NCBI RefSeq assembly: GCF_016107545.1
Contig: NZ_JABASS010000005.1
Coordinates: 1-64,000 of the forward strand
Direction of reading: 5' to 3'
Length of the DNA: 64,000 bases
From: Psychrobacter namhaensis
Lineage (GTDB): Bacteria; Pseudomonadota; Gammaproteobacteria; Pseudomonadales; Moraxellaceae
The notes under the pieces are model-generated. The model did not search any database. It saw nothing but the letters and a program-made list of their open reading frames with translations, and was not told where the DNA came from. Position numbers and translations under genes: made by a program. Of the stretch, positions 1-64,000 are shown in pieces (the first letter of the stretch is position 1; each line of letters starts with the position of its first letter).

Positions 1-55
1 ACAGAACTCAGTCCTTGGGTTAAACTAAACCGTCCAAGTTTTGGGGGTCAGTTCA
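1..55 (+). mobile_element. Right end of a probable IS3-family insertion sequence (partial)
   Basis: Bases 32-55 read, on the reverse strand, TGAACTGACC followed by CCCAAAACTTGGAC. This closely resembles the terminal inverted repeats of IS3-family elements of the IS150 type (TGAACTG-CCCC-AAAA-TTGGAC pattern). Bases 1-31 would then be the last internal bases of the element, with the transposase genes lying left of the window. The other end and the target duplication cannot be seen, so a solo terminus or a chance match remains possible. Confidence 0.45.
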
Positions 56-370
56 TTGCCTTATGGTAGTAGGGGCTTTTTTTATCTGTGGGTTAGTACG
101 GCGGTTTATTTGGCTTCTGTAAAGACATAAAAACGTTAAAAAGCGTTTTGAGTCCCTCAGATAATTTTTGTAACTGTACGGGTTACAAGCGTGTATGGGC
201 GGCGTAGCAATGATTGCAAATCATGACTAGGCGCGTAATGAAAAAACTGGCACACTGTTCTCCTTGCTTATGAACACCAATTTTATGTTGGTGAGCTAAG
301 CCGTTATAGAAAACAAAAATTTTAATAAGATGTTTTCTTTTAAGCTATGATGCACTTTGAGAGAGGATTA

Positions 371-1072
371 ATGATGACTTTATTTGCTAAACAATCGATT
401 AAGCAGACCACCCTAAAACAGAAAGTCATGAGCGGCGCGTTGGCGGGGGTGCTAATGACATCCCTTGGCGTAGCGGCGCCTATGATAGCGTTGACACAGT
501 CTGCGACGGCAGCACCTGCTGACAATCTAACAGCAGCCAAGCGCTTAAACAAGCTGTTAACCAATACCAAAAGTATGACTGCAAACTTCAGTCAAACAAC
601 CAAAGGCGCAAGCAGCGGTACGTTTACAGGAACCATGAGTGTAGAACGTCCAAACAATTTCCGCTGGGAAACCAAGTCACCCTCAGAGCAGCTGATCGTT
701 GCTAATGGTAACTCTATGTGGGTTTACGACAAGGACTTAGAACAAGCGACTAAACAAAACGTCGACAGTCAAGTCGGTAACACTCCAGCGCTCTTGTTGT
801 CAGGTGATCCGAGTAAAATTGATCAAAATTTCAAAATTACTCAGCCGTACAGTAACAAAAATTACTACGTGCTATATCCAAAATCGGACAGTGCCACCTT
901 TAAAAGCTTATCTATGAGCTTTAGTGGCGGCAAACCTGTGATGATGGTACTAAATGATAGTCTGGGTCAGACCACGTCCATTAAATTTAGTAATATTAAA
1001 CTGAATCCAAGTATTAATAGCAGTCAGTTTAAATTCAACCCACCAAAAGGTGTGGATGTTATCAATCAGTAA
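371..1072 (+). CDS. lolA: Outer-membrane lipoprotein carrier protein LolA
   Basis: Periplasmic chaperone that takes lipoproteins from the LolCDE transporter and delivers them to LolB at the outer membrane. The N-terminus is basic, followed by a hydrophobic stretch ending in ATAAPAD, a normal signal peptide. The mature part has the LolA features: an early segment with the pattern SMTANFSQ, then FRWE and a P-x-E-Q-L-I-V-A-N-G strand, and a late block resembling ITQPYSNKNYYVLYPK. Length of about 233 residues fits with the long leader. A purine-rich AGAGG lies just before the tandem ATGs at 371 and 374, so either of these is the start rather than the upstream in-frame ATG at 347. It is a single-gene unit ending in a strong hairpin. 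Confidence 0.93.
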   Translation: MMTLFAKQSIKQTTLKQKVMSGALAGVLMTSLGVAAPMIALTQSATAAPADNLTAAKRLNKLLTNTKSMTANFSQTTKGASSGTFTGTMSVERPNNFRWETKSPSEQLIVANGNSMWVYDKDLEQATKQNVDSQVGNTPALLLSGDPSKIDQNFKITQPYSNKNYYVLYPKSDSATFKSLSMSFSGGKPVMMVLNDSLGQTTSIKFSNIKLNPSINSSQFKFNPPKGVDVINQ

Positions 1073-1100
1073 AAAAGTGTTGGTGCAAAGGCGTCAGTAA

Positions 1101-1138
1101 AAAAGGACAGCTCCTAAGAGGGGCTGTCCTTTTTTTTG
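1101..1138. terminator. Bidirectional rho-independent terminator between lolA and scpB
   Basis: GGACAGCTCC and GGGGCTGTCC form a hairpin flanked by an A-run on the left and eight T on the right. It can stop transcription of lolA (+) and of scpB (minus), which converge here. Confidence 0.88.
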
Positions 1139-1213
1139 AAAGTAAGATTGCTACATTCAAAGAGCTTTTCTGACATCGGTACTTATTTTAACTGACACAA
1201 AGTCTTGGATACG

Positions 1214-1828
1214 CTATGACATGGTTTGGATGGCGTCCATGTCTGGCATCGGCGGTAATTCGTTTAGATGTGTGAGCCCAAAGGCATCTAAAAACTGCGC
1301 TGTGGTGTGTAGTAACGCAGGGCGACCGAGAGTGTCTTTATGACCGTTTTCTATTATCCAGCCTTTATCAAACAATTGCCGTAATATGTTGCTTGAGAGC
1401 GTCACGCCGCGCACATGCTCTATATCGCTACGTGTTACTGGTTGTTTGTAAGCGATAACACTCAGTGTCTCAAGTAAGGCTTGGCTAAGACGTTCTTGAC
1501 GCTGCGGAAAGACACGCTGGATAAACGCGCTATAACGGTCTGCGATTTGTAAGCGATAACCGCTGGCAGTTTCATGCAAACTTAGGACGCCAGTATCCAA
1601 GCGTACTTGCAGTAATTTTAAGGCTTGTTTGAGCTCTTTGGTAGACACAGATAAATGCTTTTTAAGGACGTTTGCAGTGAGCGGCGCTTCTGAGGCATGC
1701 AGCAGTACTTCAATCTGTTTGCTGATATCTTCAATGTATTGCTGCTGTTCATCAGTGGAGGCGGGTGCGACTGTGGATATTGGTATCTGTGTTTGACCAT
1801 TTTGCTTTGAATCATCAATATCTACCAT
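1214..1828 (-). CDS. scpB: Segregation and condensation protein ScpB
   Basis: Subunit of the SMC-ScpA-ScpB (or MksB-type partner) condensin; a kleisin-associated dimer of winged-helix domains that helps compact and segregate the chromosome. The 204-residue protein has a variable acidic N-terminus and then the family core: IEVLLHASEAPLTANVLKK in the first winged helix, and ETLSVIAYKQPVTRSDIEHV with a following RGV segment in the second. It lies 21 bp downstream of scpA on the same strand, the usual scpA-scpB order. The start ATG at 1828 keeps the full acidic leader. Confidence 0.93.
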   Translation of the reverse strand: MVDIDDSKQNGQTQIPISTVAPASTDEQQQYIEDISKQIEVLLHASEAPLTANVLKKHLSVSTKELKQALKLLQVRLDTGVLSLHETASGYRLQIADRYSAFIQRVFPQRQERLSQALLETLSVIAYKQPVTRSDIEHVRGVTLSSNILRQLFDKGWIIENGHKDTLGRPALLHTTAQFLDAFGLTHLNELPPMPDMDAIQTMS

Positions 1829-1849
1829 GGGATAGGTACTCTTTTCTTA

Positions 1850-2839
1850 TTAAACTAACCACTGTAAGGTGAGCTGCTCAAGTTGACTGCCTGTAGCGAG
1901 TTGATTACCATCCGTGGTGGTTGCTGGGCTAACGTTGCTGTCTGTATCGGTCATTACCACGCCAATCAGCTGTCTTTTTATTAACTCAAGCACCGCAACG
2001 AAGCTGACCACCACCCCTATTTTACCTTGCGATTTGTCTAGTAGCTCATAAAAAGAGCGTGCGCCATCAGTACTTAGCTGCCGACTGATACTCGCGATGC
2101 GATCCGCAAGTGGGACGGCATCAACCTTTATGGTATGCATCTGATAGTCTGGTTGCAGCTGCATTTTAAATAAACTATCAATGAGTAGCGTCGGCGAATA
2201 GCTTGGTAACTCAGCCTGCATAACGTCTTGGCTTGGCATGCTGACCATGGCTAAAAACACATCGCGCTCTAGACGTACCAAGTTGTCTAAGCGCTGACTG
2301 GCCGCTTTGATTTGTGCATACTCTTCCAGACGTTCAATTAACTCAGCCTTTGGGTCACGCTCATCGGTAGGTTTTTCTGGTTTAGGCAGTAACAACTCCG
2401 TTTTGATGGCAATCAACGTCGATGCCATCAGCAGATAATCCCCTGCCAACTCAAAATGCTCGGTATTCAATTCACTGATATAAGCCAAATACTGCTCAGT
2501 GATTGGTAATATTGGCATTTGTGTCAAATCGACGTTGTTTTTTTTGACCAAATACAATAAAAAGTCTAACGGTCCAGCAAACTGCTCTAACCAAATAGCA
2601 AATGCTTGCGGCGGCACATAGAGGTCTTCTGGTAGGTGCTGTACCGGCGTCTGATAAATACGCAAAGACACATTATCAGTCTCTAAGCTATGGCGGTTGC
2701 TTTTAGCGCCACTATTATTGAACGTGTCAGACACTGGATAAGCCCCTATAGGCAAGGCAGCCTGTGATAAGGCCGCTTGTGCTTGTGCTTGTGCAGACAG
2801 TGGGGTTGTAGCCACGTTTAATACTCGTCTCGGTTGCAA
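1850..2839 (-). CDS. scpA: Segregation and condensation protein ScpA (kleisin)
   Basis: Kleisin subunit that bridges the SMC heads. The recognisable domain starts around residue 76 with FAIWLEQFAGPLDFLLYLV and continues through NVDLTQMPI, ITEQYLAYI and AGDYLLMASTLIAIKTELLLP, all standard ScpA motifs. Residues 1-70 are an Ala/Gln/Ser-rich extension absent from compact ScpA proteins. The start used here is a TTG at 2839, with no clear Shine-Dalgarno site; a GTG nine codons further in is an alternative. The gene follows trpS by 11 bp and precedes scpB, so the three are likely cotranscribed. Confidence 0.88.
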   Translation of the reverse strand: MQPRRVLNVATTPLSAQAQAQAALSQAALPIGAYPVSDTFNNSGAKSNRHSLETDNVSLRIYQTPVQHLPEDLYVPPQAFAIWLEQFAGPLDFLLYLVKKNNVDLTQMPILPITEQYLAYISELNTEHFELAGDYLLMASTLIAIKTELLLPKPEKPTDERDPKAELIERLEEYAQIKAASQRLDNLVRLERDVFLAMVSMPSQDVMQAELPSYSPTLLIDSLFKMQLQPDYQMHTIKVDAVPLADRIASISRQLSTDGARSFYELLDKSQGKIGVVVSFVAVLELIKRQLIGVVMTDTDSNVSPATTTDGNQLATGSQLEQLTLQWLV

Positions 2840-2850
2840 TAACCAAATGA

Positions 2851-3933
2851 TTATTTCAGTTTGGCAAGTGGACGAATACCAATAGCACGGCGAGTCTTGT
2901 CTAACTGCTTACGACTATGGCGACGGGCTTTTTCTGCCCCCATTTGTAAGATTTCTTCCAGCTCTTTTGGATTGGCCATCAACTCTTCATAACGCGCACG
3001 GAAGGGGGCAATCTCCTCATTGATTTTATCGAACAAGGCTTGTTTGGCATCGCCCCAGCCAATGCCTGCAGCATATTGCGCACGCATCGCAGCAATTTCT
3101 TCAGGGGTCGCAAAGGCTTTATAAATCTCAAAGATAGCCGAGTCATCAGGATCTTTTGGCTCTTCAGGCAACTGTGAGTTGGTCACAATTTTCATAATGG
3201 CTTTATGCATCTGTTTTTCAGAGCTTATTTGCGGATTATGCTCACCAAATAGAGGAATGGTGTTGTTGTAACTCTTACTCATTTTGCGCCCATCAAGCCC
3301 TGTCAGTAGCGGTATGTCGTTATCCACCACAGCTGACGGTAGCGTAAAGAGTGTTTTATAGCGATGGTTAAACGTACCGGCAATATCACGCGCCATCTCG
3401 ATATGTTGTACTTGATCGCGACCAACAGGGACATGAGTGGCGTTAAACATTAAGATATCAGCTGCCATCAGCACCGGATAACCGAAAAGACCCATGGTGA
3501 CGCCTTGATCGGGATCGACATCGCTTTTTTCCATATTGATATCGACTGATGCTTTATAGGCGTGAGCACGATTCATCAGACCTTTGGCACATGAGCAATT
3601 CAAAATCCAAGCCAGCTCGGGAATTTCAGGGACGTCTGACTGACGGTAAAAAGTCACGCGCTCAGGATCTAAACCACACGCAATCCAAGTGGCGGCAATC
3701 GCCTTGGTCGATTCATGAATGATGGCTGGGTCATAACAACCAATAATGCCATGATAATCTGCCAAAAAGAAAAACGCTTCATGATCGCTATTTTGGATAG
3801 ATTCAATCGCTGGGCGAATGGCGCCGACGTAATTACCCAGATGCGGGATACCAGTTGGTTTGATACCCGTTAGGATGCGCTTGTTTTGTGTTGAATCGTC
3901 AGAGGTGAGGCTATCAAAGGTGTTGTTACTCAT
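2851..3933 (-). CDS. trpS: Tryptophan--tRNA ligase
   Basis: Class I aminoacyl-tRNA synthetase charging tRNA-Trp. The HIGH-type signature is seen as IPHLGNYVG (residues 29-37) and the KMSKS loop as GRKMSKS (215-221). The block [15 protein letters not shown] is typical of the TrpS active-site region. Length 360 is slightly above the E. coli enzyme because of a short polar N-terminus. It leads the trpS-scpA-scpB minus-strand set. A 126-bp spacer separates it from the acyltransferase gene upstream. Confidence 0.96.
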
Positions 3934-4059
3934 GGGACATCCATTACTGTGTTTATCGAATTATTATAAATGCGTAGATATTTATGTGCTGTTAATGACG
4001 CAAAATATTGGCTACAAAGTATAGCAAATTTTCTAAGCCATTTTTTGGGGAATAAAGGT

Positions 4060-5148
4060 CTACTTATAGATATCGGTACGTCCGTTCGGCCCGTGTTTAA
4101 AACGGCGATGAAACCACATCCACTGAGTAGGATCAATACGAATCAGTCCTTCTAACACTTCATTGACGCGGGTAGCATCAGCGACTTCACTATTGCTTGG
4201 ATAGTTATCCAGCTCAGGGGTAATCGTTAAGTGGTAGTGTGGGCGCTTACCACGCGGCAGATTGTCTGGAGTTTGCCGATAGGTATGTAGTGCCATAACA
4301 GCAGGCGGATGCGTTTTGCTACCTAGCTTTGCCATGCGCCGTGATGCCGTAATCGTGGCGGCAGGCACACCAAAGAATGGCGCCATGACGCCTTGCTTGA
4401 GACCATAGTCCTGATCAGGTGAGTACCAAATGACGTGTCCAGCTTTGATGGAGCTGACTAAGCTACGCATATCACGGCTAGAGATCTGCTTGCCAAAAAT
4501 GTTGGTACGGCCATTATAAATAAACCAGTCGAGCAGTGGGTTGTTTTGCGTGCGATACATACAGTCTAGGGGGAAGAATTGGGCGCAAAACAAGCCACCC
4601 AAATCAAGCATCGTATAATGCGCGCCTAATAAAATGACCGGACGATTGTCATTTTGGGCGTTAATGAGATGCTGTAACCCTGATATCGAAACGGTACGAG
4701 TAAAGACATTGGGGCGAAACCAAGCGCATAAGGTTTCAAACACACCGATACCTTGATTGACAAAGACCTGTTTTGCCATCAATTCACGCTCGGCTTCTGG
4801 TTTTTCTGGAAAGGCCAGCTTGAGGTTAATCAATGTATCACGGCGCCGCGAGCCAGCAGCTTTATAAATGAATGTACCAAGCTGACGACCTAGCCAAAAC
4901 TGCCAACGTAGCGGTAGATATATCATCGGCAAAAACATCACAAATAGTAGCCAAACTCCCCAGTATTTCGGTAATAAAAACGCCCAGTGAAAGGGTTTTT
5001 TGTCTGCTTGCGCTGTGCGCTTACGGGTTTGGGTAATCGTTGGCGTACCTGCAGGTATGGCGGGGGATTTAACGGTATTGCCACGCGGCGTCGGCACGCT
5101 ACTCTTTGCGGAAGCTTTGCTGGGATCGTATTGTTCGGGCGCTTTCAT
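4060..5148 (-). CDS. LpxL/HtrB-family lipid A acyltransferase
   Basis: Inner-membrane acyltransferase of the lysophospholipid acyltransferase superfamily, expected to add a secondary acyl chain to a lipid A precursor. The catalytic H-x4-D motif is seen in GAHYTMLDLGG (about residues 175-185), followed by MYRTQNNPLLD and WYSPDQDYG, which are family blocks. A transmembrane segment lies at about residues 62-80. The first 55 residues are a polar Pro/Ser/Thr/Lys-rich cytoplasmic tail, longer than in E. coli LpxL. The start at 5148 is chosen because AAAGGA sits just upstream; an in-frame ATG at 5166 lacks such a site. Which acylation step it performs (LpxL or LpxM type) cannot be decided from sequence alone. 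Confidence 0.85.
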   Translation of the reverse strand: MKAPEQYDPSKASAKSSVPTPRGNTVKSPAIPAGTPTITQTRKRTAQADKKPFHWAFLLPKYWGVWLLFVMFLPMIYLPLRWQFWLGRQLGTFIYKAAGSRRRDTLINLKLAFPEKPEAERELMAKQVFVNQGIGVFETLCAWFRPNVFTRTVSISGLQHLINAQNDNRPVILLGAHYTMLDLGGLFCAQFFPLDCMYRTQNNPLLDWFIYNGRTNIFGKQISSRDMRSLVSSIKAGHVIWYSPDQDYGLKQGVMAPFFGVPAATITASRRMAKLGSKTHPPAVMALHTYRQTPDNLPRGKRPHYHLTITPELDNYPSNSEVADATRVNEVLEGLIRIDPTQWMWFHRRFKHGPNGRTDIYK

Positions 5149-5363
5149 AATATCCTTTTGCAGCACTATTTATGGCATCGGATTATAGCTATCTGATAGC
5201 ACTGTCTTAGAGTGCTGAGGCTAATGATAAAAAGTTACTCTTATGATGGGGTAGCACGAGCCTGTTTGCAAGCCAGTTTTTGACAAAGCCAGCTTATTAA
5301 GACGCTGTGGATTTAATGTATTTATGCTACTCACTAACGGCTAACCACTTAACGAATGGCCAT

Positions 5364-5402
5364 AAAAAAACCTTACAAGCTGTGACCAGCTTATAAGGTT
5401 TT
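5364..5402 (-). terminator. Terminator of the rplM-rpsI operon
   Basis: Read on the minus strand, AACCTTATAAGCTG and AGCTTGTAAGGTT pair around a short loop and are followed by seven T. It lies about 85 bp beyond the rpsI stop. Confidence 0.88.
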
Positions 5403-5485
5403 GCAAATCTACACGCTTATCTAATGTGGTTACTGTCGCTCTGAGAAAAAGACAACCGCAACCAAAAAATAAGAGAGAGCTTTGA

Positions 5486-5872
5486 TTAACGTTTTGAGAA
5501 CTGTGGACGTTTACGTGCTTTACGTAGACCCAGTTTCTTACGTTCAACTTGACGTGAATCACGAGTAACGAAGCCAGCTGCTTTTAGAGCAGGTTTTAGC
5601 GTTTCGTCAGCTTCGATCAACGCACGTGTAATGCCGTGGCGAATTGCGCCCGCTTGACCACTGATACCACCGCCTGCAACAGTCACATACAAATCATATG
5701 CGTTAGCAGAGTCAAGTAGTTCTAGAGGCTGACGAACAACCATGCGTGAGGTTTCGCGGCTGAAGTACTCGTCAAGTGGCTTACCGTTAACAACGATACT
5801 ACCAGTACCTTTTGATAAAAAGACACGAGCGGTAGACGTCTTGCGGCGACCAGTTCCGTAATTGCGTTCCAT
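5486..5872 (-). CDS. rpsI: 30S ribosomal protein S9
   Basis: Small-subunit protein whose C-terminal tail reaches the P site. It begins with [16 protein letters not shown], contains [15 protein letters not shown] and ends in the basic [11 protein letters not shown] tail, all diagnostic. Length 128 is normal. It follows rplM by 10 bp in the conserved rplM-rpsI operon. Confidence 0.98.
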
Positions 5873-5882
5873 AAGTATATCC

Positions 5883-6311
5883 TTAGATGTCTAGTTCTTT
5901 AGGTTGCTGTGCAGTATGTGGATGTTCAGTACCCGCATATAGCTTTAGCTTCTTGATCATTGCATAGCCAAGAGGGCCCTTTGGAAGCATACCCTTAACT
6001 GCTTTGTGTAGAACATCTTCAGGCTTATGTGCAATCAGCTTAGTGAAGTTGGTTTCTTTAATGCCGCCTGGGTAACCAGTGTGACGATAGTACTTTTTAT
6101 CTTGCGCTTTTTTACCCGTTACCGCGATTTTTTCTGCATTGATGACAACAATAAAATCACCAGTATCTACGTGTGGAGTATAAGAAGTCTTATGCTTGCC
6201 ACGTAAGCGACTAGCGATTTGAGTGGCTAAGCGACCAAGGGTTTTGCCGTCAGCATCTACGACATACCAGTCATGGGTCACTTCAGCTGGTTTTGCACTA
6301 AGTGTTTTCAT
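5883..6311 (-). CDS. rplM: 50S ribosomal protein L13
   Basis: Large-subunit assembly protein. The 142-residue sequence shows [34 protein letters not shown] and the GMLPKGPLG block expected for L13. It is the first gene of the rplM-rpsI operon. In E. coli the operon is autoregulated by L13 binding its own leader; a hairpin in the leader here is listed separately. Confidence 0.98.
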
Positions 6312-6336
6312 GATAAAACCTTAAAATTAGAATTCG

Positions 6337-6367
6337 TTGAGAGTTTAGCTGGGAACGGGGCTCTCAA
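6337..6367 (-). promoter_or_regulatory. Leader stem-loop of rplM (possible L13 autoregulatory element)
   Basis: Between the rplM promoter and start codon the minus strand contains TTGAGAG and CTCTCAA separated by 17 nt, a perfect 7-bp stem in the predicted 5' untranslated region. Its position suits the known L13 autoregulation of this operon, but the protein-binding role is inference. Confidence 0.45.
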
Positions 6368-6381
6368 AAAACAGACTGCAC

Positions 6382-6410
6382 ATTATAAGCAGTAGCGCCT
6401 ACGCTTGCAA
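6382..6410 (-). promoter_or_regulatory. Sigma-70 promoter of rplM-rpsI
   Basis: On the minus strand TTGCAA (6410-6405) is followed after exactly 17 nt by TATAAT (6387-6382). Transcription would start near 6375, giving a leader of about 64 nt before the rplM ATG. Confidence 0.75.
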
Positions 6411-6583
6411 GCTGCATTGGGGTTTATTTTCGCCTTATATACATTAAACTGCAGCGTTGGGCCAGTTTTTAGCGGTTTTAGATGTTTTTTAGCAGGTATT
6501 CCATGATTTTACTAAATGCGGCGCGTTAAATGGTTATACTGACTAAACCATAGCGACGGTTGCTCTTAGCAATCACTACACAA

Positions 6584-7270
6584 TTATGACGATGATAGCT
6601 GATAAAGTCCAGCAACAACTTGTCCGACTTTGGTTTGTTTTAGACAGTCAAAACCGATTGTCGCTTGATTGGATGGTTGTTGAGTGCTCAACTTCTCGTT
6701 CAGCGCGTTTGCCAGTTCTGTCAATTGGCCGTCAAGATCTTTATCCGCTTCCAAATAAATCAGTGTGTCTGTATTGATGAGTGACTGTGTAATCAGTGCT
6801 GTTAAAATGGGTTGCCACAAATCTTGGGCGTAAGGCGGATCAATAAATACCACACCAAAATGGCGCTGGGTCAGCTGGTTTTGCGTCAGTACTTGCTCGG
6901 CTGTGCCCTGAATAATTTGATAAGCCGTCGTATCAAGCTGTAATTGCTCAGCGCTTTGGCGTAGCATGTCACTTTGTGCCGGATTGACCTCGATAAAAGT
7001 CGCGTGGGCCGCGCCGCGAGATAACGCTTCAAATCCTAGTACGCCGCTGCCTGCGCAGCTATCTAGTACGCAAGCGCCATGAATATCAGCCAATAACCAA
7101 TTAAATAAGGTCTCACGCAAGCGATCTGGTGTGGGGCGTAAACCGTCTGCATCGATAAAGCGCACAACACGGCGTTTGAATTGACCGCCAATGATACGTA
7201 CGTCGCCTGCCGCAGCACTTTTGGTTTTACCGTTTCTTTTAGGCTGGCGGCCATTTGAGGATTTCTTCAT
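6584..7270 (-). CDS. rsmD: 16S rRNA (guanine(966)-N(2))-methyltransferase RsmD
   Basis: SAM-dependent methyltransferase modifying G966 of 16S rRNA in the assembled 30S subunit. The N-terminus is basic, then RIIGGQFKRR and LRPTPDRLRETLFNWL are the typical RsmD opening. The SAM-binding motif is DSCAGSGVLGFEALSRGA (about residues 70-87) and the catalytic motif is IDPPY (143-147). Length of 228 is close to the family norm. It sits 22 bp downstream of mrdA on the same strand. Confidence 0.93.
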   Translation of the reverse strand: MKKSSNGRQPKRNGKTKSAAAGDVRIIGGQFKRRVVRFIDADGLRPTPDRLRETLFNWLLADIHGACVLDSCAGSGVLGFEALSRGAAHATFIEVNPAQSDMLRQSAEQLQLDTTAYQIIQGTAEQVLTQNQLTQRHFGVVFIDPPYAQDLWQPILTALITQSLINTDTLIYLEADKDLDGQLTELANALNEKLSTQQPSNQATIGFDCLKQTKVGQVVAGLYQLSSS

Positions 7271-7292
7271 AACATGTCTCGTTTGCAGTCGC

Positions 7293-9266
7293 TTACTCAG
7301 AGGTGGCGGTCGTCGTGGCTTCTTGTTCTTCTAGCGCTTTTGCTTCTTCTTCTCGCAAAGCGTCATTTCTCAATTTTTCCAAGGCTTTTTGACTTTTGAT
7401 GATTTTTAGCTCATCGGCAGTGGGTGGCAAAATGGGGTCGTTTTTGCGCTGTAGTACCCAATAGTCAAATAAAGCGCGGCCGATAGGTGCGGCAACGGCA
7501 CTACCACCACCACCGTTTTCAACCAAGACGGCAAGCGCGATTTGTGGGTCTTCCACGGGCGCAAAACCATTGAACCAAGCGTGATCCCAGTGCCGTTTGT
7601 CTATGGCAGACTTATCATAGCGTTTGCCTTGTGCAATAGACTTTACCTGCGCGGTCCCTGTTTTGCCAGCGATGCGATAGCGCGGGGTGTAGATACCGCG
7701 TCCAGTGCCGTTTTCTACCACACTTTCCATGGCATCGTGCATGCGTGTCCAGTCAGCAGGCTTTCCGTTATAGTCTATTTTACCATCAGGCTTGGTGATG
7801 ACTTTCACGTCTGCTGCGCCATCACTGCTTTTTAGCAGGTGAGGGGTGATGTGATAGCCCTTATTGGCCGTCATGGCAGTGGCATTGGCAATTTGTAGCG
7901 GTGTGGCTAAGAAATAGCCTTGACCGATACTGACCGAGATGGTTTCACCTGGCAGCCAGTCTCTACCATAGGTGTCTTTTTTCCATTTTGGGGAGGGCAT
8001 AATCCCTGATTTTTCGTTGGGTAAATCGATACCTGTGTCTTTACCAAAGCCAAAGCGTACCATCCAATCATGCAGCCGCTGGATACCCATCTCGTAGGCC
8101 AATTTATAATAATAAGTATCAACCGACATCACGATAGATTTCTTTAAGTCCACGGTACCATGACCGCCACGCTTCCAGTCACGAAAACGATGTGAGTCTC
8201 CAGGTAAGCTAAAATAGCCAGGATCATAAATGGTGGTTTCCCAATCACGCAAACCGTAATGGATAGCACCTAAGCCTTCAAATGGTTTGATCGTAGAGCC
8301 AGGTGGATACGTCCCTTGTAGCGCACGATTGTACAGGGGCTGATCAAGATCGTCTCGTAGCGCATCATAATCTTTAAAAGAGATCCCTGAAATAAACGGG
8401 TTGGGATCGTAGCTTGGGTTGCTAACAAACGCCAGTACATCACCATTTTTGGGGTCAATGGCGACAATTGCACCGCGGCGCCCATCAAGTTGCTGCTGCG
8501 CTATCTTTTGTAAGCCGTAGTCTAAGCTCAACGTGATGTCATTACCAGATACGGGAGGCTTAGTGTCTAGCTGCCGCAAAATATTGCCATGAGCATCTGT
8601 TTCTACCGATTGATAACCGGGTTGACCCAACAATATGTCTTCATAATAGTCTTCGATGCCGATCTTACCGATCAGGTCGGTACCAGCATAGCGATCTTTA
8701 TCAATGCGTTTGGTCTCTTTGTCATTAATGCGGCCAACGTAGCCGATGACATGAGCAAATAATTCGTCATATGGGTAGGAGCGTGTCAACTTGCTTTGAA
8801 TGGTCACGCCGCGAAAGAAGGGTTTACGCTCACTAAACTGCGCCAATTGCGCCTCAGTTAAGTCAATTTTGACGGTCACAGGGTCGTTTTTACTTTTACT
8901 GAGCCGCGCCAAAATGTCAGTGATATCTGTGTCCGTCAGCTCAAAAATAGGCGCAAGCAAACGCAAGGTACGTTCTGGATTTTCAACTTCGGCAGAACTT
9001 AACATCGCCGTAAAGACAGGCTGATTGTCTGCCAATATAATGCCATTGCGATCATAAATGTAGCCGCGGCTGGGCGGAGCAGATATCAGCTTAATACGGT
9101 TATTGTCTGCCTGTGTCGTATATTTATCATGGGCGTAGACTTGCAAATAACCATAACGCACGATGAGGCCACCTAAGCCCACAAATATTAAAATCCCAAG
9201 GATCACAATGCGATTGGTAAAAATTTTATTGACTTGTTCAGTATTGGGAGTTAGCGGTTTATTCAT
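7293..9266 (-). CDS. mrdA: Penicillin-binding protein 2 (peptidoglycan D,D-transpeptidase MrdA)
   Basis: Class B PBP of the elongasome, crosslinking lateral-wall peptidoglycan with RodA. It has one N-terminal transmembrane helix (about residues 18-40), the pedestal motif RGYIYDRNG, and the three active-site motifs STIK (nucleophile S324, K327), SVD (381-383) and KTGT (535-538). The second motif is S-x-D rather than S-x-N, as is usual in PBP2. The C-terminus is a Glu/Ala/Lys-rich tail. rodA is not adjacent here. Confidence 0.95.
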   Translation of the reverse strand: MNKPLTPNTEQVNKIFTNRIVILGILIFVGLGGLIVRYGYLQVYAHDKYTTQADNNRIKLISAPPSRGYIYDRNGIILADNQPVFTAMLSSAEVENPERTLRLLAPIFELTDTDITDILARLSKSKNDPVTVKIDLTEAQLAQFSERKPFFRGVTIQSKLTRSYPYDELFAHVIGYVGRINDKETKRIDKDRYAGTDLIGKIGIEDYYEDILLGQPGYQSVETDAHGNILRQLDTKPPVSGNDITLSLDYGLQKIAQQQLDGRRGAIVAIDPKNGDVLAFVSNPSYDPNPFISGISFKDYDALRDDLDQPLYNRALQGTYPPGSTIKPFEGLGAIHYGLRDWETTIYDPGYFSLPGDSHRFRDWKRGGHGTVDLKKSIVMSVDTYYYKLAYEMGIQRLHDWMVRFGFGKDTGIDLPNEKSGIMPSPKWKKDTYGRDWLPGETISVSIGQGYFLATPLQIANATAMTANKGYHITPHLLKSSDGAADVKVITKPDGKIDYNGKPADWTRMHDAMESVVENGTGRGIYTPRYRIAGKTGTAQVKSIAQGKRYDKSAIDKRHWDHAWFNGFAPVEDPQIALAVLVENGGGGSAVAAPIGRALFDYWVLQRKNDPILPPTADELKIIKSQKALEKLRNDALREEEAKALEEQEATTTATSE

Positions 9267-9757
9267 ATAAAGTCAGAGCCCAAACGGTCAGTGAGTCAAT
9301 AAAAGAGGGGGAGATGAGCAAGATGGTCAATCAAAGCGCGGTGAGCATAAAGGATAATGCAAAGGATTTCAATCACATAGGCAGATATTGGTTAAAATCA
9401 CAACGCATCTCCCTATGTGCAAATATTTGCTGGAATTGAATGATAAATTATAACAGAACAAATGCGATATCGCAGTATTCAGCCGTTTATTTTATCGCTG
9501 TCATCAACTAAAGCGCTGGTAGGTTATGGTAATGCGTTTGCCAGAAAAGATAAGGGCTAAAACGTGTCATCTCTAGTCACAACTTGCCTAGGGTCTACCT
9601 GTGCTAATGCATAGCAAGTGTGCTAAAATCAGGCGATTTATTTTATAGTTATTGTTTTATAAAAACAGTTATGGGCCGAGCGTGTTTTTAAGCGTTCTCA
9701 TTTGCTAAGCATCTTTGATTAGCAACGACAATCAACCTGTCAGGGATAAGGTAAGTT
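9267..9757. other. Intergenic region between divergent mrdA and the DUF445 gene
   Basis: About 490 bp without a credible gene. It must hold promoters for both flanking genes. A perfect 12-bp palindrome TGCGATATCGCA lies at 9463-9474; nothing assigns it to a regulator. No hairpin with a T-run was seen. Confidence 0.5.
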
Positions 9758-11092
9758 ATGGATGCAACTTCATTGTGGCAGACGATAGCTGAGCACCCAG
9801 AATTTTTTGCCATGCTAACCATTCCACCAGTGACAGCGTTTGTCACGTGGATACATGTGTGGATGGCGCTTAAAATGCTGTTTTATCCGATTAAGTTTTG
9901 GGGTGTGCGTATTCCAAACTTCCCGTTTTTTGGGTTGCCGGGTATTGGCTGGCAAGGAATCGTTCCACGCAAAGCGGGTAAAATATCAGGCGTTATCGTT
10001 GATCAGACATTATCCAAACTCGGTTCGCTGGATGAGTTTTTTCAGGCCATGGAGCCTGAGCAGATGGCGATATTCATCACTGATACGGTTGATAAAAACC
10101 TTGAATTGTTGATTGATGAGATCATGTTGGACCATTCGCCAGCGCTGTGGGGTAATTTGCCTTATGCCGTAAAACGTCGTGTTTATGCCCAAGCGCATCA
10201 AGAGTTGCCCAATATTATGCAATCTTTGGTGACTGATCTGACCTATCATGTCGAAGATTTGGTTGATATGCGTAAGATGATTGTTAACACGATGGAAAAT
10301 GATCGTCGTCTGATGGTCAATATGTTTTTAAAAGTCGGTCAAAAAGAGATCAATTTTATTTGGCACATTAGCGCCCTAATTGGTTTGGTCTTCGGTATCA
10401 TCCAGATGTTTATATTTTTGCTGGTGCCGCAGCATTGGACAGTGCCGTTTTTTGCCGCGATTTGGGGATTTCTCACCAATTGGATCGCTATTTGGATGGT
10501 GTTTAACCCCGTAGAGCCACGCTTTATTCCTTATGTGAAGTTTTTTACCATACTGAGGTGTTTTCCCTTTATCAAACCGCAGATGCCTCATATCGCGCAG
10601 TACCGTCTACAAGGCGGCTTTATGAAACGTCAAGAGGAGGTTTCTGAGGTTTTCGCTGAGATTGTTGTGAAGGACTTGGTGACGCTTGAAAACATCATGA
10701 ATGAGATGATGTATGGTGAGCGTGCAACGCAAACGCGTGAGTTGATGAAATCACATTTATATAAAGTACTAGAGTCACCGGTGATTAGTACGACGTTGCG
10801 CGTAGGATTGGGTCGCCGTGAGTACGGGCAGCTAAAAAACACCATTATTGACAAGTCTATCGTCGCAACGATGGTGCCCTTGCGTGATCCTGAGCTGAAT
10901 GAAAGTCGTGCCAGCAAAATATTTGGTCTGTTTCGTGATCGGATACGGGCGCTGACGCCAACTGAGTTTCAAAACTTGTTACGTCCCGCTTTTCGAGAAG
11001 ATGAAATGACCTTGATTGTTTTGGGCGGTTTGACGGGCTTTTTAGCAGGTTGGTTGCATCTGGTTTTGGTGTTTTTTCCAGCCATTCAATAA
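9758..11092 (+). CDS. DUF445 family inner-membrane protein
   Basis: Conserved membrane protein of unknown function. The sequence starts with a hydrophobic segment (about residues 18-42), has a long soluble middle rich in acidic and aromatic residues, two central membrane segments (about 205-250) containing a tryptophan-rich GFLTNWIAIWMVFNPVEP block, and a C-terminal membrane helix with GGLTGFLAGWLHL. The TNW-x-A-x-x-M and G-x-x-x-G-W-x-H patterns are characteristic of the DUF445 family. An AAGGTAAG site precedes the ATG. It stands alone before the ccm operon, 226 bp away; no functional link is evident. Confidence 0.8.
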   Translation: MDATSLWQTIAEHPEFFAMLTIPPVTAFVTWIHVWMALKMLFYPIKFWGVRIPNFPFFGLPGIGWQGIVPRKAGKISGVIVDQTLSKLGSLDEFFQAMEPEQMAIFITDTVDKNLELLIDEIMLDHSPALWGNLPYAVKRRVYAQAHQELPNIMQSLVTDLTYHVEDLVDMRKMIVNTMENDRRLMVNMFLKVGQKEINFIWHISALIGLVFGIIQMFIFLLVPQHWTVPFFAAIWGFLTNWIAIWMVFNPVEPRFIPYVKFFTILRCFPFIKPQMPHIAQYRLQGGFMKRQEEVSEVFAEIVVKDLVTLENIMNEMMYGERATQTRELMKSHLYKVLESPVISTTLRVGLGRREYGQLKNTIIDKSIVATMVPLRDPELNESRASKIFGLFRDRIRALTPTEFQNLLRPAFREDEMTLIVLGGLTGFLAGWLHLVLVFFPAIQ

Positions 11093-11318
11093 TCGCTAGG
11101 CTTTTATGTTCTTTATACACATCGCATACAGAGTGGATACAAAAACGTGACAAGTTGACGCTAATGTACTGTGCTGTAAGCGCCCCACGCTGCAATGGCG
11201 GATAGTGGTATCTATACAACAAATATCAGTAGTAATAAATAGGACGCTTTTGAGTGTCCTAAAATTCCAATCTATATCATAAACAATGACCATATTAAGG
11301 TAAACAAGGTTAGAACGT

Positions 11319-13349
11319 ATGTTAATCACAGAATTGGGTTATTTTGCCTTGCTAGCCGCCTTTATACTGGCGATTTTGCAGGTGGTGTTACCAACCGTTG
11401 GCGTCATGCGTGACCACGTTGCTTGGCAGCGTCTAGCGCCAAGTCTAGCGTGGGCGCAGTTTGCTGCGATGATCCTATCATTTGCCGCGCTGATGGCAGG
11501 CTTTTATTACAATGACTTTAGCCTGGTCTATGTCACTCAGCACTCCAATACGTTGTTGCCTTGGTACTATAAACTATCGGCGACTTGGGGTGGTCATGAG
11601 GGGTCATTGCTGCTTTGGATGACCATTATGGCCACTTGGTGTGCGCTGGTCTCTTATTTTAGCCGTGGTCTACCATTGTCTATGCGTGCACGCGTGTTGG
11701 TGATTTTGGCAGGCGTACAGATGATGATGTTAGCGATGCTTATTTTTACCTCATCGCCATTTGATCGTACATTGCCCAATTTACCAGTTGATGGCGCGGA
11801 TCTTAACCCTGTGCTGCAAGATTTTGGTTTGATTATCCATCCGCCTATGCTGTACATGGGTTATGTAGGGATGGTTGTGCCATTTGCTTTTTGTATGGCC
11901 GCTTTGTGGGAAGGCCGCTTGGATGCGGTATGGACGCGCTGGTCGCGCCCGTGGGCGCTGGCGGCTTGGGGCTTTTTAACGGTTGGTATCGCGCTTGGCT
12001 CGTGGTGGGCCTATTATGAGCTTGGCTGGGGCGGTTGGTGGTTTTGGGATCCAGTAGAGAATGCTTCGTTGATGCCATGGCTGGCGGGTACAGCGTTGCT
12101 ACATTCGCTTGCGGTCACTGAAAAGCGCGGTGTATTCAAAGCGTGGACGATCATGCTGGCGATTTTTGCTTTTGCACTCAGTCTGTTGGGTACGTTCCTT
12201 GTCCGTTCAGGTGTTATTACGTCGGTGCATTCGTTTGCCGCTGACCCAACGCGTGGCCTTGTTATTCTAATGATTCTTGGTGTGGTCATTGGTGGTGGTT
12301 TGTTGATGTTTGCTGTGCGCGGCTGGCGATTGACGGTTGAGAGTCAATATCAGCTGATCTCACGTGAGTCGTTTTTAGTCATCAATAATGTCATCATTCT
12401 GATTTCGACGTTAGTTGTGTTACTCGGTACGCTTTATCCTATTATCGCCGATTCTTTTAATTTAGGACAGGTGTCTGTTGGCCCTCCTTACTTTAATGCC
12501 CTTTTTGTGCCACTGACATGGCTGCTATTGGTAGCGATGGGGATGGGCTCTAATATTCGCTGGAAGAAAGACAGTCGACCGCTATTGGGCGCTGGTATGG
12601 TTATTGCGGTCAGTAGCCTCGTGTTAGCAGCGATTATCACGTATTTTGTCAGCCCATCTGCGATGCTCAATATTGGTGTGACGTTAGCGGTCAGCTTTTG
12701 GGTGCTATTGTGGATGGCTGTTGATTTTAAAGACAAAACCAAAAACGCACCTAGCCGACTCAAAGGCCTACGCCAATTGCGTCTTAGCTATTGGGGGCAG
12801 CAGACTGCTCATATCGGTGTGATCATTGCGGTTATCGGCGTGGCGTTTACCACGACTTTGAGCATTGAGCGTGATGTGGCGCTGGCACCGAATGATAGCG
12901 TTCATGTTCAGGGTTATGATTTTGTCGTTAAAGGCTTTCGTGAAGTCAAAGGCAGTAACTTTGATGCCACCCAAGCTGAAGTAGAAATTAGCAAAGAGGG
13001 ACAAGTGGTGACGACTTTGTACCCTGAAAAACGTAACTATATTATTAGCATGATGCCGATGACAGAAGCGGCCATCGACGCCAGTCTGATGCGTGATGTG
13101 TACGTAGCGCTTGGCGAACCTATCGCCGAAAATAGCAATGAATGGGCGTTCCGTATTTATGTCAAACCGCTGATTCGTTGGGTATGGCTGGGCGCGCTTA
13201 TTATGGCCTTCGGTGCACTGTTGAGTATGCTTGACAATCGTTACCGTATGAAAAAAACTAAAGCGCCTGTGCAGATTGCTCCGAAGGAGTCAGGTGTTGG
13301 TAACACTGCTGATTTGGGCACGCCAGCCACAAAGACAGGGGGCAATTAA
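11319..13349 (+). CDS. ccmF: Cytochrome c heme lyase subunit CcmF
   Basis: Large polytopic membrane protein of the system I cytochrome c maturation complex, transferring heme from CcmE to apocytochrome with CcmH. It shows WGGHEGSLLLW (about residues 90-100), the HPPMLYMGY histidine motif (174-182), and the periplasmic WWD domain WWAYYELGWGGWWFWDP (229-245). The 676-residue length and many hydrophobic helices are as expected. It starts an operon with ccmG, ccmH and ccmI, joined by tiny gaps or overlaps. ccmABCDE, needed for heme delivery to CcmE, are not in this window. Confidence 0.97.
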   Translation: MLITELGYFALLAAFILAILQVVLPTVGVMRDHVAWQRLAPSLAWAQFAAMILSFAALMAGFYYNDFSLVYVTQHSNTLLPWYYKLSATWGGHEGSLLLWMTIMATWCALVSYFSRGLPLSMRARVLVILAGVQMMMLAMLIFTSSPFDRTLPNLPVDGADLNPVLQDFGLIIHPPMLYMGYVGMVVPFAFCMAALWEGRLDAVWTRWSRPWALAAWGFLTVGIALGSWWAYYELGWGGWWFWDPVENASLMPWLAGTALLHSLAVTEKRGVFKAWTIMLAIFAFALSLLGTFLVRSGVITSVHSFAADPTRGLVILMILGVVIGGGLLMFAVRGWRLTVESQYQLISRESFLVINNVIILISTLVVLLGTLYPIIADSFNLGQVSVGPPYFNALFVPLTWLLLVAMGMGSNIRWKKDSRPLLGAGMVIAVSSLVLAAIITYFVSPSAMLNIGVTLAVSFWVLLWMAVDFKDKTKNAPSRLKGLRQLRLSYWGQQTAHIGVIIAVIGVAFTTTLSIERDVALAPNDSVHVQGYDFVVKGFREVKGSNFDATQAEVEISKEGQVVTTLYPEKRNYIISMMPMTEAAIDASLMRDVYVALGEPIAENSNEWAFRIYVKPLIRWVWLGALIMAFGALLSMLDNRYRMKKTKAPVQIAPKESGVGNTADLGTPATKTGGN

Positions 13350-13350
13350 T

Positions 13351-14010
13351 ATGAGCACAGCAAATAATTCCTCTGATAAAAAGGCTCAGCAAGCTAAAGT
13401 AAATCACCCTAAAACCGTCAACAAAAAACAGATGAGATTATGGTTCTTAATCCCGCTGATTGTGTTTACCGGTTTTATGATCATGCTATACATGCGTTTG
13501 GGTAAGCCGACGGACATCGTAACCAATACCGCGCTTGAGCGTCCTGTACCTGCGTTTGAGTTACCCCTGCTGTCAGATACCAGTCGTATCATGACCAATG
13601 AGAATTTACCCGATGAGCCGTTTTTGATGAACATTTGGGGCTCTTGGTGTCCCACTTGTATCATTGAGCATCCGTTTTTAATGCAGTTAGAGGAGCGCGG
13701 TGTCAATTTGGTGGGTGTCAATTACAAAGATGAGATTGGCGATGCGTTAGGGTATTTGAACCGAGGTGGAGATCCGTTCTCGATGTCGATTCAGGATCTC
13801 TCGGGACAATTTGCTTTAGACTTGGGTTTGACAGGCGCGCCTGAAACTTTCATCGTCGATGGTGAGGGCATCATTCGTCAGCACATTATCGGTGAGATTA
13901 ATGAGAGCAATTGGCAAAGTCGTATTGCACCTTGCTTAATGGTACTCAATGAGGCCAATAACAATGGCGTCAGTCCAGATCCGAGTCAGGTTGCGGAGGC
14001 GTGTAAATGA
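13351..14010 (+). CDS. ccmG: Thiol:disulfide interchange protein CcmG/DsbE
   Basis: Membrane-anchored periplasmic thioredoxin-like protein that keeps the apocytochrome heme-binding cysteines reduced. A polar 28-residue cytoplasmic tail precedes one transmembrane helix (about 30-48); the thioredoxin fold has the active site WGSWCPTC (C100 and C103) and a later cis-proline segment TGAPETFIVD. The family motif GVNYKDE is present. The start at 13351 is chosen because a GGGGG tract lies just upstream and it begins one base after the ccmF stop; an upstream in-frame ATG at 13276 lies inside ccmF. The long polar N-tail is unusual compared with E. coli DsbE. Confidence 0.94.
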   Translation: MSTANNSSDKKAQQAKVNHPKTVNKKQMRLWFLIPLIVFTGFMIMLYMRLGKPTDIVTNTALERPVPAFELPLLSDTSRIMTNENLPDEPFLMNIWGSWCPTCIIEHPFLMQLEERGVNLVGVNYKDEIGDALGYLNRGGDPFSMSIQDLSGQFALDLGLTGAPETFIVDGEGIIRQHIIGEINESNWQSRIAPCLMVLNEANNNGVSPDPSQVAEACK

Positions 14011-14573
14011 TAAGTAATCAAATAAAGGCCGTTATGATCAAGGTTGCGGGCCTATTGATCGCTTGTCTACTGAGTGTGGCAAGCTACGCTGCAATTGAGG
14101 TTTATGATTTTGACTCTGTGCAGCAAGAAGCCCAGTATCGCGGTCTCATTGAAGAGCTACGCTGCCCAAAATGCCAAAACCAAAATCTTGCAGGGTCTGA
14201 CGCGCCGATCGCGCAAGATCTCAAGCAAAAAACCTATAACATGGTAAAAGACGGCCGTAGTGATGGCGAGATTCGCGCTTATATGCAGGAGCGTTATGGT
14301 GATTTTATCAGTTATAAGCCGCCCGTTCGCCCCTCTACGTGGATTTTATGGTTTTTTCCACCATTACTACTCATCATATTGCTGATTGGTTGGTTTTGGC
14401 AAAGTAAACGACGTCAGCTTGTTGCAAGTGGCGAGAGTGGAGTAAAGGTAGACAGTACCACAGCGGCGGCACTGTCTGTTGCTGAAAAAGCCGAACTTGA
14501 TCGCCTATTATCACGTGCTGATAACCATGGAAAAAGCGATCATGACAACACAAGTTTTGAGGACAAAAAATGA
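14007..14573 (+). CDS. ccmH: Cytochrome c-type biogenesis protein CcmH
   Basis: Periplasm-facing thiol oxidoreductase of the heme lyase complex, thought to handle apocytochrome CxxCH motifs together with CcmG. After a signal sequence (about residues 9-28) the diagnostic LRCPKCQNQNLAGSDAPIA gives C53 and C56, then ERYGDFISYKPP, then a C-terminal transmembrane helix (about 117-135). The ATG overlaps the ccmG stop as ATGA. A polar 50-residue tail follows the membrane anchor. It corresponds to the N-terminal half of E. coli CcmH; the second half is the separate ccmI gene here. Confidence 0.95.
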   Translation: MISNQIKAVMIKVAGLLIACLLSVASYAAIEVYDFDSVQQEAQYRGLIEELRCPKCQNQNLAGSDAPIAQDLKQKTYNMVKDGRSDGEIRAYMQERYGDFISYKPPVRPSTWILWFFPPLLLIILLIGWFWQSKRRQLVASGESGVKVDSTTAAALSVAEKAELDRLLSRADNHGKSDHDNTSFEDKK

Positions 14574-15850
14574 CCCTATTTTCTACTGTTGGCTTATTTA
14601 TTGCCCTAAGCTTACTCATCGCCTTAGTACTTGCCGTCATTACCATCATGCCGTGGTTAAGAGCCTCGCGTACGCAACATAAACCTGTGGACAATCAGCT
14701 GTTAGATATTAACGTTGCTGTGTTCCGCGAGCGTCTGGCAGAACTGAAAACAGATAAAGACAGTGGGGTTATTGATGACAGCCACTATCAAAATCAAAAA
14801 CTTGAGCTGGAGCGTCAGCTGTTAGATGCACAGCGCGACGTCACGCCCATGGTTACCCCTGGGATTAAGAGTCGACTGATTATCATGGTTTGGGTGCCTG
14901 TACTGGCTGCCATGGCTTATCTGATGGTGGGTGATCGTACCCCGGTGTTTGAGCTGTGGGCCGCCGAGGACAAAGTGGGTCAAGTGGCTGATGATCTACT
15001 GACTGGCAAAATCGATCAGCCACCAGCGTGGGCAATCGAAGATGGTCAACAGCTTATTAGTGCCATGCAGACCAATGTCTATCGTCATGCCGATGATCCT
15101 AATCGCTGGATGCGTTTATCGGAGCTGTTCTTATCGTTAGAAGCGACAGATTCGGCACTAGAAGCCTTGTCACGTGCGTATCGTTTGTCACCTGACAACG
15201 AAGAAATCGCAACCACCTACGCCCAGATTAGCTTCTTTGCTAATAAAGGTCAGTTAGATGCCAATAGCCGCCGCGTGCTGCAAGACGTATTGGCCAAAAA
15301 TCCAGAGCATGAGGGCGCGCAAATGCTGATGGCAATGGGTGAGGCGCGTAGCAGTAACTTTGATCAAGCACAAGGCTGGATTAAGCGCTTACGTGACAGC
15401 ATTGCAGCCAAGCCGGGTGACCATACTCAAGCGCTGGCAAGTTTAGATGAGTTAAGTGCCAATGTGGCAGCTCAGCAGCAACAAGCGTCTGAAGGCGTTG
15501 AGGTGACCGTAAAAATTAACGCCAGCCTCCTGCCTTTGGTCAAGGCTGATGATGTGTTATTTGTAGCGATACGTGATGTTAACGGTGGTCCACCATTTGC
15601 AGCCAAACGTTTGCCGATTAGCGTTATTAAGCAAGGCGAAGCGGTGGTTAGCCTCAGTGATCTTGATGCTATGATGCCATCGCGTACGCTGCAGTCTGCT
15701 CGTGCCGATAAAATTCAGTTGGCAGTTGTTGCTCGCATCAGTCACAGCGGCACTGCCAGTGCCGAGTCAGGCGATCTATCAGGCAATCCTGTGGTGATTA
15801 GCGCTGACCAAGATCAGGCTAATGTAGAAATCAATCAGCAAATACCATAG
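14570..15850 (+). CDS. ccmI: Cytochrome c maturation protein CcmI (CycH)
   Basis: Apocytochrome c chaperone of the heme lyase complex. Two N-terminal membrane helices (about residues 8-25 and 100-117) enclose a cytoplasmic loop with VAVFRERLAELKTDKDSGVI, a family motif. The periplasmic part has TPR-like helices (about 165-270, with RWMRLSELFLSLEATDSALEALSRAYRL) and a C-terminal beta-rich domain with VTVKINASLLPLVKADDVLFV. It overlaps ccmH by four bases (ATGA). It is the last gene of the ccmFGHI set. Confidence 0.92.
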   Translation: MTLFSTVGLFIALSLLIALVLAVITIMPWLRASRTQHKPVDNQLLDINVAVFRERLAELKTDKDSGVIDDSHYQNQKLELERQLLDAQRDVTPMVTPGIKSRLIIMVWVPVLAAMAYLMVGDRTPVFELWAAEDKVGQVADDLLTGKIDQPPAWAIEDGQQLISAMQTNVYRHADDPNRWMRLSELFLSLEATDSALEALSRAYRLSPDNEEIATTYAQISFFANKGQLDANSRRVLQDVLAKNPEHEGAQMLMAMGEARSSNFDQAQGWIKRLRDSIAAKPGDHTQALASLDELSANVAAQQQQASEGVEVTVKINASLLPLVKADDVLFVAIRDVNGGPPFAAKRLPISVIKQGEAVVSLSDLDAMMPSRTLQSARADKIQLAVVARISHSGTASAESGDLSGNPVVISADQDQANVEINQQIP

Positions 15851-15886
15851 TATATTTGCTTGGCTTTATCCATCCTACCATGTAAT

Positions 15887-15917
15887 GCCATTGCCCAAAA
15901 AAACAGCGCGCAATGGC
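15887..15917. other. Hairpin downstream of ccmI
   Basis: GCCATTGC and GCAATGGC form a perfect 8-bp stem with a 15-nt loop, 36 bp past the ccmI stop. There is no T-run, so it is not a classic intrinsic terminator; it may protect the 3' end of the ccm transcript. Confidence 0.4.
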
Positions 15918-16070
15918 GTTATATGAACAGATAAGTCATGGCAACTTATCACAGCAATAATGAAAATACTTGAGGTTTGCAAAGCCACAAGGTAAGGTAG
16001 CTTAGCAAACAACCAATCCCTAAGTTTTATTAGTCCCCAAATCCTATCTATTAAGGAGAGTCGTGTAATG

Positions 16071-16724
16071 ATGCGTATTATTTTGCTAGGTCCACCAGGC
16101 GCCGGTAAAGGTACTCAAGCCCAGTTCATTTCTAAAGAATATGATATCCCGCAGATCTCAACTGGCGATATGCTGCGTGCAGCAATCAAAGAAGGCAGCG
16201 AGCTTGGCAAAAAAGCCAAAGACATCATGAATGCTGGTGGTTTGGTTTCTGACGACCTCATTATTAACCTAGTGAAAGAACGTATCGCTAAGCCTGATTG
16301 CGCTAATGGTTGTATTTTTGATGGTTTTCCACGTACTATTCCGCAAGCGCAAGCACTGGCAGATGCTGACGTTGCCATTGATCATGTGATTGAAATTAGC
16401 GTCCCAGATGATGAAATCGTTAAGCGTCTATCTGGTCGTCGCCAGCATCCAGGCTCAGGTCGCGTGTATCACATTGACCATAACCCATCTAAGGTCGATG
16501 GTATCGATGATGTGACTGGTGAACCGCTGATCCAGCGTGAAGATGACAAAGAATCTACGATCCGTGAGCGTTTGGCCACTTATCATGAGCAGACCTCAGC
16601 GTTGGTTGGTTTTTATCAAGATAAAGCCAAAGAAGACGATGATGCCCCTACTTATAATAAGTTTGATGGCACACAAGGAATAGAGGACGTTAAGCAGCAA
16701 ATTCTGTCCGCGTTAAAAGGCTAA
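16071..16724 (+). CDS. adk: Adenylate kinase
   Basis: Catalyses ATP + AMP = 2 ADP. The P-loop [13 protein letters not shown] is at about residues 7-19, followed by [12 protein letters not shown], the [17 protein letters not shown]-binding block, and a long LID domain with [18 protein letters not shown]. The LID carries no zinc-binding cysteine set, as in other gram-negatives. AAGGAGAG lies upstream of tandem ATGs at 16068 and 16071; the second gives the usual MRIILLG start. It is a single-gene unit with its own terminator. Confidence 0.98.
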
Positions 16725-16765
16725 TTGTCGATCATTCAAGTTGAATAATCGATAGAGCTGTTGAA

Positions 16766-16792
16766 GACCCTGCTAATTGGCAGGGTTTTTTA
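16766..16792 (+). terminator. Terminator of adk
   Basis: ACCCTGC and GCAGGGT pair across a short AT loop, followed by TTTTTTA. Confidence 0.88.
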
Positions 16793-16848
16793 ATGGCTAA
16801 TAACAAGTAAGACTAGCTGTAAAGGAAGAGACAATAAACGCCGCGTAT

Positions 16849-16884
16849 AAAAAAGCCGCCTACTGATGATCAGTAAGCGGCTTT
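16849..16884 (-). terminator. Terminator of secB
   Basis: On the minus strand GCCGCTTACTGA and TCAGTAGGCGGC form a long near-perfect stem with a two-base centre, followed by TTTTTTAT. Confidence 0.88.
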
Positions 16885-16927
16885 CAAATACAGACGCGTT
16901 AGCGTTAACGCTTAATTAAGACAACCC

Positions 16928-17380
16928 TTATGCGTTACCTTGAGCATCAACTTGCGCTTGCTGTTGGCTTTGTGCGTAAGCTTGATCAAAGTTCACGGGC
17001 GCTAACAATAGCTGCGGGAAGCTACCACGCGTCACGATGTCGCTGATGACTTCACGAGCATAGGGGAATAATACGTTAGGGCAATATGCGCCTAAGATTT
17101 GACCAATTTGATCTTCAGGAATATCTTTTAGCAAAAAAATACCTGCCTGATGAACTTCGGCGATAAACGCGGCTTCATCAGCGTTTTTAGCACTCACGCT
17201 CACAGTCAAAATGATTTGATAATGATCATCGTCAAGTTTTTCAGCATTGCTAGACAGATTGATATCAAGCTCTGGATTCCACTCTTTGGTGAATACGCCA
17301 GCGCCTGGGACTTCAAGTGACATATCTTTTACATAAATGCGCTCTAACGCCAACTGTGGTTGTGCTTGTTCTTCAGCCAT
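16928..17380 (-). CDS. secB: Protein-export chaperone SecB
   Basis: Tetrameric cytosolic chaperone keeping preproteins unfolded and handing them to SecA. The 150-residue sequence has [27 protein letters not shown] and the block [19 protein letters not shown] that is nearly invariant in SecB. The C-terminal tail is Gln/Ala-rich and lacks an obvious zinc-contact motif for SecA. It follows grxC in the conserved rhodanese-grxC-secB order, but gpsA, which follows in E. coli, is absent. Confidence 0.97.
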
Positions 17381-17548
17381 GATAATTCCTTTAAAATTAG
17401 ATCAAATGATTGGACAAACTGTCATTATATAAAACAGCATTGTAATACAAATCGAGAGGGTATCTCGACGATTTTTATCGGTAACTCTTATCTTTGCCTC
17501 TGTCTTTTATGAAAAAAGTAAAGACAGACAGCGCAGAAAAACGGTTAC

Positions 17549-17812
17549 TTAACCTGCTAACAGCTCGTCAAGTTTGCCTTGTTGGTTCATTTGATTGAGC
17601 TCATCAAAACCACCGACGAAGGTCTCGCCGACGAAGATTTGTGGCACAGTGCGATAGTTATTGGTTTTTTTCATCAACGCTTGGCGCTCTTCGCTGCTCA
17701 TGTCATGCATACCAATTTCTTCATAATCAACGCCTTTGGTTTTTAGCAGTTGTTTGGCATTTGAGCAGTATGGGCAGATAGGGGTGGTATAGACTTTAAC
17801 AGATACAGTCAT
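17549..17812 (-). CDS. grxC: Glutaredoxin 3
   Basis: Small glutathione-dependent disulfide reductase. The active site is CPYC (C13 and C16); later come TVPQIFVG with the cis-proline and GGFDEL for glutathione binding. Length 87 is normal. It lies between the rhodanese gene and secB, as in enterobacteria. Confidence 0.95.
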   Translation of the reverse strand: MTVSVKVYTTPICPYCSNAKQLLKTKGVDYEEIGMHDMSSEERQALMKKTNNYRTVPQIFVGETFVGGFDELNQMNQQGKLDELLAG

Positions 17813-18016
17813 GATAAATCCTTATTATAAGTGTAGGCGGTAACCGTTTTATTATAAAAAGTATTATAAATAATTATTCGATAAAAACTCTTATAATCCG
17901 TTACCAACCAATGAATTGAAAAGATATTTGGTGACGCTCATTATTAAAGTGGGGATGAGCGCTATAAATTCAAGCTGCCTCAAGATAAAAGGCTGGACAG
18001 TATCACAAATGCTACA

Positions 18017-18050
18017 TAAAAAAAGACACCTGTGAAGAGGTGTCTTTTTG
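18017..18050 (-). terminator. Terminator of the rhodanese gene
   Basis: AAAAAGACACC and GGTGTCTTTTT flank a short loop. On the minus strand the stem is followed by seven T, 47 bp past the rhodanese stop. The symmetry makes it active in both directions. It suggests that the rhodanese gene and grxC are separately transcribed. Confidence 0.85.
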
Positions 18051-18096
18051 GGCGCTTATATGAATCGGATATCAATTAAGGCTGAGTATTTATTAA

Positions 18097-18552
18097 CTAT
18101 TTATGTAGGCTTGGCTTCGCTTTGCCTTTTTTCTTAGGCGCAGTATCTTTTAACCCAACCAATGGCATGCCAGCGCCTTGCCAGCCGCCAATACCGCCCT
18201 CTAATCGATAGACACTGTCTTTACCGATCATCTGAATGGCAGCGCCTGCTTGGACACCCATGTCGCAGATAATAATCACTGGCTGTTCAATCGCGCGGAT
18301 TTCTTCGATGCGGTCTTTTAGCTCAGTGAAAGGTATGTTGCGGCTGCCTTGGATATACCCTGATTCAAACTTCTTTTTGGCGCGAATATCGATTAGCTGC
18401 GCATTTTGCGAGTTAACCATCATACCAAGGGTGTTGGGCGATATTTTTCTGCCACTACGTTTGTTTTCAATGGTAAAAAACAGCACGGCAAGTACGGCCA
18501 ATATACCAAATAAAAACGGGTGGTTGCCCACAAATTCCAGCGCACGATCCAA
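18097..18552 (-). CDS. Membrane-anchored rhodanese-like protein (YibN type)
   Basis: Single-domain rhodanese with one N-terminal transmembrane helix (about residues 11-28). The domain opens with QLIDIRAKKKFESGYIQGSRNIP and carries the putative active cysteine in IIICDMGVQAG (C96). The C-terminus is a short Lys-rich tail. E. coli YibN has the same layout and the same neighbours grxC and secB, so it is most likely the orthologue. The sulfur donor or acceptor is unknown. Confidence 0.85.
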   Translation of the reverse strand: MDRALEFVGNHPFLFGILAVLAVLFFTIENKRSGRKISPNTLGMMVNSQNAQLIDIRAKKKFESGYIQGSRNIPFTELKDRIEEIRAIEQPVIIICDMGVQAGAAIQMIGKDSVYRLEGGIGGWQGAGMPLVGLKDTAPKKKGKAKPSLHK

Positions 18553-18679
18553 ACCATACCTCCAAAAAAATAAGTGTTCTACTAGGCTGAGAAGACAGCC
18601 TAAGGATATTGAACAAGGCGCTATTATACCGATTAGACTGCCTATAGTAAATGTGCGATGGTCAACCTATATTGAACGA

Positions 18680-19783
18680 TTAATAAGGCTTGGTATCAGC
18701 CTCTTCTCTTAACGTGACAAGGTTTTCAACACGGCGTTGTAACACCTCGCCATCAGCCACCGCTTGCCATAACGCGCAGCCTTTGCTGTTGTGAGTGTGG
18801 CGACAGTCGCGGAACTGGCAATCGCCCGCCAGTGGCGCAAGCTCAACAAAGCCTGAGATGATGTCATCAGGGGACAAATGCCAAATGCCGTATTCCCGAA
18901 TGCCGGGTGTATCGACAATGCCGCCTTGCGTTAAGTCAGCTGGATTGAATGGCAGCAATCGGCTGGTCGTCGTGGTGTGCTGCCCAAGCTGAGAGTTTTC
19001 TGAGATAACATTCACGCTTTGACCAGATTCTGGCAACAGCGCATTGATTAAGCTGCTTTTACCAACGCCCGATTGTCCAGCAAAGATCACCAGTTTCTTA
19101 TCTATGTAACGTTTTAGCTCATCAAGCCCTTCTTGTTCATTGCTATTAGCGATGTTTTCAGGACAGTCAACTGAGGTTAGGACACTCTCATAACCAAGTG
19201 CCGCATATTGTGCCAATAACTCACTGGTATCGACGCCGTTTTCTTGTGCTAGTAAATCGGCTTTATTGAGTACCAACAGTGGCTTTACGCCCGCATGATG
19301 ACACACGACTAAGTAGCGATCTATGAGCGTGGGAGCTGCTGCTGGCAATGGTGCAAACACAATGGCGAGAATATCGACATTGGCGGCGACAGGTTTGAGC
19401 TTGTGATAACGATCGGGACGTGAAACAAGAGAGGTGCGCGGTTTGACGGATTCAATACGTCCAAACCCCGTATTAGAGTCGGCGCTCCAGCGCACTTGAT
19501 CGCCAGCGGCCAGCATCGGCAAATTGGTACGCACATGACAGCGCCAAATATCGCCAAGCTCGAGTGTCTGCCAAAATGGCTCAGGATCATCGGGCGCAAC
19601 CTCCGGTTGTTTTGGTATTACGGCGGGCAAACTGGTGACTTGTACCTCTAATTGTTTGCCATAGTGCGCCATGACCACGCCATCCATCAAACTGTCATCG
19701 ATGCTGTCTTGACTTGCCAGCTGTTGTTTATCAATGCGACGAATCTGTTGTTTAGTCAGTTTGCGTTGCCGAATTAATGCCAT
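18680..19783 (-). CDS. rsgA: Ribosome small subunit-dependent GTPase RsgA
   Basis: Circularly permuted GTPase that checks late 30S maturation. An OB-fold domain comes first; the G motifs occur in permuted order: NKADL (about residue 173), then GQSGVGKSSLIN (about 236), then DTPGIREYG. The C-terminal zinc motif is seen in CQFRDCRHTHNSKGC. The start at 19783 is chosen because it gives the basic RQRKLTKQQIRRI opening and normal length (367); the open frame continues 33 codons upstream without reason. It is divergent from orn, the same arrangement as in E. coli. Confidence 0.96.
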   Translation of the reverse strand: MALIRQRKLTKQQIRRIDKQQLASQDSIDDSLMDGVVMAHYGKQLEVQVTSLPAVIPKQPEVAPDDPEPFWQTLELGDIWRCHVRTNLPMLAAGDQVRWSADSNTGFGRIESVKPRTSLVSRPDRYHKLKPVAANVDILAIVFAPLPAAAPTLIDRYLVVCHHAGVKPLLVLNKADLLAQENGVDTSELLAQYAALGYESVLTSVDCPENIANSNEQEGLDELKRYIDKKLVIFAGQSGVGKSSLINALLPESGQSVNVISENSQLGQHTTTTSRLLPFNPADLTQGGIVDTPGIREYGIWHLSPDDIISGFVELAPLAGDCQFRDCRHTHNSKGCALWQAVADGEVLQRRVENLVTLREEADTKPY

Positions 19784-20012
19784 GGGTTTTTGACCTATTA
19801 GAAAAATATTGCTAAGTGTAGCGTGAAAATTTGCTAACATACAGCCTAAAGCGCCTGTGCCAGACAGTGGTTTTGTAATCATTTGGTTTTTTCACATAAT
19901 GCCAACAGGCAGGCGCTCAGCAATGTTGACTGAATATTGCCTTCTATATCTAACTTATATAACGAAAACTATTTCAAAGTTGTTTTAAACTTTATTGCAC
20001 ATAGGATATTTT

Positions 20013-20600
20013 ATGACTACCGGTGACCACCCCAACAAGATTAAAATTAAAAATCAAGGTAAAAAAGGGCTGGTCTGGATTGATCTAGAAATGACCGGCC
20101 TTGATACTTTACATGATGAGATTATCGAGATTGCGACCGTTGTCACTGACGAGGATTTAAACGTGCTTGCTGAAGGGCCAGTATTTGCGATAAAAGTATC
20201 GGATCAAGTCTTAAATAAAATGGATGATTGGAACACCAAGCAGCATGGACAGTCAGGGTTGGTGGATCGCGTGCGCCGTAGTACCGTGACATTGGCAGAA
20301 GCGGAAGCTGAGACGATTAAATTTTTAAACAAGTGGGTCGATAGTGGCAAGTCGCCTATGTGTGGTAACTCCATTTGTCAAGATCGTCGATTTATGGCGC
20401 GGCAAATGCCTGAACTGGAAAAATTCTTCCATTATCGCAACCTTGATGTCTCATCGATTAAGGAGCTTTGTTTCCGCTGGCGCCCTGATATCTTGAGAAA
20501 TTTTGAAAAAGGGGGCAGTCATTTAGCCTTAGATGACATTCGTGATTCTATCCGTGAGCTCAAGCACTATCGTCAGCATTTCTTTCAATTAATGCCTTAA
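20013..20600 (+). CDS. orn: Oligoribonuclease
   Basis: DEDDh 3'-5' exoribonuclease that degrades 2-5 nt RNAs and pGpG. The first catalytic motif is [10 protein letters not shown] (D24, E26), then [19 protein letters not shown], and the last is [15 protein letters not shown] 20-residue polar leader precedes the conserved domain. AGGA sits six bases before the ATG at 20013, which is preferred to an in-frame ATG at 19995. Confidence 0.97.
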
Positions 20601-20630
20601 AGCAAGCCGATTCAAAAATATAAAATAATT

Positions 20631-20668
20631 AAAAAAGGGTCTGTTCACGTCAACAGACCCTTTTTGTT
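20631..20668. terminator. Bidirectional terminator between orn and lpxH
   Basis: AAAAAAGGGTCTGTT and AACAGACCCTTTTT form a strong hairpin with A-run and T-run on either side, serving the convergent orn and lpxH genes. Confidence 0.9.
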
Positions 20669-20692
20669 TTTAAGCTAGATTCAACGATAAAA

Positions 20693-21535
20693 TCAAACAA
20701 GCATTGTAAATTCAAATAAGCCAAAATCAGTATGGTTCTGGCTTGAGCCTGCCTCTACTGTGACTGCACCAATCACTGCACTAACGTTCGGCTGACGTTT
20801 GTCTTCATCTAACAGTCGCCAATCGCCAAGCACGTAGCGTTTTTTATCACTCGTGGCTTGATGGACATTCGGACGATGGGTGTGCCCGTGTAATAAGGCA
20901 TCGCTAGCAGTGAGTGCTTGATGCACGGCCTCATCATTCACATCCATGATGTAAGCGGCTTTATTGGCATTGTTCTGTTGGCTTTTTTGCCGCATGTTCT
21001 CCGCGATAGCCAAACGTTTTTCTAGCGGTTTGTTGAGTAGATACCACTGAGTCAGTCGATGACGCATGATTTTACGAAAAAACTGATACTTTTTATCATC
21101 AGTACATAATGCGTCACCGTGCTCTAGACGATAGCGCTGCTGACCGATAGTCAAGGCGTAAGGCTCTTCGATAAGTTCGCCGCCGAACAGATTACAAAAT
21201 GGTTGTCCCAACAAAAAGTCACGGTTGCCATGCATCACTAAAATCTCGCAGCCATTGATACGTAGCTGTTTGAGTTTGGAGATTAAGGGCGTTAGCCAAT
21301 GTAGCGCTTGCTCATTTTCTGATAACGATAGGTAAACATCATCACCCAGCCATACCTCAAACCAATCGCCTAAAATAAATAGGCACTTGAGAGCTGGCAG
21401 GGCAAGGCAGTCATCAAGCAGCGCCAAAAAAGCCTGCACTAAGGCAGGCTCCTGAGGCGATAAATGCAAATCGCTAATCAATACTTGCCGCACTTGATGA
21501 GGGCGGGTCGTGATTAAATGATTAAAACGTTGCAT
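20693..21535 (-). CDS. lpxH: UDP-2,3-diacylglucosamine diphosphatase LpxH
   Basis: Calcineurin-like metallophosphoesterase of lipid A synthesis, hydrolysing UDP-2,3-diacylglucosamine to lipid X and UMP at the inner membrane. Metal-binding motifs appear in order: SDLHL (about residues 21-25), LGDWFEVW (about 55-62), HGNRDFLLG and LLHGHTHRP. Length is 280, about 40 more than E. coli, mainly from an N-terminal leader and the C-terminal tail. It follows ppiB by 46 bp, a pairing also seen in other gammaproteobacteria. Confidence 0.93.
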   Translation of the reverse strand: MQRFNHLITTRPHQVRQVLISDLHLSPQEPALVQAFLALLDDCLALPALKCLFILGDWFEVWLGDDVYLSLSENEQALHWLTPLISKLKQLRINGCEILVMHGNRDFLLGQPFCNLFGGELIEEPYALTIGQQRYRLEHGDALCTDDKKYQFFRKIMRHRLTQWYLLNKPLEKRLAIAENMRQKSQQNNANKAAYIMDVNDEAVHQALTASDALLHGHTHRPNVHQATSDKKRYVLGDWRLLDEDKRQPNVSAVIGAVTVEAGSSQNHTDFGLFEFTMLV

Positions 21536-21581
21536 TTATCTGTATCCTTGTCGATTAGGCCGCACGATTACTTAGCCGCCA

Positions 21582-22097
21582 TTATTGAGTGATAATGGTT
21601 GCTGAGTTGATGACGACAGGCTCTTTTGGCACATCAGCATGCATACCAAAACGACCCGTTGGGACGCCTTTCATTTTTTCGATCACATCCATACCGCTTG
21701 TGACTTTACCAAATACCGTATAACCCCAACCTTGCATATTTTTTCCAGAGTGGTTTAGGAAATCGTTGTCTTTGACGTTAATGAAAAACTGGCTAGTCGC
21801 TGAATGCGGATCTTGCGTACGCGCCATTGCGATGGTGCCTTTATCATTTTTTAGACCATTGTCCGCTTCGTTCTCAATTGGCGCATTGGTTGGTTTTTCA
21901 TTCATCTCAGCATCCATTCCGCCGCCTTGAATCATGAAGCCATCAATGATGCGATGGAAAATTGTACCGTCATACTGACCAGATTTTACGTAGTTCAAAA
22001 AGTTTTCTACGGTTTTTGGTGCTTTTTCTTCGTTGAGTTCGATAACGATCGCACCCATATTGGTGTCAAGTTCTACTACTGGTGGCATGTCTACCAT
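21582..22097 (-). CDS. ppiB: Peptidyl-prolyl cis-trans isomerase, cyclophilin type (PpiB)
   Basis: Cytosolic cyclophilin. Motifs include [28 protein letters not shown], split by the catalytic Arg, then [17 protein letters not shown] and the [12 protein letters not shown] block. No signal peptide. AAGGAA precedes the ATG at 22097. It is divergent from glnS, as in Pseudomonas-type synteny. Confidence 0.94.
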
Positions 22098-22401
22098 GTC
22101 ATATTCCTTTTTGGTTGCAGCGCCTCAAATGACGCTGTCAAGTGGTGGTTAAAAGTTGGGGGTTAAAAAGTTACGAGTAGTCTAACGGCTTTTTTATCCC
22201 GTGTCATGTATCAGGCTGTTAATGCGTTTGCGAAACCTGATAGAATAACGCAACTTTACCCATTTTTGACAAATTTTGATAATGCGGTCGCACTATCTGA
22301 GTTTTTATATCCCAATTTATTTTAATACTTTAGTTTGAATGTTTTATGATGCGTGATGGTACGCACCATGGACTGACAATTTGCGTTAGGAGCAATGCCC
22401 G

Positions 22402-24141
22402 ATGAGTGAGCACTCAAGCAACAATGCACAAAAAGACGAACAAAAAAACGATTTTATTCGTAATATCATTCGTGACGATGTCAATGCGCAAAAGTATCAG
22501 CAAATTGTGACACGCTTTCCACCTGAACCAAATGGCTACTTGCACTTAGGTCACGTAAAGTCTATCTGCCTAAACTTTGGTGTGGCAGAAGAGTTTGGCG
22601 GTGTGTGCAACCTGCGTTTTGATGACACCAACCCAACCGCAGAAAAGCAAGATTACATCGATAACATCAAAAATGATGTAGAGTGGCTGGGTTTTGAGTG
22701 GGCCGGAGAAGCGCAGCATGCCTCAGGCTATTTTGATCAGTTGTACGCATGGTCAGTACAACTCATTGAGCAAGGCGACGCTTATGTTGATCTGCAAACG
22801 CCTGAGCAGATCCGCGATAATCGTGGTTCTTTCAATGAAGTAGGTACGCCTTCACCATATCGTGATGCCAGTATCGCAGAAAACCTGCAGCGTTATAATG
22901 ACATGAAAGCGGGTCAATACGCAGAAGGCACGGCGGTTTTACGTGCCAAGATCGATATGGCAAGCCCTAATATGAACTTGCGTGATCCTGTGATCTACCG
23001 CGTCATGCATCAAGCGCATCATCAAACGGGTGATAAATGGTGTATCTACCCAATGTATGACTTTGCTCATCCGCTCTCTGATGCAATCGAAGGGATTACC
23101 CATTCATTGTGTACGCTAGAGTTTGCAGACCATCGTCCGTTTTATGATTGGATTGTTGAAAAAATCGGCTTTGACGTAGCGCCGCATCAGTACGAGTTTA
23201 GCCGCTTAAACGTCGATCATACGTTGACCAGTAAGCGTAAGCTTAAGCAATTGGTCGATGAAGGTATCGTCAGCGGTTGGGATGATCCACGTATGCCGAC
23301 CATCGCTGGCATGCGCCGCCGTGGTTATACGGCCGAAGGACTGCGCGACTTTTGTGATCGCGTTGGTGTAACCAAAGCGGATAGTGTGGTTGACTTTCGC
23401 TTATTAGAATTTAGCGTTCGTCAGTCGTTAGAGACCACTACGGCGCGTGGCATGGCGGTGTTAAAACCACTTAAAGTAACGATTACTAACTTTAGCGATG
23501 CAGTAAGTAGTTGGGAGTCGCAAAAAGCCGACAGCGTCAATGCGCGCTTTGATGAGGCGACGCAAACCTTATGGTTAACCCAGCCCAATCATCCGAATGT
23601 CGATATGGGCGAGCGTGAAATTCCGTTCACCGAAACGCTATATATCGATCAAGGCGATTATGAGATAGAGCCACCCGCTGGTTATAAGCGTCTGTCACCA
23701 GAAAAACCAGAAATTCGTCTGCGCAATACTTATGTATTGGCAGTGACCGAGCATGTTATTGATGAGAGCGGCAATGTTGTTGAGTTGAAGGCAACGATTG
23801 ATTTGGCTACTTTGGGTAATAATCCTGAGGGACGTAAGGTCAAAGGCGTGATCCATTGGGTATCAGCCAGTCAAGGTATACCAGCAACCGTACGCATGTA
23901 TGAACAGCTATTTAGTGTCGAAGACCCAAGTAGCGTGAGCGACGTACATCAAGCATTAAATTCCAATTCGTTAACCGAGCTAAACGCGGTGGTTGAGCCA
24001 TCCTTAGCCAATGCGGATGCTGGCACGCGTTTTCAGTTTGAGCGTGAAGGTTACTTCATCTCTGATAGCGAAGATCACACAAGCGAAAAGCCCGTGTTCA
24101 ATCAAATCGTCAGCTTACGCGACAGCTATAAACCTGCTTAG
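22402..24141 (+). CDS. glnS: Glutamine--tRNA ligase
   Basis: Class I synthetase charging tRNA-Gln. The HIGH motif is PEPNGYLHLGHVKS (about residues 41-54); the GlnS-specific LRFDDTNP follows; the KMSKS counterpart is LTSKRKL. The C-terminal anticodon-binding beta-barrels contain KGVIHWVSA. Length is 579, somewhat over E. coli GlnS. AGGAG lies nine bases before the ATG. A single-gene unit with its own terminator. Confidence 0.97.
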   Translation: MSEHSSNNAQKDEQKNDFIRNIIRDDVNAQKYQQIVTRFPPEPNGYLHLGHVKSICLNFGVAEEFGGVCNLRFDDTNPTAEKQDYIDNIKNDVEWLGFEWAGEAQHASGYFDQLYAWSVQLIEQGDAYVDLQTPEQIRDNRGSFNEVGTPSPYRDASIAENLQRYNDMKAGQYAEGTAVLRAKIDMASPNMNLRDPVIYRVMHQAHHQTGDKWCIYPMYDFAHPLSDAIEGITHSLCTLEFADHRPFYDWIVEKIGFDVAPHQYEFSRLNVDHTLTSKRKLKQLVDEGIVSGWDDPRMPTIAGMRRRGYTAEGLRDFCDRVGVTKADSVVDFRLLEFSVRQSLETTTARGMAVLKPLKVTITNFSDAVSSWESQKADSVNARFDEATQTLWLTQPNHPNVDMGEREIPFTETLYIDQGDYEIEPPAGYKRLSPEKPEIRLRNTYVLAVTEHVIDESGNVVELKATIDLATLGNNPEGRKVKGVIHWVSASQGIPATVRMYEQLFSVEDPSSVSDVHQALNSNSLTELNAVVEPSLANADAGTRFQFEREGYFISDSEDHTSEKPVFNQIVSLRDSYKPA

Positions 24142-24208
24142 TAGATCAGTAACCACGCGGCTTACGTTTATTTTTACGTCAATACTGAACAATAGTAGTT
24201 TGCAATCT

Positions 24209-24243
24209 GGCCCATTTCTAGTACGCTAGGGATGGGCTTTTTT
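24209..24243 (+). terminator. Terminator of glnS
   Basis: GCCCATTTCTAG and CTAGGGATGGGC pair around TACG and are followed by TTTTTTA. Confidence 0.85.
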
Positions 24244-24289
24244 ATGAAAGATTGTAAAGTTGTTGAGAGTAAGACGTGAGGAAATGACA

Positions 24290-25048
24290 ATGGCAAAATT
24301 TTTAAACAGCAGTGGGACGACTTATCATTTAGAGGAGTTGATTAAAAATGCTTCTGACAGGTTGATTATTATTAGCCCATATTTAAAGCTCAATGAGCGT
24401 ATTAAAGAGTTACTAGAAGACCGTAATCGTCTAAAAATTGATATTCGAATCGTCTATGGTAAGAATGATCTACACCCTGAAGAAATAAACTGGCTGAAAA
24501 ATTTAACCTTTATTCGCACCAGCTTTTGCAAAAACTTGCATGCTAAATGCTATCTAAATGAAAATGAATGCATCATTACCAGTTTGAACCTTTATGAATT
24601 TAGTCAGGTTAATAATAACGAGATGGGCGTACTGATTTACCGTAACGAAGACGCCAAACTTTATGCCGATACCTATGAGGAAGCGCAACGCATTATTCGT
24701 ATCAGTGATGAAGTGCGAATGTCTCTTGAAAAAGTGACCGAGTCCGATAGCACGACTGAGCACCAAACGGACTCTAGTCGTAAAACAGTGAATACTAACT
24801 CCAGTGCGACCATCACGCCCAGTACAGAAGCGGTAACTCCCAATTATTCTAAACTGACGACTGCTAAACTTGCTAAAGAGCGAGGCTTTAAGACGCAAGA
24901 GTTAAACGATAAGCTGCTTGCGGCGGGTTACTTAGAAACACAAGAAGGTGAATTGGTGTTAACCGATGCTGGACGTGCGGCTGGTGGTACAAGTAAGCGC
25001 GGTAAGTTCGGTGAGTTTTGCTTGTGGGATTCTGGTATGGTGATTTAG
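24290..25048 (+). CDS. Single-HKD phospholipase D-like domain protein
   Basis: The N-terminal 150 residues look like a PLD-superfamily module: ASDRLIIISPYLKL near residues 21-33, then the HKD-type segment LHAKCYLN with H84 and K86 and a following IITSLNLYEF. The aspartate position of HxKxxxxD is Glu91, and the usual Gly-Ser is Thr-Ser. A variable Ser/Thr-rich linker (about 155-190) leads to a C-terminal small domain with KLAKERGF, LNDKLLAAGYL, LVLTDAGRAAGG and a final CLWD, reminiscent of winged-helix antirepressor-like tails. A single HKD suggests a dimer, as in Nuc-type nucleases. GAGGA precedes the ATG at 24290. Function (nuclease, phosphodiesterase or inactive) is not determined. Confidence 0.7.
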   Translation: MAKFLNSSGTTYHLEELIKNASDRLIIISPYLKLNERIKELLEDRNRLKIDIRIVYGKNDLHPEEINWLKNLTFIRTSFCKNLHAKCYLNENECIITSLNLYEFSQVNNNEMGVLIYRNEDAKLYADTYEEAQRIIRISDEVRMSLEKVTESDSTTEHQTDSSRKTVNTNSSATITPSTEAVTPNYSKLTTAKLAKERGFKTQELNDKLLAAGYLETQEGELVLTDAGRAAGGTSKRGKFGEFCLWDSGMVI

Positions 25049-25283
25049 CACGACTACTGAAGATACTACTGAGTTTTTCACGCACAATTTACTTAGTGGT
25101 TTATGGAATAATCGCATTACAATCCGTCACAAGACATTCATAATCAGTTTGTTAATATAAAATCAGTTTTTGATGATGTGTCTTGAGTTATCTTGGATAA
25201 CTGAGCACGTCAATGATACTAATAGAGCGCATGTATACCTTTGGATATCAGTGCTCATCACTAACCTAGCTAAGGAGTTAAGC

Positions 25284-25922
25284 ATGGCACATTTACGTTT
25301 AGGTGATACCGCACCAAATTTTGACGCTGCAACCACTGAGGGTGATATTAACTTCCACGATTGGGCAGGTGATCATTGGGTGGTTTTTTTCTCCCATCCA
25401 GCAGATTTTACCCCAGTCTGTACCACTGAGCTTGGCCGTGCTGCGGCGCTCAATGGCGAGTTCCAAAAGCGTAATGTTAAGCCAATCTGTATTTCTGTCG
25501 ATAGCTTAGAAGACCACAAAGCGTGGGCGAGCGATATCGGTGAGACGCAAGGGACAGCCATGAACTTCCCAATCATTGCAGATCCCAATAAAGAAGTCGC
25601 TGAGCTGTATGATATGATGCATCCGAACGCAGACAGCACTCATACAGTGCGCAGTGTCTTTATTATTGATCCAAACAAGAAAATTCGTCTAACGCTGACG
25701 TATCCTGCTAGCTGTGGTCGTAACTTTGATGAAATCATCCGCGTTATTGATGCGCTACAGCTGTCTGACGAATATAATGTCGCCACGCCAGTGGACTGGA
25801 AAGATGGCGATGACGTTATCATTCCACCAAGTGTCAAAAACGAAGAAATCGCTGCCAAATACCCTAAGGGTCACAAAGAAGTCAAGCCTTACCTGCGTAC
25901 GACACCTGCCCCTAATAAGTAA
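25284..25922 (+). CDS. Peroxiredoxin of the 1-Cys (Prx6) class
   Basis: Thiol peroxidase reducing peroxides. The peroxidatic cysteine lies in SHPADFTPVCTTELG (C46). The long C-terminal domain with VDWKDGDDVIIPPSV and FPKG-like YPKGHKEVKPYLR is diagnostic of Prx6 rather than AhpC. Length 212 agrees. AAGGAG lies seven bases before the ATG at 25284; the open frame extends 38 codons upstream without a ribosome site. Monocistronic with its own terminator. Confidence 0.93.
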   Translation: MAHLRLGDTAPNFDAATTEGDINFHDWAGDHWVVFFSHPADFTPVCTTELGRAAALNGEFQKRNVKPICISVDSLEDHKAWASDIGETQGTAMNFPIIADPNKEVAELYDMMHPNADSTHTVRSVFIIDPNKKIRLTLTYPASCGRNFDEIIRVIDALQLSDEYNVATPVDWKDGDDVIIPPSVKNEEIAAKYPKGHKEVKPYLRTTPAPNK

Positions 25923-25953
25923 ACTGGCTACGCTTGATTATCAATCAGAATGT

Positions 25954-25987
25954 AAAGCCCTATAACGGAAGGTTATGGGGCTTTTTA
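25954..25987 (+). terminator. Terminator of the peroxiredoxin gene
   Basis: AGCCCTATAAC and GTTATGGGGCT form a hairpin with a GGAAG loop, followed by TTTTT. Confidence 0.85.
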
Positions 25988-26225
25988 CTATTCATATAAC
26001 AAGTATCGTTAAGGTTTTGCTATGATGAGGAAAGCAGAGGATTTCATCTAAAGAGATGTCTACAGAAATGTTGTTCACTGGCTTTAAGTTTAAGAATATT
26101 GCAGGACCAGGTTTAGAGTAGACACTGCTTTTTGGTCAAAAATTACAAACAACATTTACCCATTAAAAGACTTCAATTTCAACAGCGCTGAGTCGCTTTT
26201 TAACCCATCTTACAAGGAGTTTGCC

Positions 26226-26888
26226 ATGAAAAAACTATATGTAACTCGTACGGCACCCAATCCCCGCAAAGCACTTATTTTATTGGCCTCAAAAGGCATT
26301 GATGTTGATAATATGGACGATGTTGATGTGGTGGATATTGATTTTGCTGCGAATGAGCAAATGTCTGATGAATTTACTAACATGAATCCTATGCAGACTG
26401 TGCCAGTACTGAAGTTAGATGATGGCACCATACTCAATGATTCGCAGGCAGTGTGCGAATATCTAGATCGCGTTTATGGTGAGCGCTCAGTGATGGGTAA
26501 CGATGTGGTACAACGTGCCCAAGTTTGTTCAATGCGCCGTATTGCAGAGTTTGAAGTTTTGTACAATTTTATGCTGGCGTTTCAGCACAGTCACCCATCT
26601 AAAGCGCAACGGGTTGAGCAAGTCCCAGAGTTTGTCGCGCCGTCTATCGCGCGCTCTGCTAAAGCGCTGGCTTATTTTGAGACCATCTTAGAAGGCCGGG
26701 ATTACTTGGTAGGAGAGCAACTAAGTTTTGCTGACATTGTGCTCTATTTAGGCTTAGATTTTGGCAAAATACTTCAGGTAAATCCTAATGAACAAGGCGA
26801 GAACCTAGCCTGTTTTTATCAAATGATGCATGAGCGCTTTAGTATTCAAAATATGGCGAAGGCTAAATCGGCTAGTGAAGATAAATAA
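26226..26888 (+). CDS. Glutathione S-transferase family protein
   Basis: Cytosolic GST-fold protein of 220 residues. The N-terminal thioredoxin-like half begins KKLYVTRTAPNPRKALILLASKG and includes MNPMQTVPVLKLDDG with the cis-proline and NDSQAVCEYLD, the glutathione gamma-glutamyl contact. The helical half contains LVGEQLSFADIVLYLGLDFG, the N-capping box region. No catalytic Cys or Tyr can be assigned with confidence from the opening segment; it could be Ser- or Tyr-class. AAGGAG precedes the ATG. About 300 bp separate it from the peroxiredoxin, and nothing but that gene's terminator is seen between. Confidence 0.85.
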   Translation: MKKLYVTRTAPNPRKALILLASKGIDVDNMDDVDVVDIDFAANEQMSDEFTNMNPMQTVPVLKLDDGTILNDSQAVCEYLDRVYGERSVMGNDVVQRAQVCSMRRIAEFEVLYNFMLAFQHSHPSKAQRVEQVPEFVAPSIARSAKALAYFETILEGRDYLVGEQLSFADIVLYLGLDFGKILQVNPNEQGENLACFYQMMHERFSIQNMAKAKSASEDK

Positions 26889-27039
26889 GTGTTAGGCAAG
26901 CCAATCTTTGGAAAATGCTATAACCTATAGTCTTTGGTGGTTGAGTTATCGTTCGACTGCCTAAGATGGTGGATAGTAAATTGCAGATGTCATAAAATGG
27001 CACAAGGGGACGTTACTACGAAACCATGAAATTAAACAC

Positions 27040-27059
27040 TTTGTTACAATAGTAACAAA
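27040..27059. promoter_or_regulatory. Perfect inverted repeat upstream of the META/DUF4377 lipoprotein
   Basis: TTTGTTAC and GTAACAAA are separated by four bases, giving a 20-bp dyad about 113 bp before the lipoprotein start. There is no T-run, so it looks more like an operator than a terminator. The binding protein is unknown. Confidence 0.4.
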
Positions 27060-27172
27060 CATCAACGCTATAGTGGTCAAATTATTATGTCCTATAAAGG
27101 CAAATATAAACACTTTTTGGACGATGAAAAAAGCGGTACTGTAAAAAGAAGCAACCACAAGGCGTGACTGTT

Positions 27173-28123
27173 ATGACATTATCTTTTAGAGCGTGGTCTT
27201 TTAAACTGGGCGTACTACCATTTATGCTGACAGCGAGTGTGGCGTTAGGCGCTTGCCAAGACTCTTCTTTGTCAAATGAGCAGAAGGCACAAGAGGGTGC
27301 GAATGCCGTTAATAGTGACGTAAGTAACAGTGATCCAGTGGCCAAAAGTGAGGTCAGTGTGGCTCAGGCGACAGCAGAGGAGGTAAGTGCGGAAGAATCG
27401 ATGATCAACAACCTGTCGCGCTATCGTTGGACATTGTTATCTGCAACGGATAATAACGCTCAACCATTAAGTACGCTAATGGACGTTAAAGATCAGGTGA
27501 GGTTGTCATTTGCTCAGTACCAAGGCCAAAATACCTTAAACTATAGTGTGGGCTGTAATACGATGAGCGCTGTCTATCAGTTGCAAGATCTGACTTTGAC
27601 TATTGAAGACAGCATGAGTACGAAAATGTCATGTGGAAATCTTGATGCCGCTGAAAACAGTTTGAGCAAATTGATGCAAGGGGAGAGCCAGTTAGTCTTA
27701 TCGAGAAATGTTGCCTCTGAAGAGGATCAGCCAGTATTGACGCAAATCACTAGTGCGGCTACTTTAGTTTGGGGTGGTAAGCTCACCCCGCAAGCTAAAT
27801 ACAATAGCAAAGGTGAGACGGTGTTTTGGGCGGTCAACGATAAAATGATCCCTTGCAGCGACAATAACTCAAAGATGTGCCTACAAGTGAAGCCCGTTAC
27901 TTATGATGACCAAGGCATTAAAACCAGCGAAGGTGAATGGACATCATTCAATGGTGTTATCGACGGCTATGAACATGATGGCAAGCATGACGAAGTATTA
28001 CGTTTACAGCGTTACCAGTTAGATACTAGTGAGACGGAAGAGGCCAGTAGTGACTCAAATGTGTCCGAGGACGCGTATGCCTACGTGTTAGATGCGGTGA
28101 TCGAAAGCTCGGTGGTAGAATAA
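27173..28123 (+). CDS. META-domain and DUF4377 lipoprotein
   Basis: Predicted outer-membrane or periplasmic lipoprotein. The signal peptide ends in a lipobox ALGAC (C28). After an acidic linker comes a META/HslJ-like domain (about residues 75-180): YRWTLLSA, an SVGCNTMSAVYQ block matching the GCN signature, and STKMSCG. A second domain (about 190-285) with CLQVKPVTYDDQG and FNGVIDGYEHDGKHDEVLRLQRY fits DUF4377. HslJ-like proteins are linked to heat or antibiotic stress, but the role here is unknown. The ATG at 27173 is favoured (AAGG ten bases upstream); a GTG at 27164 is possible. Confidence 0.8.
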   Translation: MTLSFRAWSFKLGVLPFMLTASVALGACQDSSLSNEQKAQEGANAVNSDVSNSDPVAKSEVSVAQATAEEVSAEESMINNLSRYRWTLLSATDNNAQPLSTLMDVKDQVRLSFAQYQGQNTLNYSVGCNTMSAVYQLQDLTLTIEDSMSTKMSCGNLDAAENSLSKLMQGESQLVLSRNVASEEDQPVLTQITSAATLVWGGKLTPQAKYNSKGETVFWAVNDKMIPCSDNNSKMCLQVKPVTYDDQGIKTSEGEWTSFNGVIDGYEHDGKHDEVLRLQRYQLDTSETEEASSDSNVSEDAYAYVLDAVIESSVVE

Positions 28124-28253
28124 AAAGCTCGGTAGTAGAAGAAGCAGATACTAAGTGATCTCCTTCCTAAAAATTAGAGTTGTAAGAAAAATTGATACCA
28201 GCCGTGCATAATGTATCGATGTTAGTTTTCATTGACTACATATCATTCAAGAT

Positions 28254-28279
28254 AAGCGCGCCATTAGGCGCGTTTTTTT
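28254..28279 (+). terminator. Terminator downstream of the META lipoprotein
   Basis: AAGCGCGCC and GGCGCGTT pair around ATTA and are followed by a T-run. It also sits just past the ruvC stop, between convergent genes. Confidence 0.85.
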
Positions 28280-28293
28280 GTGGTGTGCTTATG

Positions 28294-28878
28294 TCAACGC
28301 AAGTTACCCAGATCTTCTTCGGTCAAACGCCAACGGCCTTTTTTCTTAGAGGCGCCGCGACCACGCATGGCGCTATTAAGTAGCAATTTATTCATAGAAT
28401 GGCTTGAATGCGCATGGCAAATTGCGCAAGCAAGTCCATCTGCGGCGTCTGCCTGTGGTACGACATCTAAAGACAGTATCCGACAAACCATTTCTTGAAC
28501 TTGCTCTTTGGCGGCGGCTCCGTATCCACACACGGCTTGTTTGATTTGGCGGGCAGTGTATTCTGACACTTCTAGATCCAATGCTACCATGGCGGCAATA
28601 GCGGCGCCTCGCGCTTGCCCAAGCTTCAGCGCAGAGTCAGGGTTTTCTGCCATAAACACCTGCTCAATAGCCGTATAGATAGGCTCATCCGCGTATTTGA
28701 GGTGATGTTGAGTGATCCGCGTCAAGCCATTAAAAATACGCTTTAATCGTTCAGGCATCTCTTTGGTGTCCGTGCGTATGGTGCCTGCATCAATGTAGGT
28801 CAGTTTATCGCCCGTTTGTTGGACGATACCATAACCCGTCATGCGCGAACCTGGGTCAATCCCGATAATAATTGCCAT
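28294..28878 (-). CDS. ruvC: Crossover junction endodeoxyribonuclease RuvC
   Basis: Holliday junction resolvase. Motifs are [16 protein letters not shown] with the first catalytic Asp (D8), [21 protein letters not shown] with a catalytic Glu, and the C-terminal [16 protein letters not shown] with acidic ligands. Length 194 includes a basic tail. It is detached from ruvA and ruvB, which lie about 16 kb away and are themselves separated by 174 bp. Confidence 0.96.
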
Positions 28879-29031
28879 AGTTTTCCGTCTTACTTACATT
28901 GTGTTTTATGGCTTAAAAATGCGCCGTAAGTTTGATAGTATAGCAATCAATCCCCATATACATCATATGTTAGCCATTTTAATTTGCATGGCACTCAATT
29001 TATTAGTTTTTATTTTATAGGACGACACTTT

Positions 29032-29658
29032 ATGGGTCAGATAGTTGGTATTGCCATTGTTTGGTTTATTATCGAGATGCTACTGTGGTATTTACTTGCT
29101 CAGTTTATGAGTGGCTGGTGGGTCTTTATGTGGTTTATTGTTGCTGCTGTTATTGGGATTGCTCTTATACGTAAAGGTATGGCGGCGCTCAATCCAATGG
29201 CACAGCAGATGAAAGCGGGTGGCATGATGAACCCTGCGATGCGTCCACAAGAGTCAACCATGATTAAAAGTGTTGCGATGGCGGCAGCAGGTATTTTACT
29301 GCTTATCCCTGGGGTGCTTAGTGACTTAATCGCGCTATTGGTCGTACTACCACCCGTGCAAAAGAAACTGAAAGACATTGCCAATAACTACGTCATGAAT
29401 AATCAGCAAAAGATGATGGAGATGATGGCTAAGCAGATGGGTGGACAAATGGGTGCTGGTCAAAATCCGTTTGGCGGTGGCATGGGCGGTCAAAACCCAT
29501 TTGGTGGAGCCGGGGGTATGAATGGCCAAAATCCATTTGGTCAACAACAACAAAACCCGTTTGGTGACGTGTTTAAACAACATACGACCGTTGATGGCAC
29601 AGCCAAAAACGTCCCTAAGGATGTGAAGAAGATCACCAAGTCTGCTAACGATGAATAA
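29032..29658 (+). CDS. fxsA: FxsA family cytoplasmic membrane protein
   Basis: FxsA-family membrane protein; E. coli FxsA relieves F-plasmid exclusion of phage T7. Two to three membrane helices at about residues 8-45 and 80-105 carry the family traits, and VAMAAAGILLLIPGVLSDLIALLVVLPPVQ is the conserved block. The C-terminal 80 residues are Met/Gly/Gln-rich with four QNPFG repeats, an extension typical of Moraxellaceae-like low-complexity tails. AGGA precedes the ATG at 29032; an in-frame ATG at 28984 is less likely. Confidence 0.87.
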   Translation: MGQIVGIAIVWFIIEMLLWYLLAQFMSGWWVFMWFIVAAVIGIALIRKGMAALNPMAQQMKAGGMMNPAMRPQESTMIKSVAMAAAGILLLIPGVLSDLIALLVVLPPVQKKLKDIANNYVMNNQQKMMEMMAKQMGGQMGAGQNPFGGGMGGQNPFGGAGGMNGQNPFGQQQQNPFGDVFKQHTTVDGTAKNVPKDVKKITKSANDE

Positions 29659-29683
29659 CTGTTTAGTTAACCGTTAGTGATAG

Positions 29684-29722
29684 AAAAAGCCCCTTTTGCC
29701 ATTAGCAAAAGGGGCTTTTTAG
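29684..29722. terminator. Terminator of fxsA
   Basis: AAAAAGCCCCTTTTGC and GCAAAAGGGGCTTTTT form a perfect 16-bp stem with a five-base loop, flanked by A and T runs, so it can act in both directions. Confidence 0.92.
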
Positions 29723-29771
29723 TGGTAATAAATACACTGATAATAGAGAGTATATTTACAAACCGAATATA

Positions 29772-29962
29772 ACAACCGAAGTGCCGCCGTAAGATGGTGA
29801 CCCATGAACCGTGAAGTTCAGGGCGGATGCGTCACTACCTCGGCAGGTTTCCTGATACACCGCAAGCGGTGCAGGCATACACAATGAGGTAATAGGTACC
29901 ACATCCTAGTAAAGCATTATCGGCTCAGGGAATAAACATCTACTAGCCAACACTTCAGAATA
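29772..29962 (-). ncRNA. ssrS: 6S RNA
   Basis: On the minus strand the segment reads with CCCTGAGCCGATAATG (around 29935-29916), the highly conserved 5' side of the 6S RNA central bubble region. Toward the 3' end come GAACTTCACGGTTCATGGGT and CGGCGGCAC, matching the 3' side of E. coli 6S RNA. The ends close through CTGAAGTG (5') and CACTTCGG (3'), giving a long rod of about 190 nt. 6S RNA binds sigma-70 RNA polymerase as a promoter mimic in stationary phase. Ends are approximate. No ygfA-type gene is adjacent. Confidence 0.88.
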
Positions 29963-30195
29963 TAAATATCTTAACCAATGAAGTTGGTGATTGCAAGTAC
30001 GATTTACAGAATGATACGCGGCTTTAACCGTGAGTAGGATGAACTGTCAGTGAATAAATATGTTTATAAGAAACAAATGTTTAATGGCTTAATAGGTCAA
30101 TTTTTCAGCTATTTCAAGATGTGTGTTAATATAGAGAGCTTTCAACATCCTAACACAGCATTATAGGCGTTCATTCACTTGAGGAGCGGGAATCC

Positions 30196-31854
30196 ATGTC
30201 CAACAACCAACAACAGTCAGAGTTTATCGATGATAGTCAGGCCCATCTCAATAATAAGCAAGATAGTGAGAAAAATAAAAAAGTGCCGCATGTCTTAATG
30301 ATATTAGATGGTTTTGGACATCGTGAAGACGATAAGGATAATGCCATTGCAGCGGCTAATATGCCAAATCTGGATAAAATTTACCAACAGTATGCGCATG
30401 GGTTGATATCTGCTTCAGGAGAAGACGTTGGATTGCCTGATGGACAGTTTGGTAATTCAGAAGTGGGCCATATGAACTTGGGTGCGGGCCGTGTGCTTTA
30501 CCAAGACTCAACTCGTATATCTAATGAGCTGGCTAATCGTGATTTTTATAAAAACGACGCATTGGTTAATGCTGTAAAAGCGGCAAACGAGCTTGGCGGC
30601 AACGTACATATTATGGGGCTGCTATCAGACGGTGGCGTGCATTCACATCAAGATCATATCGAAGCCATGTGCCATTCAGCATTGGTACACGGCGCCAAAA
30701 ACGTCTTTGTACATTGCTTTTTAGATGGTCGCGACACCCCGCCAAAATCCGCTGATAAGTATATCAATCGCCTACGTACGCATATTAACAAGTTGAATGC
30801 GCATTATGAAAATGGTCACGTGCAGATTGCCAGTATTATTGGACGCTATTATGCAATGGATCGTGACAATCGTTGGGATCGGGTACAAAAAGCGTATGAG
30901 CTCATCACTGAAGGAAAGGCTGATCGTCTATCAACCCGAGCTGATGGGGCGGTACAAGCAGCATACAAAGCGCGCGAAACTGATGAGTTTATCAATCCTA
31001 CGACCGTGATTGGTCGTGATGAGGTGCCATATACCGTTGATGATAATGACGCTCTAATTTTTATGAACTTTCGTGCAGATCGCGCCCGTGAGCTGGCTCA
31101 AGCTTTCGTATTACCAGATCATGAATTTTCTGGGTTTGCCCGCCATAAGCAGCCCAAACTTGCTGCTTTTGTGATGCTAACGAAATATTCTGATGTTTTG
31201 GCTAATAATCCTAAAACCAGCATCGCTTATTATCCAACGTCGTTATCCAATACGCTTGGCGAGTACTTGCAAGATCAGGGTAAAACCCAGCTGCGTATCG
31301 CTGAAACAGAAAAGTACGCCCACGTGACGTTTTTCTTTAGTGGCGGCCGTGAAGAAGAGTACAAAGGTGAAACACGCATCCTAGTGCCCTCGCCAGACGT
31401 CGCTACTTATGATTTGCAGCCTGAAATGAGCGCACCTGAAGTGACCGATAAGCTAGTTGCGGCTATTGAGTCGGGCAAGTATGATGTGCTGGTCGTGAAC
31501 TACGCCAATGGTGACATGGTCGGGCATACCGGTGTATTTGACGCTGCTGTGCAAGCGGTAGAGGCGTTAGACGTTTGTATTGGTCGCGTAGAGGCAGCAG
31601 TACGTGCAGCGGGAGGTGATATGCTTATTACAGCAGATCATGGTAACTGTGAGCAGATGCAAGACTATGAAAGTGGACAGGTTCATACTCAGCACACTAC
31701 TGAACACGTCCCACTGATTTATATTGGTGAAAAAGCGTTACAAGTGCGGAGTGGTGGTAAGCTGAGCGATGTCGCACCGACTATTTTGTCGTTGATGGAT
31801 GTCGAAATCCCATCTGAAATGACAGGTGAGAGTCTGTTGTTACCGGCATCGTAG
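30196..31854 (+). CDS. gpmI: 2,3-bisphosphoglycerate-independent phosphoglycerate mutase
   Basis: Manganese-dependent glycolytic enzyme interconverting 3- and 2-phosphoglycerate. The first metal site [12 protein letters not shown] and the phosphoserine motif [15 protein letters not shown] (S88) are clear; later [35 protein letters not shown] and [11 protein letters not shown] give the remaining ligands. A 29-residue Gln/Asn/Asp-rich leader precedes the domain. GAGGAG precedes the ATG. In Pseudomonas gpmI is followed by envC and ctpA; here envC is missing and the ctpA-like gene comes next. Confidence 0.97.
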
Positions 31855-31956
31855 GTCAAGCACGCTCGTGTTTTTGCGGTGGCTACGCGATGATTGTGTG
31901 ATTATTATGCGATAACTATCTGTGAACGCTTAGCTGTGAACGCTACTAGAAATTAT

Positions 31957-31994
31957 AAAAAAGGGAAGGGTACTGGTTACCCTTCCTTTTTTTG
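31957..31994 (+). terminator. Terminator of gpmI
   Basis: GGGAAGGGTA and TACCCTTCC form a hairpin around CTGGT, with an A-run before and seven T after. An 11-bp direct repeat CTGTGAACGCT at 31920-31930 and 31934-31944 lies just upstream. Confidence 0.85.
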
Positions 31995-32208
31995 CGACGT
32001 TTTTTACTTGATGTTTTTTGCTTCATTTATAGCAAACCCAACATCTTAAGTAGCAAAAAAACAAAGGGAGAGCCATATCTAGTCGCCTAAACCAGTTTGA
32101 CAAAGTCGAACAGACTTTGGCGACTCATATTGATACCCTTGATGCTATCTTATAAGGTAATATTCATAAACGTATCGATAATAACAATTTTACGTATTCT
32201 ACTATTAA

Positions 32209-33669
32209 ATGAGTTCTCTTATGCATCCTCACTATTTTATTCGCTCATCAAGATCTAAGCGAGCATTAATGATAGGGTTGTTCGGGTTGGCTGCTGCTAA
32301 CATGCACGCCCAAGCAGCAGAATCACCTGCCAACACGACCAGTCCCACGGCAAGCCTACAACTGATTAGCCTAAACGCTGATGAGACAGCCGTTAAAGAC
32401 GACATGGATAACTTGTCGGATATCGCTGATATGTTAGATGCGGCAGATGAGTCTGACGATTCGATAGACAGTGTGGCAGATGAGAGCGCTTTAACGGATG
32501 AAACGGGTGATATCGATACAGCCATTCCCCCTGATGTTGGCCAAGTATCATTAAATGCTATTTCACCAGAGACGCTCAAGACATTTGTCGCAGTGGTGGA
32601 TTTGGTCCGCCGTGAATACGTGGATGCGGTCAATGATGAAGAGTTGTTCAACAACGCAATGAGTGGCATGCTCACAAAGCTCGACAGTCATGCGGAGTTT
32701 TTGGATGCTGAGGCGTATGACAACCTGCGGGCTTTTACAGAAGGGGATGTGGGCGACATTGGTATCAAGGTCGCTTATCAGCCAGCAGCTGGCTATTGGG
32801 TCATTACAGAGGTTATCAATGACTCACCTGCGGATAAAAAAGGCATCGCGGTTGGCGACTATCTGCATCAAGTGGCTGAGTTTAAACTGGATGAAGATAA
32901 AGAAAGCAATGATATTGAACAACTTTTAACAGGGATTGCTGGCACGCAGGTGGACATCGTGACTTCTAAGGCTGGTCGCCGTAAACATACCACCACTTTA
33001 CAGCGAAACAACAGCCATCCTCAAATCGTTGAGGCAACGCTGGTGGATGGCATTGCCGTGATCAAGTTACCTGCGTTTCAAAACAACAGCCGTGAAAAAC
33101 TACTGGAAAGCTTAATTAATCTAGAAGCCCCTGTCTCAGGTATCTTGTTGGACATGCGTGATAATCCAGGCGGTGTACTGACATCAGCGGTGAACGTTGC
33201 CAGTTTGTTTATGAGCGATACCGATGTGGTACAAGTAAAAAGTCGGCAAAGTAAATCACGCACGCTATCGACTCAAGGCAAGGCGCTACTCGAGTCATTG
33301 CCAGTAGTTGTCTTACAAAATCGTTATTCGGCATCAGCAGCAGAGGTTTTGGCCAGCAGCTTACAAGCACAAAAGCGCGCCACTATCGTGGGTGAGGTCA
33401 GCTATGGCAAAGGGTCTGTACAGTCAGTCATACCGTTGAATGACGAGCAAGCCGTCAAGCTAACCGTCGCCAACTACATGACCGCCTCAGGTGGCAGAAT
33501 AGATGGAATCGGGGTAGCGCCTGATATGATGTTACAAGGCAGTGAGAGTACATGGGAGCAGCAAGCGCTCGACTTACTAAAAGAGCGAGCACTTGAGTCG
33601 GGCGTACGTTTTGTCCGAAAGCCTGTTGAAAAAAGTCAGGCGATAGCAGACAACGTGACTAAACTGTGA
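32209..33669 (+). CDS. C-terminal processing peptidase (S41 family, CtpA-like)
   Basis: Periplasmic serine protease cutting C-termini of envelope proteins such as peptidoglycan hydrolases. A signal peptide (to about residue 36) is followed by an acidic Asp-rich stretch (55-110) not found in typical CtpA. Then come the helical lead-in DLVRREYVDAVNDEELFNNAMSGML, a PDZ domain (about 175-265) and the protease core with NPGG. The catalytic pair is S376 in YSASAAEVLASSLQ and K401 in YGKGSVQSVIP, 25 residues apart as in Prc. No clear Shine-Dalgarno site is seen; an ATG four codons in is an alternative start. Confidence 0.92.
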   Translation: MSSLMHPHYFIRSSRSKRALMIGLFGLAAANMHAQAAESPANTTSPTASLQLISLNADETAVKDDMDNLSDIADMLDAADESDDSIDSVADESALTDETGDIDTAIPPDVGQVSLNAISPETLKTFVAVVDLVRREYVDAVNDEELFNNAMSGMLTKLDSHAEFLDAEAYDNLRAFTEGDVGDIGIKVAYQPAAGYWVITEVINDSPADKKGIAVGDYLHQVAEFKLDEDKESNDIEQLLTGIAGTQVDIVTSKAGRRKHTTTLQRNNSHPQIVEATLVDGIAVIKLPAFQNNSREKLLESLINLEAPVSGILLDMRDNPGGVLTSAVNVASLFMSDTDVVQVKSRQSKSRTLSTQGKALLESLPVVVLQNRYSASAAEVLASSLQAQKRATIVGEVSYGKGSVQSVIPLNDEQAVKLTVANYMTASGGRIDGIGVAPDMMLQGSESTWEQQALDLLKERALESGVRFVRKPVEKSQAIADNVTKL

Positions 33670-33717
33670 CTAAGTAGCCGTCATTTAACCGTACGTCATG
33701 AAGTGACATGTTTTAAC

Positions 33718-35436
33718 TTACTCTTCAGACTGATCTTCAGCGATTTCCAACTTTTTCATGCGATAGCGTAAAGAGCGAAAAGTCGTTCCCAGTAGTTTGG
33801 CCGCTTGGGTTTTGTTCCAGTCAGTTTTTTTAAGCGCGGTAATAATCAGCTGTTTTTCCTGTTCTTGTAGGTGATGCTCGAGTCCGCGCAGGGGTAATTG
33901 ATCGTCAACCTTTTTGCTTGGGACTACTTTTTCTTCCCCTTCTGTCTGAGTAAGGTGAGGCGTGGTGGCCGCTTGAACACTGTGCCCGGTTGCGTTATTT
34001 GGCGCTTCTACTTGGCTACTGGTTGGCCGCTGTATCATGGAAGGATAGTGCTGAGTATTCGTGCGATAAGGGTGTAAGTTAGTCGTTACTGGCTTAGGGT
34101 TTATCCCTGTTACACGCTCTGTAGACTGAACGGTTGTTTCTTGGTTTTCTGTCGATTGAGTAGCAATCAGGTCGGCGGCTTTAGGATCAGAGCATTGCAT
34201 CTTATTAAGGCTGTTCTCTTCACTTTGGCCTTGGGACTCGGCAAGTTGATGGCTTATGTCTGTTTCAAGATCGGGAAGGCCCAAATGGCTCACCTCAATG
34301 AGTGACGTTTCTGCTAAGGTCACTGCACGCTCCAGCACATTACGCAGCTCACGGACATTGCCCGCAAAGTTATGGTGTTGCAAGCGCTCGCGGGCGGAGA
34401 CCGTCAATGCTGGCGGGGTGTCTAACTGCCATTCGTGAGTGATCATTGACAAAAAATGCTCGGCCAAAACAGGAATGTCGTCTCGACGTGCATTAAGCGT
34501 GGGCAGCTTCAGTTCGATTACATTGATACGATAGTACAAATCCTGCCTAAACGTACCATCCTGCACCAACTGGTTCAGATTTTTATGGGTTGCAGATAAG
34601 ATACGCACATCGACTGGTGTCTCTTTGGTATCTCCAATGGCTCTCACTGTCTTTTCTTGGATAGCGCGTAAGAGCTTGACTTGCATTGCCAAAGGTAAGT
34701 CGGCCACCTCGTCCAAAAATAGCGTCCCACCATTGGCCTGCTGAAACAGTCCTTGCTTGTCAGCGACAGCACCAGTAAAGCTACCTTTTTTGTGACCAAA
34801 AAATTCTGACTCCATCAGCTCCGAGGGGATGGCCCCGCAGTTCACCGGAACAAAGCTTCCATCTCTGCGCGGGCTTAAATCGTGAATCAGACTGGCAACG
34901 ACTTCCTTGCCTGTACCTGAAGCCCCAGATAAAAACACAGGTGCCTGAGAGCGGGCGAGTTTGAGAATGGTATTTTTGATAGGAAGCATCACGGCTGAAT
35001 CGCCGATCAGCCGACTGTCTAATATTTTTTGCTCAGGTGAGCATTCTGGCGTGGATTTCGCGACGTTGTCTTGCTGTATGACTTTTAGGGCATTTTCTAC
35101 CAACTGACGTAGGCGTGGTAGCTCAAGTGGCTTATTAACGAAGTCAAAAGCCCCAAGTTTTAGCGCTTCAATGGCCAGATCCATACTGCCATAGGCAGTG
35201 ATAACGGCTATAGGCGTACTAGAGCTATTGCTGATTTCTTTGACCAACTCCAGTCCTGATCCATCAGGTAGCTTTAAATCGGTTAGGCAAAAATCGTAAC
35301 TGTTTTCGTGCCAGTACGACCTTGCCTGCGCCAATGTATAAGCCACATCACTTTTGATGCCCATTTTGGTCAAGGTGATTTGCATTAATCGGCACAAATC
35401 CACTTCGTCATCAACGACTAGCGCGGTTGTTGTCAT
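33718..35436 (-). CDS. pilR: Sigma-54-dependent response regulator, PilR-like
   Basis: NtrC-class activator, likely controlling type IV pilus genes with the adjacent kinase. The receiver domain has phospho-acceptor D53 in LTDLKLPDG; the AAA+ domain has Walker A GASGTGKE (171-178), GSFTGA (218-223) for sigma-54 contact and LFLDEVADLP for Walker B. The C-terminal Fis-type HTH contains DWNKTQAAKLLGTTFRSLRYRMKKL. Length 572 is over 100 residues more than PilR of Pseudomonas; the surplus is a Gln/Thr/Ser-rich linker at about 400-515. It follows the kinase by 90 bp. The target pilin genes are not in view. Confidence 0.88.
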   Translation of the reverse strand: MTTTALVVDDEVDLCRLMQITLTKMGIKSDVAYTLAQARSYWHENSYDFCLTDLKLPDGSGLELVKEISNSSSTPIAVITAYGSMDLAIEALKLGAFDFVNKPLELPRLRQLVENALKVIQQDNVAKSTPECSPEQKILDSRLIGDSAVMLPIKNTILKLARSQAPVFLSGASGTGKEVVASLIHDLSPRRDGSFVPVNCGAIPSELMESEFFGHKKGSFTGAVADKQGLFQQANGGTLFLDEVADLPLAMQVKLLRAIQEKTVRAIGDTKETPVDVRILSATHKNLNQLVQDGTFRQDLYYRINVIELKLPTLNARRDDIPVLAEHFLSMITHEWQLDTPPALTVSARERLQHHNFAGNVRELRNVLERAVTLAETSLIEVSHLGLPDLETDISHQLAESQGQSEENSLNKMQCSDPKAADLIATQSTENQETTVQSTERVTGINPKPVTTNLHPYRTNTQHYPSMIQRPTSSQVEAPNNATGHSVQAATTPHLTQTEGEEKVVPSKKVDDQLPLRGLEHHLQEQEKQLIITALKKTDWNKTQAAKLLGTTFRSLRYRMKKLEIAEDQSEE

Positions 35437-35526
35437 ACATTATCTCATCGTATTCATTAGCTATAAAATAGTAAAAGACCACTGTGCCCTAACGACAAAG
35501 TACTCGATATAGAGCGGATTTAATAC

Positions 35527-37308
35527 TTAAAAAACACCTTTACTAGCATTATTTTCAACATTATTTGTATGCTTATCAGAGTGAACAACAGGAGCTATCA
35601 AGCGAAAGCAGGTTTTTTCATGTTCTGGAATGTAGAGCAAACGCGCTTGATTGGCTTCACAAAATGCTTGTGATAAGTAGAGTCCTAACCCTGTACCTGC
35701 TTGATCTGTAGTAAAAAACGGATTAAATAAATGGGGTAAATCCTCGAGGCGCACGCCAGTACCACTGTCCAATATGTCAATTATAACATCGTTATCAGCA
35801 CAATAAATTTCGATTTCCACATAAGCATGAGGGTGGGCGTAGCTACTATAACGTAAGCCATTATTGATTAAATTGATTAAAACTTGTTCCAATTGGTGCG
35901 TATCGAATGAGATGGTTGGGTTTGTTTTTAGTCGTAAAAAAACATCATGTCCTTGAAAGTAGTTTTCTAAAAATATTGGCATCCATTCAGTCAGTACAAT
36001 CGACTGCTGGTTTGCTGTTTGCTGGCGGGACAGTTTTAAAACATCTTCAATGATACGGTTTACGCGCTTTGTTTGCGAAAAGATCATTTGATAAAGCTCA
36101 TGATTACCTGTCGCATCACTATTTGCGGTGTGCGTCATAACATGACTGTCTGCTTCACTTTCTGTAACCTCCTCCATCAACAGCTGGCTGGCTTGCGATA
36201 TAGCAGCCAAAGGGTTTCTAATTTCATGGGCGATACTGGCCGTTAGTTGTCCCAAAGAAGCCAGTTTTAACTGCTGGGCACTGGCTTGTTCGCGGCGTAA
36301 ATCTTCTAGTATTAGTAATTTACTGTCATCTTTTAACGGAATGATTTGTACCCGTAGTTTATCGAGCACAGAGGCGTTTGTCCCTGCGGGCAAGTCATAA
36401 GTAAAGGTGCGGGACTGACCAGCTGCTACTGATAAGCAGGCTTTGAACAGCTGCGCATGTTGTTTGTTGAGTTGTTGTTGAAAGTTAAATAGACGCGCAT
36501 TGCGGTGGTTGTTCTGCGCATTTTTTGTGTCAAAAGGGGAGACGTGAGGCAACGATACTGATGGATTATGTGAGATGCTGAGTAATTGATGAGCCGCAAG
36601 GTTTGCTAAGACGATCTGCTGTTTGTCGATGACAATGACGCCATTGACCATTTGTGTGATGACTTCTTGATTGATGACATGTAGGCGCTCGACTTCTTTC
36701 GCGCTCTTCGCTGCTACTTTTTCAAGTTGGACTAAACGCTGAGAAAGAGACCAGCTCAAACCGCCTACTGCTAAAAAACTGGCTGACATGAGCAAAGCAT
36801 CACCCAAATTGGCCAAGTTCATACTATTGGCAATGGCATAAAAAAATTGCTGATAAATGACAAAAATAATAGCGAGTAGCGTGATAACCAAAGCTTGAGA
36901 GCCATGGAGCAACATAAAGCTCGCTGCGACCACCACCATATAAAGCATGGTCAGTTGTAAATCAGGCGCTCCCGCCGTATACAGCAATAGGCTTAGAATG
37001 ATGACATCTAAAGCCAATCCAAAAGCCAATTGCCGCCGCATCTGTTGATTAACGACATAAAACAACCCCAGTAAAATGAGGCTAAGCAGGACATAAAAGC
37101 TAAGGGCAGTTTGTTGCAAGAAACTTGGTAGAGAAAGGCTGTCATCAGCGTGAGCCGTGATATACACCATCAGCAGAGAGAACAGGCTAACGATGAAGCG
37201 GTAACTGCTGTAAATAAGCCCTAATCTGCGTAGTTGTGACAAAGATAGCGTATCATCGCGATGCAAATAATGAGTAATGGCAGAGACGAGGCGAGTGGCA
37301 GACTTCAT
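35527..37308 (-). CDS. pilS: Sensor histidine kinase, PilS-like
   Basis: Membrane kinase with about six N-terminal helices (residues 35-190), a PAS-like region (about 205-320) and HisKA/HATPase domains. The phosphorylated histidine is H361 in SIAHEIRNPLAAIS. Downstream are NLINNGLRYS (N box), DILDSGTGV (G1) and GTGLGLYLSQAFCE (G2). The topology and the adjacent PilR-like regulator make PilS the best match. It lies 40 bp downstream of the GacA-like gene and on the same strand, so the three signalling genes may share transcription. Confidence 0.88.
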   Translation of the reverse strand: MKSATRLVSAITHYLHRDDTLSLSQLRRLGLIYSSYRFIVSLFSLLMVYITAHADDSLSLPSFLQQTALSFYVLLSLILLGLFYVVNQQMRRQLAFGLALDVIILSLLLYTAGAPDLQLTMLYMVVVAASFMLLHGSQALVITLLAIIFVIYQQFFYAIANSMNLANLGDALLMSASFLAVGGLSWSLSQRLVQLEKVAAKSAKEVERLHVINQEVITQMVNGVIVIDKQQIVLANLAAHQLLSISHNPSVSLPHVSPFDTKNAQNNHRNARLFNFQQQLNKQHAQLFKACLSVAAGQSRTFTYDLPAGTNASVLDKLRVQIIPLKDDSKLLILEDLRREQASAQQLKLASLGQLTASIAHEIRNPLAAISQASQLLMEEVTESEADSHVMTHTANSDATGNHELYQMIFSQTKRVNRIIEDVLKLSRQQTANQQSIVLTEWMPIFLENYFQGHDVFLRLKTNPTISFDTHQLEQVLINLINNGLRYSSYAHPHAYVEIEIYCADNDVIIDILDSGTGVRLEDLPHLFNPFFTTDQAGTGLGLYLSQAFCEANQARLLYIPEHEKTCFRLIAPVVHSDKHTNNVENNASKGVF

Positions 37309-37348
37309 AAAGTGACCGTAAGAAAAGAAGGGTGGCTAACTAAATAGT

Positions 37349-37984
37349 TTACGGTTGAATCAGACCATGACGGATCGCCAGATGCGTCAACTTAACATCA
37401 CTATCCACCCCGACTTTCTCGTAAATACGATAGCGATAGGTATTGATGGTTTTGACACTGACAAACAGCTGATCTGCTATTTGCTGCGGACTTTGACAGT
37501 TGACGACCATCATTGCCACCTGCTTTTCGCGATCACTTAATAAGTCAAAAGGTGAGCTGGCATTATCTGACAGTAAAACATCAGCCAACTGTTCAGCGAC
37601 ATCTTGACTAAAATAACGACTCCCTTGATAGACTTTTTTGACCGCTCTTATCATCTCATCAAGTGGCGTGCCCTTGGTGATATAACCATTGACCCCCGCT
37701 TTTATGAGCATGGAAGGATAAGGCTGCGCTGACATACTGCTGACGGCCAATATTTTGATACCCAGATCAAGCTGGATTAAACGTTTGGTTGCTTCAAGCC
37801 CACCAATATTAGGCATGTTGACGTCAAGTAAAATCACATCAGGACGCAGTTGTTTGGCCATCTTAATAGCCATATCACCGCTGTCTGCTTCGCCGACCAC
37901 TTCTATGTCAGCGCTATCTGACAACATACGACTGATACCCATTCGAACCAAATCATGATCATCTACTACTAGTACTTTAATCAT
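37349..37984 (-). CDS. gacA: NarL/FixJ-family response regulator, GacA/UvrY-like
   Basis: Receiver plus LuxR-type HTH, 211 residues. It opens MIKVLVVDDHDLVRMGI with phospho-acceptor D54 in ILLDVNMPNIGGLEA, and the HTH is LLSDREKQVAMMVVNCQSPQQIADQLFVSVKTINTYRYRIYEKV, split here by motif. The length, receiver sequence and HTH spacing match GacA, which with GacS activates Rsm sRNAs. No gacS or uvrC is adjacent, so the assignment rests on the protein itself. Confidence 0.85.
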   Translation of the reverse strand: MIKVLVVDDHDLVRMGISRMLSDSADIEVVGEADSGDMAIKMAKQLRPDVILLDVNMPNIGGLEATKRLIQLDLGIKILAVSSMSAQPYPSMLIKAGVNGYITKGTPLDEMIRAVKKVYQGSRYFSQDVAEQLADVLLSDNASSPFDLLSDREKQVAMMVVNCQSPQQIADQLFVSVKTINTYRYRIYEKVGVDSDVKLTHLAIRHGLIQP

Positions 37985-38398
37985 AACGATACTCTTTACT
38001 ATTTGTCAGAATGAAGGTTTTTTATTCACGTTAAACGACAACCAAACCTAAAGCATCTGCTGATTTTTTTATTGTTTGAAAACGTAAAATACGGCTAAGA
38101 TCTTATATAGACATTTCTATCTAATATAGCAAAAGACGGATGATTAGCCATCTAAAGTTAATTTATATTGCTGAAATGTGAATAGATGTTTCTATAATAT
38201 AAAGTGGTTGTAGCAAAATTTGAATTAGGCCAAAATAAAACCTTAAATCTGCTGGATAAATTAAACTTAAATTCAAACCATGATACACTAAAAATACAAA
38301 AACTCTATACGAGTACTTACAAACACATCCATAGACGCTATGTACGTTTTTGGCGCCAAACAACCCTAAATGGCGTGATAACGGAAGCAGGAGGCATA
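37985..38398. other. Intergenic region between divergent gacA-like and pbpG genes
   Basis: About 410 bp, AT-rich, without a credible gene. It should hold both promoters. An open frame runs from 38204 into pbpG but has no ribosome site and no signal sequence. No hairpin or RNA motif was recognised. Confidence 0.5.
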
Positions 38399-39487
38399 AT
38401 GAAGCACCTACCATTAACCAAACAGCAATTAGTCGTTGCTATGATTTCATTGAGTTTGGGCAGTGTTGCACAAGCCGCACTTACTATTAATGGTAGCACT
38501 GATAGTGGCTCTAGTGCTCGTGTGAGTTGGGGCGGGGCAGATAGCTTGTCTGAAGCGCGCAACATCATGTACAAGTCGACTGGCTCTACTATTAAGCAAG
38601 TCGATAGCGGCTATGGTACGACCAGTATCACCAATACCAATAGCTTCGGTAGTAGCAATAATAGTTACAATAGTAGCAATCGCTATAATACGACTTATCG
38701 CGGTGCATTTGGTAGTAGCGATATGATTCCGATCAGCACGGACTCGCGTAGTGTGGCGGTAATCGATGCGGAAACGGGCGAATCTATTTATGAAAAAGAC
38801 GCTGATATTGCGCGTCCGATGGCCAGTATTAGTAAATTAATGACCGCCATGGTGGTATTAGATGCAGGTCTTGATATGCGCGAAGAGATTACGCTTGATC
38901 CAGAAGATTTTGTCGGTCCAAAGCGCGCAAGCTCACGGTTAAAAGCAGGCGATCGTTTAAATCGAGCTGAAATGCTATTGATGGCGTTAATGAAGTCGGA
39001 GAACCCAGCAGCCAAGAGCTTAGCGCGTAACTATCCAGGTGGTTATAGCGCCTTTATACGGGCGATGAATCGCAAAGCTCAAGACTTAGGCATGACCACG
39101 GCTTTCTTTGGTGATCCCACGGGTCTTGATAAGCGCAATGTTGCTTCATCAAATGACCTTGTAAAAATGGTACGTGCGGCTGGTAATTATGACGTGATTC
39201 GTCGTTTTTCTACGACGAAGAGCTATGACTTTTTTGTATCAAATTACTCCAGTGGCAACCGGACGTATAAAGCCAATAACACGAGTAGCTTAGTGCGTGC
39301 TGGCGACTATCCAATTGGCATCTCAAAAACAGGTTTTATTAATGAAGCGGGCCGTTGCGTCGTCATGGAAACGCGCGTCAATAATCGTCCAGCCATCATT
39401 GTCATCTTAGGGGCAAACAGCTCAGCCACGCGTTGGGGCGATGCTAAAAACATTCTGAACAGTTTAGCGACTCGCCGCACAGTGTAA
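38399..39487 (+). CDS. pbpG: D-alanyl-D-alanine endopeptidase (PBP7/8-like)
   Basis: Periplasmic S11-family penicillin-binding protein that cuts DD-crosslinks. A signal peptide ends at VAQAA (about residue 27). Active-site motifs are SISK (S143, K146), SEN near residue 200 and SKTGF. The segment of about residues 60-105 is Ser/Asn/Gly/Tyr/Thr-rich low complexity, absent from E. coli PbpG. The ATG at 38399 follows GGAGG by five bases, a clear choice over the longer open frame. Single-gene unit with terminator. Confidence 0.92.
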   Translation: MKHLPLTKQQLVVAMISLSLGSVAQAALTINGSTDSGSSARVSWGGADSLSEARNIMYKSTGSTIKQVDSGYGTTSITNTNSFGSSNNSYNSSNRYNTTYRGAFGSSDMIPISTDSRSVAVIDAETGESIYEKDADIARPMASISKLMTAMVVLDAGLDMREEITLDPEDFVGPKRASSRLKAGDRLNRAEMLLMALMKSENPAAKSLARNYPGGYSAFIRAMNRKAQDLGMTTAFFGDPTGLDKRNVASSNDLVKMVRAAGNYDVIRRFSTTKSYDFFVSNYSSGNRTYKANNTSSLVRAGDYPIGISKTGFINEAGRCVVMETRVNNRPAIIVILGANSSATRWGDAKNILNSLATRRTV

Positions 39488-39556
39488 ACTTGCTGGCTAA
39501 GTATTTATAAAACCCAAGCACTTATAAACAAAGACTTATAAAAAAGTAAGCATTAA

Positions 39557-39595
39557 TAAAAAAGGCTGTTATATCCTATAACGGCCTTTTTATTG
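39557..39595 (+). terminator. Terminator of pbpG
   Basis: AAAAAAGGCTGTTATA and TATAACGGCCTTTTT form a hairpin with a TCC loop and a T-run. Confidence 0.87.
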
Positions 39596-39618
39596 TCTTG
39601 AGACTAGGGGTACATGAC

Positions 39619-40287
39619 ATGATTCAAGCATCGAATTTTTCTATGCCGCAGCTATACTTACTGACCAATGACGATGAGTTTGGACTTTTATATCAAAAGT
39701 TAGAGGCGGCACTGGCTACAGGGTTGATTGCGCTATTACAAATTCGTCGTAAGCAGACATTGGCGTGCCCTGACGGTGAGTTAAAACTTTACGAAGAAGC
39801 CTCCAAGATCGTGGCTTTGGCCAAAGCTCATCACGTGGCAGTTGTTATCAATGATGATATTGGTTTGGCGGCAAAGCTTGGCGTTGGGGTACATCTTGGT
39901 CAAGGTGATGGCACGATTAGTGAGGCCAAGCAGCGGTTAGCGCCAAATCAGATTATTGGTCGTACGTGTCATGGTCAGGTAAGTTTGGTCAAAGAAGCGC
40001 AAGACGCCGGCGCAAGTTACGCCGCAATGGGGGCAATCTTTGCTTCTACGACCAAACTAACTGCTGACATTATTGCTCGTCAGCAGCTGATCGATGGCTG
40101 TGAGCAAAACATAGATATCTGTGTGATAGGCGGTTTAACTGCAGAGAATGTCTCAGAGCTGGCAGGTTTGCCCATTCGTTATGTGGCAGTAGTTGGCGAT
40201 ATTATGGACTTGCCAGTCGCACAAGTTGCAGAGCGTTGTCAGCAATGGCAGCAGGCATTTTCTCGCTGGAAAACACCTGATTTATAA
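39619..40287 (+). CDS. thiE: Thiamine phosphate synthase (ThiE-like)
   Basis: TIM-barrel enzyme joining hydroxymethylpyrimidine diphosphate and the thiazole phosphate. Motifs fit ThiE: LYLLTNDDEFG, LLQIRRKQ (the pyrophosphate-contacting KQ), VVINDDIGLAAKLGVGVHLGQGDGT, IIGRTCH, YAAMGAIFAS-TTK, and VIGGLTAENVSEL. The opening lacks the usual Asp and the Gly-rich end is VVGDIM, somewhat divergent, so a TenI-like role is possible. The ATG at 39619 has AGGGG eight bases before it. No thi genes and no TPP riboswitch are seen nearby. Confidence 0.85.
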   Translation: MIQASNFSMPQLYLLTNDDEFGLLYQKLEAALATGLIALLQIRRKQTLACPDGELKLYEEASKIVALAKAHHVAVVINDDIGLAAKLGVGVHLGQGDGTISEAKQRLAPNQIIGRTCHGQVSLVKEAQDAGASYAAMGAIFASTTKLTADIIARQQLIDGCEQNIDICVIGGLTAENVSELAGLPIRYVAVVGDIMDLPVAQVAERCQQWQQAFSRWKTPDL

Positions 40288-40315
40288 TTGGCGCTCTTAA
40301 AACAATAATAAGCAA

Positions 40316-40645
40316 TTACGCAGCGTGTTCCATACATAAGGTAGCATAAGGCAAGGCTTCTAGGCGTTGCTCTTCGATCTGCTCACCGCACACCTCACAT
40401 TCACCATACGTACCATTTTCAATACGGCTTAAGGCGTTTTCGACGTAGATTAAGCTTTGACGCGCTTCGGCCATGAGGTTTTTGCGCATGTCGTTTTGAC
40501 GATAAGAGATGGCTTGGTCTTCCCAGTGTTCATTGAGATCATCTTGGGGGTTTTGAATGTGTTCTTCGATTTTGTCGATGCGCGTTTCGTACTCTTCTTT
40601 TAATTTTAATAGATTCTGTTTAGCGCTCTCTAGATCAATACTCAT
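40316..40645 (-). CDS. Small DksA/TraR-family zinc-finger protein
   Basis: Coiled-coil plus zinc-finger protein of 109 residues, likely acting at the RNA polymerase secondary channel or as an orphan relative. The N-terminal 75 residues are helical and charged; the finger is GECEVCGEQIEEQRLEALPYATLCMEH with ligands C83, C86, C104 and H107. The last ligand is His instead of Cys. The coiled-coil tip lacks the usual DxxDxA arrangement of DksA, so a ppGpp-linked role is uncertain. A ribosome site AGGAG lies just before the ATG. It is convergent with thiE. Confidence 0.85.
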   Translation of the reverse strand: MSIDLESAKQNLLKLKEEYETRIDKIEEHIQNPQDDLNEHWEDQAISYRQNDMRKNLMAEARQSLIYVENALSRIENGTYGECEVCGEQIEEQRLEALPYATLCMEHAA

Positions 40646-41113
40646 TATATTCTCCTAAGGGTTATTTTTATTGTTTACTCCGCTATCATAAATCGCCTAA
40701 CTAGTGAGTACCACCACGAAATGTTACTGATGTTTATGTGGACTTTGCGCCAATCATGAACGTTTTGGTTTGCAGCCTGGTCCTAAGTTGTGAGGGTCAC
40801 AATCCATTCTCGTCAAATTTATGGCAGGTTCGTTATGAGCGGCGGCCAGAAAACTGGTAGAATACACCGCCGCTAAATCTTGCTTGTTAAAGCCAATGGT
40901 TAAAAGACCTCAATCAGCAAAAAGCAAGTTGGCCAAACGTAAAAACCAGTAAGAGCATTCGACACGGCTCATGTGACAGCAAGTCATTGGTCACACTCTT
41001 TTATAGATACCTTTGTATAAAAATGCTTCAGTAATGATAGCAATTTTAATGATAGCAACTTTAGTTTTTTAATAGACAGATTAACCAACAGATTGATGTA
41101 TAGGAGCAGGTAA
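40646..41113. other. Intergenic region upstream of pgk
   Basis: About 470 bp without a gene, between divergent genes. It holds a short tandem repeat, AATGATAGCAA followed after four bases by AATGATAGCAA (41033-41058). A possible hairpin TGTGAC/GGTCACA lies around 40974-40995. Neither can be assigned a function. The usual epd/tkt genes are not upstream of pgk. Confidence 0.45.
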
Positions 41114-42316
41114 ATGAATTTTTTGCGTATGAGTGAGCTGAATTTAACGGATAAAGTAGTACTGATTCGTGAGGATCTCAACGTACCTATCAAAAACGGT
41201 AAAGTCACAAGTGATGCGCGCTTACAAGCCAGTCTGCCAACCATCAAATTGGCACTAGAAAAAGGGGCTGCCGTTATCGTTTGCTCACACTTAGGGCGTC
41301 CTACCGAAGGTAACCCTGAAGCAGTATACTCGTTGGCACCAGTGGCTGATTATTTGACGGATAAGCTATCTACCCCCGTCAGTCTTAATCGTGACTATTT
41401 GACTCAAGGTGTGTCTATCAAAGCAGGTGAGGTTGTCCTGTTAGAAAATGTGCGCTTCAATGAAGGTGAAAAGAAAAACGATGCCACTTTGGCAAAAAAA
41501 TATGCAGATTTATGCGATGTGTTCGTCATGGACGCTTTTGGTACCGCCCATCGTGCCCAAGCATCCACTGAAGGCGTCACGCAAGCGATGCGTCAAGTAG
41601 ATAAGACCGTATGTGCAGGCCCTTTGTTGGCCGCTGAATTGGACGCGCTAAGTCTCGCGCTTGAAACCCCAGCCCAGCCCATGTTAGCCATTGTTGGTGG
41701 ATCGAAAGTATCTACGAAGTTAGAAGTGCTACACAGCTTGGCAGAAGTGTGTTCACAGATTATCGTTGGGGGCGGCATTGCCAATACTTTCTTAGCGGCG
41801 CAAGGTCATAGTGTTGGCGCCTCGCTATATGAAGCAGATTTGGTTGATACGGCCCGTGAGATTATGGATAAAACTGAGATTTTATTGCCTGAGCAGGTCG
41901 TCGTTGCAGACAAAAATGACATCAATTTTGATGACTTTATTGGCTCACTACAGCAAGCCACTGCCACCGTTAAGTCTGTGGATGCGATTGGCGATAATGA
42001 CATGATATTAGACATCGCCCCAAAAAGCGCAAAGCAGCTTGCAGATGCCATTAGCAAAGCCAAAACCATCTTGTGGAATGGGCCAGTAGGCGTTTTCGAA
42101 GTAGAAGCTTTTGGCAGTGGTACGCAAATACTGGCTGACGCTGTAAAAAATAGCGAAGGTTTTTCGATCGCTGGTGGCGGTGATACCTTAGCTGCCATTG
42201 ATAAATATCAAGTTGCAGGCGGTGTGAGTTACATGTCAACAGGTGGCGGCGCGTTTTTGGAGTTTGTAGAAGGTAAGGCGCTACCAGCGGTCGCAGCGCT
42301 ACAAACTGACGTTTAA
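41114..42316 (+). CDS. pgk: Phosphoglycerate kinase
   Basis: Glycolytic kinase making ATP from 1,3-bisphosphoglycerate. Motifs include [57 protein letters not shown] and, in the C-terminal nucleotide domain, [10 protein letters not shown] and GGGDTLAAI, with NGPVGVFE. Length 400 is standard. GGAGCAGG precedes the ATG. It is followed, after a small lipoprotein gene, by fba, giving the common pgk-fba pairing with one insertion. Confidence 0.98.
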
Positions 42317-42389
42317 GCATTTAACGAGTTTAGTAACATTAGCGGTACAACCAAATAGACGTATTTGGGTTAGGCTATAAAAATAAGGT

Positions 42390-42446
42390 AATGACCCGTT
42401 TGTGCTCAGACACCCACAGACGGTGATTTGAGAGGGATTGGTCATT
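42390..42446. other. Nested inverted repeats downstream of pgk
   Basis: AATGACC and GGTCATT (7 bp) enclose CCGTTTGT and ACAGACGG (8 bp with one G-U), giving a folded element of about 57 nt, without a T-run. It lies in the 250-bp spacer between pgk and the lipoprotein gene. It might be a processing or leader structure; no known RNA family was recognised. Confidence 0.35.
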
Positions 42447-42568
42447 GATTATTATTAACTGGTAATTATTTGTTTCTATACTGAACATTGTTATTGCATG
42501 TCTTATTTGCACTCTATAAAATAGCGCAACCATGTATTTTGACATGTTTTATTTACGAGAGGTTTATT

Positions 42569-42955
42569 ATGTTAAAACGTCATTTGTTACTTGCTAGCTT
42601 ACTTGCTGGTACTTTTGCAGTTACTGCGTGTAGCCAACAAACAGAAGAGCAAACTGAAGCTGCTGTTGAATCTGCAGGCGATGATGCCGCTGCTAACACA
42701 GAAGCTGCTGCTGCCGAAACTGAAGAAGCGGCTGCTGAAGCTGAAGTGGCGGCACAAAATGCTGGCACTGAAGTTGCAGAAGGCGCTGAAACCGCGGGCG
42801 AGGCTGCAACAAATGCTCTAGAAAACACTGGTGATGCTATCGCCGAAGGTACCAATGAAGCGGTCGAAGGTACAGCTTCAGCTGTTGCTGATGGTGCTAA
42901 CGCTGTCGCTGATGGTGCAAATGACCTCGCTGTTGATGCAGAACAACAGTACTAA
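42569..42955 (+). CDS. Ala/Glu-rich small lipoprotein
   Basis: 128-residue predicted lipoprotein. The signal peptide ends in a lipobox AVTAC (C20). The mature part is almost entirely Ala, Glu, Gly, Thr and Asn with heptad-like repeats such as AEGAETAGEAATNA, AEGTNEAVEGT and ADGANAVADGAND; it is likely helical and elongated, resembling Ala-rich envelope spacer proteins. No enzyme domain. GAGAGG precedes the ATG at 42569. It has its own terminator. Confidence 0.8.
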   Translation: MLKRHLLLASLLAGTFAVTACSQQTEEQTEAAVESAGDDAAANTEAAAAETEEAAAEAEVAAQNAGTEVAEGAETAGEAATNALENTGDAIAEGTNEAVEGTASAVADGANAVADGANDLAVDAEQQY

Positions 42956-43058
42956 GCCGTTTCATTACTGATTTATGGAGTCGTGGTTGTTTGATAGATG
43001 ACTCATAAGTTCGGTCGCTAAAATGATTCGTTGTTTTATAAGCCCTCAAAATACTAGA

Positions 43059-43087
43059 AAAGCCTTGGTGACCACCAAGGCTTTTTG
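43059..43087 (+). terminator. Terminator of the Ala/Glu-rich lipoprotein gene
   Basis: AAAGCCTTGGTG and CACCAAGGCTTT form a 12-bp stem sharing the central bases, followed by TTTTT. Confidence 0.88.
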
Positions 43088-43334
43088 CGTTGTCTGTCTT
43101 TCTTTAGTTAGAGTAATAAATAGTCAGGCAACTGCTACGAAGACAGCGCATTTTTTGCTATAATCACGGCGTATTAATTATCTCCAAAACGCTGAATCCT
43201 GTGAATGACTGGTGGTGCTTTAACTACTAAGGCTTTAACCGTTATTAAGCAAAAGTTTTGGGCTAATTACTCTAAAGTTCTACTGCAAGAGCTGTTTTTA
43301 AAATACTATTCAAAATTTAATCAGAGAGCGTTTT
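43088..43334. other. Upstream region of fba
   Basis: About 250 bp without a gene. TATAAT at 43159-43164 is a good -10 element, but no convincing -35 stands 16-18 bp before it. This would give a leader of about 165 nt for fba. Confidence 0.4.
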
Positions 43335-44372
43335 ATGGCCTTAATATCGTTACGTCAACTTCTAGATCACGCCGCTGAGCATAGCTACGGTGTTCCTGCC
43401 TTTAACGTCAATAATTTAGAGCAGATGCGTGCAATCATGATGGCGGCGGATGCTTGTGACTCACCTGTCATCGTCCAAGCCAGTGCTGGCGCACGTAATT
43501 ATGCAGGGTCGGCGTTTTTACGTCATCTGATCATCGCTGCTATCGAAGAGTGGCCGCATATTCCAGTGGTTATGCATCAAGATCATGGCATGTCACCCGC
43601 TATCTGCCAGCGCTCAATCCAGCTTGGTTTTTCGTCAGTCATGATGGATGGCTCGCTGGGTGAAGACGGCAAAACGCCAATGGATTATGATTACAATGCT
43701 AGCGTTACTCGCGAAGTGGTTAAGATGGCACACGCTTGCGGCGTTTCTGTAGAAGGCGAGATTGGTTGCTTGGGCAGCCTTGAAACCGGCATGGCAGGCG
43801 AAGAAGATGGCTCTGGTGCAGAAGGTGTACTGGGTCATGAGCAGCTCTTGACCAGTGCTGATGAAGCCGAGCAATTCGTAAAAGACACGAATGTCGATGC
43901 GTTAGCGATTGCTATTGGTACGAGCCACGGCGCTTATAAGTTCACGCGTCCACCGACAGGCGATATCTTGTCGATTGAGCGAGTAAAAGAGATTCATGCG
44001 CGCATTCCTAACACCCACCTTGTCATGCATGGCTCGTCATCCGTACCGCAAGAATGGTTAAAAGTCATCAATGAAAATGGCGGTGACATTGGTGAAACTT
44101 ATGGTGTGCCGGTTGAGCAGATCGTTGAAGCGATCAAGCATGGGGTACGTAAAGTAAATATCGATACTGATTTGCGTCTAGCCTCAACAGGCGCTATCCG
44201 TGAATTCCTTGCTAACAACCCAAGTGAGTTTGATCCACGTAAATACTTCAAAGCCTCTATGGTCGCGATGTCAGATATCTGTACCAATCGTTTTGAGGCG
44301 TTTGGTTCTGCTGGTCAAGCGCATAAGATTCGCCCAATCAGTCTTGAAGGTATGGTGGATTTTTATCAGTAA
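43335..44372 (+). CDS. fba: Fructose-bisphosphate aldolase, class II
   Basis: Zinc-dependent aldolase splitting fructose 1,6-bisphosphate. The sequence [37 protein letters not shown] (zinc His and catalytic Asp), [24 protein letters not shown] and [10 protein letters not shown] are the class II signatures. Its length of 345 and the [14 protein letters not shown] end match the form found in Calvin-type (CbbA-like) class II enzymes rather than E. coli FbaA. A 4-residue GERV-type feature was not seen. It lies 84 bp before ruvA with no terminator seen between. Confidence 0.96.
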
Positions 44373-44456
44373 ATTACACTGGTAAAAGGTGGTCATGGCC
44401 CATGTGACGACAGTGTATTTCATTTTTATAATAGCCCTTATAAGAGGTAGTACGTG

Positions 44457-45077
44457 ATGATAGGATTGATTACCGGACAGGTGCAGTATTTAATGGCACC
44501 CACGGCCTGTATCATGACAACCTCGGGTGTGGGTTATGATATCGAGCTGCCACTGCCGTCATTTTGCCAATTGCATCTCAATGAGCAAGCCAGTATTTGG
44601 ACGCATTTTCATGTTCGTGAAGATGCGCAGCTGCTATATGGTTTTATCGACCGCAAAGAGCGCGATGTTTTTCGCCAGTTAATCAAAATCAACGGCGTGG
44701 GCGCAAAAATGGCGCTAGCGATGCTGTCGGCGATGTCAGGTGCTGAGCTGAAGATGCATGTTGAACAAGAGTCAGAAACTGCGTTGACTCGTATCCCAGG
44801 TATTGGTAAAAAAACAGCTCAGCGTTTGCTTATTGAGCTAAAAGACAAGCTTAAAAACATCGAGGTTGATAGCAGCGCTTTGGAGTTGACCCCGCAGAGG
44901 GCAACGGTTTCTCACGAAGGCAGTATCATCGCTGAAGTCGAGGGCGCCTTGATGAGTTTGGGTTATAAAGAAAAAGAGGCGCAGCAAGCGATTAAAGCCG
45001 CTAAGAGTAAAGGGGATACGTTTGCTGATACTCAAGGCTTATTAAAAGCCACGTTACAGCAGCTGTCTGGTTTTTAA
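44457..45077 (+). CDS. ruvA: Holliday junction branch migration protein RuvA
   Basis: Tetrameric junction-binding subunit of the RuvAB motor. MIGLITGQV opens the OB domain; two helix-hairpin-helix motifs follow, INGVGAKMALAML and IPGIGKKTAQRLLIELKDKL; the C-terminal domain contains LMSLGYKEKEAQQAIKAAKS, which contacts RuvB. The ATG at 44457 gives the usual start; a GTG lies directly before it. AGAGG precedes. Confidence 0.97.
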   Translation: MIGLITGQVQYLMAPTACIMTTSGVGYDIELPLPSFCQLHLNEQASIWTHFHVREDAQLLYGFIDRKERDVFRQLIKINGVGAKMALAMLSAMSGAELKMHVEQESETALTRIPGIGKKTAQRLLIELKDKLKNIEVDSSALELTPQRATVSHEGSIIAEVEGALMSLGYKEKEAQQAIKAAKSKGDTFADTQGLLKATLQQLSGF

Positions 45078-45129
45078 ATCGTTTTTCTTAGCTGTCTACG
45101 ATGGTAATCACATAATATATTGAACAGAT

Positions 45130-45157
45130 AAGCGACATTCAGTGTCGCTTATTTTCG
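45130..45157 (+). terminator. Weak terminator after ruvA
   Basis: AAGCGACA and TGTCGCTT form an 8-bp stem with a five-base loop, followed by ATTTTCGTTT. The T-run is imperfect, so partial read-through to ruvB is likely. Confidence 0.6.
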
Positions 45158-45251
45158 TTTTGGTATCCACTGAGTGATGTTTTGCATGACTTATGCGCAG
45201 CGTTTGGTTATGCTATTTGTTACCTAATTTTTTAATATAATGATAAGTTCT

Positions 45252-46235
45252 ATGATGCAAGATCGATTGATTAATCCGCTAGAAGGAGCAAGCGATGCGC
45301 CTGATGCCAATATTCGTCCGGCATTACTGGCTGAATATATTGGGCAGCCGGTGGTACGTGAGCAGATGGAAGTTTTCATTGGTGCCGCAAGAGGACGAGA
45401 TGAGGCGCTGGATCACACCCTAATATTTGGTCCACCAGGCTTAGGTAAGACGACGCTCGCCAATATCATCGCTCGTGAAATGGGTGGTAACCTGCGGTCA
45501 ACGTCAGGCCCTGTGCTTGAGCGTCCAGGCGATTTGGCCGCCATGCTGACCAACTTAGAAGCAGGTGACGTCCTATTTATTGATGAAATACATCGTTTGA
45601 GTTCGGTTATTGAAGAGATACTTTATCCGGCAATGGAGGATTTTCAGCTGGATATTATGATCGGTGAAGGGCCTGCTGCGCGTTCTATTAAGCTTGATTT
45701 GCCGCCCTTTACATTGGTGGCGGCAACCACCAGAGCAGGGCTGCTGACCTCACCATTACGCGATCGTTTTGGTATCGTACAGCGGCTTGAATTTTACAAT
45801 ATTGCTGATCTGACCACGATTGTGAGCCGTGCTGCCCGCTTGATGCGCGTGCCAATGAGTGAGGACGGCGCGGTTGAGATTGCCCGCCGTGCTCGTGGTA
45901 CCCCAAGGATTGCCAATCGCTTATTACGCCGTGTGCGTGATTATGCCGAAGTCAAAGGTGACGGTAGTATCAATGGCGCGATTGCTGGCAGTGCTTTAGA
46001 TATGCTGGCAGTCGATAGACGCGGTCTGGATCATTTAGACAGACGCTACATCGAGATATTGCACGAGCGGTTTGATGGTGGTCCTGCTGGAGTCGAAGCG
46101 GTGGCCGCCGCCATGGCGGAAGACCGTGGCACGCTTGAAGATGTGATAGAGCCTTATCTTATTCAACAAGGCTACGTACTGCGTACCGCACGTGGACGCG
46201 TGCTGACCCAAATGGCAATTGATCAGATGTTATAG
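45252..46235 (+). CDS. ruvB: Holliday junction branch migration helicase RuvB
   Basis: AAA+ motor ATPase of the RuvABC pathway. Walker A is [14 protein letters not shown], Walker [10 protein letters not shown], sensor [19 protein letters not shown], arginine finger region [18 protein letters not shown]; the C-terminal winged helix ends in [15 protein letters not shown]. The gene follows ruvA by about 170 bp rather than overlapping it. The start could be 45240, 45252 or 45255; no strong ribosome site is visible. Confidence 0.97.
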
Positions 46236-46260
46236 AACCAACTTTTATAGTATCAAACTT

Positions 46261-46313
46261 AAAAAATGCGCCCAATTTTAATCATGAACATGAAAATTGG
46301 GCGCATTTTTTTG
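46261..46313. terminator. Bidirectional terminator between ruvB and the dehydrogenase gene
   Basis: AAATGCGCCCAATTTT and AAAATTGGGCGCATTT form a 16-bp stem with a 13-nt loop, flanked by A-run and seven T, between convergent genes. Confidence 0.9.
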
Positions 46314-46349
46314 TTTCAGTGTTGGCTTTCGTATTTGATTGTTGTGGAG

Positions 46350-47780
46350 TTATTGGAGCGTAGTCAAAGCATCAGGCCATATTTTACCTGGGTTAAGAAT
46401 ATTATTAGGGTCAAGGGCAGTTTTAATGGCTTGCATGAGTGCCAAGGCATTGCCGTGTTCCTGTTGCATATATTTTTGTTTGCCTTGCCCTATACCGTGC
46501 TCACCCGTACAGGTACCATCCATCTCTATAGCGCGCTTGGCTAGGCGGCCGATAATACCGTCAGCGGTTGCTATTTCTTCAGGGTTATTGGTATCGACCA
46601 ACAAGAGAACATGAAAATTGCCGTCACCAACGTGGCCGACGATAGGCCCAATCATGCCAGATACTTCGATATCTTTGGCTGTCTCACTGACGCATTCTGC
46701 TAAGCGTGAGATAGGCACGCAGGCATCGGTTGATAAAGCACTGGCTTCAGGTCGCAGAGCAGAGCTGGCATGATAAGCGTTATGCCGTGCTTGCCAAAGA
46801 CGTTTGCGCTCAGCTTCACTGGTGTCCCAAGCGAAGTCGTGACCACCAAACTCTTCGATGATACCGGTAAAGATTTGTACCTGTTCACGAACGCTCACTT
46901 CTGTACCGTGAAATTCGACAAATAACGTTGGCGTTTCGGCTAATTCAAGATTGGCATACTGATTACAAGCTTTTATTTGCATGGCATCGAGTAGCTCAAT
47001 ACGGGCGATGGGCAGACACATCTGAATGGTTAACATCACTGCCTGACAAGCGTCTTCAATGGTTGGAAAATGACAAATCCCGCTACCAATACATTCACTG
47101 ATACCAAACAGTTTAAGCGTTACTTCTGTGACGATACCCAGTGTTCCTTCTGAGCCTATCATTAGCCGTGTTAAGTCATAACCCGCCGCCGATTTTTTGG
47201 CTCGTGTGCCTGTTCGAACTATCTCGCCACTGGCAGTGACAACCTCAAGTGCCAGTACCACGTCTTTCATGGTGCCATAGCGTACGGCATTGGTCCCTGA
47301 TGCGCGGGTAGCAACCATGCCGCCGATACTTGCATTAGCGCCTGGATCTATCGGAAAAAACAATCCTGTGTCACGCAAGTAATGATTTAACTGCTCCCGT
47401 GTCACCCCAGGTTGCACGGTCACTGTCAGGTCTTCATTATTGACTTGCAAAATCGCATCCATGGCATGCATGTCGATACACAGTCCGCCGTAAGGTGCGT
47501 TTAATTGTCCTTCCAAAGAGGAGCCAATACCGAAGGCAATCACGGGCATCTGATACTGATTGCAAATCTCTACAGCAGTGGCGACTTGGTTTTTGTCTTG
47601 TACGGTTAACACGGCATCAGGTGGCTGGTTAGCGAGCCAAGTCATGGTGTGACCATGCTGCTCGCGTACCGTTGTGTTAGTACTTAACTGTTTGCCAAAA
47701 CGGGATTTTAGAGCAGCAATAGCAGCACTGTGGTCTGGCTTCACGGTGTCACTAAGGGGTGAAACAGGCAGAGATGACAT
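46350..47780 (-). CDS. FAD-linked oxidase, D-lactate dehydrogenase/glycolate oxidase GlcD-like
   Basis: Flavoprotein of the FAD-binding PCMH family, 476 residues. The FAD site has QYQMPVIAFGIGSSLEGQ, VTVQPGVTREQLNHYL, FPIDPGANASIGGMVATRASGTNAVRYG (the FAD loop, split by motif) and GSEGTLGIVTEVTLKL. The C-terminal domain ends CTGEHGIGQGKQKYM, containing the catalytic histidine. Similar proteins oxidise D-lactate to pyruvate with electron transfer to quinone or cytochrome; the exact substrate (D-lactate, D-2-hydroxyglutarate or glycolate) cannot be fixed. It lies 69 bp below ubiB, fitting a respiratory role. GGAG precedes the ATG. Confidence 0.88.
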   Translation of the reverse strand: MSSLPVSPLSDTVKPDHSAAIAALKSRFGKQLSTNTTVREQHGHTMTWLANQPPDAVLTVQDKNQVATAVEICNQYQMPVIAFGIGSSLEGQLNAPYGGLCIDMHAMDAILQVNNEDLTVTVQPGVTREQLNHYLRDTGLFFPIDPGANASIGGMVATRASGTNAVRYGTMKDVVLALEVVTASGEIVRTGTRAKKSAAGYDLTRLMIGSEGTLGIVTEVTLKLFGISECIGSGICHFPTIEDACQAVMLTIQMCLPIARIELLDAMQIKACNQYANLELAETPTLFVEFHGTEVSVREQVQIFTGIIEEFGGHDFAWDTSEAERKRLWQARHNAYHASSALRPEASALSTDACVPISRLAECVSETAKDIEVSGMIGPIVGHVGDGNFHVLLLVDTNNPEEIATADGIIGRLAKRAIEMDGTCTGEHGIGQGKQKYMQQEHGNALALMQAIKTALDPNNILNPGKIWPDALTTLQ

Positions 47781-47848
47781 GGTTAACTCCTACATATAAG
47801 AGGTGTGCTTAAATGAGCAAGCACTATGGCTATGACACGTATCAGGGG

Positions 47849-49507
47849 CTACGCCAAGATACGCCAAACAACAACGATAACAGCCAATAGATAAAAGATA
47901 GGGGCAAGCCAGCCAACTTGTGTCGCAATGGCAATAAACACCGCAAATCCTGCAAGTGCTATCCAATCACGGCGTCGATCATTGAGCAGATCAGCTCGTA
48001 TTTGCTGTATTTCTCGCAACTGACTGTCTTGTCTTGATCCTTGCATAGCCAGACTTTGTAACCCTTGGTCTAGTAGTTTGGGGATATCAGTGGTGGATAA
48101 TAAAATCTCTGGTAACTGCTGGCGTAACTGCTGCAAATTACGCATCGGGTCCAGTTGTTCTTTGATCCAACTGCTTAAAATGGGTTTGGCAAGTGACCAG
48201 ATATCGAGGTCAGGATACAAGTCGCGTCCGAGGCCCTCAACATGCACTAAGGTCTTAAGCAATAGCATAAGCTGCGGAGGAATACTCATATGATGGCGAC
48301 GTGCGATGTCTAAAATTTGCATCAACACACCGGCAAAATCGATGTCATTAATAGATTTTTGCAGCATTGGACCGACAGTGCGCTTCATATCGCGCATCAA
48401 GGCATGTTTGTCAGTATTTGGTGGTATCCAGCCGGCACGACTCACAATATCAACCATCGCAGTGAAGTTATTATTCATCACGGCCAGTAGCATACGGGCG
48501 ACGATGAGTTGATCGTCTTTTGATAAAGTACCCATGATGGCGCAGTCAAGACCGATATAGCGTGGTTCGTGCCCTAAGTCAACCGCTGGCATATCTGCAG
48601 GGAGCGTTTTGACTGGCGGCGTTTCTACGAAGACATTGCCCGGATGCATGTCGGCATGAAAAAAGTTGTCGCGAAACACTTGCGTAAAAAATATGGTCAA
48701 GCCTTTTTTTGCCAGTGTGGCGCGATCGTAGCCGAGTTTGTCAAACACCTCCACTTGCGAGATAGGGACGCCTTGAATGCGTTCCATAATCATCACATTT
48801 TTGGCGGCATCATAGACTTCAGGCACATACATCAATGCAGAGCCTAAGAAGTTATTGCGCATTTGCGTGGTGTTGTCTGCCTCAAGGGTTAAATCTAGCT
48901 CATTTAACATCACTTGGCGATAGTCTTCCACAATATCAATGATATGTACGGCGCGTGCTGCTTCAATACGCGCAGACGCCCAATTGGCAAGCTCTCGTAA
49001 CAGCTCGAAGTCAGCGACTATGGTGGTGCGAATATCGGGACGCACTACTTTTACCACCACTTCACGGCCATCATGCAGGGCGGCTGTGTGTACTTGGGCG
49101 ATAGACGCTGCGGCTAGCGGCTTGACATCAAAACGCGCAAACAGCGTGTCAATAGAGTGGCCGAGACCGTGTTTGGGGTCTTGGATTTGCGCGATAGCAG
49201 TATCAGCGTCAAAAGGTTTGACCTTGTCTTGTAGTTGTACCAGTTGCTCAATAATTTCAGGTGGTACCAAATCACGGCGAGTAGAAAGCAGCTGGCCGAG
49301 TTTCAAAAACAGCGTGCCCATGTCTTCAAGCGCGTATTTAATGGCATTTGGCTGGTGCTTTTTGCCCCAAGCTGCCGGATGCAAACGGATCAACCGTACT
49401 AAAGGTTGCAGTTGCGGGGCTTCTTCAACAGAAAAATGAGTATCAATGCGATAGGTTGCGGCGATACGCCAAAGCTCAAGTAAACGGGCGCGATGAGATA
49501 ATAGCAT
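47849..49507 (-). CDS. ubiB: Ubiquinone biosynthesis regulatory protein kinase UbiB
   Basis: Atypical kinase-like ATPase (ABC1/ADCK family) needed for ubiquinone hydroxylation steps. The KxGQ motif appears in FLKLGQLLSTRRDLVPPE; the Ala-rich loop as KPLAAASIAQVHTA; then VVKVVRPDI and FHADMHPGNVFV as the catalytic and metal-binding loop. Two C-terminal transmembrane helices (about 510-550) anchor it. It follows ubiJ by 82 bp, in the conserved ubiE-ubiJ-ubiB order. Confidence 0.96.
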   Translation of the reverse strand: MLLSHRARLLELWRIAATYRIDTHFSVEEAPQLQPLVRLIRLHPAAWGKKHQPNAIKYALEDMGTLFLKLGQLLSTRRDLVPPEIIEQLVQLQDKVKPFDADTAIAQIQDPKHGLGHSIDTLFARFDVKPLAAASIAQVHTAALHDGREVVVKVVRPDIRTTIVADFELLRELANWASARIEAARAVHIIDIVEDYRQVMLNELDLTLEADNTTQMRNNFLGSALMYVPEVYDAAKNVMIMERIQGVPISQVEVFDKLGYDRATLAKKGLTIFFTQVFRDNFFHADMHPGNVFVETPPVKTLPADMPAVDLGHEPRYIGLDCAIMGTLSKDDQLIVARMLLAVMNNNFTAMVDIVSRAGWIPPNTDKHALMRDMKRTVGPMLQKSINDIDFAGVLMQILDIARRHHMSIPPQLMLLLKTLVHVEGLGRDLYPDLDIWSLAKPILSSWIKEQLDPMRNLQQLRQQLPEILLSTTDIPKLLDQGLQSLAMQGSRQDSQLREIQQIRADLLNDRRRDWIALAGFAVFIAIATQVGWLAPIFYLLAVIVVVWRILA

Positions 49508-49588
49508 GAGGTATAGGTACTCTAAAGAAAGTCAAAAATTGGACAAGGCTGCGCTTATGCATAGATCATGATTAACCGATGACAGCGC

Positions 49589-50284
49589 TTAACGATTATT
49601 GATTAATTGCGCTTGCTCATCTTTGATAGCAGCAAGTCTGGCTTCTTCACGTTCGACATCAGCACGCAGCTTTAACAATTGCTGCTTGAGGTCGTTTACT
49701 TCTGTCATCTCAGCCGGATCGGTAGGGCTATTGCCTGCCACATCATTGGCCCAATCGCTTACATCATCAAAAGCTTGTTTGGCGCTATGACGCCAGCTGC
49801 CTTTAAGCTGCGATATGAGCAGGTGCAACTGGCTGGCCATCGGTTTGCCAATAAAAGGCTCAAGCTGACCTGCGACATCGGGGTCAAACCCTGCCACCAA
49901 CTGCTTAAGCTGCATCAATACTTTGTAATCACCAGAGATAGGTAAGTTACCTTCAGTGCCGCACATCAGGTTGAGCAGTTGGGCGGGATTGTCGACGGTG
50001 ATGCTACAGTCTGGGCGACTGTGACCCATACGTGCGCGCTCCATACTGGCTTTTTGACGCTCATCCATCTGGCCACTAGGTTCAAACACACTATCTATCG
50101 TCACAGGCTCAAAACGCAGACGCTCATCAGTAAATAGGATATCCAAGTTAATGTCAGGCGCACCCATATTGAGTCGTAGCACTTTGCCAGCGAGCGGTGC
50201 AAGCCCAGCTTTGGTAATCTCATCACTTGCAATAGCAAAGTTAATCAGCTTTTCGGCACCCGCCAAAAGTAAGACAGTCAGCAT
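49589..50284 (-). CDS. ubiJ: Ubiquinone biosynthesis accessory factor UbiJ
   Basis: SCP2-type lipid-binding protein that organises the soluble Ubi complex with UbiK. The N-terminal part has AGAEKLINFAIASDEITKAGLAPLAGKVLRL and a beta-sheet with DLFT-like segment; SITVDNPAQLLNLMCGTEGNLPISGD is the SCP2 core. The C-terminal 50 residues form a coiled coil (LKQQLLKLRADVEREEARLAAIKDE), expected for UbiJ. Position between ubiE and ubiB settles the identity. Confidence 0.93.
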   Translation of the reverse strand: MLTVLLLAGAEKLINFAIASDEITKAGLAPLAGKVLRLNMGAPDINLDILFTDERLRFEPVTIDSVFEPSGQMDERQKASMERARMGHSRPDCSITVDNPAQLLNLMCGTEGNLPISGDYKVLMQLKQLVAGFDPDVAGQLEPFIGKPMASQLHLLISQLKGSWRHSAKQAFDDVSDWANDVAGNSPTDPAEMTEVNDLKQQLLKLRADVEREEARLAAIKDEQAQLINNR

Positions 50285-50396
50285 AAAGGCTCTCGCATCT
50301 TTAATTGAGCGCCTTTAGACAGGCGCAGCGTTTATAGGATCAGTGGTTACGATTATTTGGTGTCGTCATTGATAGGCTATCGTGACACTTTTTTCG

Positions 50397-51527
50397 TTAA
50401 GCTTTAAAGCCACGATGGACGGCAACGATACCAGCCGTTAGGTTGTGATAATCACAGTTTTCAAAACCCGCTTGTTGCATCATCTGTTTTAGCGTCTGCT
50501 GATCAGGGTGCATACGAATCGATTCAGCCAAGTACTGATAGCTCTCAGAGTCATTGGCAATCAGCTTACCCATAATCGGTAATGCGGTAAAAGAGTATAA
50601 ATCATAAGCTTTAGATAATGGCTCAAATACAGGTTTTGAGAATTCTAAAATCAACAGACGACCGCCTGGTTTGAGAACGCGATACATGGCTTTTAGGGCA
50701 GCGTCTTTGTCGGTGACATTGCGCAGACCAAAGCTAATGGTGATCAAATCAAAGCTTTCGTCGTCAAAGGGCGCTAAGGTTTCAGCGTTTGCTAAGACAA
50801 AATCAACGTTATTACAGCCTGCATTGATCAAACGCTCACGACCGACTTCTAGCATTGCAGCATTGATGTCTGACAGTACAACGTGACCGTTTCTACCGAC
50901 TTCGCGGCTAAAGACTTTGGCCAAATCACCTGTGCCGCCAGCGATATCGAGTACATGTTGACCCGAACGCACCCCTGATAAGCTGATGGCATAACGCTTC
51001 CACAGACGATGAATACCAAAAGACATCAAGTCATTCATGATGTCATATTTTTTGGCGACTGAAGTAAAAACATCAGCCACCCGTGCTTGTTTCTCAGCCT
51101 TATTGACCGTTTTATAACCAAAATGCGTTTCTTCATTCCCATCAGTATCAGGCGTGTGCGGATTGTTGATGTCATCACGCTGATTGAAGCGCGTTTGTTT
51201 GGTGCTCTGTGTGTCAGATTGTGCCGCGTCATTATCGGTGCTGCTATTGACGTTGTGACTGGTATTGTTATTTGGCATAGTGGTTTGTTGGCCTTGTGGC
51301 GTTCCAGTTGGTAGGTCTTGGACGTGCGTAAAATCATTAGCATGGCTGTTTTTTGTCACAGCCTTGGCGTTCACTGTATGAGGTGCTGGGCTTTGGCGGG
51401 CTTGGGCTTGCGCGCTAATGCTTTGGTTGTGAGTAATACTGTCTTGTACCAATTTATCTTGTAAGTGGCCGTTGCTCGTAGCGCTTTGGCTTAGGTCAGC
51501 GTTGTTATTATTTGTGTTATCGGTCAT
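50397..51527 (-). CDS. ubiE: Ubiquinone/menaquinone methyltransferase UbiE with N-terminal extension
   Basis: C-methyltransferase of ubiquinone (and menaquinone) synthesis. The catalytic domain starts at about residue 134 with [13 protein letters not shown] and has [20 protein letters not shown] motif [15 protein letters not shown] (193-207) and [26 protein letters not shown]; it ends [11 protein letters not shown] as expected. The first 131 residues are a Gln/Asn/Thr/Ser/Asp-rich low-complexity stretch not found in E. coli UbiE (251 aa). An AGGACA site lies before the ATG at 51527, supporting translation of the extension. Confidence 0.95.
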
Positions 51528-51615
51528 AACATTGTCCTATTATTCGTTTTTGTGGCAGTCTTTTTATGGTTATCTTTTTGAAAGGTGTCAGCGTGCGCCA
51601 AACACCTCATGGATC

Positions 51616-52329
51616 CTATGATACACCAAACGCCACTAGCTTACCGCCATTATCCTTGTCATGAACTTGGTCAATAATCATCAGTTCACGCTCACAAAAC
51701 GGCTCAATAAAACTGCTCACACTTTTTAGAGGCTTCATGGCTTTAAAGCCGGTATCAATGAAGTCATAAAGTGGTTGGAAGTTATAACGGTAGGCGGTGC
51801 CCTTCGCTAAGGCAAACGCTTTTTTGAGCATAAAGGAGTTCAAATGTTTGTCAGTGCGGTAGCAGACTTCTTTGAGGTTAGCAATCTGTACGCGGCGTTC
51901 ATCTGCTTCATCGACCGCGAGGTAGGCGGCCAGCATGTTGTCTTCGTTGACAGGTAAGTCTTGAGCAGACAACCACTGGGCCAAATGCAAGTCTAGCTCA
52001 ATGGCTAAAATTGCCGCTTGGATGCCCATGCTACCAGCTTCTAACGCTGATTCTTTAGCAAGCCGTTCAAGTTTTTTAGCCTTGGGAAGGATGCGTTCTA
52101 GCTGCTGCGCCAGTAGTTTAAACTCATCTCCACCATATAATTGGGTCAGGAAATAGTCTGCCATGAGTTGGTTTTTGGGTTGTTCAAACAGGTCGCTATG
52201 AGTACGCTTAAGTCTTGATTGCTGCCATTTTTGTACGTCATTGAGCTTGGTGTTTAATTCAGCGTCTTGATGGTGGGGTAGCGCCCAAAAACGTACTAAA
52301 TGTTGTTGTAAATCAGCTAGAGCAGACAT
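51616..52329 (-). CDS. Conserved protein of unknown function upstream of ubiE
   Basis: 237 residues, mostly helical and charged, with no signal peptide or membrane segment. I do not recognise a named domain. Visible traits are LKRTHSDLFEQPKN, an ADYFLTQLYGGDEF segment that recurs in related Moraxellaceae proteins as I recall, LERILPKAKKLERLA, and an acidic AVDEADERRVQIANL helix. It precedes ubiE by 88 bp on the same strand, so it may share transcription with the ubi genes. A link to quinone synthesis is inference only. Confidence 0.7.
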   Translation of the reverse strand: MSALADLQQHLVRFWALPHHQDAELNTKLNDVQKWQQSRLKRTHSDLFEQPKNQLMADYFLTQLYGGDEFKLLAQQLERILPKAKKLERLAKESALEAGSMGIQAAILAIELDLHLAQWLSAQDLPVNEDNMLAAYLAVDEADERRVQIANLKEVCYRTDKHLNSFMLKKAFALAKGTAYRYNFQPLYDFIDTGFKAMKPLKSVSSFIEPFCERELMIIDQVHDKDNGGKLVAFGVS

Positions 52330-52571
52330 GAAAAAATCCTCTATAAAAGTAAAGATCTTGATGAGATCGAGAGCAAGGTGGGCAGTACTGAGTGCTAGGT
52401 TTTTTTATACTGAATGGTATCTATTAAAGCATGTGTCTAAAATTGTGTTCACCTTAAAAGAAAATAAAGCAGAATACAAATGTCAAACTGTTACATAGCA
52501 GCGTTATTTACTGCATGAGCCGAATGCTATGATTGAGCTGACGAGTTTTCAATCATAAGAGGAGTCCAGTT

Positions 52572-54275
52572 ATGAGTAAAAAGAATCATACGACTGAACC
52601 GGTAGCACCACAAGCGGTAAGTGCACAATTTAGCGATGAGGTGATCAAACAGCGCTTAACCCCCAATCCTCTCAGTCAGTTTTCTATGGATAAAGACTCG
52701 CTTAGATTGGCACTGGTCACGGCCCAATACGCTCTGCGCGCCACGCGGCAACAAACGCCGTCCACCACCAATAAACCCACCGGACTACTGGTGCTGGTCA
52801 ACGGCATGGAGCAGGCGGGTAAGGGGACAGCCGTCAAACAACTACGGCAGTGGGTAGATCCACGGCTTTTAAAAGTTGAGGCGACCATTGGCTATTGTCC
52901 CTTAAACTATCAGCCTATTTGGCAAGCCCATACCAAAGTGATGCCGCGGCACGGTGATGTAACGGTGTATTTTGGCAACTGGTATGCTGACTTGCTTTAC
53001 AACGTCATGCGTATGGCAATGTCAGACAGCGAAAGTGGAGATCAGCCCGCAAAAGACAAAAGTTATAAAAACATAAATGATCTTCCCACTACGACATGGC
53101 AGGACTATTTACAACAGCAACTCATTGAACTACAAGCGTTTGAAGATGACCTTATAGCCAATCATACCAGAGTGTTAAAATGTTGGTTTCATGTCGATGT
53201 TGATACCTTACAAAATCGGCTAAATGACGCTGAGGCTGACCCACAGTTTTTGTATCAAGTGGATTGGCACAGTAAAAAAGTTGTCGAAAAATTTAATGAA
53301 GTGGCCACGATTCTGCTGCGACAACAGGATGACTGGATTGTTATAGATGGGGAGGATAAGTCGCAAGCCGCCGATCATTTCTGTCATGAAGCACTGCATG
53401 CGATGCAAACCGCGCTAGTAAGTAGCAAAACAAGCGCTGACACGACGGAAAACCAGACTGCGTCTATTAAAGAGGCTCTATCTGAGACACCAGATGCTGG
53501 ATGGCAAGCTGAGCCATCACCTGCACCAGAAAAATTTGAACCTGTAAACATACCTGATTGCTTAAAAGATATCGATGATACCAAAGTAGATAAGGCTGAC
53601 TATCGTACCGCATTGGCAGAAAAGCAGGCTCGTCTCGCTGAATTACTGCGCGCGCGCAATGGTCGTCACATCGTTTTTGCCTTTGAGGGGATGGATGCGG
53701 CTGGCAAAGGCGGGGCGATCAAAAGATTGGTGGCGCCGCTCGACCCACGCGAATATCAAGTTTATAATATCGGGGCGCCAATGCTATATGAAGCACAGCA
53801 TCCTTATCTGTGGCGATTTTGGACAAGATTGCCCAATGAGCAGACAGATCGCATCAGTCGCATCGCCATCTTTGATCGTACTTGGTATGGGCGCGTGTTG
53901 GTTGAGCGTATCGAAAGCTTTGCAAGTAGTGCGGAGTGGCAGCGAGCGTATGATGAAATCAATCGTTTTGAGGCGGACTTAACCAAAGCTGGTACAATAG
54001 TCATTAAATATTGGCTGGCCATCGACAAACAAGAACAGCTTAAACGTTTTAAAGCGCGTCAAAACACACCGCATAAGCAATTTAAGTTAACGGATGATGA
54101 TTGGCGTAATCGTGATAAGTGGTCAGAGTATGTGCAATCAGCAGCTGACATGCTGGCACGTACCGATACAAAAAATGCCCCTTGGTGCGTCATAGCAACC
54201 AATGAAAAACGTCAGGCACGTTTAGAGGTTTTAGATCATGCGATTAAGCAGCTATCAGCAGCGCATGAAAGCTAA
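52572..54275 (+). CDS. pap: Polyphosphate:AMP phosphotransferase (two-domain PPK2)
   Basis: Two fused PPK2 domains, 567 residues, matching class II PPK2 (PAP of Acinetobacter), which makes ADP from AMP and polyphosphate. Walker A motifs are NGMEQAGKGT (78-87) and EGMDAAGKGG (about 370-380); the second copy also has YNIGAP, WRFWTRLPN and IFDRTWYGRVLVERIE, the active-site block. The first copy is degenerate in the latter block (YFGNWYADLL). The linker of about residues 290-330 is acidic and Ser/Thr-rich. GAGGAG precedes the ATG. With the PiT gene downstream it suggests a phosphate/polyphosphate module. Confidence 0.92.
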   Translation: MSKKNHTTEPVAPQAVSAQFSDEVIKQRLTPNPLSQFSMDKDSLRLALVTAQYALRATRQQTPSTTNKPTGLLVLVNGMEQAGKGTAVKQLRQWVDPRLLKVEATIGYCPLNYQPIWQAHTKVMPRHGDVTVYFGNWYADLLYNVMRMAMSDSESGDQPAKDKSYKNINDLPTTTWQDYLQQQLIELQAFEDDLIANHTRVLKCWFHVDVDTLQNRLNDAEADPQFLYQVDWHSKKVVEKFNEVATILLRQQDDWIVIDGEDKSQAADHFCHEALHAMQTALVSSKTSADTTENQTASIKEALSETPDAGWQAEPSPAPEKFEPVNIPDCLKDIDDTKVDKADYRTALAEKQARLAELLRARNGRHIVFAFEGMDAAGKGGAIKRLVAPLDPREYQVYNIGAPMLYEAQHPYLWRFWTRLPNEQTDRISRIAIFDRTWYGRVLVERIESFASSAEWQRAYDEINRFEADLTKAGTIVIKYWLAIDKQEQLKRFKARQNTPHKQFKLTDDDWRNRDKWSEYVQSAADMLARTDTKNAPWCVIATNEKRQARLEVLDHAIKQLSAAHES

Positions 54276-54937
54276 CGCACCATGGATGAATAAATGCTTG
54301 TAGTGGTTTATACAATTTCATAAACGAAAAATTTCATAAACGAAACGAGCAGTTCGTGCCCCAAGAGTCTATGCAAAAACTCTACCCCATGAGCATGTCA
54401 TGGAGAGTGGAGCCACGGTATTATCTGGGTCACACACGGGCAGTTACAAATATCGCAATATCATCATGCATTATGTGTTTATATTTAATATAATAGGCGC
54501 GTTATTGGCTTCTACTAAGTACTAAACTCACTTAGCAAGCAGAGTATGCTTGTCGTTAAACACGCATGTCTTAACAACTTGAACAAAGCTTGTTACAGTG
54601 CCAGTTATCAATACCAAAATTATCACTATAAAAAATCTAAGCCGCAAGATGCTGTAATCAGATGATTTGGCAATAGCACTTGCGGCTTTGTGACATGTTG
54701 AATGATGTTTTTTTACGCTATCTGCTGCCTATCAGTAAAATCAAATGTTAAAGAGTAGCTAAGAGCGCACGGGTAGGACATCAAAACAGTCGTGAGAAAA
54801 GACACTATTTAAAAAGCACGTTGCGCGTTTGCTATACGCCCTCTTAATGTCACATGCCATAATCAGCAGTATCAATAGCAACGCCATGTCATCAACCGCA
54901 TATAATTTCAATCAGCTTACGCAGGACGTATCAACGT
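54276..54937. other. Long intergenic region between pap and the PiT gene
   Basis: About 660 bp without a credible gene. It contains a bulged hairpin at 54640-54687 (AGCCGCAAG..TGCT with AGCACTTGCGGCT; on the minus strand it is followed by a T-rich stretch). A second dyad lies at 54379-54408, with CTCTACCCCATGA and TCATGGAGAG. No Pho-box was convincing. Confidence 0.45.
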
Positions 54938-56545
54938 ATGGGTATTAGCAGCAGTTCTACAGAGTCGACCAAATCAATCGGCTCTATGAGAGTAAATCTA
55001 TTTTTTGCCATTTTACTGATTGCGATGACCGCCTACTTTTTGTGGTGGGGTCTAGATTACACAATGCGTCAACAGACGACGCTATTTATTGTAGCAACCG
55101 CTTTTGGTGTCTTTATGGCATTCAATATTGGTGGTAACGATGTCGCCAACTCTTTTGGTACGTCAGTCGGTGCAGGCACATTAACCATTCCTCAAGCATT
55201 AGGGGTGGCAGCGATATTTGAGGTATCGGGGGCCGTATTGGCAGGTGGTGAGGTGACCGACACGATTCGTAAAGGTATCGTTGATTTAGATGGTTTGTCA
55301 GTCACACCCAATCAGTTTATTTATGTCATGCTTTCAGCGCTTATTGCGGCCGCGTTTTGGCTGCTGTTTGCTACGCGCAAGGGGTTGCCGGTATCGACCA
55401 CCCACTCTATTATCGGCGGGGTCGTTGGTAGTTCTATCGTTCTAGGGTTTGATTTGGGCGGGAGCGCTACAGCGTTTTCTACCGTTGATTGGGGCACCAT
55501 TGGCACCATCGCTATTTCTTGGGTATTGTCGCCACTATTGGGTGGTGTATTGGCCTATGTGCTGTACGGACAAATTAAGAAAAACATCATTGAGTATAAT
55601 GATAGAACAGAGGCGCATATTGGTGAGCTAAAAGCCAATAAAAAAGTCTTAAAACAAAATCATAAAGAGTTTTTGGATGGGTTGACAGAGTCAGAACAAC
55701 TGGCCTATACGTCCGCCATGTTACGCGATCAAGAGATTTATAAAGACGATGACTGCGTCGTTGAAGACCTAGAAACTGACTATTATAAAAAGCTTTATGA
55801 AATCGAGAACGAGCGCACTAACCTTGATACCCTAAAAGCCCTGAAGCAATGGGTGCCTATCATTGCAGCATTGGGCGGGGCGGTCATGACTTCTCTAGTC
55901 GTGTTTAAAGGGCTCAAAAACGTCAATAACAATCTGACGACGTTGCAGGGTTTTTTGATCATGGGGATGATTGCTGCGCTGGTTTGGCTGGCTACCTTTA
56001 TCTACACCAAGACTATCCGTGGTAAACATAAAGAAGACCTTACTAAGGCGACTTTTATTATGTTTAGCTGGATGCAGGTCTTTACCGCCTCAGCCTTTGC
56101 GTTTAGTCATGGGTCGAATGACATTGCCAATGCCGTTGGTCCTTTTGCAGCCATTATGGACGTTATTCGTACCAATGAGATCGCTTCACAAGCTGCCGTT
56201 CCTCCCGCTGTCATGTTGACCTTTGGTGTGGCACTGATCGTCGGTCTTTGGTTCATCGGTAAAGAAGTGATTCAGACGGTGGGTACCAATCTAGCGAAGA
56301 TGCACCCAGCTTCCGGCTTCTCAGCTGAACTGGCTGCTGCTGCTGTCGTTATGGGAGCGTCGACGATGGGTCTGCCAGTGTCGAGTACTCACACATTAGT
56401 TGGTGCAGTACTTGGCATCGGTATTGTTAATAGAGATACCAACTGGGCACTAATGAAGCCAATCGGCTTAGCTTGGGTGATTACGCTTCCTGCAGCCGCT
56501 ACCATGTCTGCAATCAGTTATGTCGTACTCAAGCAGATCTTTTAA
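54938..56545 (+). CDS. pitA: PiT-family inorganic phosphate transporter
   Basis: Low-affinity phosphate permease of 535 residues. The two PiT signature repeats are present: NIGGNDVANSFGTSVGAGTL near residues 64-83 and FSHGSNDIANAVGPFAAI about residues 390-407, with STTHSIIGGVVGSSIVLG and SSTHTLVGAVLGIG. A central cytoplasmic loop (about 210-300) is highly charged and acidic. AGGA lies before the ATG. A terminator follows. Confidence 0.93.
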   Translation: MGISSSSTESTKSIGSMRVNLFFAILLIAMTAYFLWWGLDYTMRQQTTLFIVATAFGVFMAFNIGGNDVANSFGTSVGAGTLTIPQALGVAAIFEVSGAVLAGGEVTDTIRKGIVDLDGLSVTPNQFIYVMLSALIAAAFWLLFATRKGLPVSTTHSIIGGVVGSSIVLGFDLGGSATAFSTVDWGTIGTIAISWVLSPLLGGVLAYVLYGQIKKNIIEYNDRTEAHIGELKANKKVLKQNHKEFLDGLTESEQLAYTSAMLRDQEIYKDDDCVVEDLETDYYKKLYEIENERTNLDTLKALKQWVPIIAALGGAVMTSLVVFKGLKNVNNNLTTLQGFLIMGMIAALVWLATFIYTKTIRGKHKEDLTKATFIMFSWMQVFTASAFAFSHGSNDIANAVGPFAAIMDVIRTNEIASQAAVPPAVMLTFGVALIVGLWFIGKEVIQTVGTNLAKMHPASGFSAELAAAAVVMGASTMGLPVSSTHTLVGAVLGIGIVNRDTNWALMKPIGLAWVITLPAAATMSAISYVVLKQIF

Positions 56546-56586
56546 AAATGCAGCATCCCATAGATTTACGGGCTAACTGAATACCA

Positions 56587-56629
56587 GAAAAAACGCTTAT
56601 TGGCATCATACCGATAAGCGTTTTTTTAT
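56587..56629. terminator. Bidirectional terminator between the PiT and HTH-aminotransferase genes
   Basis: AAAAAACGCTTATTGG and CCGATAAGCGTTTTTTT pair with a 7-nt loop (one G-U) between convergent genes, with A and T runs on both flanks. Confidence 0.85.
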
Positions 56630-56642
56630 GTTAGTTGTACGT

Positions 56643-58211
56643 TTAATCGGTACCAAATTGTTGGCGTTTTTTGGCAAAGAAGCGGTCTAAACGATCCATT
56701 GCATCTTCTAAGTCATGAAGGTTTGGTAAGAAGACCAAGCGGAAATGATCGGGCTTGTCCCAGTTAAATCCTGTGCCTTGTACCATTAAGACGTTTTCTT
56801 CAATCAGCAAATCCATCATAAAGTCCATGTCGTCTTCAATAGGGTAAACCTCAGGGTCCATCTTGGGAAAACAGTAAAACGCGCCTTGCGGCATGGTGCA
56901 AGAAATACCTTTGATGGCATTAAGTCGTGATACTGCCATTTCGCGCTGCTTATACAGGCGACCTTTTTGAGACGTTAAATCCTTCATACTTTGGTAGCCG
57001 CCCATCGCTGTTTGGATGGCATATTGACCTTGGACGTTGGAACACAGACGCATAGAGGCCAGCATATCTAAGCCCTCAATAAAGTCAGCCGCGTGTTGCT
57101 TGCGACCTGATACCATCATCCAGCCTGCGCGAAACCCAGCGATACGGTGCGATTTTGACAAACCATTGTAGGAGAGGACAAGCACATCGTCGGTTAAGGT
57201 ACTCATTGGCGTGTGGGCCATATCATCATAAAGAATGCGATCGTAAATCTCATCGGCCATGATGATTAAGTCATGCTCTTTAGCGACTTCAATAATCTGT
57301 CGGAGTACGTCATCGCTATAAAGGGCACCCGTTGGATTATTGGGATTAATGACCACAATCCCCTTGGTTTTATCGGTGATTTTAGATTTGATATCTTCGA
57401 TATCAGGGTGCCAGTTGTCGTCTTCATTACAGCGATAATGCACCGCTGTACCACCCGATAGATTGGCCGCTGCTGTCCAAAGCGGGTAGTCTGGCATCGG
57501 AATCAACACTTCATCACCATCGTTCATCAAAGCCTGCATGGTCATCACAATCAGCTCAGAGACCCCATTACCCAAATAAACATCACGGACATCGACCGCT
57601 GACAACAACCCCTTTGATTGGTAATACTGCAATACCGCCTTACGTGCTGAAAAAATTCCTTGCGAGTCAGAATATCCTGTGGCTTCAGACAAATTCATGG
57701 TCACATCACGCAAAATCTCATGAGGCGCTTCTAGTCCAAAGGGGGCGGGGTTACCGACGTTAAGTTTTAATATACGTTTACCTTCTGCCTCCATTCTATT
57801 AGCGGTCTGTAATAGAGGGCCGCGAATGTCATAGCAAACGTTTTGTAGTTTATCGGACTTTTTTATTGTACTCATAGAGTGACCACTCATCGGGTTGTTT
57901 TGTGAATGTTTGCGAGTATCAGAGGCTGTGTGTGCGACATTTAAATGAGGCGGGTTTTTATCATTAGATTGGTTTTGCCGCTCACCGCGTAATAGATATC
58001 CTTCGCTACAGCCCAAGATACGCGCTAGGGTTGGTAGCTTAGAGGACACAATGCCATTTGTTCCACGCTCCCAATTAGAAATCGCGCCGCGACTCACCTT
58101 GGCACCGGCTGCTGTCATCGCTTGGGCTAATTGCTCAGCCGTGAGTCCTTTTTCACGGCGCAACCGCACCAGTCGTTCCGCTTGCGTACTGTTACTATTG
58201 TCATCAGACAT
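56643..58211 (-). CDS. XRE-type HTH fused to an alanine-transaminase-like aminotransferase
   Basis: Bifunctional protein of 522 residues. Residues about 10-75 form a Cro/C1-type HTH (RLVRLRREKGLTAEQLAQAM, then SRGAISNWERGTNG, then LARILGCSEGYLLRGE). A polar linker of about residues 76-115 leads to a fold-type I aminotransferase resembling AlaA: YDIRGPLLQTANRMEAEG, LKLNVGNPAPFG, YLGNGVSELIVMTMQAL, NPNNPTGALY and the PLP lysine in YNGLSKSHRIAGFRAGW (about K353). The catalytic set looks intact, so it probably transaminates pyruvate/glutamate/alanine. The HTH suggests it also binds DNA and may sense PLP or amino acids. It is divergent from msrB; two inverted repeats lie in the gap. Confidence 0.9.
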   Translation of the reverse strand: MSDDNSNSTQAERLVRLRREKGLTAEQLAQAMTAAGAKVSRGAISNWERGTNGIVSSKLPTLARILGCSEGYLLRGERQNQSNDKNPPHLNVAHTASDTRKHSQNNPMSGHSMSTIKKSDKLQNVCYDIRGPLLQTANRMEAEGKRILKLNVGNPAPFGLEAPHEILRDVTMNLSEATGYSDSQGIFSARKAVLQYYQSKGLLSAVDVRDVYLGNGVSELIVMTMQALMNDGDEVLIPMPDYPLWTAAANLSGGTAVHYRCNEDDNWHPDIEDIKSKITDKTKGIVVINPNNPTGALYSDDVLRQIIEVAKEHDLIIMADEIYDRILYDDMAHTPMSTLTDDVLVLSYNGLSKSHRIAGFRAGWMMVSGRKQHAADFIEGLDMLASMRLCSNVQGQYAIQTAMGGYQSMKDLTSQKGRLYKQREMAVSRLNAIKGISCTMPQGAFYCFPKMDPEVYPIEDDMDFMMDLLIEENVLMVQGTGFNWDKPDHFRLVFLPNLHDLEDAMDRLDRFFAKKRQQFGTD

Positions 58212-58292
58212 AGCGATCTAAGCCTTTATAATCAGTGAGTTTGTAATAGATAAGCTAAAGTACAAAATGTGCATCGTTTTATTTGAACACCA

Positions 58293-58311
58293 ATGCAAGA
58301 TATTATTGCAT
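58293..58311. promoter_or_regulatory. Inverted repeat A: ATGCAA-N7-TTGCAT, candidate operator
   Basis: Perfect dyad with 6-bp half-sites and a 7-nt spacer (GATATTA), 82 bp upstream of the HTH-aminotransferase start. Another copy with the same half-sites and spacing is 65 bp away. Confidence 0.6.
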
Positions 58312-58355
58312 AATGAAGGCGATTGCAAGGCGTTATTCATTCAAAATTACTCATG

Positions 58356-58378
58356 AAATGCAAGTATAACTTGCATTT
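58356..58378. promoter_or_regulatory. Inverted repeat B: AAATGCAAGT-ATA-ACTTGCATTT, candidate operator
   Basis: Perfect 10-bp inverted repeat with a 3-nt centre. Its core ATGCAA-N7-TTGCAT (58358-58376) equals repeat A exactly in half-sites and spacing. It lies between the HTH-aminotransferase and msrB genes, 229 bp from the msrB start. Confidence 0.65.
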
Positions 58379-58606
58379 ATAATTAGTTCATTACTGTCTC
58401 TGTCACGAGATACTGATAAAAACACAAGCTTAACGTAGCCAATCTCGCTTAAAATAGGGAAACCAAACAATATTGGCAGCACTCTTTGTGCATGTGACTT
58501 GAATAGTGAGTCGATAACCAGCAGATATACAGCATCGTTCTTATAATAAAATGACGATAAAACGGTTACAGAGATGAGATCATAAATACTCGAATAAGGA
58601 TACATT

Positions 58607-59032
58607 ATGCAAGACAATCAACTAAGCAAAGAAGAAATCAGCCAGTTAACCGAAGCTGACTGGAAAGAGCGTCTGAGCGCTGATGAGTATCATGTGATGC
58701 GCGAAAAAGGCACAGAACGTCCGTTTACAGGTGTCTATAACGATGCGACTGATGATGGTATTTACCGCTGTAAAGGCTGCGGGGCCAGTTTGTTCGACTC
58801 ATCTAGTAAATTTGATGCCAGCTGCGGTTGGCCAAGTTTCGATCAAGGCATCGATAACAACGCGATTGAAGAGCATGTCGATAACTCGCTAGGTATGACT
58901 CGTACAGAAGTAACGTGTAGCAACTGCGGTGCCCATTTGGGTCACGTTTTCCCTGATGGACCGCGTGAGACCACAGGGATGCGCTACTGCATCAACTCTG
59001 TTTCTATTGATTTGGATAAGTCTGAGAAGTAG
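58607..59032 (+). CDS. msrB: Peptide methionine-R-sulfoxide reductase MsrB
   Basis: Reduces methionine-R-sulfoxide in proteins. Zinc ligands are CKGCG (C55, C58) and CSNCG (C104, C107), the conserved [22 protein letters not shown] block is split across residues 110-130, and the catalytic Cys is C128 in MRYCINS. C73 in SCGWPSF is the likely resolving or substrate-near residue. Length of 141 without a signal peptide indicates a cytosolic enzyme. AAGGA precedes the ATG. Confidence 0.97.
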
Positions 59033-59071
59033 TATCGACTCTTGCAGTCAGTGACATAATGTTAGAGGGAT

Positions 59072-59103
59072 AAAAGGGAAGCGCGTGAGGCTTCCTTTTT
59101 AGT
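59072..59103 (+). terminator. Terminator of msrB
   Basis: GGAAGC and GCTTCC pair around GCGTGAG, preceded by an A-run and followed by TTTTT. Confidence 0.8.
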
Positions 59104-59177
59104 ATTATTTATACGGTGAATGAGGTATAAATGCTTAATAGACACCCCCAACAAATCAGTCAATTTAAGGATAAATG

Positions 59178-59663
59178 ATGAGCCCTATTTATGAATTTAC
59201 TGCTGAGCGCATGGATGGCACCTCACAAGCGTTTTCTGACTATCAAGGTCAGGTGTTACTCATCGTCAATACCGCGAGCAAATGTGGATTTACGCCGCAA
59301 TTCGAAGGACTAGAAGCGCTGTATCAACAGTATAAAGAGCAAGGGTTGGTCATCATCGGCTTTCCTTGTAATCAGTTCGGTAACCAAGATCCCGGTAGTA
59401 ATGATGAGATTGGCGCGTTTTGTCAAAAGAACTACGGTGTCAGCTTCCCAATGATGGCAAAGGTCGATGTCAATGGCGATGAGGCGCATCCACTCTTTAA
59501 ATGGCTTAAAAGTCAAAAGGGCGGTGTGCTCACCGATGGTATTAAATGGAATTTCACCAAGTTTTTGATTGGTAACGATGGGCAAGTTATCGAACGTTAT
59601 GCCCCAACCACCAAGCCAGACGCGATCAAAAACGATATCGAGCAAGCACTCACCAATAAATAA
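59178..59663 (+). CDS. Glutathione peroxidase (thioredoxin-type, Cys-based)
   Basis: Cys-type glutathione peroxidase/thiol peroxidase. The peroxidatic site is NTASKCGFTPQFEGL (C36 from this start), then IIGFPCNQFGNQDPG with the second conserved cysteine, and WNFTKFLI with the conserved Trp. Length 161 fits. The ATG at 59178 follows AAGGA by six bases; a tandem ATG at 59175 is possible. It lies 145 bp after msrB, both being oxidative-stress enzymes. Confidence 0.94.
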   Translation: MSPIYEFTAERMDGTSQAFSDYQGQVLLIVNTASKCGFTPQFEGLEALYQQYKEQGLVIIGFPCNQFGNQDPGSNDEIGAFCQKNYGVSFPMMAKVDVNGDEAHPLFKWLKSQKGGVLTDGIKWNFTKFLIGNDGQVIERYAPTTKPDAIKNDIEQALTNK

Positions 59664-59780
59664 GTATTGAACCTAAAAAAATATGGGTTTTTTATAAAAA
59701 TATAAAATCAATAAAAACATATGCTTGCTAGAATTTTTAATAAAAATGCGTAAAATATCGCAAAAACTGGAAAATAGCGT

Positions 59781-59808
59781 TTGACAGCCAACTGTAAATC
59801 TATATAAT
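59781..59808 (+). promoter_or_regulatory. Sigma-70 promoter of the tRNA-Val/tRNA-Asp unit
   Basis: TTGACA at 59781-59786 and TATAAT at 59803-59808, both perfect, with a 16-bp spacer, about 80 bp before tRNA-Val. Confidence 0.85.
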
Positions 59809-59887
59809 ACACACCCACAGCAACGGAGCTTAGTGACAAACTTAGGGCTCAGTTGATGTTGAATAAATTGCCTAGCAATTGTTCGAA

Positions 59888-59963
59888 GGGTGATTAGCTC
59901 AGTTGGTAGAGCGTCTGCCTTACACGCAGAATGTCGGCGGTTCGAATCCGTCATCACCCACCA
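59888..59963 (+). tRNA. tRNA-Val (anticodon TAC)
   Basis: 76-nt cloverleaf: acceptor GGGTGAT with ATCACCC, D arm AGCTCAGTTGGTAGAGC, anticodon loop CCTTACACG giving TAC, T arm GGCGGTTCGAATCCGTC, and encoded CCA. First of a two-tRNA unit. Confidence 0.97.
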
Positions 59964-60001
59964 CTTCTTAGCGAGTGGATAAATAAGCTAAGACGACCTA
60001 A

Positions 60002-60078
60002 GCAGCGGTAGTTCAGTTGGTTAGAATACCGGCCTGTCACGCCGGGGGTCGCGGGTTCGAGTCCCGTCCGCTGCGCCA
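60002..60078 (+). tRNA. tRNA-Asp (anticodon GTC)
   Basis: 77-nt cloverleaf: acceptor GCAGCGG with CCGCTGC, anticodon loop CCTGTCACG giving GTC, T arm CGGGTTCGAGTCCCG, and encoded CCA. It lies 38 bp after tRNA-Val. Confidence 0.97.
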
Positions 60079-60120
60079 TATTTAAAACGAATTTAGACTA
60101 TTAAGTTTAAGCAAGTTTCG

Positions 60121-60152
60121 CCTCAAACATTAGATTGTTTGAGGTTTTTTTG
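60121..60152 (+). terminator. Terminator of the tRNA-Val/tRNA-Asp unit
   Basis: CCTCAAAC and GTTTGAGG pair around ATTAGATT and are followed by seven T. Confidence 0.88.
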
Positions 60153-60286
60153 TGTCTGTAGATTTTATTAAGTGTTTGATTTATAATTATTTATTGTTTT
60201 TAGGCTGCTTTTGAGCTAGAAAGGAGCTTATCTCCACGTACTTTTTCTAAGGCTGTATTCCCCATTCAATGAAATGAGAAGTGTCT

Positions 60287-60898
60287 ATGACTATTTTTAC
60301 TACTATGTCTAATAGGAAGTCTTATCGCTATTTACCTACGTTTATTCAAGGGTCGGCTGTTTTTTTAGTAGCTGCTGTGTTATCAGCTTGTGGGCAGTCT
60401 GACATCGATAATTCTAATGGCAGCCCTGTTGAGGCAGAGACTACCCAAGTGGCGCAAGTGGTTGTAGAAAATCCAGCAGACAACACAGACCTGCTCAAAA
60501 ATGTGTCAGCAACCATTTACAAAGATGCCAATTGCGGTTGTTGCAAAGAGTGGATAGAGCACACACAGTCGTATGGCTTACACTCGACTGTCGAGCATCC
60601 AGCAGATCTATCACTGATTAAAGATCGTTATGGCGTGCCTGCTGAGACACGCTCTTGTCACACCGCTATCACCACTGATGGCTATGTCTTTGAAGGTCAT
60701 GTTCCAGCGAAGTACGTCGCTGAATTTTTGCAGAATCCACCGGCGCAAGCCATTGGACTGGCTGTACCGGGGATGCCTGTCGGTAGTCCGGGTATGGAGT
60801 ATCAGGGTCAGTTTGCACCGTATCAGATCATGCAAATAAACAAAGATGGTACAAAGCAAGTATATGTTGAAGTGGAGTCGGCAGAGCAGCAGTTATAA
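60287..60898 (+). CDS. DUF411 lipoprotein (putative metal-binding)
   Basis: Predicted lipoprotein: a signal segment ends in the lipobox VLSAC (about C35), followed by a Ser/Asn/Glu/Thr-rich spacer. The DUF411 domain (about residues 80-190) has ATIYKDANCGCCKEWIEH with the CGCC motif, a THSxx-like segment, ETRSCHTAIT, GYVFEGHVPA and GLAVPGMPVGSPGME. DUF411 proteins are often found in copper-resistance loci, with the Cys motif as likely metal site. The ATG at 60287 is preferred; GTG at 60281 and ATG at 60305 are alternatives. It lies just after the tRNA-Asp terminator and 71 bp before the DUF305 gene. Confidence 0.85.
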   Translation: MTIFTTMSNRKSYRYLPTFIQGSAVFLVAAVLSACGQSDIDNSNGSPVEAETTQVAQVVVENPADNTDLLKNVSATIYKDANCGCCKEWIEHTQSYGLHSTVEHPADLSLIKDRYGVPAETRSCHTAITTDGYVFEGHVPAKYVAEFLQNPPAQAIGLAVPGMPVGSPGMEYQGQFAPYQIMQINKDGTKQVYVEVESAEQQL

Positions 60899-60969
60899 GC
60901 TGATGTCTTCAAACCAAAAACACTTAATTGAAACTTCAATAAATTGGTAACATTGATGGAGACTGACCG

Positions 60970-61437
60970 ATGAATCATGACGAGAAAAACCAGATGAACC
61001 CTTATGTGAAATTTACCCTCATGATTCTTACGTCTACTGTGCTGATGTATATCATGATGTATTTCAACACTTATGAATGGGATCATGTGTATTTCAGTGA
61101 GACTCGAGTTTACATGGCGCTATACATGGGGGCGGGCATGGCAGTGGTTATGCTGGCGTTTATGGCCAACATGTATAAGAAAACCAAGATTAATTTAATG
61201 ATTTATGGGTTGAGTATCGTACTGTTTGCGGTAGGTATATGGGGCGTTAGATCACAGCAAACCGTCGATCAGGTCGATTGGATGCAAGCCATGATCCCCC
61301 ATCACTCGATTGCTATTTTGACCAGTGAGAGAGCGGATATAGAAGATCCTAGAGTAAGACAGCTCGCTGATCAAATCATCGAAACACAAAAACGTGAAAT
61401 AAGCGAGATGCAGGCACTCATTGAAGATTTAAAATAG
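60970..61437 (+). CDS. DUF305 membrane protein
   Basis: 155 residues with three predicted membrane helices (about 13-30, 45-65, 75-93) and a C-terminal DUF305 helical segment: WMQAMIPHHSIAILTSERADIEDPRVRQLADQI, split by motif here, with HH at about 114-115, and a QKREISEMQALIEDL helix. DUF305 proteins are ferritin-like and occur with copper-handling genes. The adjacency to the DUF411 gene supports a joint metal-related role, which is inference. It ends just before a terminator. Confidence 0.85.
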   Translation: MNHDEKNQMNPYVKFTLMILTSTVLMYIMMYFNTYEWDHVYFSETRVYMALYMGAGMAVVMLAFMANMYKKTKINLMIYGLSIVLFAVGIWGVRSQQTVDQVDWMQAMIPHHSIAILTSERADIEDPRVRQLADQIIETQKREISEMQALIEDLK

Positions 61438-61484
61438 ATGAGGTGTCAGGTATAAGAGATTTCTCACAACAAACCACCCATAAA

Positions 61485-61514
61485 AAAACCCCCATCAAAG
61501 TGATGAGGGTTTTG
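61485..61514. terminator. Terminator between the DUF305 gene and tRNA-Asn
   Basis: AACCCCCATCA and TGATGAGGGTT form a hairpin with an AAG loop. On the minus strand it is followed by seven T, so it is strongest for tRNA-Asn; on the plus strand the T-run is four bases. Confidence 0.8.
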
Positions 61515-61566
61515 GCAAATGCCATAATTGAATCAGAGATGACTCAAGAAATTTACTACTAAAATG

Positions 61567-61642
61567 TGGCTCTCCAACCTGGGCTCGAACCAGGGACACA
61601 CGGATTAACAGTCCGTTGCTCTACCAACTGAGCTATTGGAGA
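61567..61642 (-). tRNA. tRNA-Asn (anticodon GTT)
   Basis: 76-nt cloverleaf on the minus strand: acceptor TCTCCAA with TTGGAGA, anticodon loop CTGTTAATC giving GTT, T arm CCTGGTTCGAGCCCAGG, discriminator G and encoded CCA. Confidence 0.97.
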
Positions 61643-61823
61643 ATAGGCTGTAAGACTTTAATTTCCTACAACGAGCCTTAGAAGTCTCTAATGAGTTCTT
61701 GCTAAGTGGGGCGTATTCTAGCAAAGATAAAAAATACGTCAAGCGTTTTTTTGCATAATTAGTAAAAATTGTCATTTTAATGATGAGTTAGCAGATTTTT
61801 ACTAAAAAATGGCTAAAACGTCT

Positions 61824-61867
61824 ACAAAAAAAGACACCTTATAGAATATATAGGGTGTCTTTTTCTA
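61824..61867 (-). terminator. Terminator of the aspartate aminotransferase gene
   Basis: On the minus strand AAAGACACCCTATA and TATAAGGTGTCTTT pair around a five-base loop and are followed by a T-run, about 36 bp past the stop. Confidence 0.88.
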
Positions 61868-61902
61868 TAAAAAAACTTATAAGACTAAGTGCCCTTTATG
61901 AC

Positions 61903-63105
61903 TTATTCGGCAACGTCTAAGTCAGCCACTGCTTTTTCGATACGTGATAAGGCATCTTTTAAGGTGGCTTCATCGGTTGCGTAAGAGATACGCATGTAAC
62001 CGCCAAGGCCAAATGCATCACCAGGGACCACGGCCACACCGACTTTGTCTAATAACCATTCTGAAAACTCCGTACATGATGAGAGACCAGCGGCTTTAAT
62101 GAGTGGTTTGATTTCTGGGTACACGTAAAACGCGCCATCAGGGCGCAGGCAAGTGATGCCTTTAATAGCATTCAAACCGTTAACTACAAGGTCACAGCGC
62201 TGCTCAAATGCGGCTACCATCGGCGTGAGGACACTTTGGTCACCACTGATTGCGGCTTCTGCCGCCACTTGGCTAATCGAGGTTGGGCATGAGGTGGATT
62301 GTGATTGTACCTTTTTCATGGCACCGATTAGCTTAGCAGGGCCACCAGCATAACCGATACGCCAGCCTGTCATTGCGTACGCTTTAGACACACCATTTAG
62401 AATGATCGCGCGGTCTTTTAGCTCAGGTGCTGCATTTAAGATATTGTAGAACTGATCACCCGTCCAGCGGATATGCTCGTACATGTCGTCTGAGGCTACA
62501 TAGACTTGTGGATGCTTTTTCAGTACTTCAGCGATGGCTTTTAGCTCATCTAACGTATAAATCATACCCGTTGGGTTAGAGGGGCTATTCAATACCAACA
62601 GTTTGGTCTTGTCAGTAATGGTAGCTTCCAACTGCTCAGCGGTAATCTTAAAGTTTTGCTCAGCAGGGCATTTAACGATGACTGGCACGCCTTCTGCAAT
62701 GATGACCATGTCAGGATAGCTGACCCAGTATGGCGCTGGGATGATGACTTCATCGCCTGGGTTGATAAAGGCTTGGGCAAGGTTAAAGAACGACTGTTTA
62801 CCACCGACCGATACTAGGATTTCGTTTGGCTCATAGCTGATGTCGTTGTCGCGCTTGAATTTCTCTATGATGGCGGTCTTTAGCTCTGGCGTACCATCGA
62901 CAGCCGTGTATTTAGTAAAGCCGTCATTGATCGCATCGATGGCTGCTTTTTTGATGTGTTCAGGGGTATCAAAATCAGGTTCACCAGCGCCCAAACCGAT
63001 AATATCTTTGCCCGCTGCTTTGAGCTCTTTGGCTTTATTGGTAATCGCTAGCGTAGGTGATGGTTTGATGTTGTTGACGCGGTCAGACAGTTGCAACTCG
63101 CTCAT
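61903..63105 (-). CDS. Aspartate aminotransferase (pyridoxal-phosphate, class I)
   Basis: Fold-type I aminotransferase of 400 residues. It opens LSDRVNNIKPSPTLAITNKAKELKA, with GLGAGEPDFDTPEHIKKAA, YTAVDGTPELKTAI, LNSPSNPTGMIY and the PLP lysine in NGVSKAYAMTGWRIGYAGG (about K240). These fit the thermophile/Rhizobium-type aspartate aminotransferase (AspB/AatA) rather than E. coli AspC. Keto-acid specificity cannot be fixed from sequence. Its paralogue is the aminotransferase part of the HTH fusion 4 kb away, but the two are only distantly alike. Own terminator follows. Confidence 0.93.
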   Translation of the reverse strand: MSELQLSDRVNNIKPSPTLAITNKAKELKAAGKDIIGLGAGEPDFDTPEHIKKAAIDAINDGFTKYTAVDGTPELKTAIIEKFKRDNDISYEPNEILVSVGGKQSFFNLAQAFINPGDEVIIPAPYWVSYPDMVIIAEGVPVIVKCPAEQNFKITAEQLEATITDKTKLLVLNSPSNPTGMIYTLDELKAIAEVLKKHPQVYVASDDMYEHIRWTGDQFYNILNAAPELKDRAIILNGVSKAYAMTGWRIGYAGGPAKLIGAMKKVQSQSTSCPTSISQVAAEAAISGDQSVLTPMVAAFEQRCDLVVNGLNAIKGITCLRPDGAFYVYPEIKPLIKAAGLSSCTEFSEWLLDKVGVAVVPGDAFGLGGYMRISYATDEATLKDALSRIEKAVADLDVAE

Positions 63106-63729
63106 GAGAGATCCTTTTTACATTGGAGTGGGTTAGTGAAGACGTGTTATTGATTATATAAACTGTTAAGGGTTATTAAAACATGACGCCAGACAGCTTC
63201 ACGCCTTGTCTTTTTAAGCAGTTATCCGTTCAAAGTAATATCTTGACGCAAAAAAGTGCTTGGTTGGGGTAAGGTATCCTCGCTTATTGTGCTATTGCAG
63301 AATAGGCGTCGACATATTCCTCCCAGCCGCACTATTTTTCTTTTTAAAAGGGACGTTTTAAAAGGGACGTATTGTGATGGTAGTTAACGCTCAATAATCA
63401 GTGAGCATTCAGACCTCTACGCACTTTTGATCTTGGCATTGTAGCATGTGGTTATTGTACTGTCTTATAGGGGTCGTAACAGAAAATGACGAATTTCTTA
63501 GCAGGTTTGCCAGCGTGATGACGGACAGATTTAATAGGATGAGGGGCGAAGTGATTGCGAAACCACAACAATAAAATGGTTATTTTACGCTATTATTATT
63601 TAGATATATTACATAAAACGGAATTTATTTTAATAAAAATTAACCTGATATTCTAAGTAGAAGCACGAGTCATTAAAGCTTGGGTAAACGGTGATTTTTC
63701 CTATAAGTGTGACCAAAAGGAGGTTGATC
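63106..63729. other. Long intergenic region upstream of the SDR gene
   Basis: About 620 bp without a credible gene, between divergent transcription units. It contains a perfect tandem 14-bp repeat TTTTAAAAGGGACG at 63342-63369 and an AT-rich stretch at 63570-63650. No structured RNA was recognised. Confidence 0.45.
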
Positions 63730-64000
63730 ATGACAGACTCTTCTAAAAAACTGCATATCCTTATTACTGGAGCGACCTCGGGCATTGGTAAGCAGTTAAC
63801 AAAAGACTATCTCTTAGAAAACCATCACGTGTATGCCGTTGGCCGTGACGATGAGGCGTTGGCTGAACTGAAGTCGCTAGGGGCAGATACCATCGATTTA
63901 GATTTAATGAATCGAGAGAAAGTGCTCGCAGCTTTTGACAAAATCAGTGAGGTAGATTTGGCGATTTGTGGGGCGGGTATGTGTGAGTATTTGGACATGC
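63730..64000 (+). CDS. Short-chain dehydrogenase/reductase (partial, runs off the window)
   Basis: N-terminal Rossmann fold of an SDR: LHILITGATSGIGKQLT carries the TGxxxGxG NAD(P)-binding motif, VGRDDEALAEL follows, and IDLDLMN and ICGAG are the next strand motifs (D-x-x and N-A-G variant). The active-site YxxxK lies past the window. A strong AAAAGGAGG precedes the ATG at 63730. In related bacteria such an SDR opens a cluster for membrane lipid cyclopropanation, but the neighbours are not visible here. Confidence 0.85.
   Translation, partial: MTDSSKKLHILITGATSGIGKQLTKDYLLENHHVYAVGRDDEALAELKSLGADTIDLDLMNREKVLAAFDKISEVDLAICGAGMCEYLDM

Follow-up and report, generated by a model that had tools for sequence, protein, structure and literature searches.

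Candidate operators for autorepression by an alanine aminotransferase with a fused DNA-binding domain in Psychrobacter

Upstream of the gene for the alanine aminotransferase AlaA, Psychrobacter genomes carry two inverted repeats (dyads), one of which surrounds the -10 box of the gene's putative promoter. In these bacteria, AlaA itself has an additional N-terminal DNA-binding domain of the XRE type. We think it very likely that the dyads are operators of this adjacent XRE-AlaA fusion, which would repress its own gene. If so, then in Psychrobacter, Moraxella, and related genera, the enzyme would control alanine synthesis as its own repressor, without a separate regulator. The analysis concerns a window (the whole stretch of DNA that was analyzed) of 64,000 nucleotides from Psychrobacter namhaensis.

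A DNA-binding domain fused to AlaA

The fusion protein and its parts are encoded as follows:

56643..58211, minus strand: XRE-AlaA fusion, 522 amino acids, a DNA-binding domain joined to an alanine (glutamate-pyruvate) aminotransferase
57984..58187, minus strand: XRE / P22-c2-repressor-like helix-turn-helix (HTH) domain, approximately residues 9-76 (from Pfam HTH_19 and HTH_3, PDB, and AlphaFold2)
57870..57974, minus strand: flexible linker, residues 80-114, of variable length in the alignment and predicted to be disordered (pLDDT below 50)
56646..57866, minus strand: AlaA aminotransferase domain, approximately residues 116-522, with the PLP lysine K353 in GLSKSHR (from 4cvq and the alignment)

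The N-terminal domain is of the Cro/C1 type. It matches HTH_19 (31.7 bits, with a cutoff of 30.2) and HTH_3 (29 bits, with a cutoff of 23) from Pfam, and the best matches of its profile in PDB are to the P22 c2 repressor (1adr, 2r1j, and 3jxb). AlphaFold2 predicts the five helices of an XRE/HTH_3 domain at residues 10-75, with pLDDT values of about 75-94. (The AlphaFold2 model is usable for the XRE domain only; a shallow alignment left the aminotransferase part poorly modeled.)

The remainder of the protein is AlaA. Residues 94-513 match E. coli AlaA (PDB 4cvq, E = 7.5e-169), and the C-terminal domain matches the fold-type-I aminotransferases (PF00155, 8.7e-59); the score against NCBIfam's equivalog for alanine aminotransferase, NF006230, is below the cutoff (352 vs. 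534 bits). K353, Y127, I129, and R130 do not vary among 21 aligned relatives. They correspond to the catalytic Lys240 and the plug residues Tyr15, Ile17, and Arg18 of E. coli AlaA, which is a dimer (PMC4094517). Since all of these catalytic and plug residues are present and invariant, the fusion should be an active aminotransferase. The window also encodes a second class I aminotransferase (61903-63105), which shares about 29% identity with the AlaA domain and has no DNA-binding domain.

All 100 of the Psychrobacter genomes that we sampled encode AlaA, and we found the fusion at nearly every locus that we examined in this genus. When we scanned 84,980 genomes with the XRE-domain alignment, we obtained 104 stretches; 80 loci were kept, and all of these are from Psychrobacter or Moraxella atlantae.

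Two dyads upstream of alaA

The XRE-aminotransferase gene (minus strand, start at 58211) and msrB (plus strand, start at 58607) are separated by a gap of 395 bp. The gap contains two dyads, whose centers are 65 bp apart:

58293..58311, minus strand: proximal dyad ATGCAAGATATTATTGCAT (ATGCAATAATATCTTGCAT in the orientation of the gene), candidate operator, centered at 58302
58358..58376, minus strand: distal dyad ATGCAAGTATAACTTGCAT (ATGCAAGTTATACTTGCAT in the orientation of the gene), candidate operator, centered at 58367
58607..59032, plus strand: msrB, peptide-methionine R-sulfoxide reductase, divergent neighbor of alaA

The original prediction described two copies of ATGCAA-N7-TTGCAT centered at 58302 and 58367, 65 bp apart, and its coordinates are exact. 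The arms are longer than it stated: the distal site is a perfect inverted repeat of 23 bp (AAATGCAAGT-ATA-ACTTGCATTT, 58356-58378), the half-site that is conserved across the genus is WTGCAAG, and the refined consensus for the candidate operator is WTGCAAG-N5-CTTGCAW. A genome scan for ATGCAA-N7-TTGCAT and an alignment of Psychrobacter relatives, which were proposed as checks along with the prediction, both came out in its favor. The 2.90 Mb genome has no exact matches other than the two dyads, and both dyads are found again ahead of the XRE-AlaA gene in about 100 genomes of Psychrobacter. (The pattern with its arms in reversed order has no matches in the 2.90 Mb genome.) By an order-1 estimate, about 1.2 exact dyads per genome are expected by chance, and a single one is unremarkable; the probability of two within 110 bp is about 5.5e-5 (also an order-1 estimate).

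Within the genus, exact matches to ATGCAAN7TTGCAT were found in 87 of 100 genomes, mostly one or two in each, upstream of the fusion. TGCAAGN5CTTGCA was likewise found in 87 of the 100, with about one copy in each, at alaA. In the orientation of the gene, the usual layout is WTGCAAG-N5-CTTGCAW for the distal site and ATGCAATAATATCTTGCAT for the proximal site. Across 38 dereplicated distal sites (76 half-sites), positions G3, A5, A6, and G7 of WTGCAAG are invariant, in a search where G7 was mandatory and a single mismatch was tolerated among the remaining letters of the arms. Additional matches to TGCAAGN5CTTGCA in these genomes are sporadic, so we do not claim a regulon; their spacers are also GC-richer. 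XRE-AlaA looks like a local autoregulator, with its own gene as the only clear target.

A putative promoter within the proximal dyad

The proximal dyad and its asymmetric spacer (TAATATC or TAAAATC) are intact at 98 loci from the genus (93 distinct contexts). The spacer includes a predicted promoter element:

58300..58305, minus strand: predicted -10 box TAATAT, which is the spacer of the proximal dyad and is kept in 93 distinct contexts
58323..58328, minus strand: predicted -35 box TTGCAA, 17 bp from the -10 box, with TTGC kept at the 17-bp spacing

TTGC is conserved 17 bp upstream of TAATAT, with variable flanks. Because the proximal site and this TTGC are both conserved, the proximal dyad appears to bracket the -10 box of alaA; the putative XRE-alaA promoter is TTGCAW-17-TAATAT, and the dyad is centered on its -10 box. 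When the adjacent C is included, the -35 box doubles as a single half-site of the operator (CTTGCAA, or CTTGCAW across the genus). TAATAT matches the -10 consensus at 4 of 6 positions, and a scan with a generic promoter consensus did not flag TTGCAW-17-TAATAT, so the assignment of the promoter rests on its conservation. The original prediction missed that the proximal dyad straddles a promoter, as well as the other DNA-binding domains and candidate operators of AlaA in relatives (see below).

In part of genus g10 (L152, L153, L155, L156, L163, and L164), the site comes immediately after a TTGCAA-17-TATGAT promoter and covers the start. These predicted placements, over the -10 box or after the promoter, are repressor positions. 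An autoregulatory repressor is expected to have an operator over its own promoter, and this is the arrangement we found, given a promoter that is assigned by sequence alone.

Given that the predicted -10 box of alaA forms the core of the proximal dyad, autorepression is the best model. As in E. coli, the AlaA part would be a PLP enzyme that forms dimers, and the two tethered XRE domains of a dimer would bind the two half-sites of one dyad. With the proximal dyad around the -10 box and an additional half-site over the -35 box, a bound fusion would keep RNA polymerase off the promoter. The distal dyad would be a second, more symmetric site, which might raise the local concentration of the protein or be bound cooperatively at a flexible distance. 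The effector might be the substrate or PLP state of the enzyme, or the signal might simply be the enzyme's level.

XRE proteins can activate as well as repress, and an activator could also make use of a second site at a varying distance upstream of the promoter. For example, binding of the fusion to the distal site might recruit RNA polymerase to alaA. But the best-conserved site overlaps the -10 box, which is the usual position for a repressor, and at the g10 loci listed above, the site is over the start and after the promoter. We consider activation to be very unlikely.

The dyads follow the XRE domain

Across the family, some AlaA loci have the XRE domain and others do not. We scored a dyad as present if there was a site within two mismatches of TGCAAGN5CTTGCA. 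Among the loci on our tree, dyads are present for 26 of 29 XRE-AlaA, for 0 of 36 bare AlaA, and for 0 of 19 AlaA that are fused to a StbA-like domain (described below). In order-1 shuffled sequence, the rate is 2-3%. One locus within the XRE clade (L183, from genus g10) has lost both the XRE domain and the dyads. For each pair of domain and operator, the tree has 2 strongly supported independent contrasts, which is too few for a significance test; none are in the wrong direction.

The three XRE-fused loci without a dyad at this threshold are L148, L161, and L162, and another (L147) has one weak match, at -325. In L161, the recognition helix starts with SK, not SR, and TAAAG-N5-CTTTA lies upstream. 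This may be a changed operator (a post hoc observation from one genome).

These patterns make the fused XRE protein by far the strongest candidate for binding the dyads. A separate, stand-alone regulator (such as an amino-acid-responsive repressor) might bind them instead, with the XRE domain acting elsewhere: symmetric sites of this type are common to many regulators, some XRE-fused loci lack the site, and alaA of E. coli is under a separate regulator, Lrp. However, the dyad is nearly unique to the alaA promoter, it is confined to lineages that have the XRE fusion, and it is gone where the XRE domain was lost. Also, all 80 of the loci from the scan of 84,980 genomes with the XRE domain are from Psychrobacter or Moraxella atlantae. 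A stand-alone regulator thus seems unlikely. The proposal of paired operators with the fused XRE protein as their binder is strengthened by the conservation of the sites, their co-occurrence with the XRE domain, and their near-uniqueness; what does not carry over are the phased loop and the coupling to msrB.

Spacing of the dyads and the role of msrB

The 65 bp between the dyads had been read as about six helical turns, with looping between the sites. Among dereplicated loci, the spacing varies from 44 to 92 bp and shows no significant helical period. The best periodicity is at 10.0 bp, with R = 0.38 (p ~ 0.06, uniform null). Because the phase is not significant, same-face looping is not established.

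The original prediction also suggested that the loop could couple the expression of the aminotransferase to that of msrB. The dyads do lie within a shared divergent region, and msrB adjoins alaA in most Psychrobacter genomes. Yet msrB is also divergent from and adjacent to most of the bare AlaA genes, where there are no dyads (0 of 36), so the sites do not follow msrB. Conversely, dyads are present at three XRE-fused loci that have no msrB within reach (L149, L150, and L158). The distance to msrB is highly variable (about -265 to -663), the spacing of the dyads lacks a significant helical phase, and the -10 box inside the proximal dyad is alaA's own. In light of these results, msrB is probably not a target of the dyads, and it is highly improbable that they belong to msrB or that they couple it with alaA via a phased loop.

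Directly downstream of msrB is a glutathione-peroxidase-like gene (59175-59663 of the window), which suggests that these two genes form an oxidative-damage neighborhood. At L178, L179, and L181, a conserved TTATATTTACGC...CTAG-like element is found on the msrB side of the gap; it is possibly msrB's own regulatory site.

Other N-terminal domains on AlaA

Across the order, no fewer than five types of N-terminal domain are found on AlaA (P22-c2-like XRE, StbA-like, P22-Cro-like, and two without a match in Pfam), and for each of the five types, there are candidate sites in the alaA promoter.

In genera g9 and g15, AlaA from many of the loci L175-L180, L186-L205, and L214-L215 has a domain that is similar to StbA from plasmids. 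This N-terminus matches StbA in PDB (7pc1, E = 1.8e-4) and NCBIfam's NF041290 (E = 6.2e-5, but with just 23.6 bits vs. a cutoff of 100). Among the loci on the tree, at least two GTAAGCAA direct repeats are found upstream of 19 of 19 StbA-fused alaA and 0 of 36 bare alaA. The repeats are at about -51, -82, and -104. On the tree, StbA-fused and bare AlaA from g15 are interspersed, which suggests that the StbA-like domain was lost several times; few of the branches are strongly supported.

A third domain (FVGELKKGR), from genus g13 (L216-L222), is HTH-like by eye and has no significant match in Pfam; a conserved ATAGGGAATAKCCTAT is found upstream. A fourth domain (MYFVNKKNN), from genus g11 (L223-L226), also has no significant match in Pfam. 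It is presumed to bind DNA, and GACAGATAG-like repeats are found upstream. In family f25 of the same order (L327-L331), AlaA has a P22-Cro-like N-terminus in all 5 genomes (PF14549, 1.1e-6, just below the curated cutoff), and a palindrome of the type TGTCAA...TTGACA is upstream in 2 of the 5. The candidate operators for g13, g11, and f25 are preliminary. Among the upstream extensions of AlaA in other families, only those from f25 (L236-L238) are real domains. We rejected the other long upstream open frames (L227-L235 and L239-L246), which look like chance run-through, often in GC-rich genomes.

On a tree of AlaA domains, the XRE, g11, g13, f25, and g9/g15 proteins group in separate clades, which is consistent with at least five separate gains of a domain. 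We lean towards the view that, within this one order, the housekeeping enzyme AlaA acquired DNA-binding domains that are unrelated to each other on at least five occasions, that each fusion became autoregulatory with a new operator in the alaA promoter, and that domain and operator were lost together. Such repeated gains of unrelated DNA-binding domains and matching operators would amount to a natural experiment on the origin of transcription factors from enzymes, a question that can be tested directly by comparing close relatives that have the domain with those that lack it.

Comparison to known regulators

We did not find any description of XRE-AlaA or StbA-AlaA in a library of open-access papers. 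The nearest known kind of regulator is MocR/GabR, which has a GntR-type HTH on an aminotransferase-like domain and whose operators are often direct repeats (PMC5320631). MocR/GabR and the fusion share an N-terminal DNA-binding domain, a linker, a fold-type-I PLP domain, and sites near their own promoter, and by analogy, XRE-AlaA may work similarly. However, the HTH of the fusion is XRE (P22 c2-like) instead of GntR-type: XRE-type models match it, while no GntR-type match was found at E up to 0.001. Since it carries an XRE domain, it is not a member of MocR. Also, its enzymatic domain is a canonical AlaA in which the active-site residues are present, and its own gene is the only clear target. 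E. coli AlaA, which is orthologous to the C-terminal 400 residues of the fusion, has no DNA-binding domain.

The P22 c2 repressor, which gave the best PDB matches for the XRE domain, is not joined to a metabolic enzyme, unlike the fusion. The P22 operator is an inverted repeat whose inner ends are AAG...CTT, as in the candidate sites of the fusion, with a center of 4 bp instead of the 5 bp of WTGCAAG-N5-CTTGCAW.

StbA of plasmid R388 binds direct repeats of TTGCATCAT (PMC3098194). Direct repeats are also found with the StbA-like domain from g9 and g15, which is chromosomal and fused to AlaA, unlike the plasmid protein; these repeats are GTAAGCAA (TTGCTTAC) instead of TTGCATCAT.

More broadly, BirA, PutA, and NadR are trigger or autoregulatory enzymes: they are metabolic enzymes that also bind DNA and control transcription. 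What sets AlaA apart from them is that the DNA-binding domain differs between related lineages, while the enzyme remains constant.
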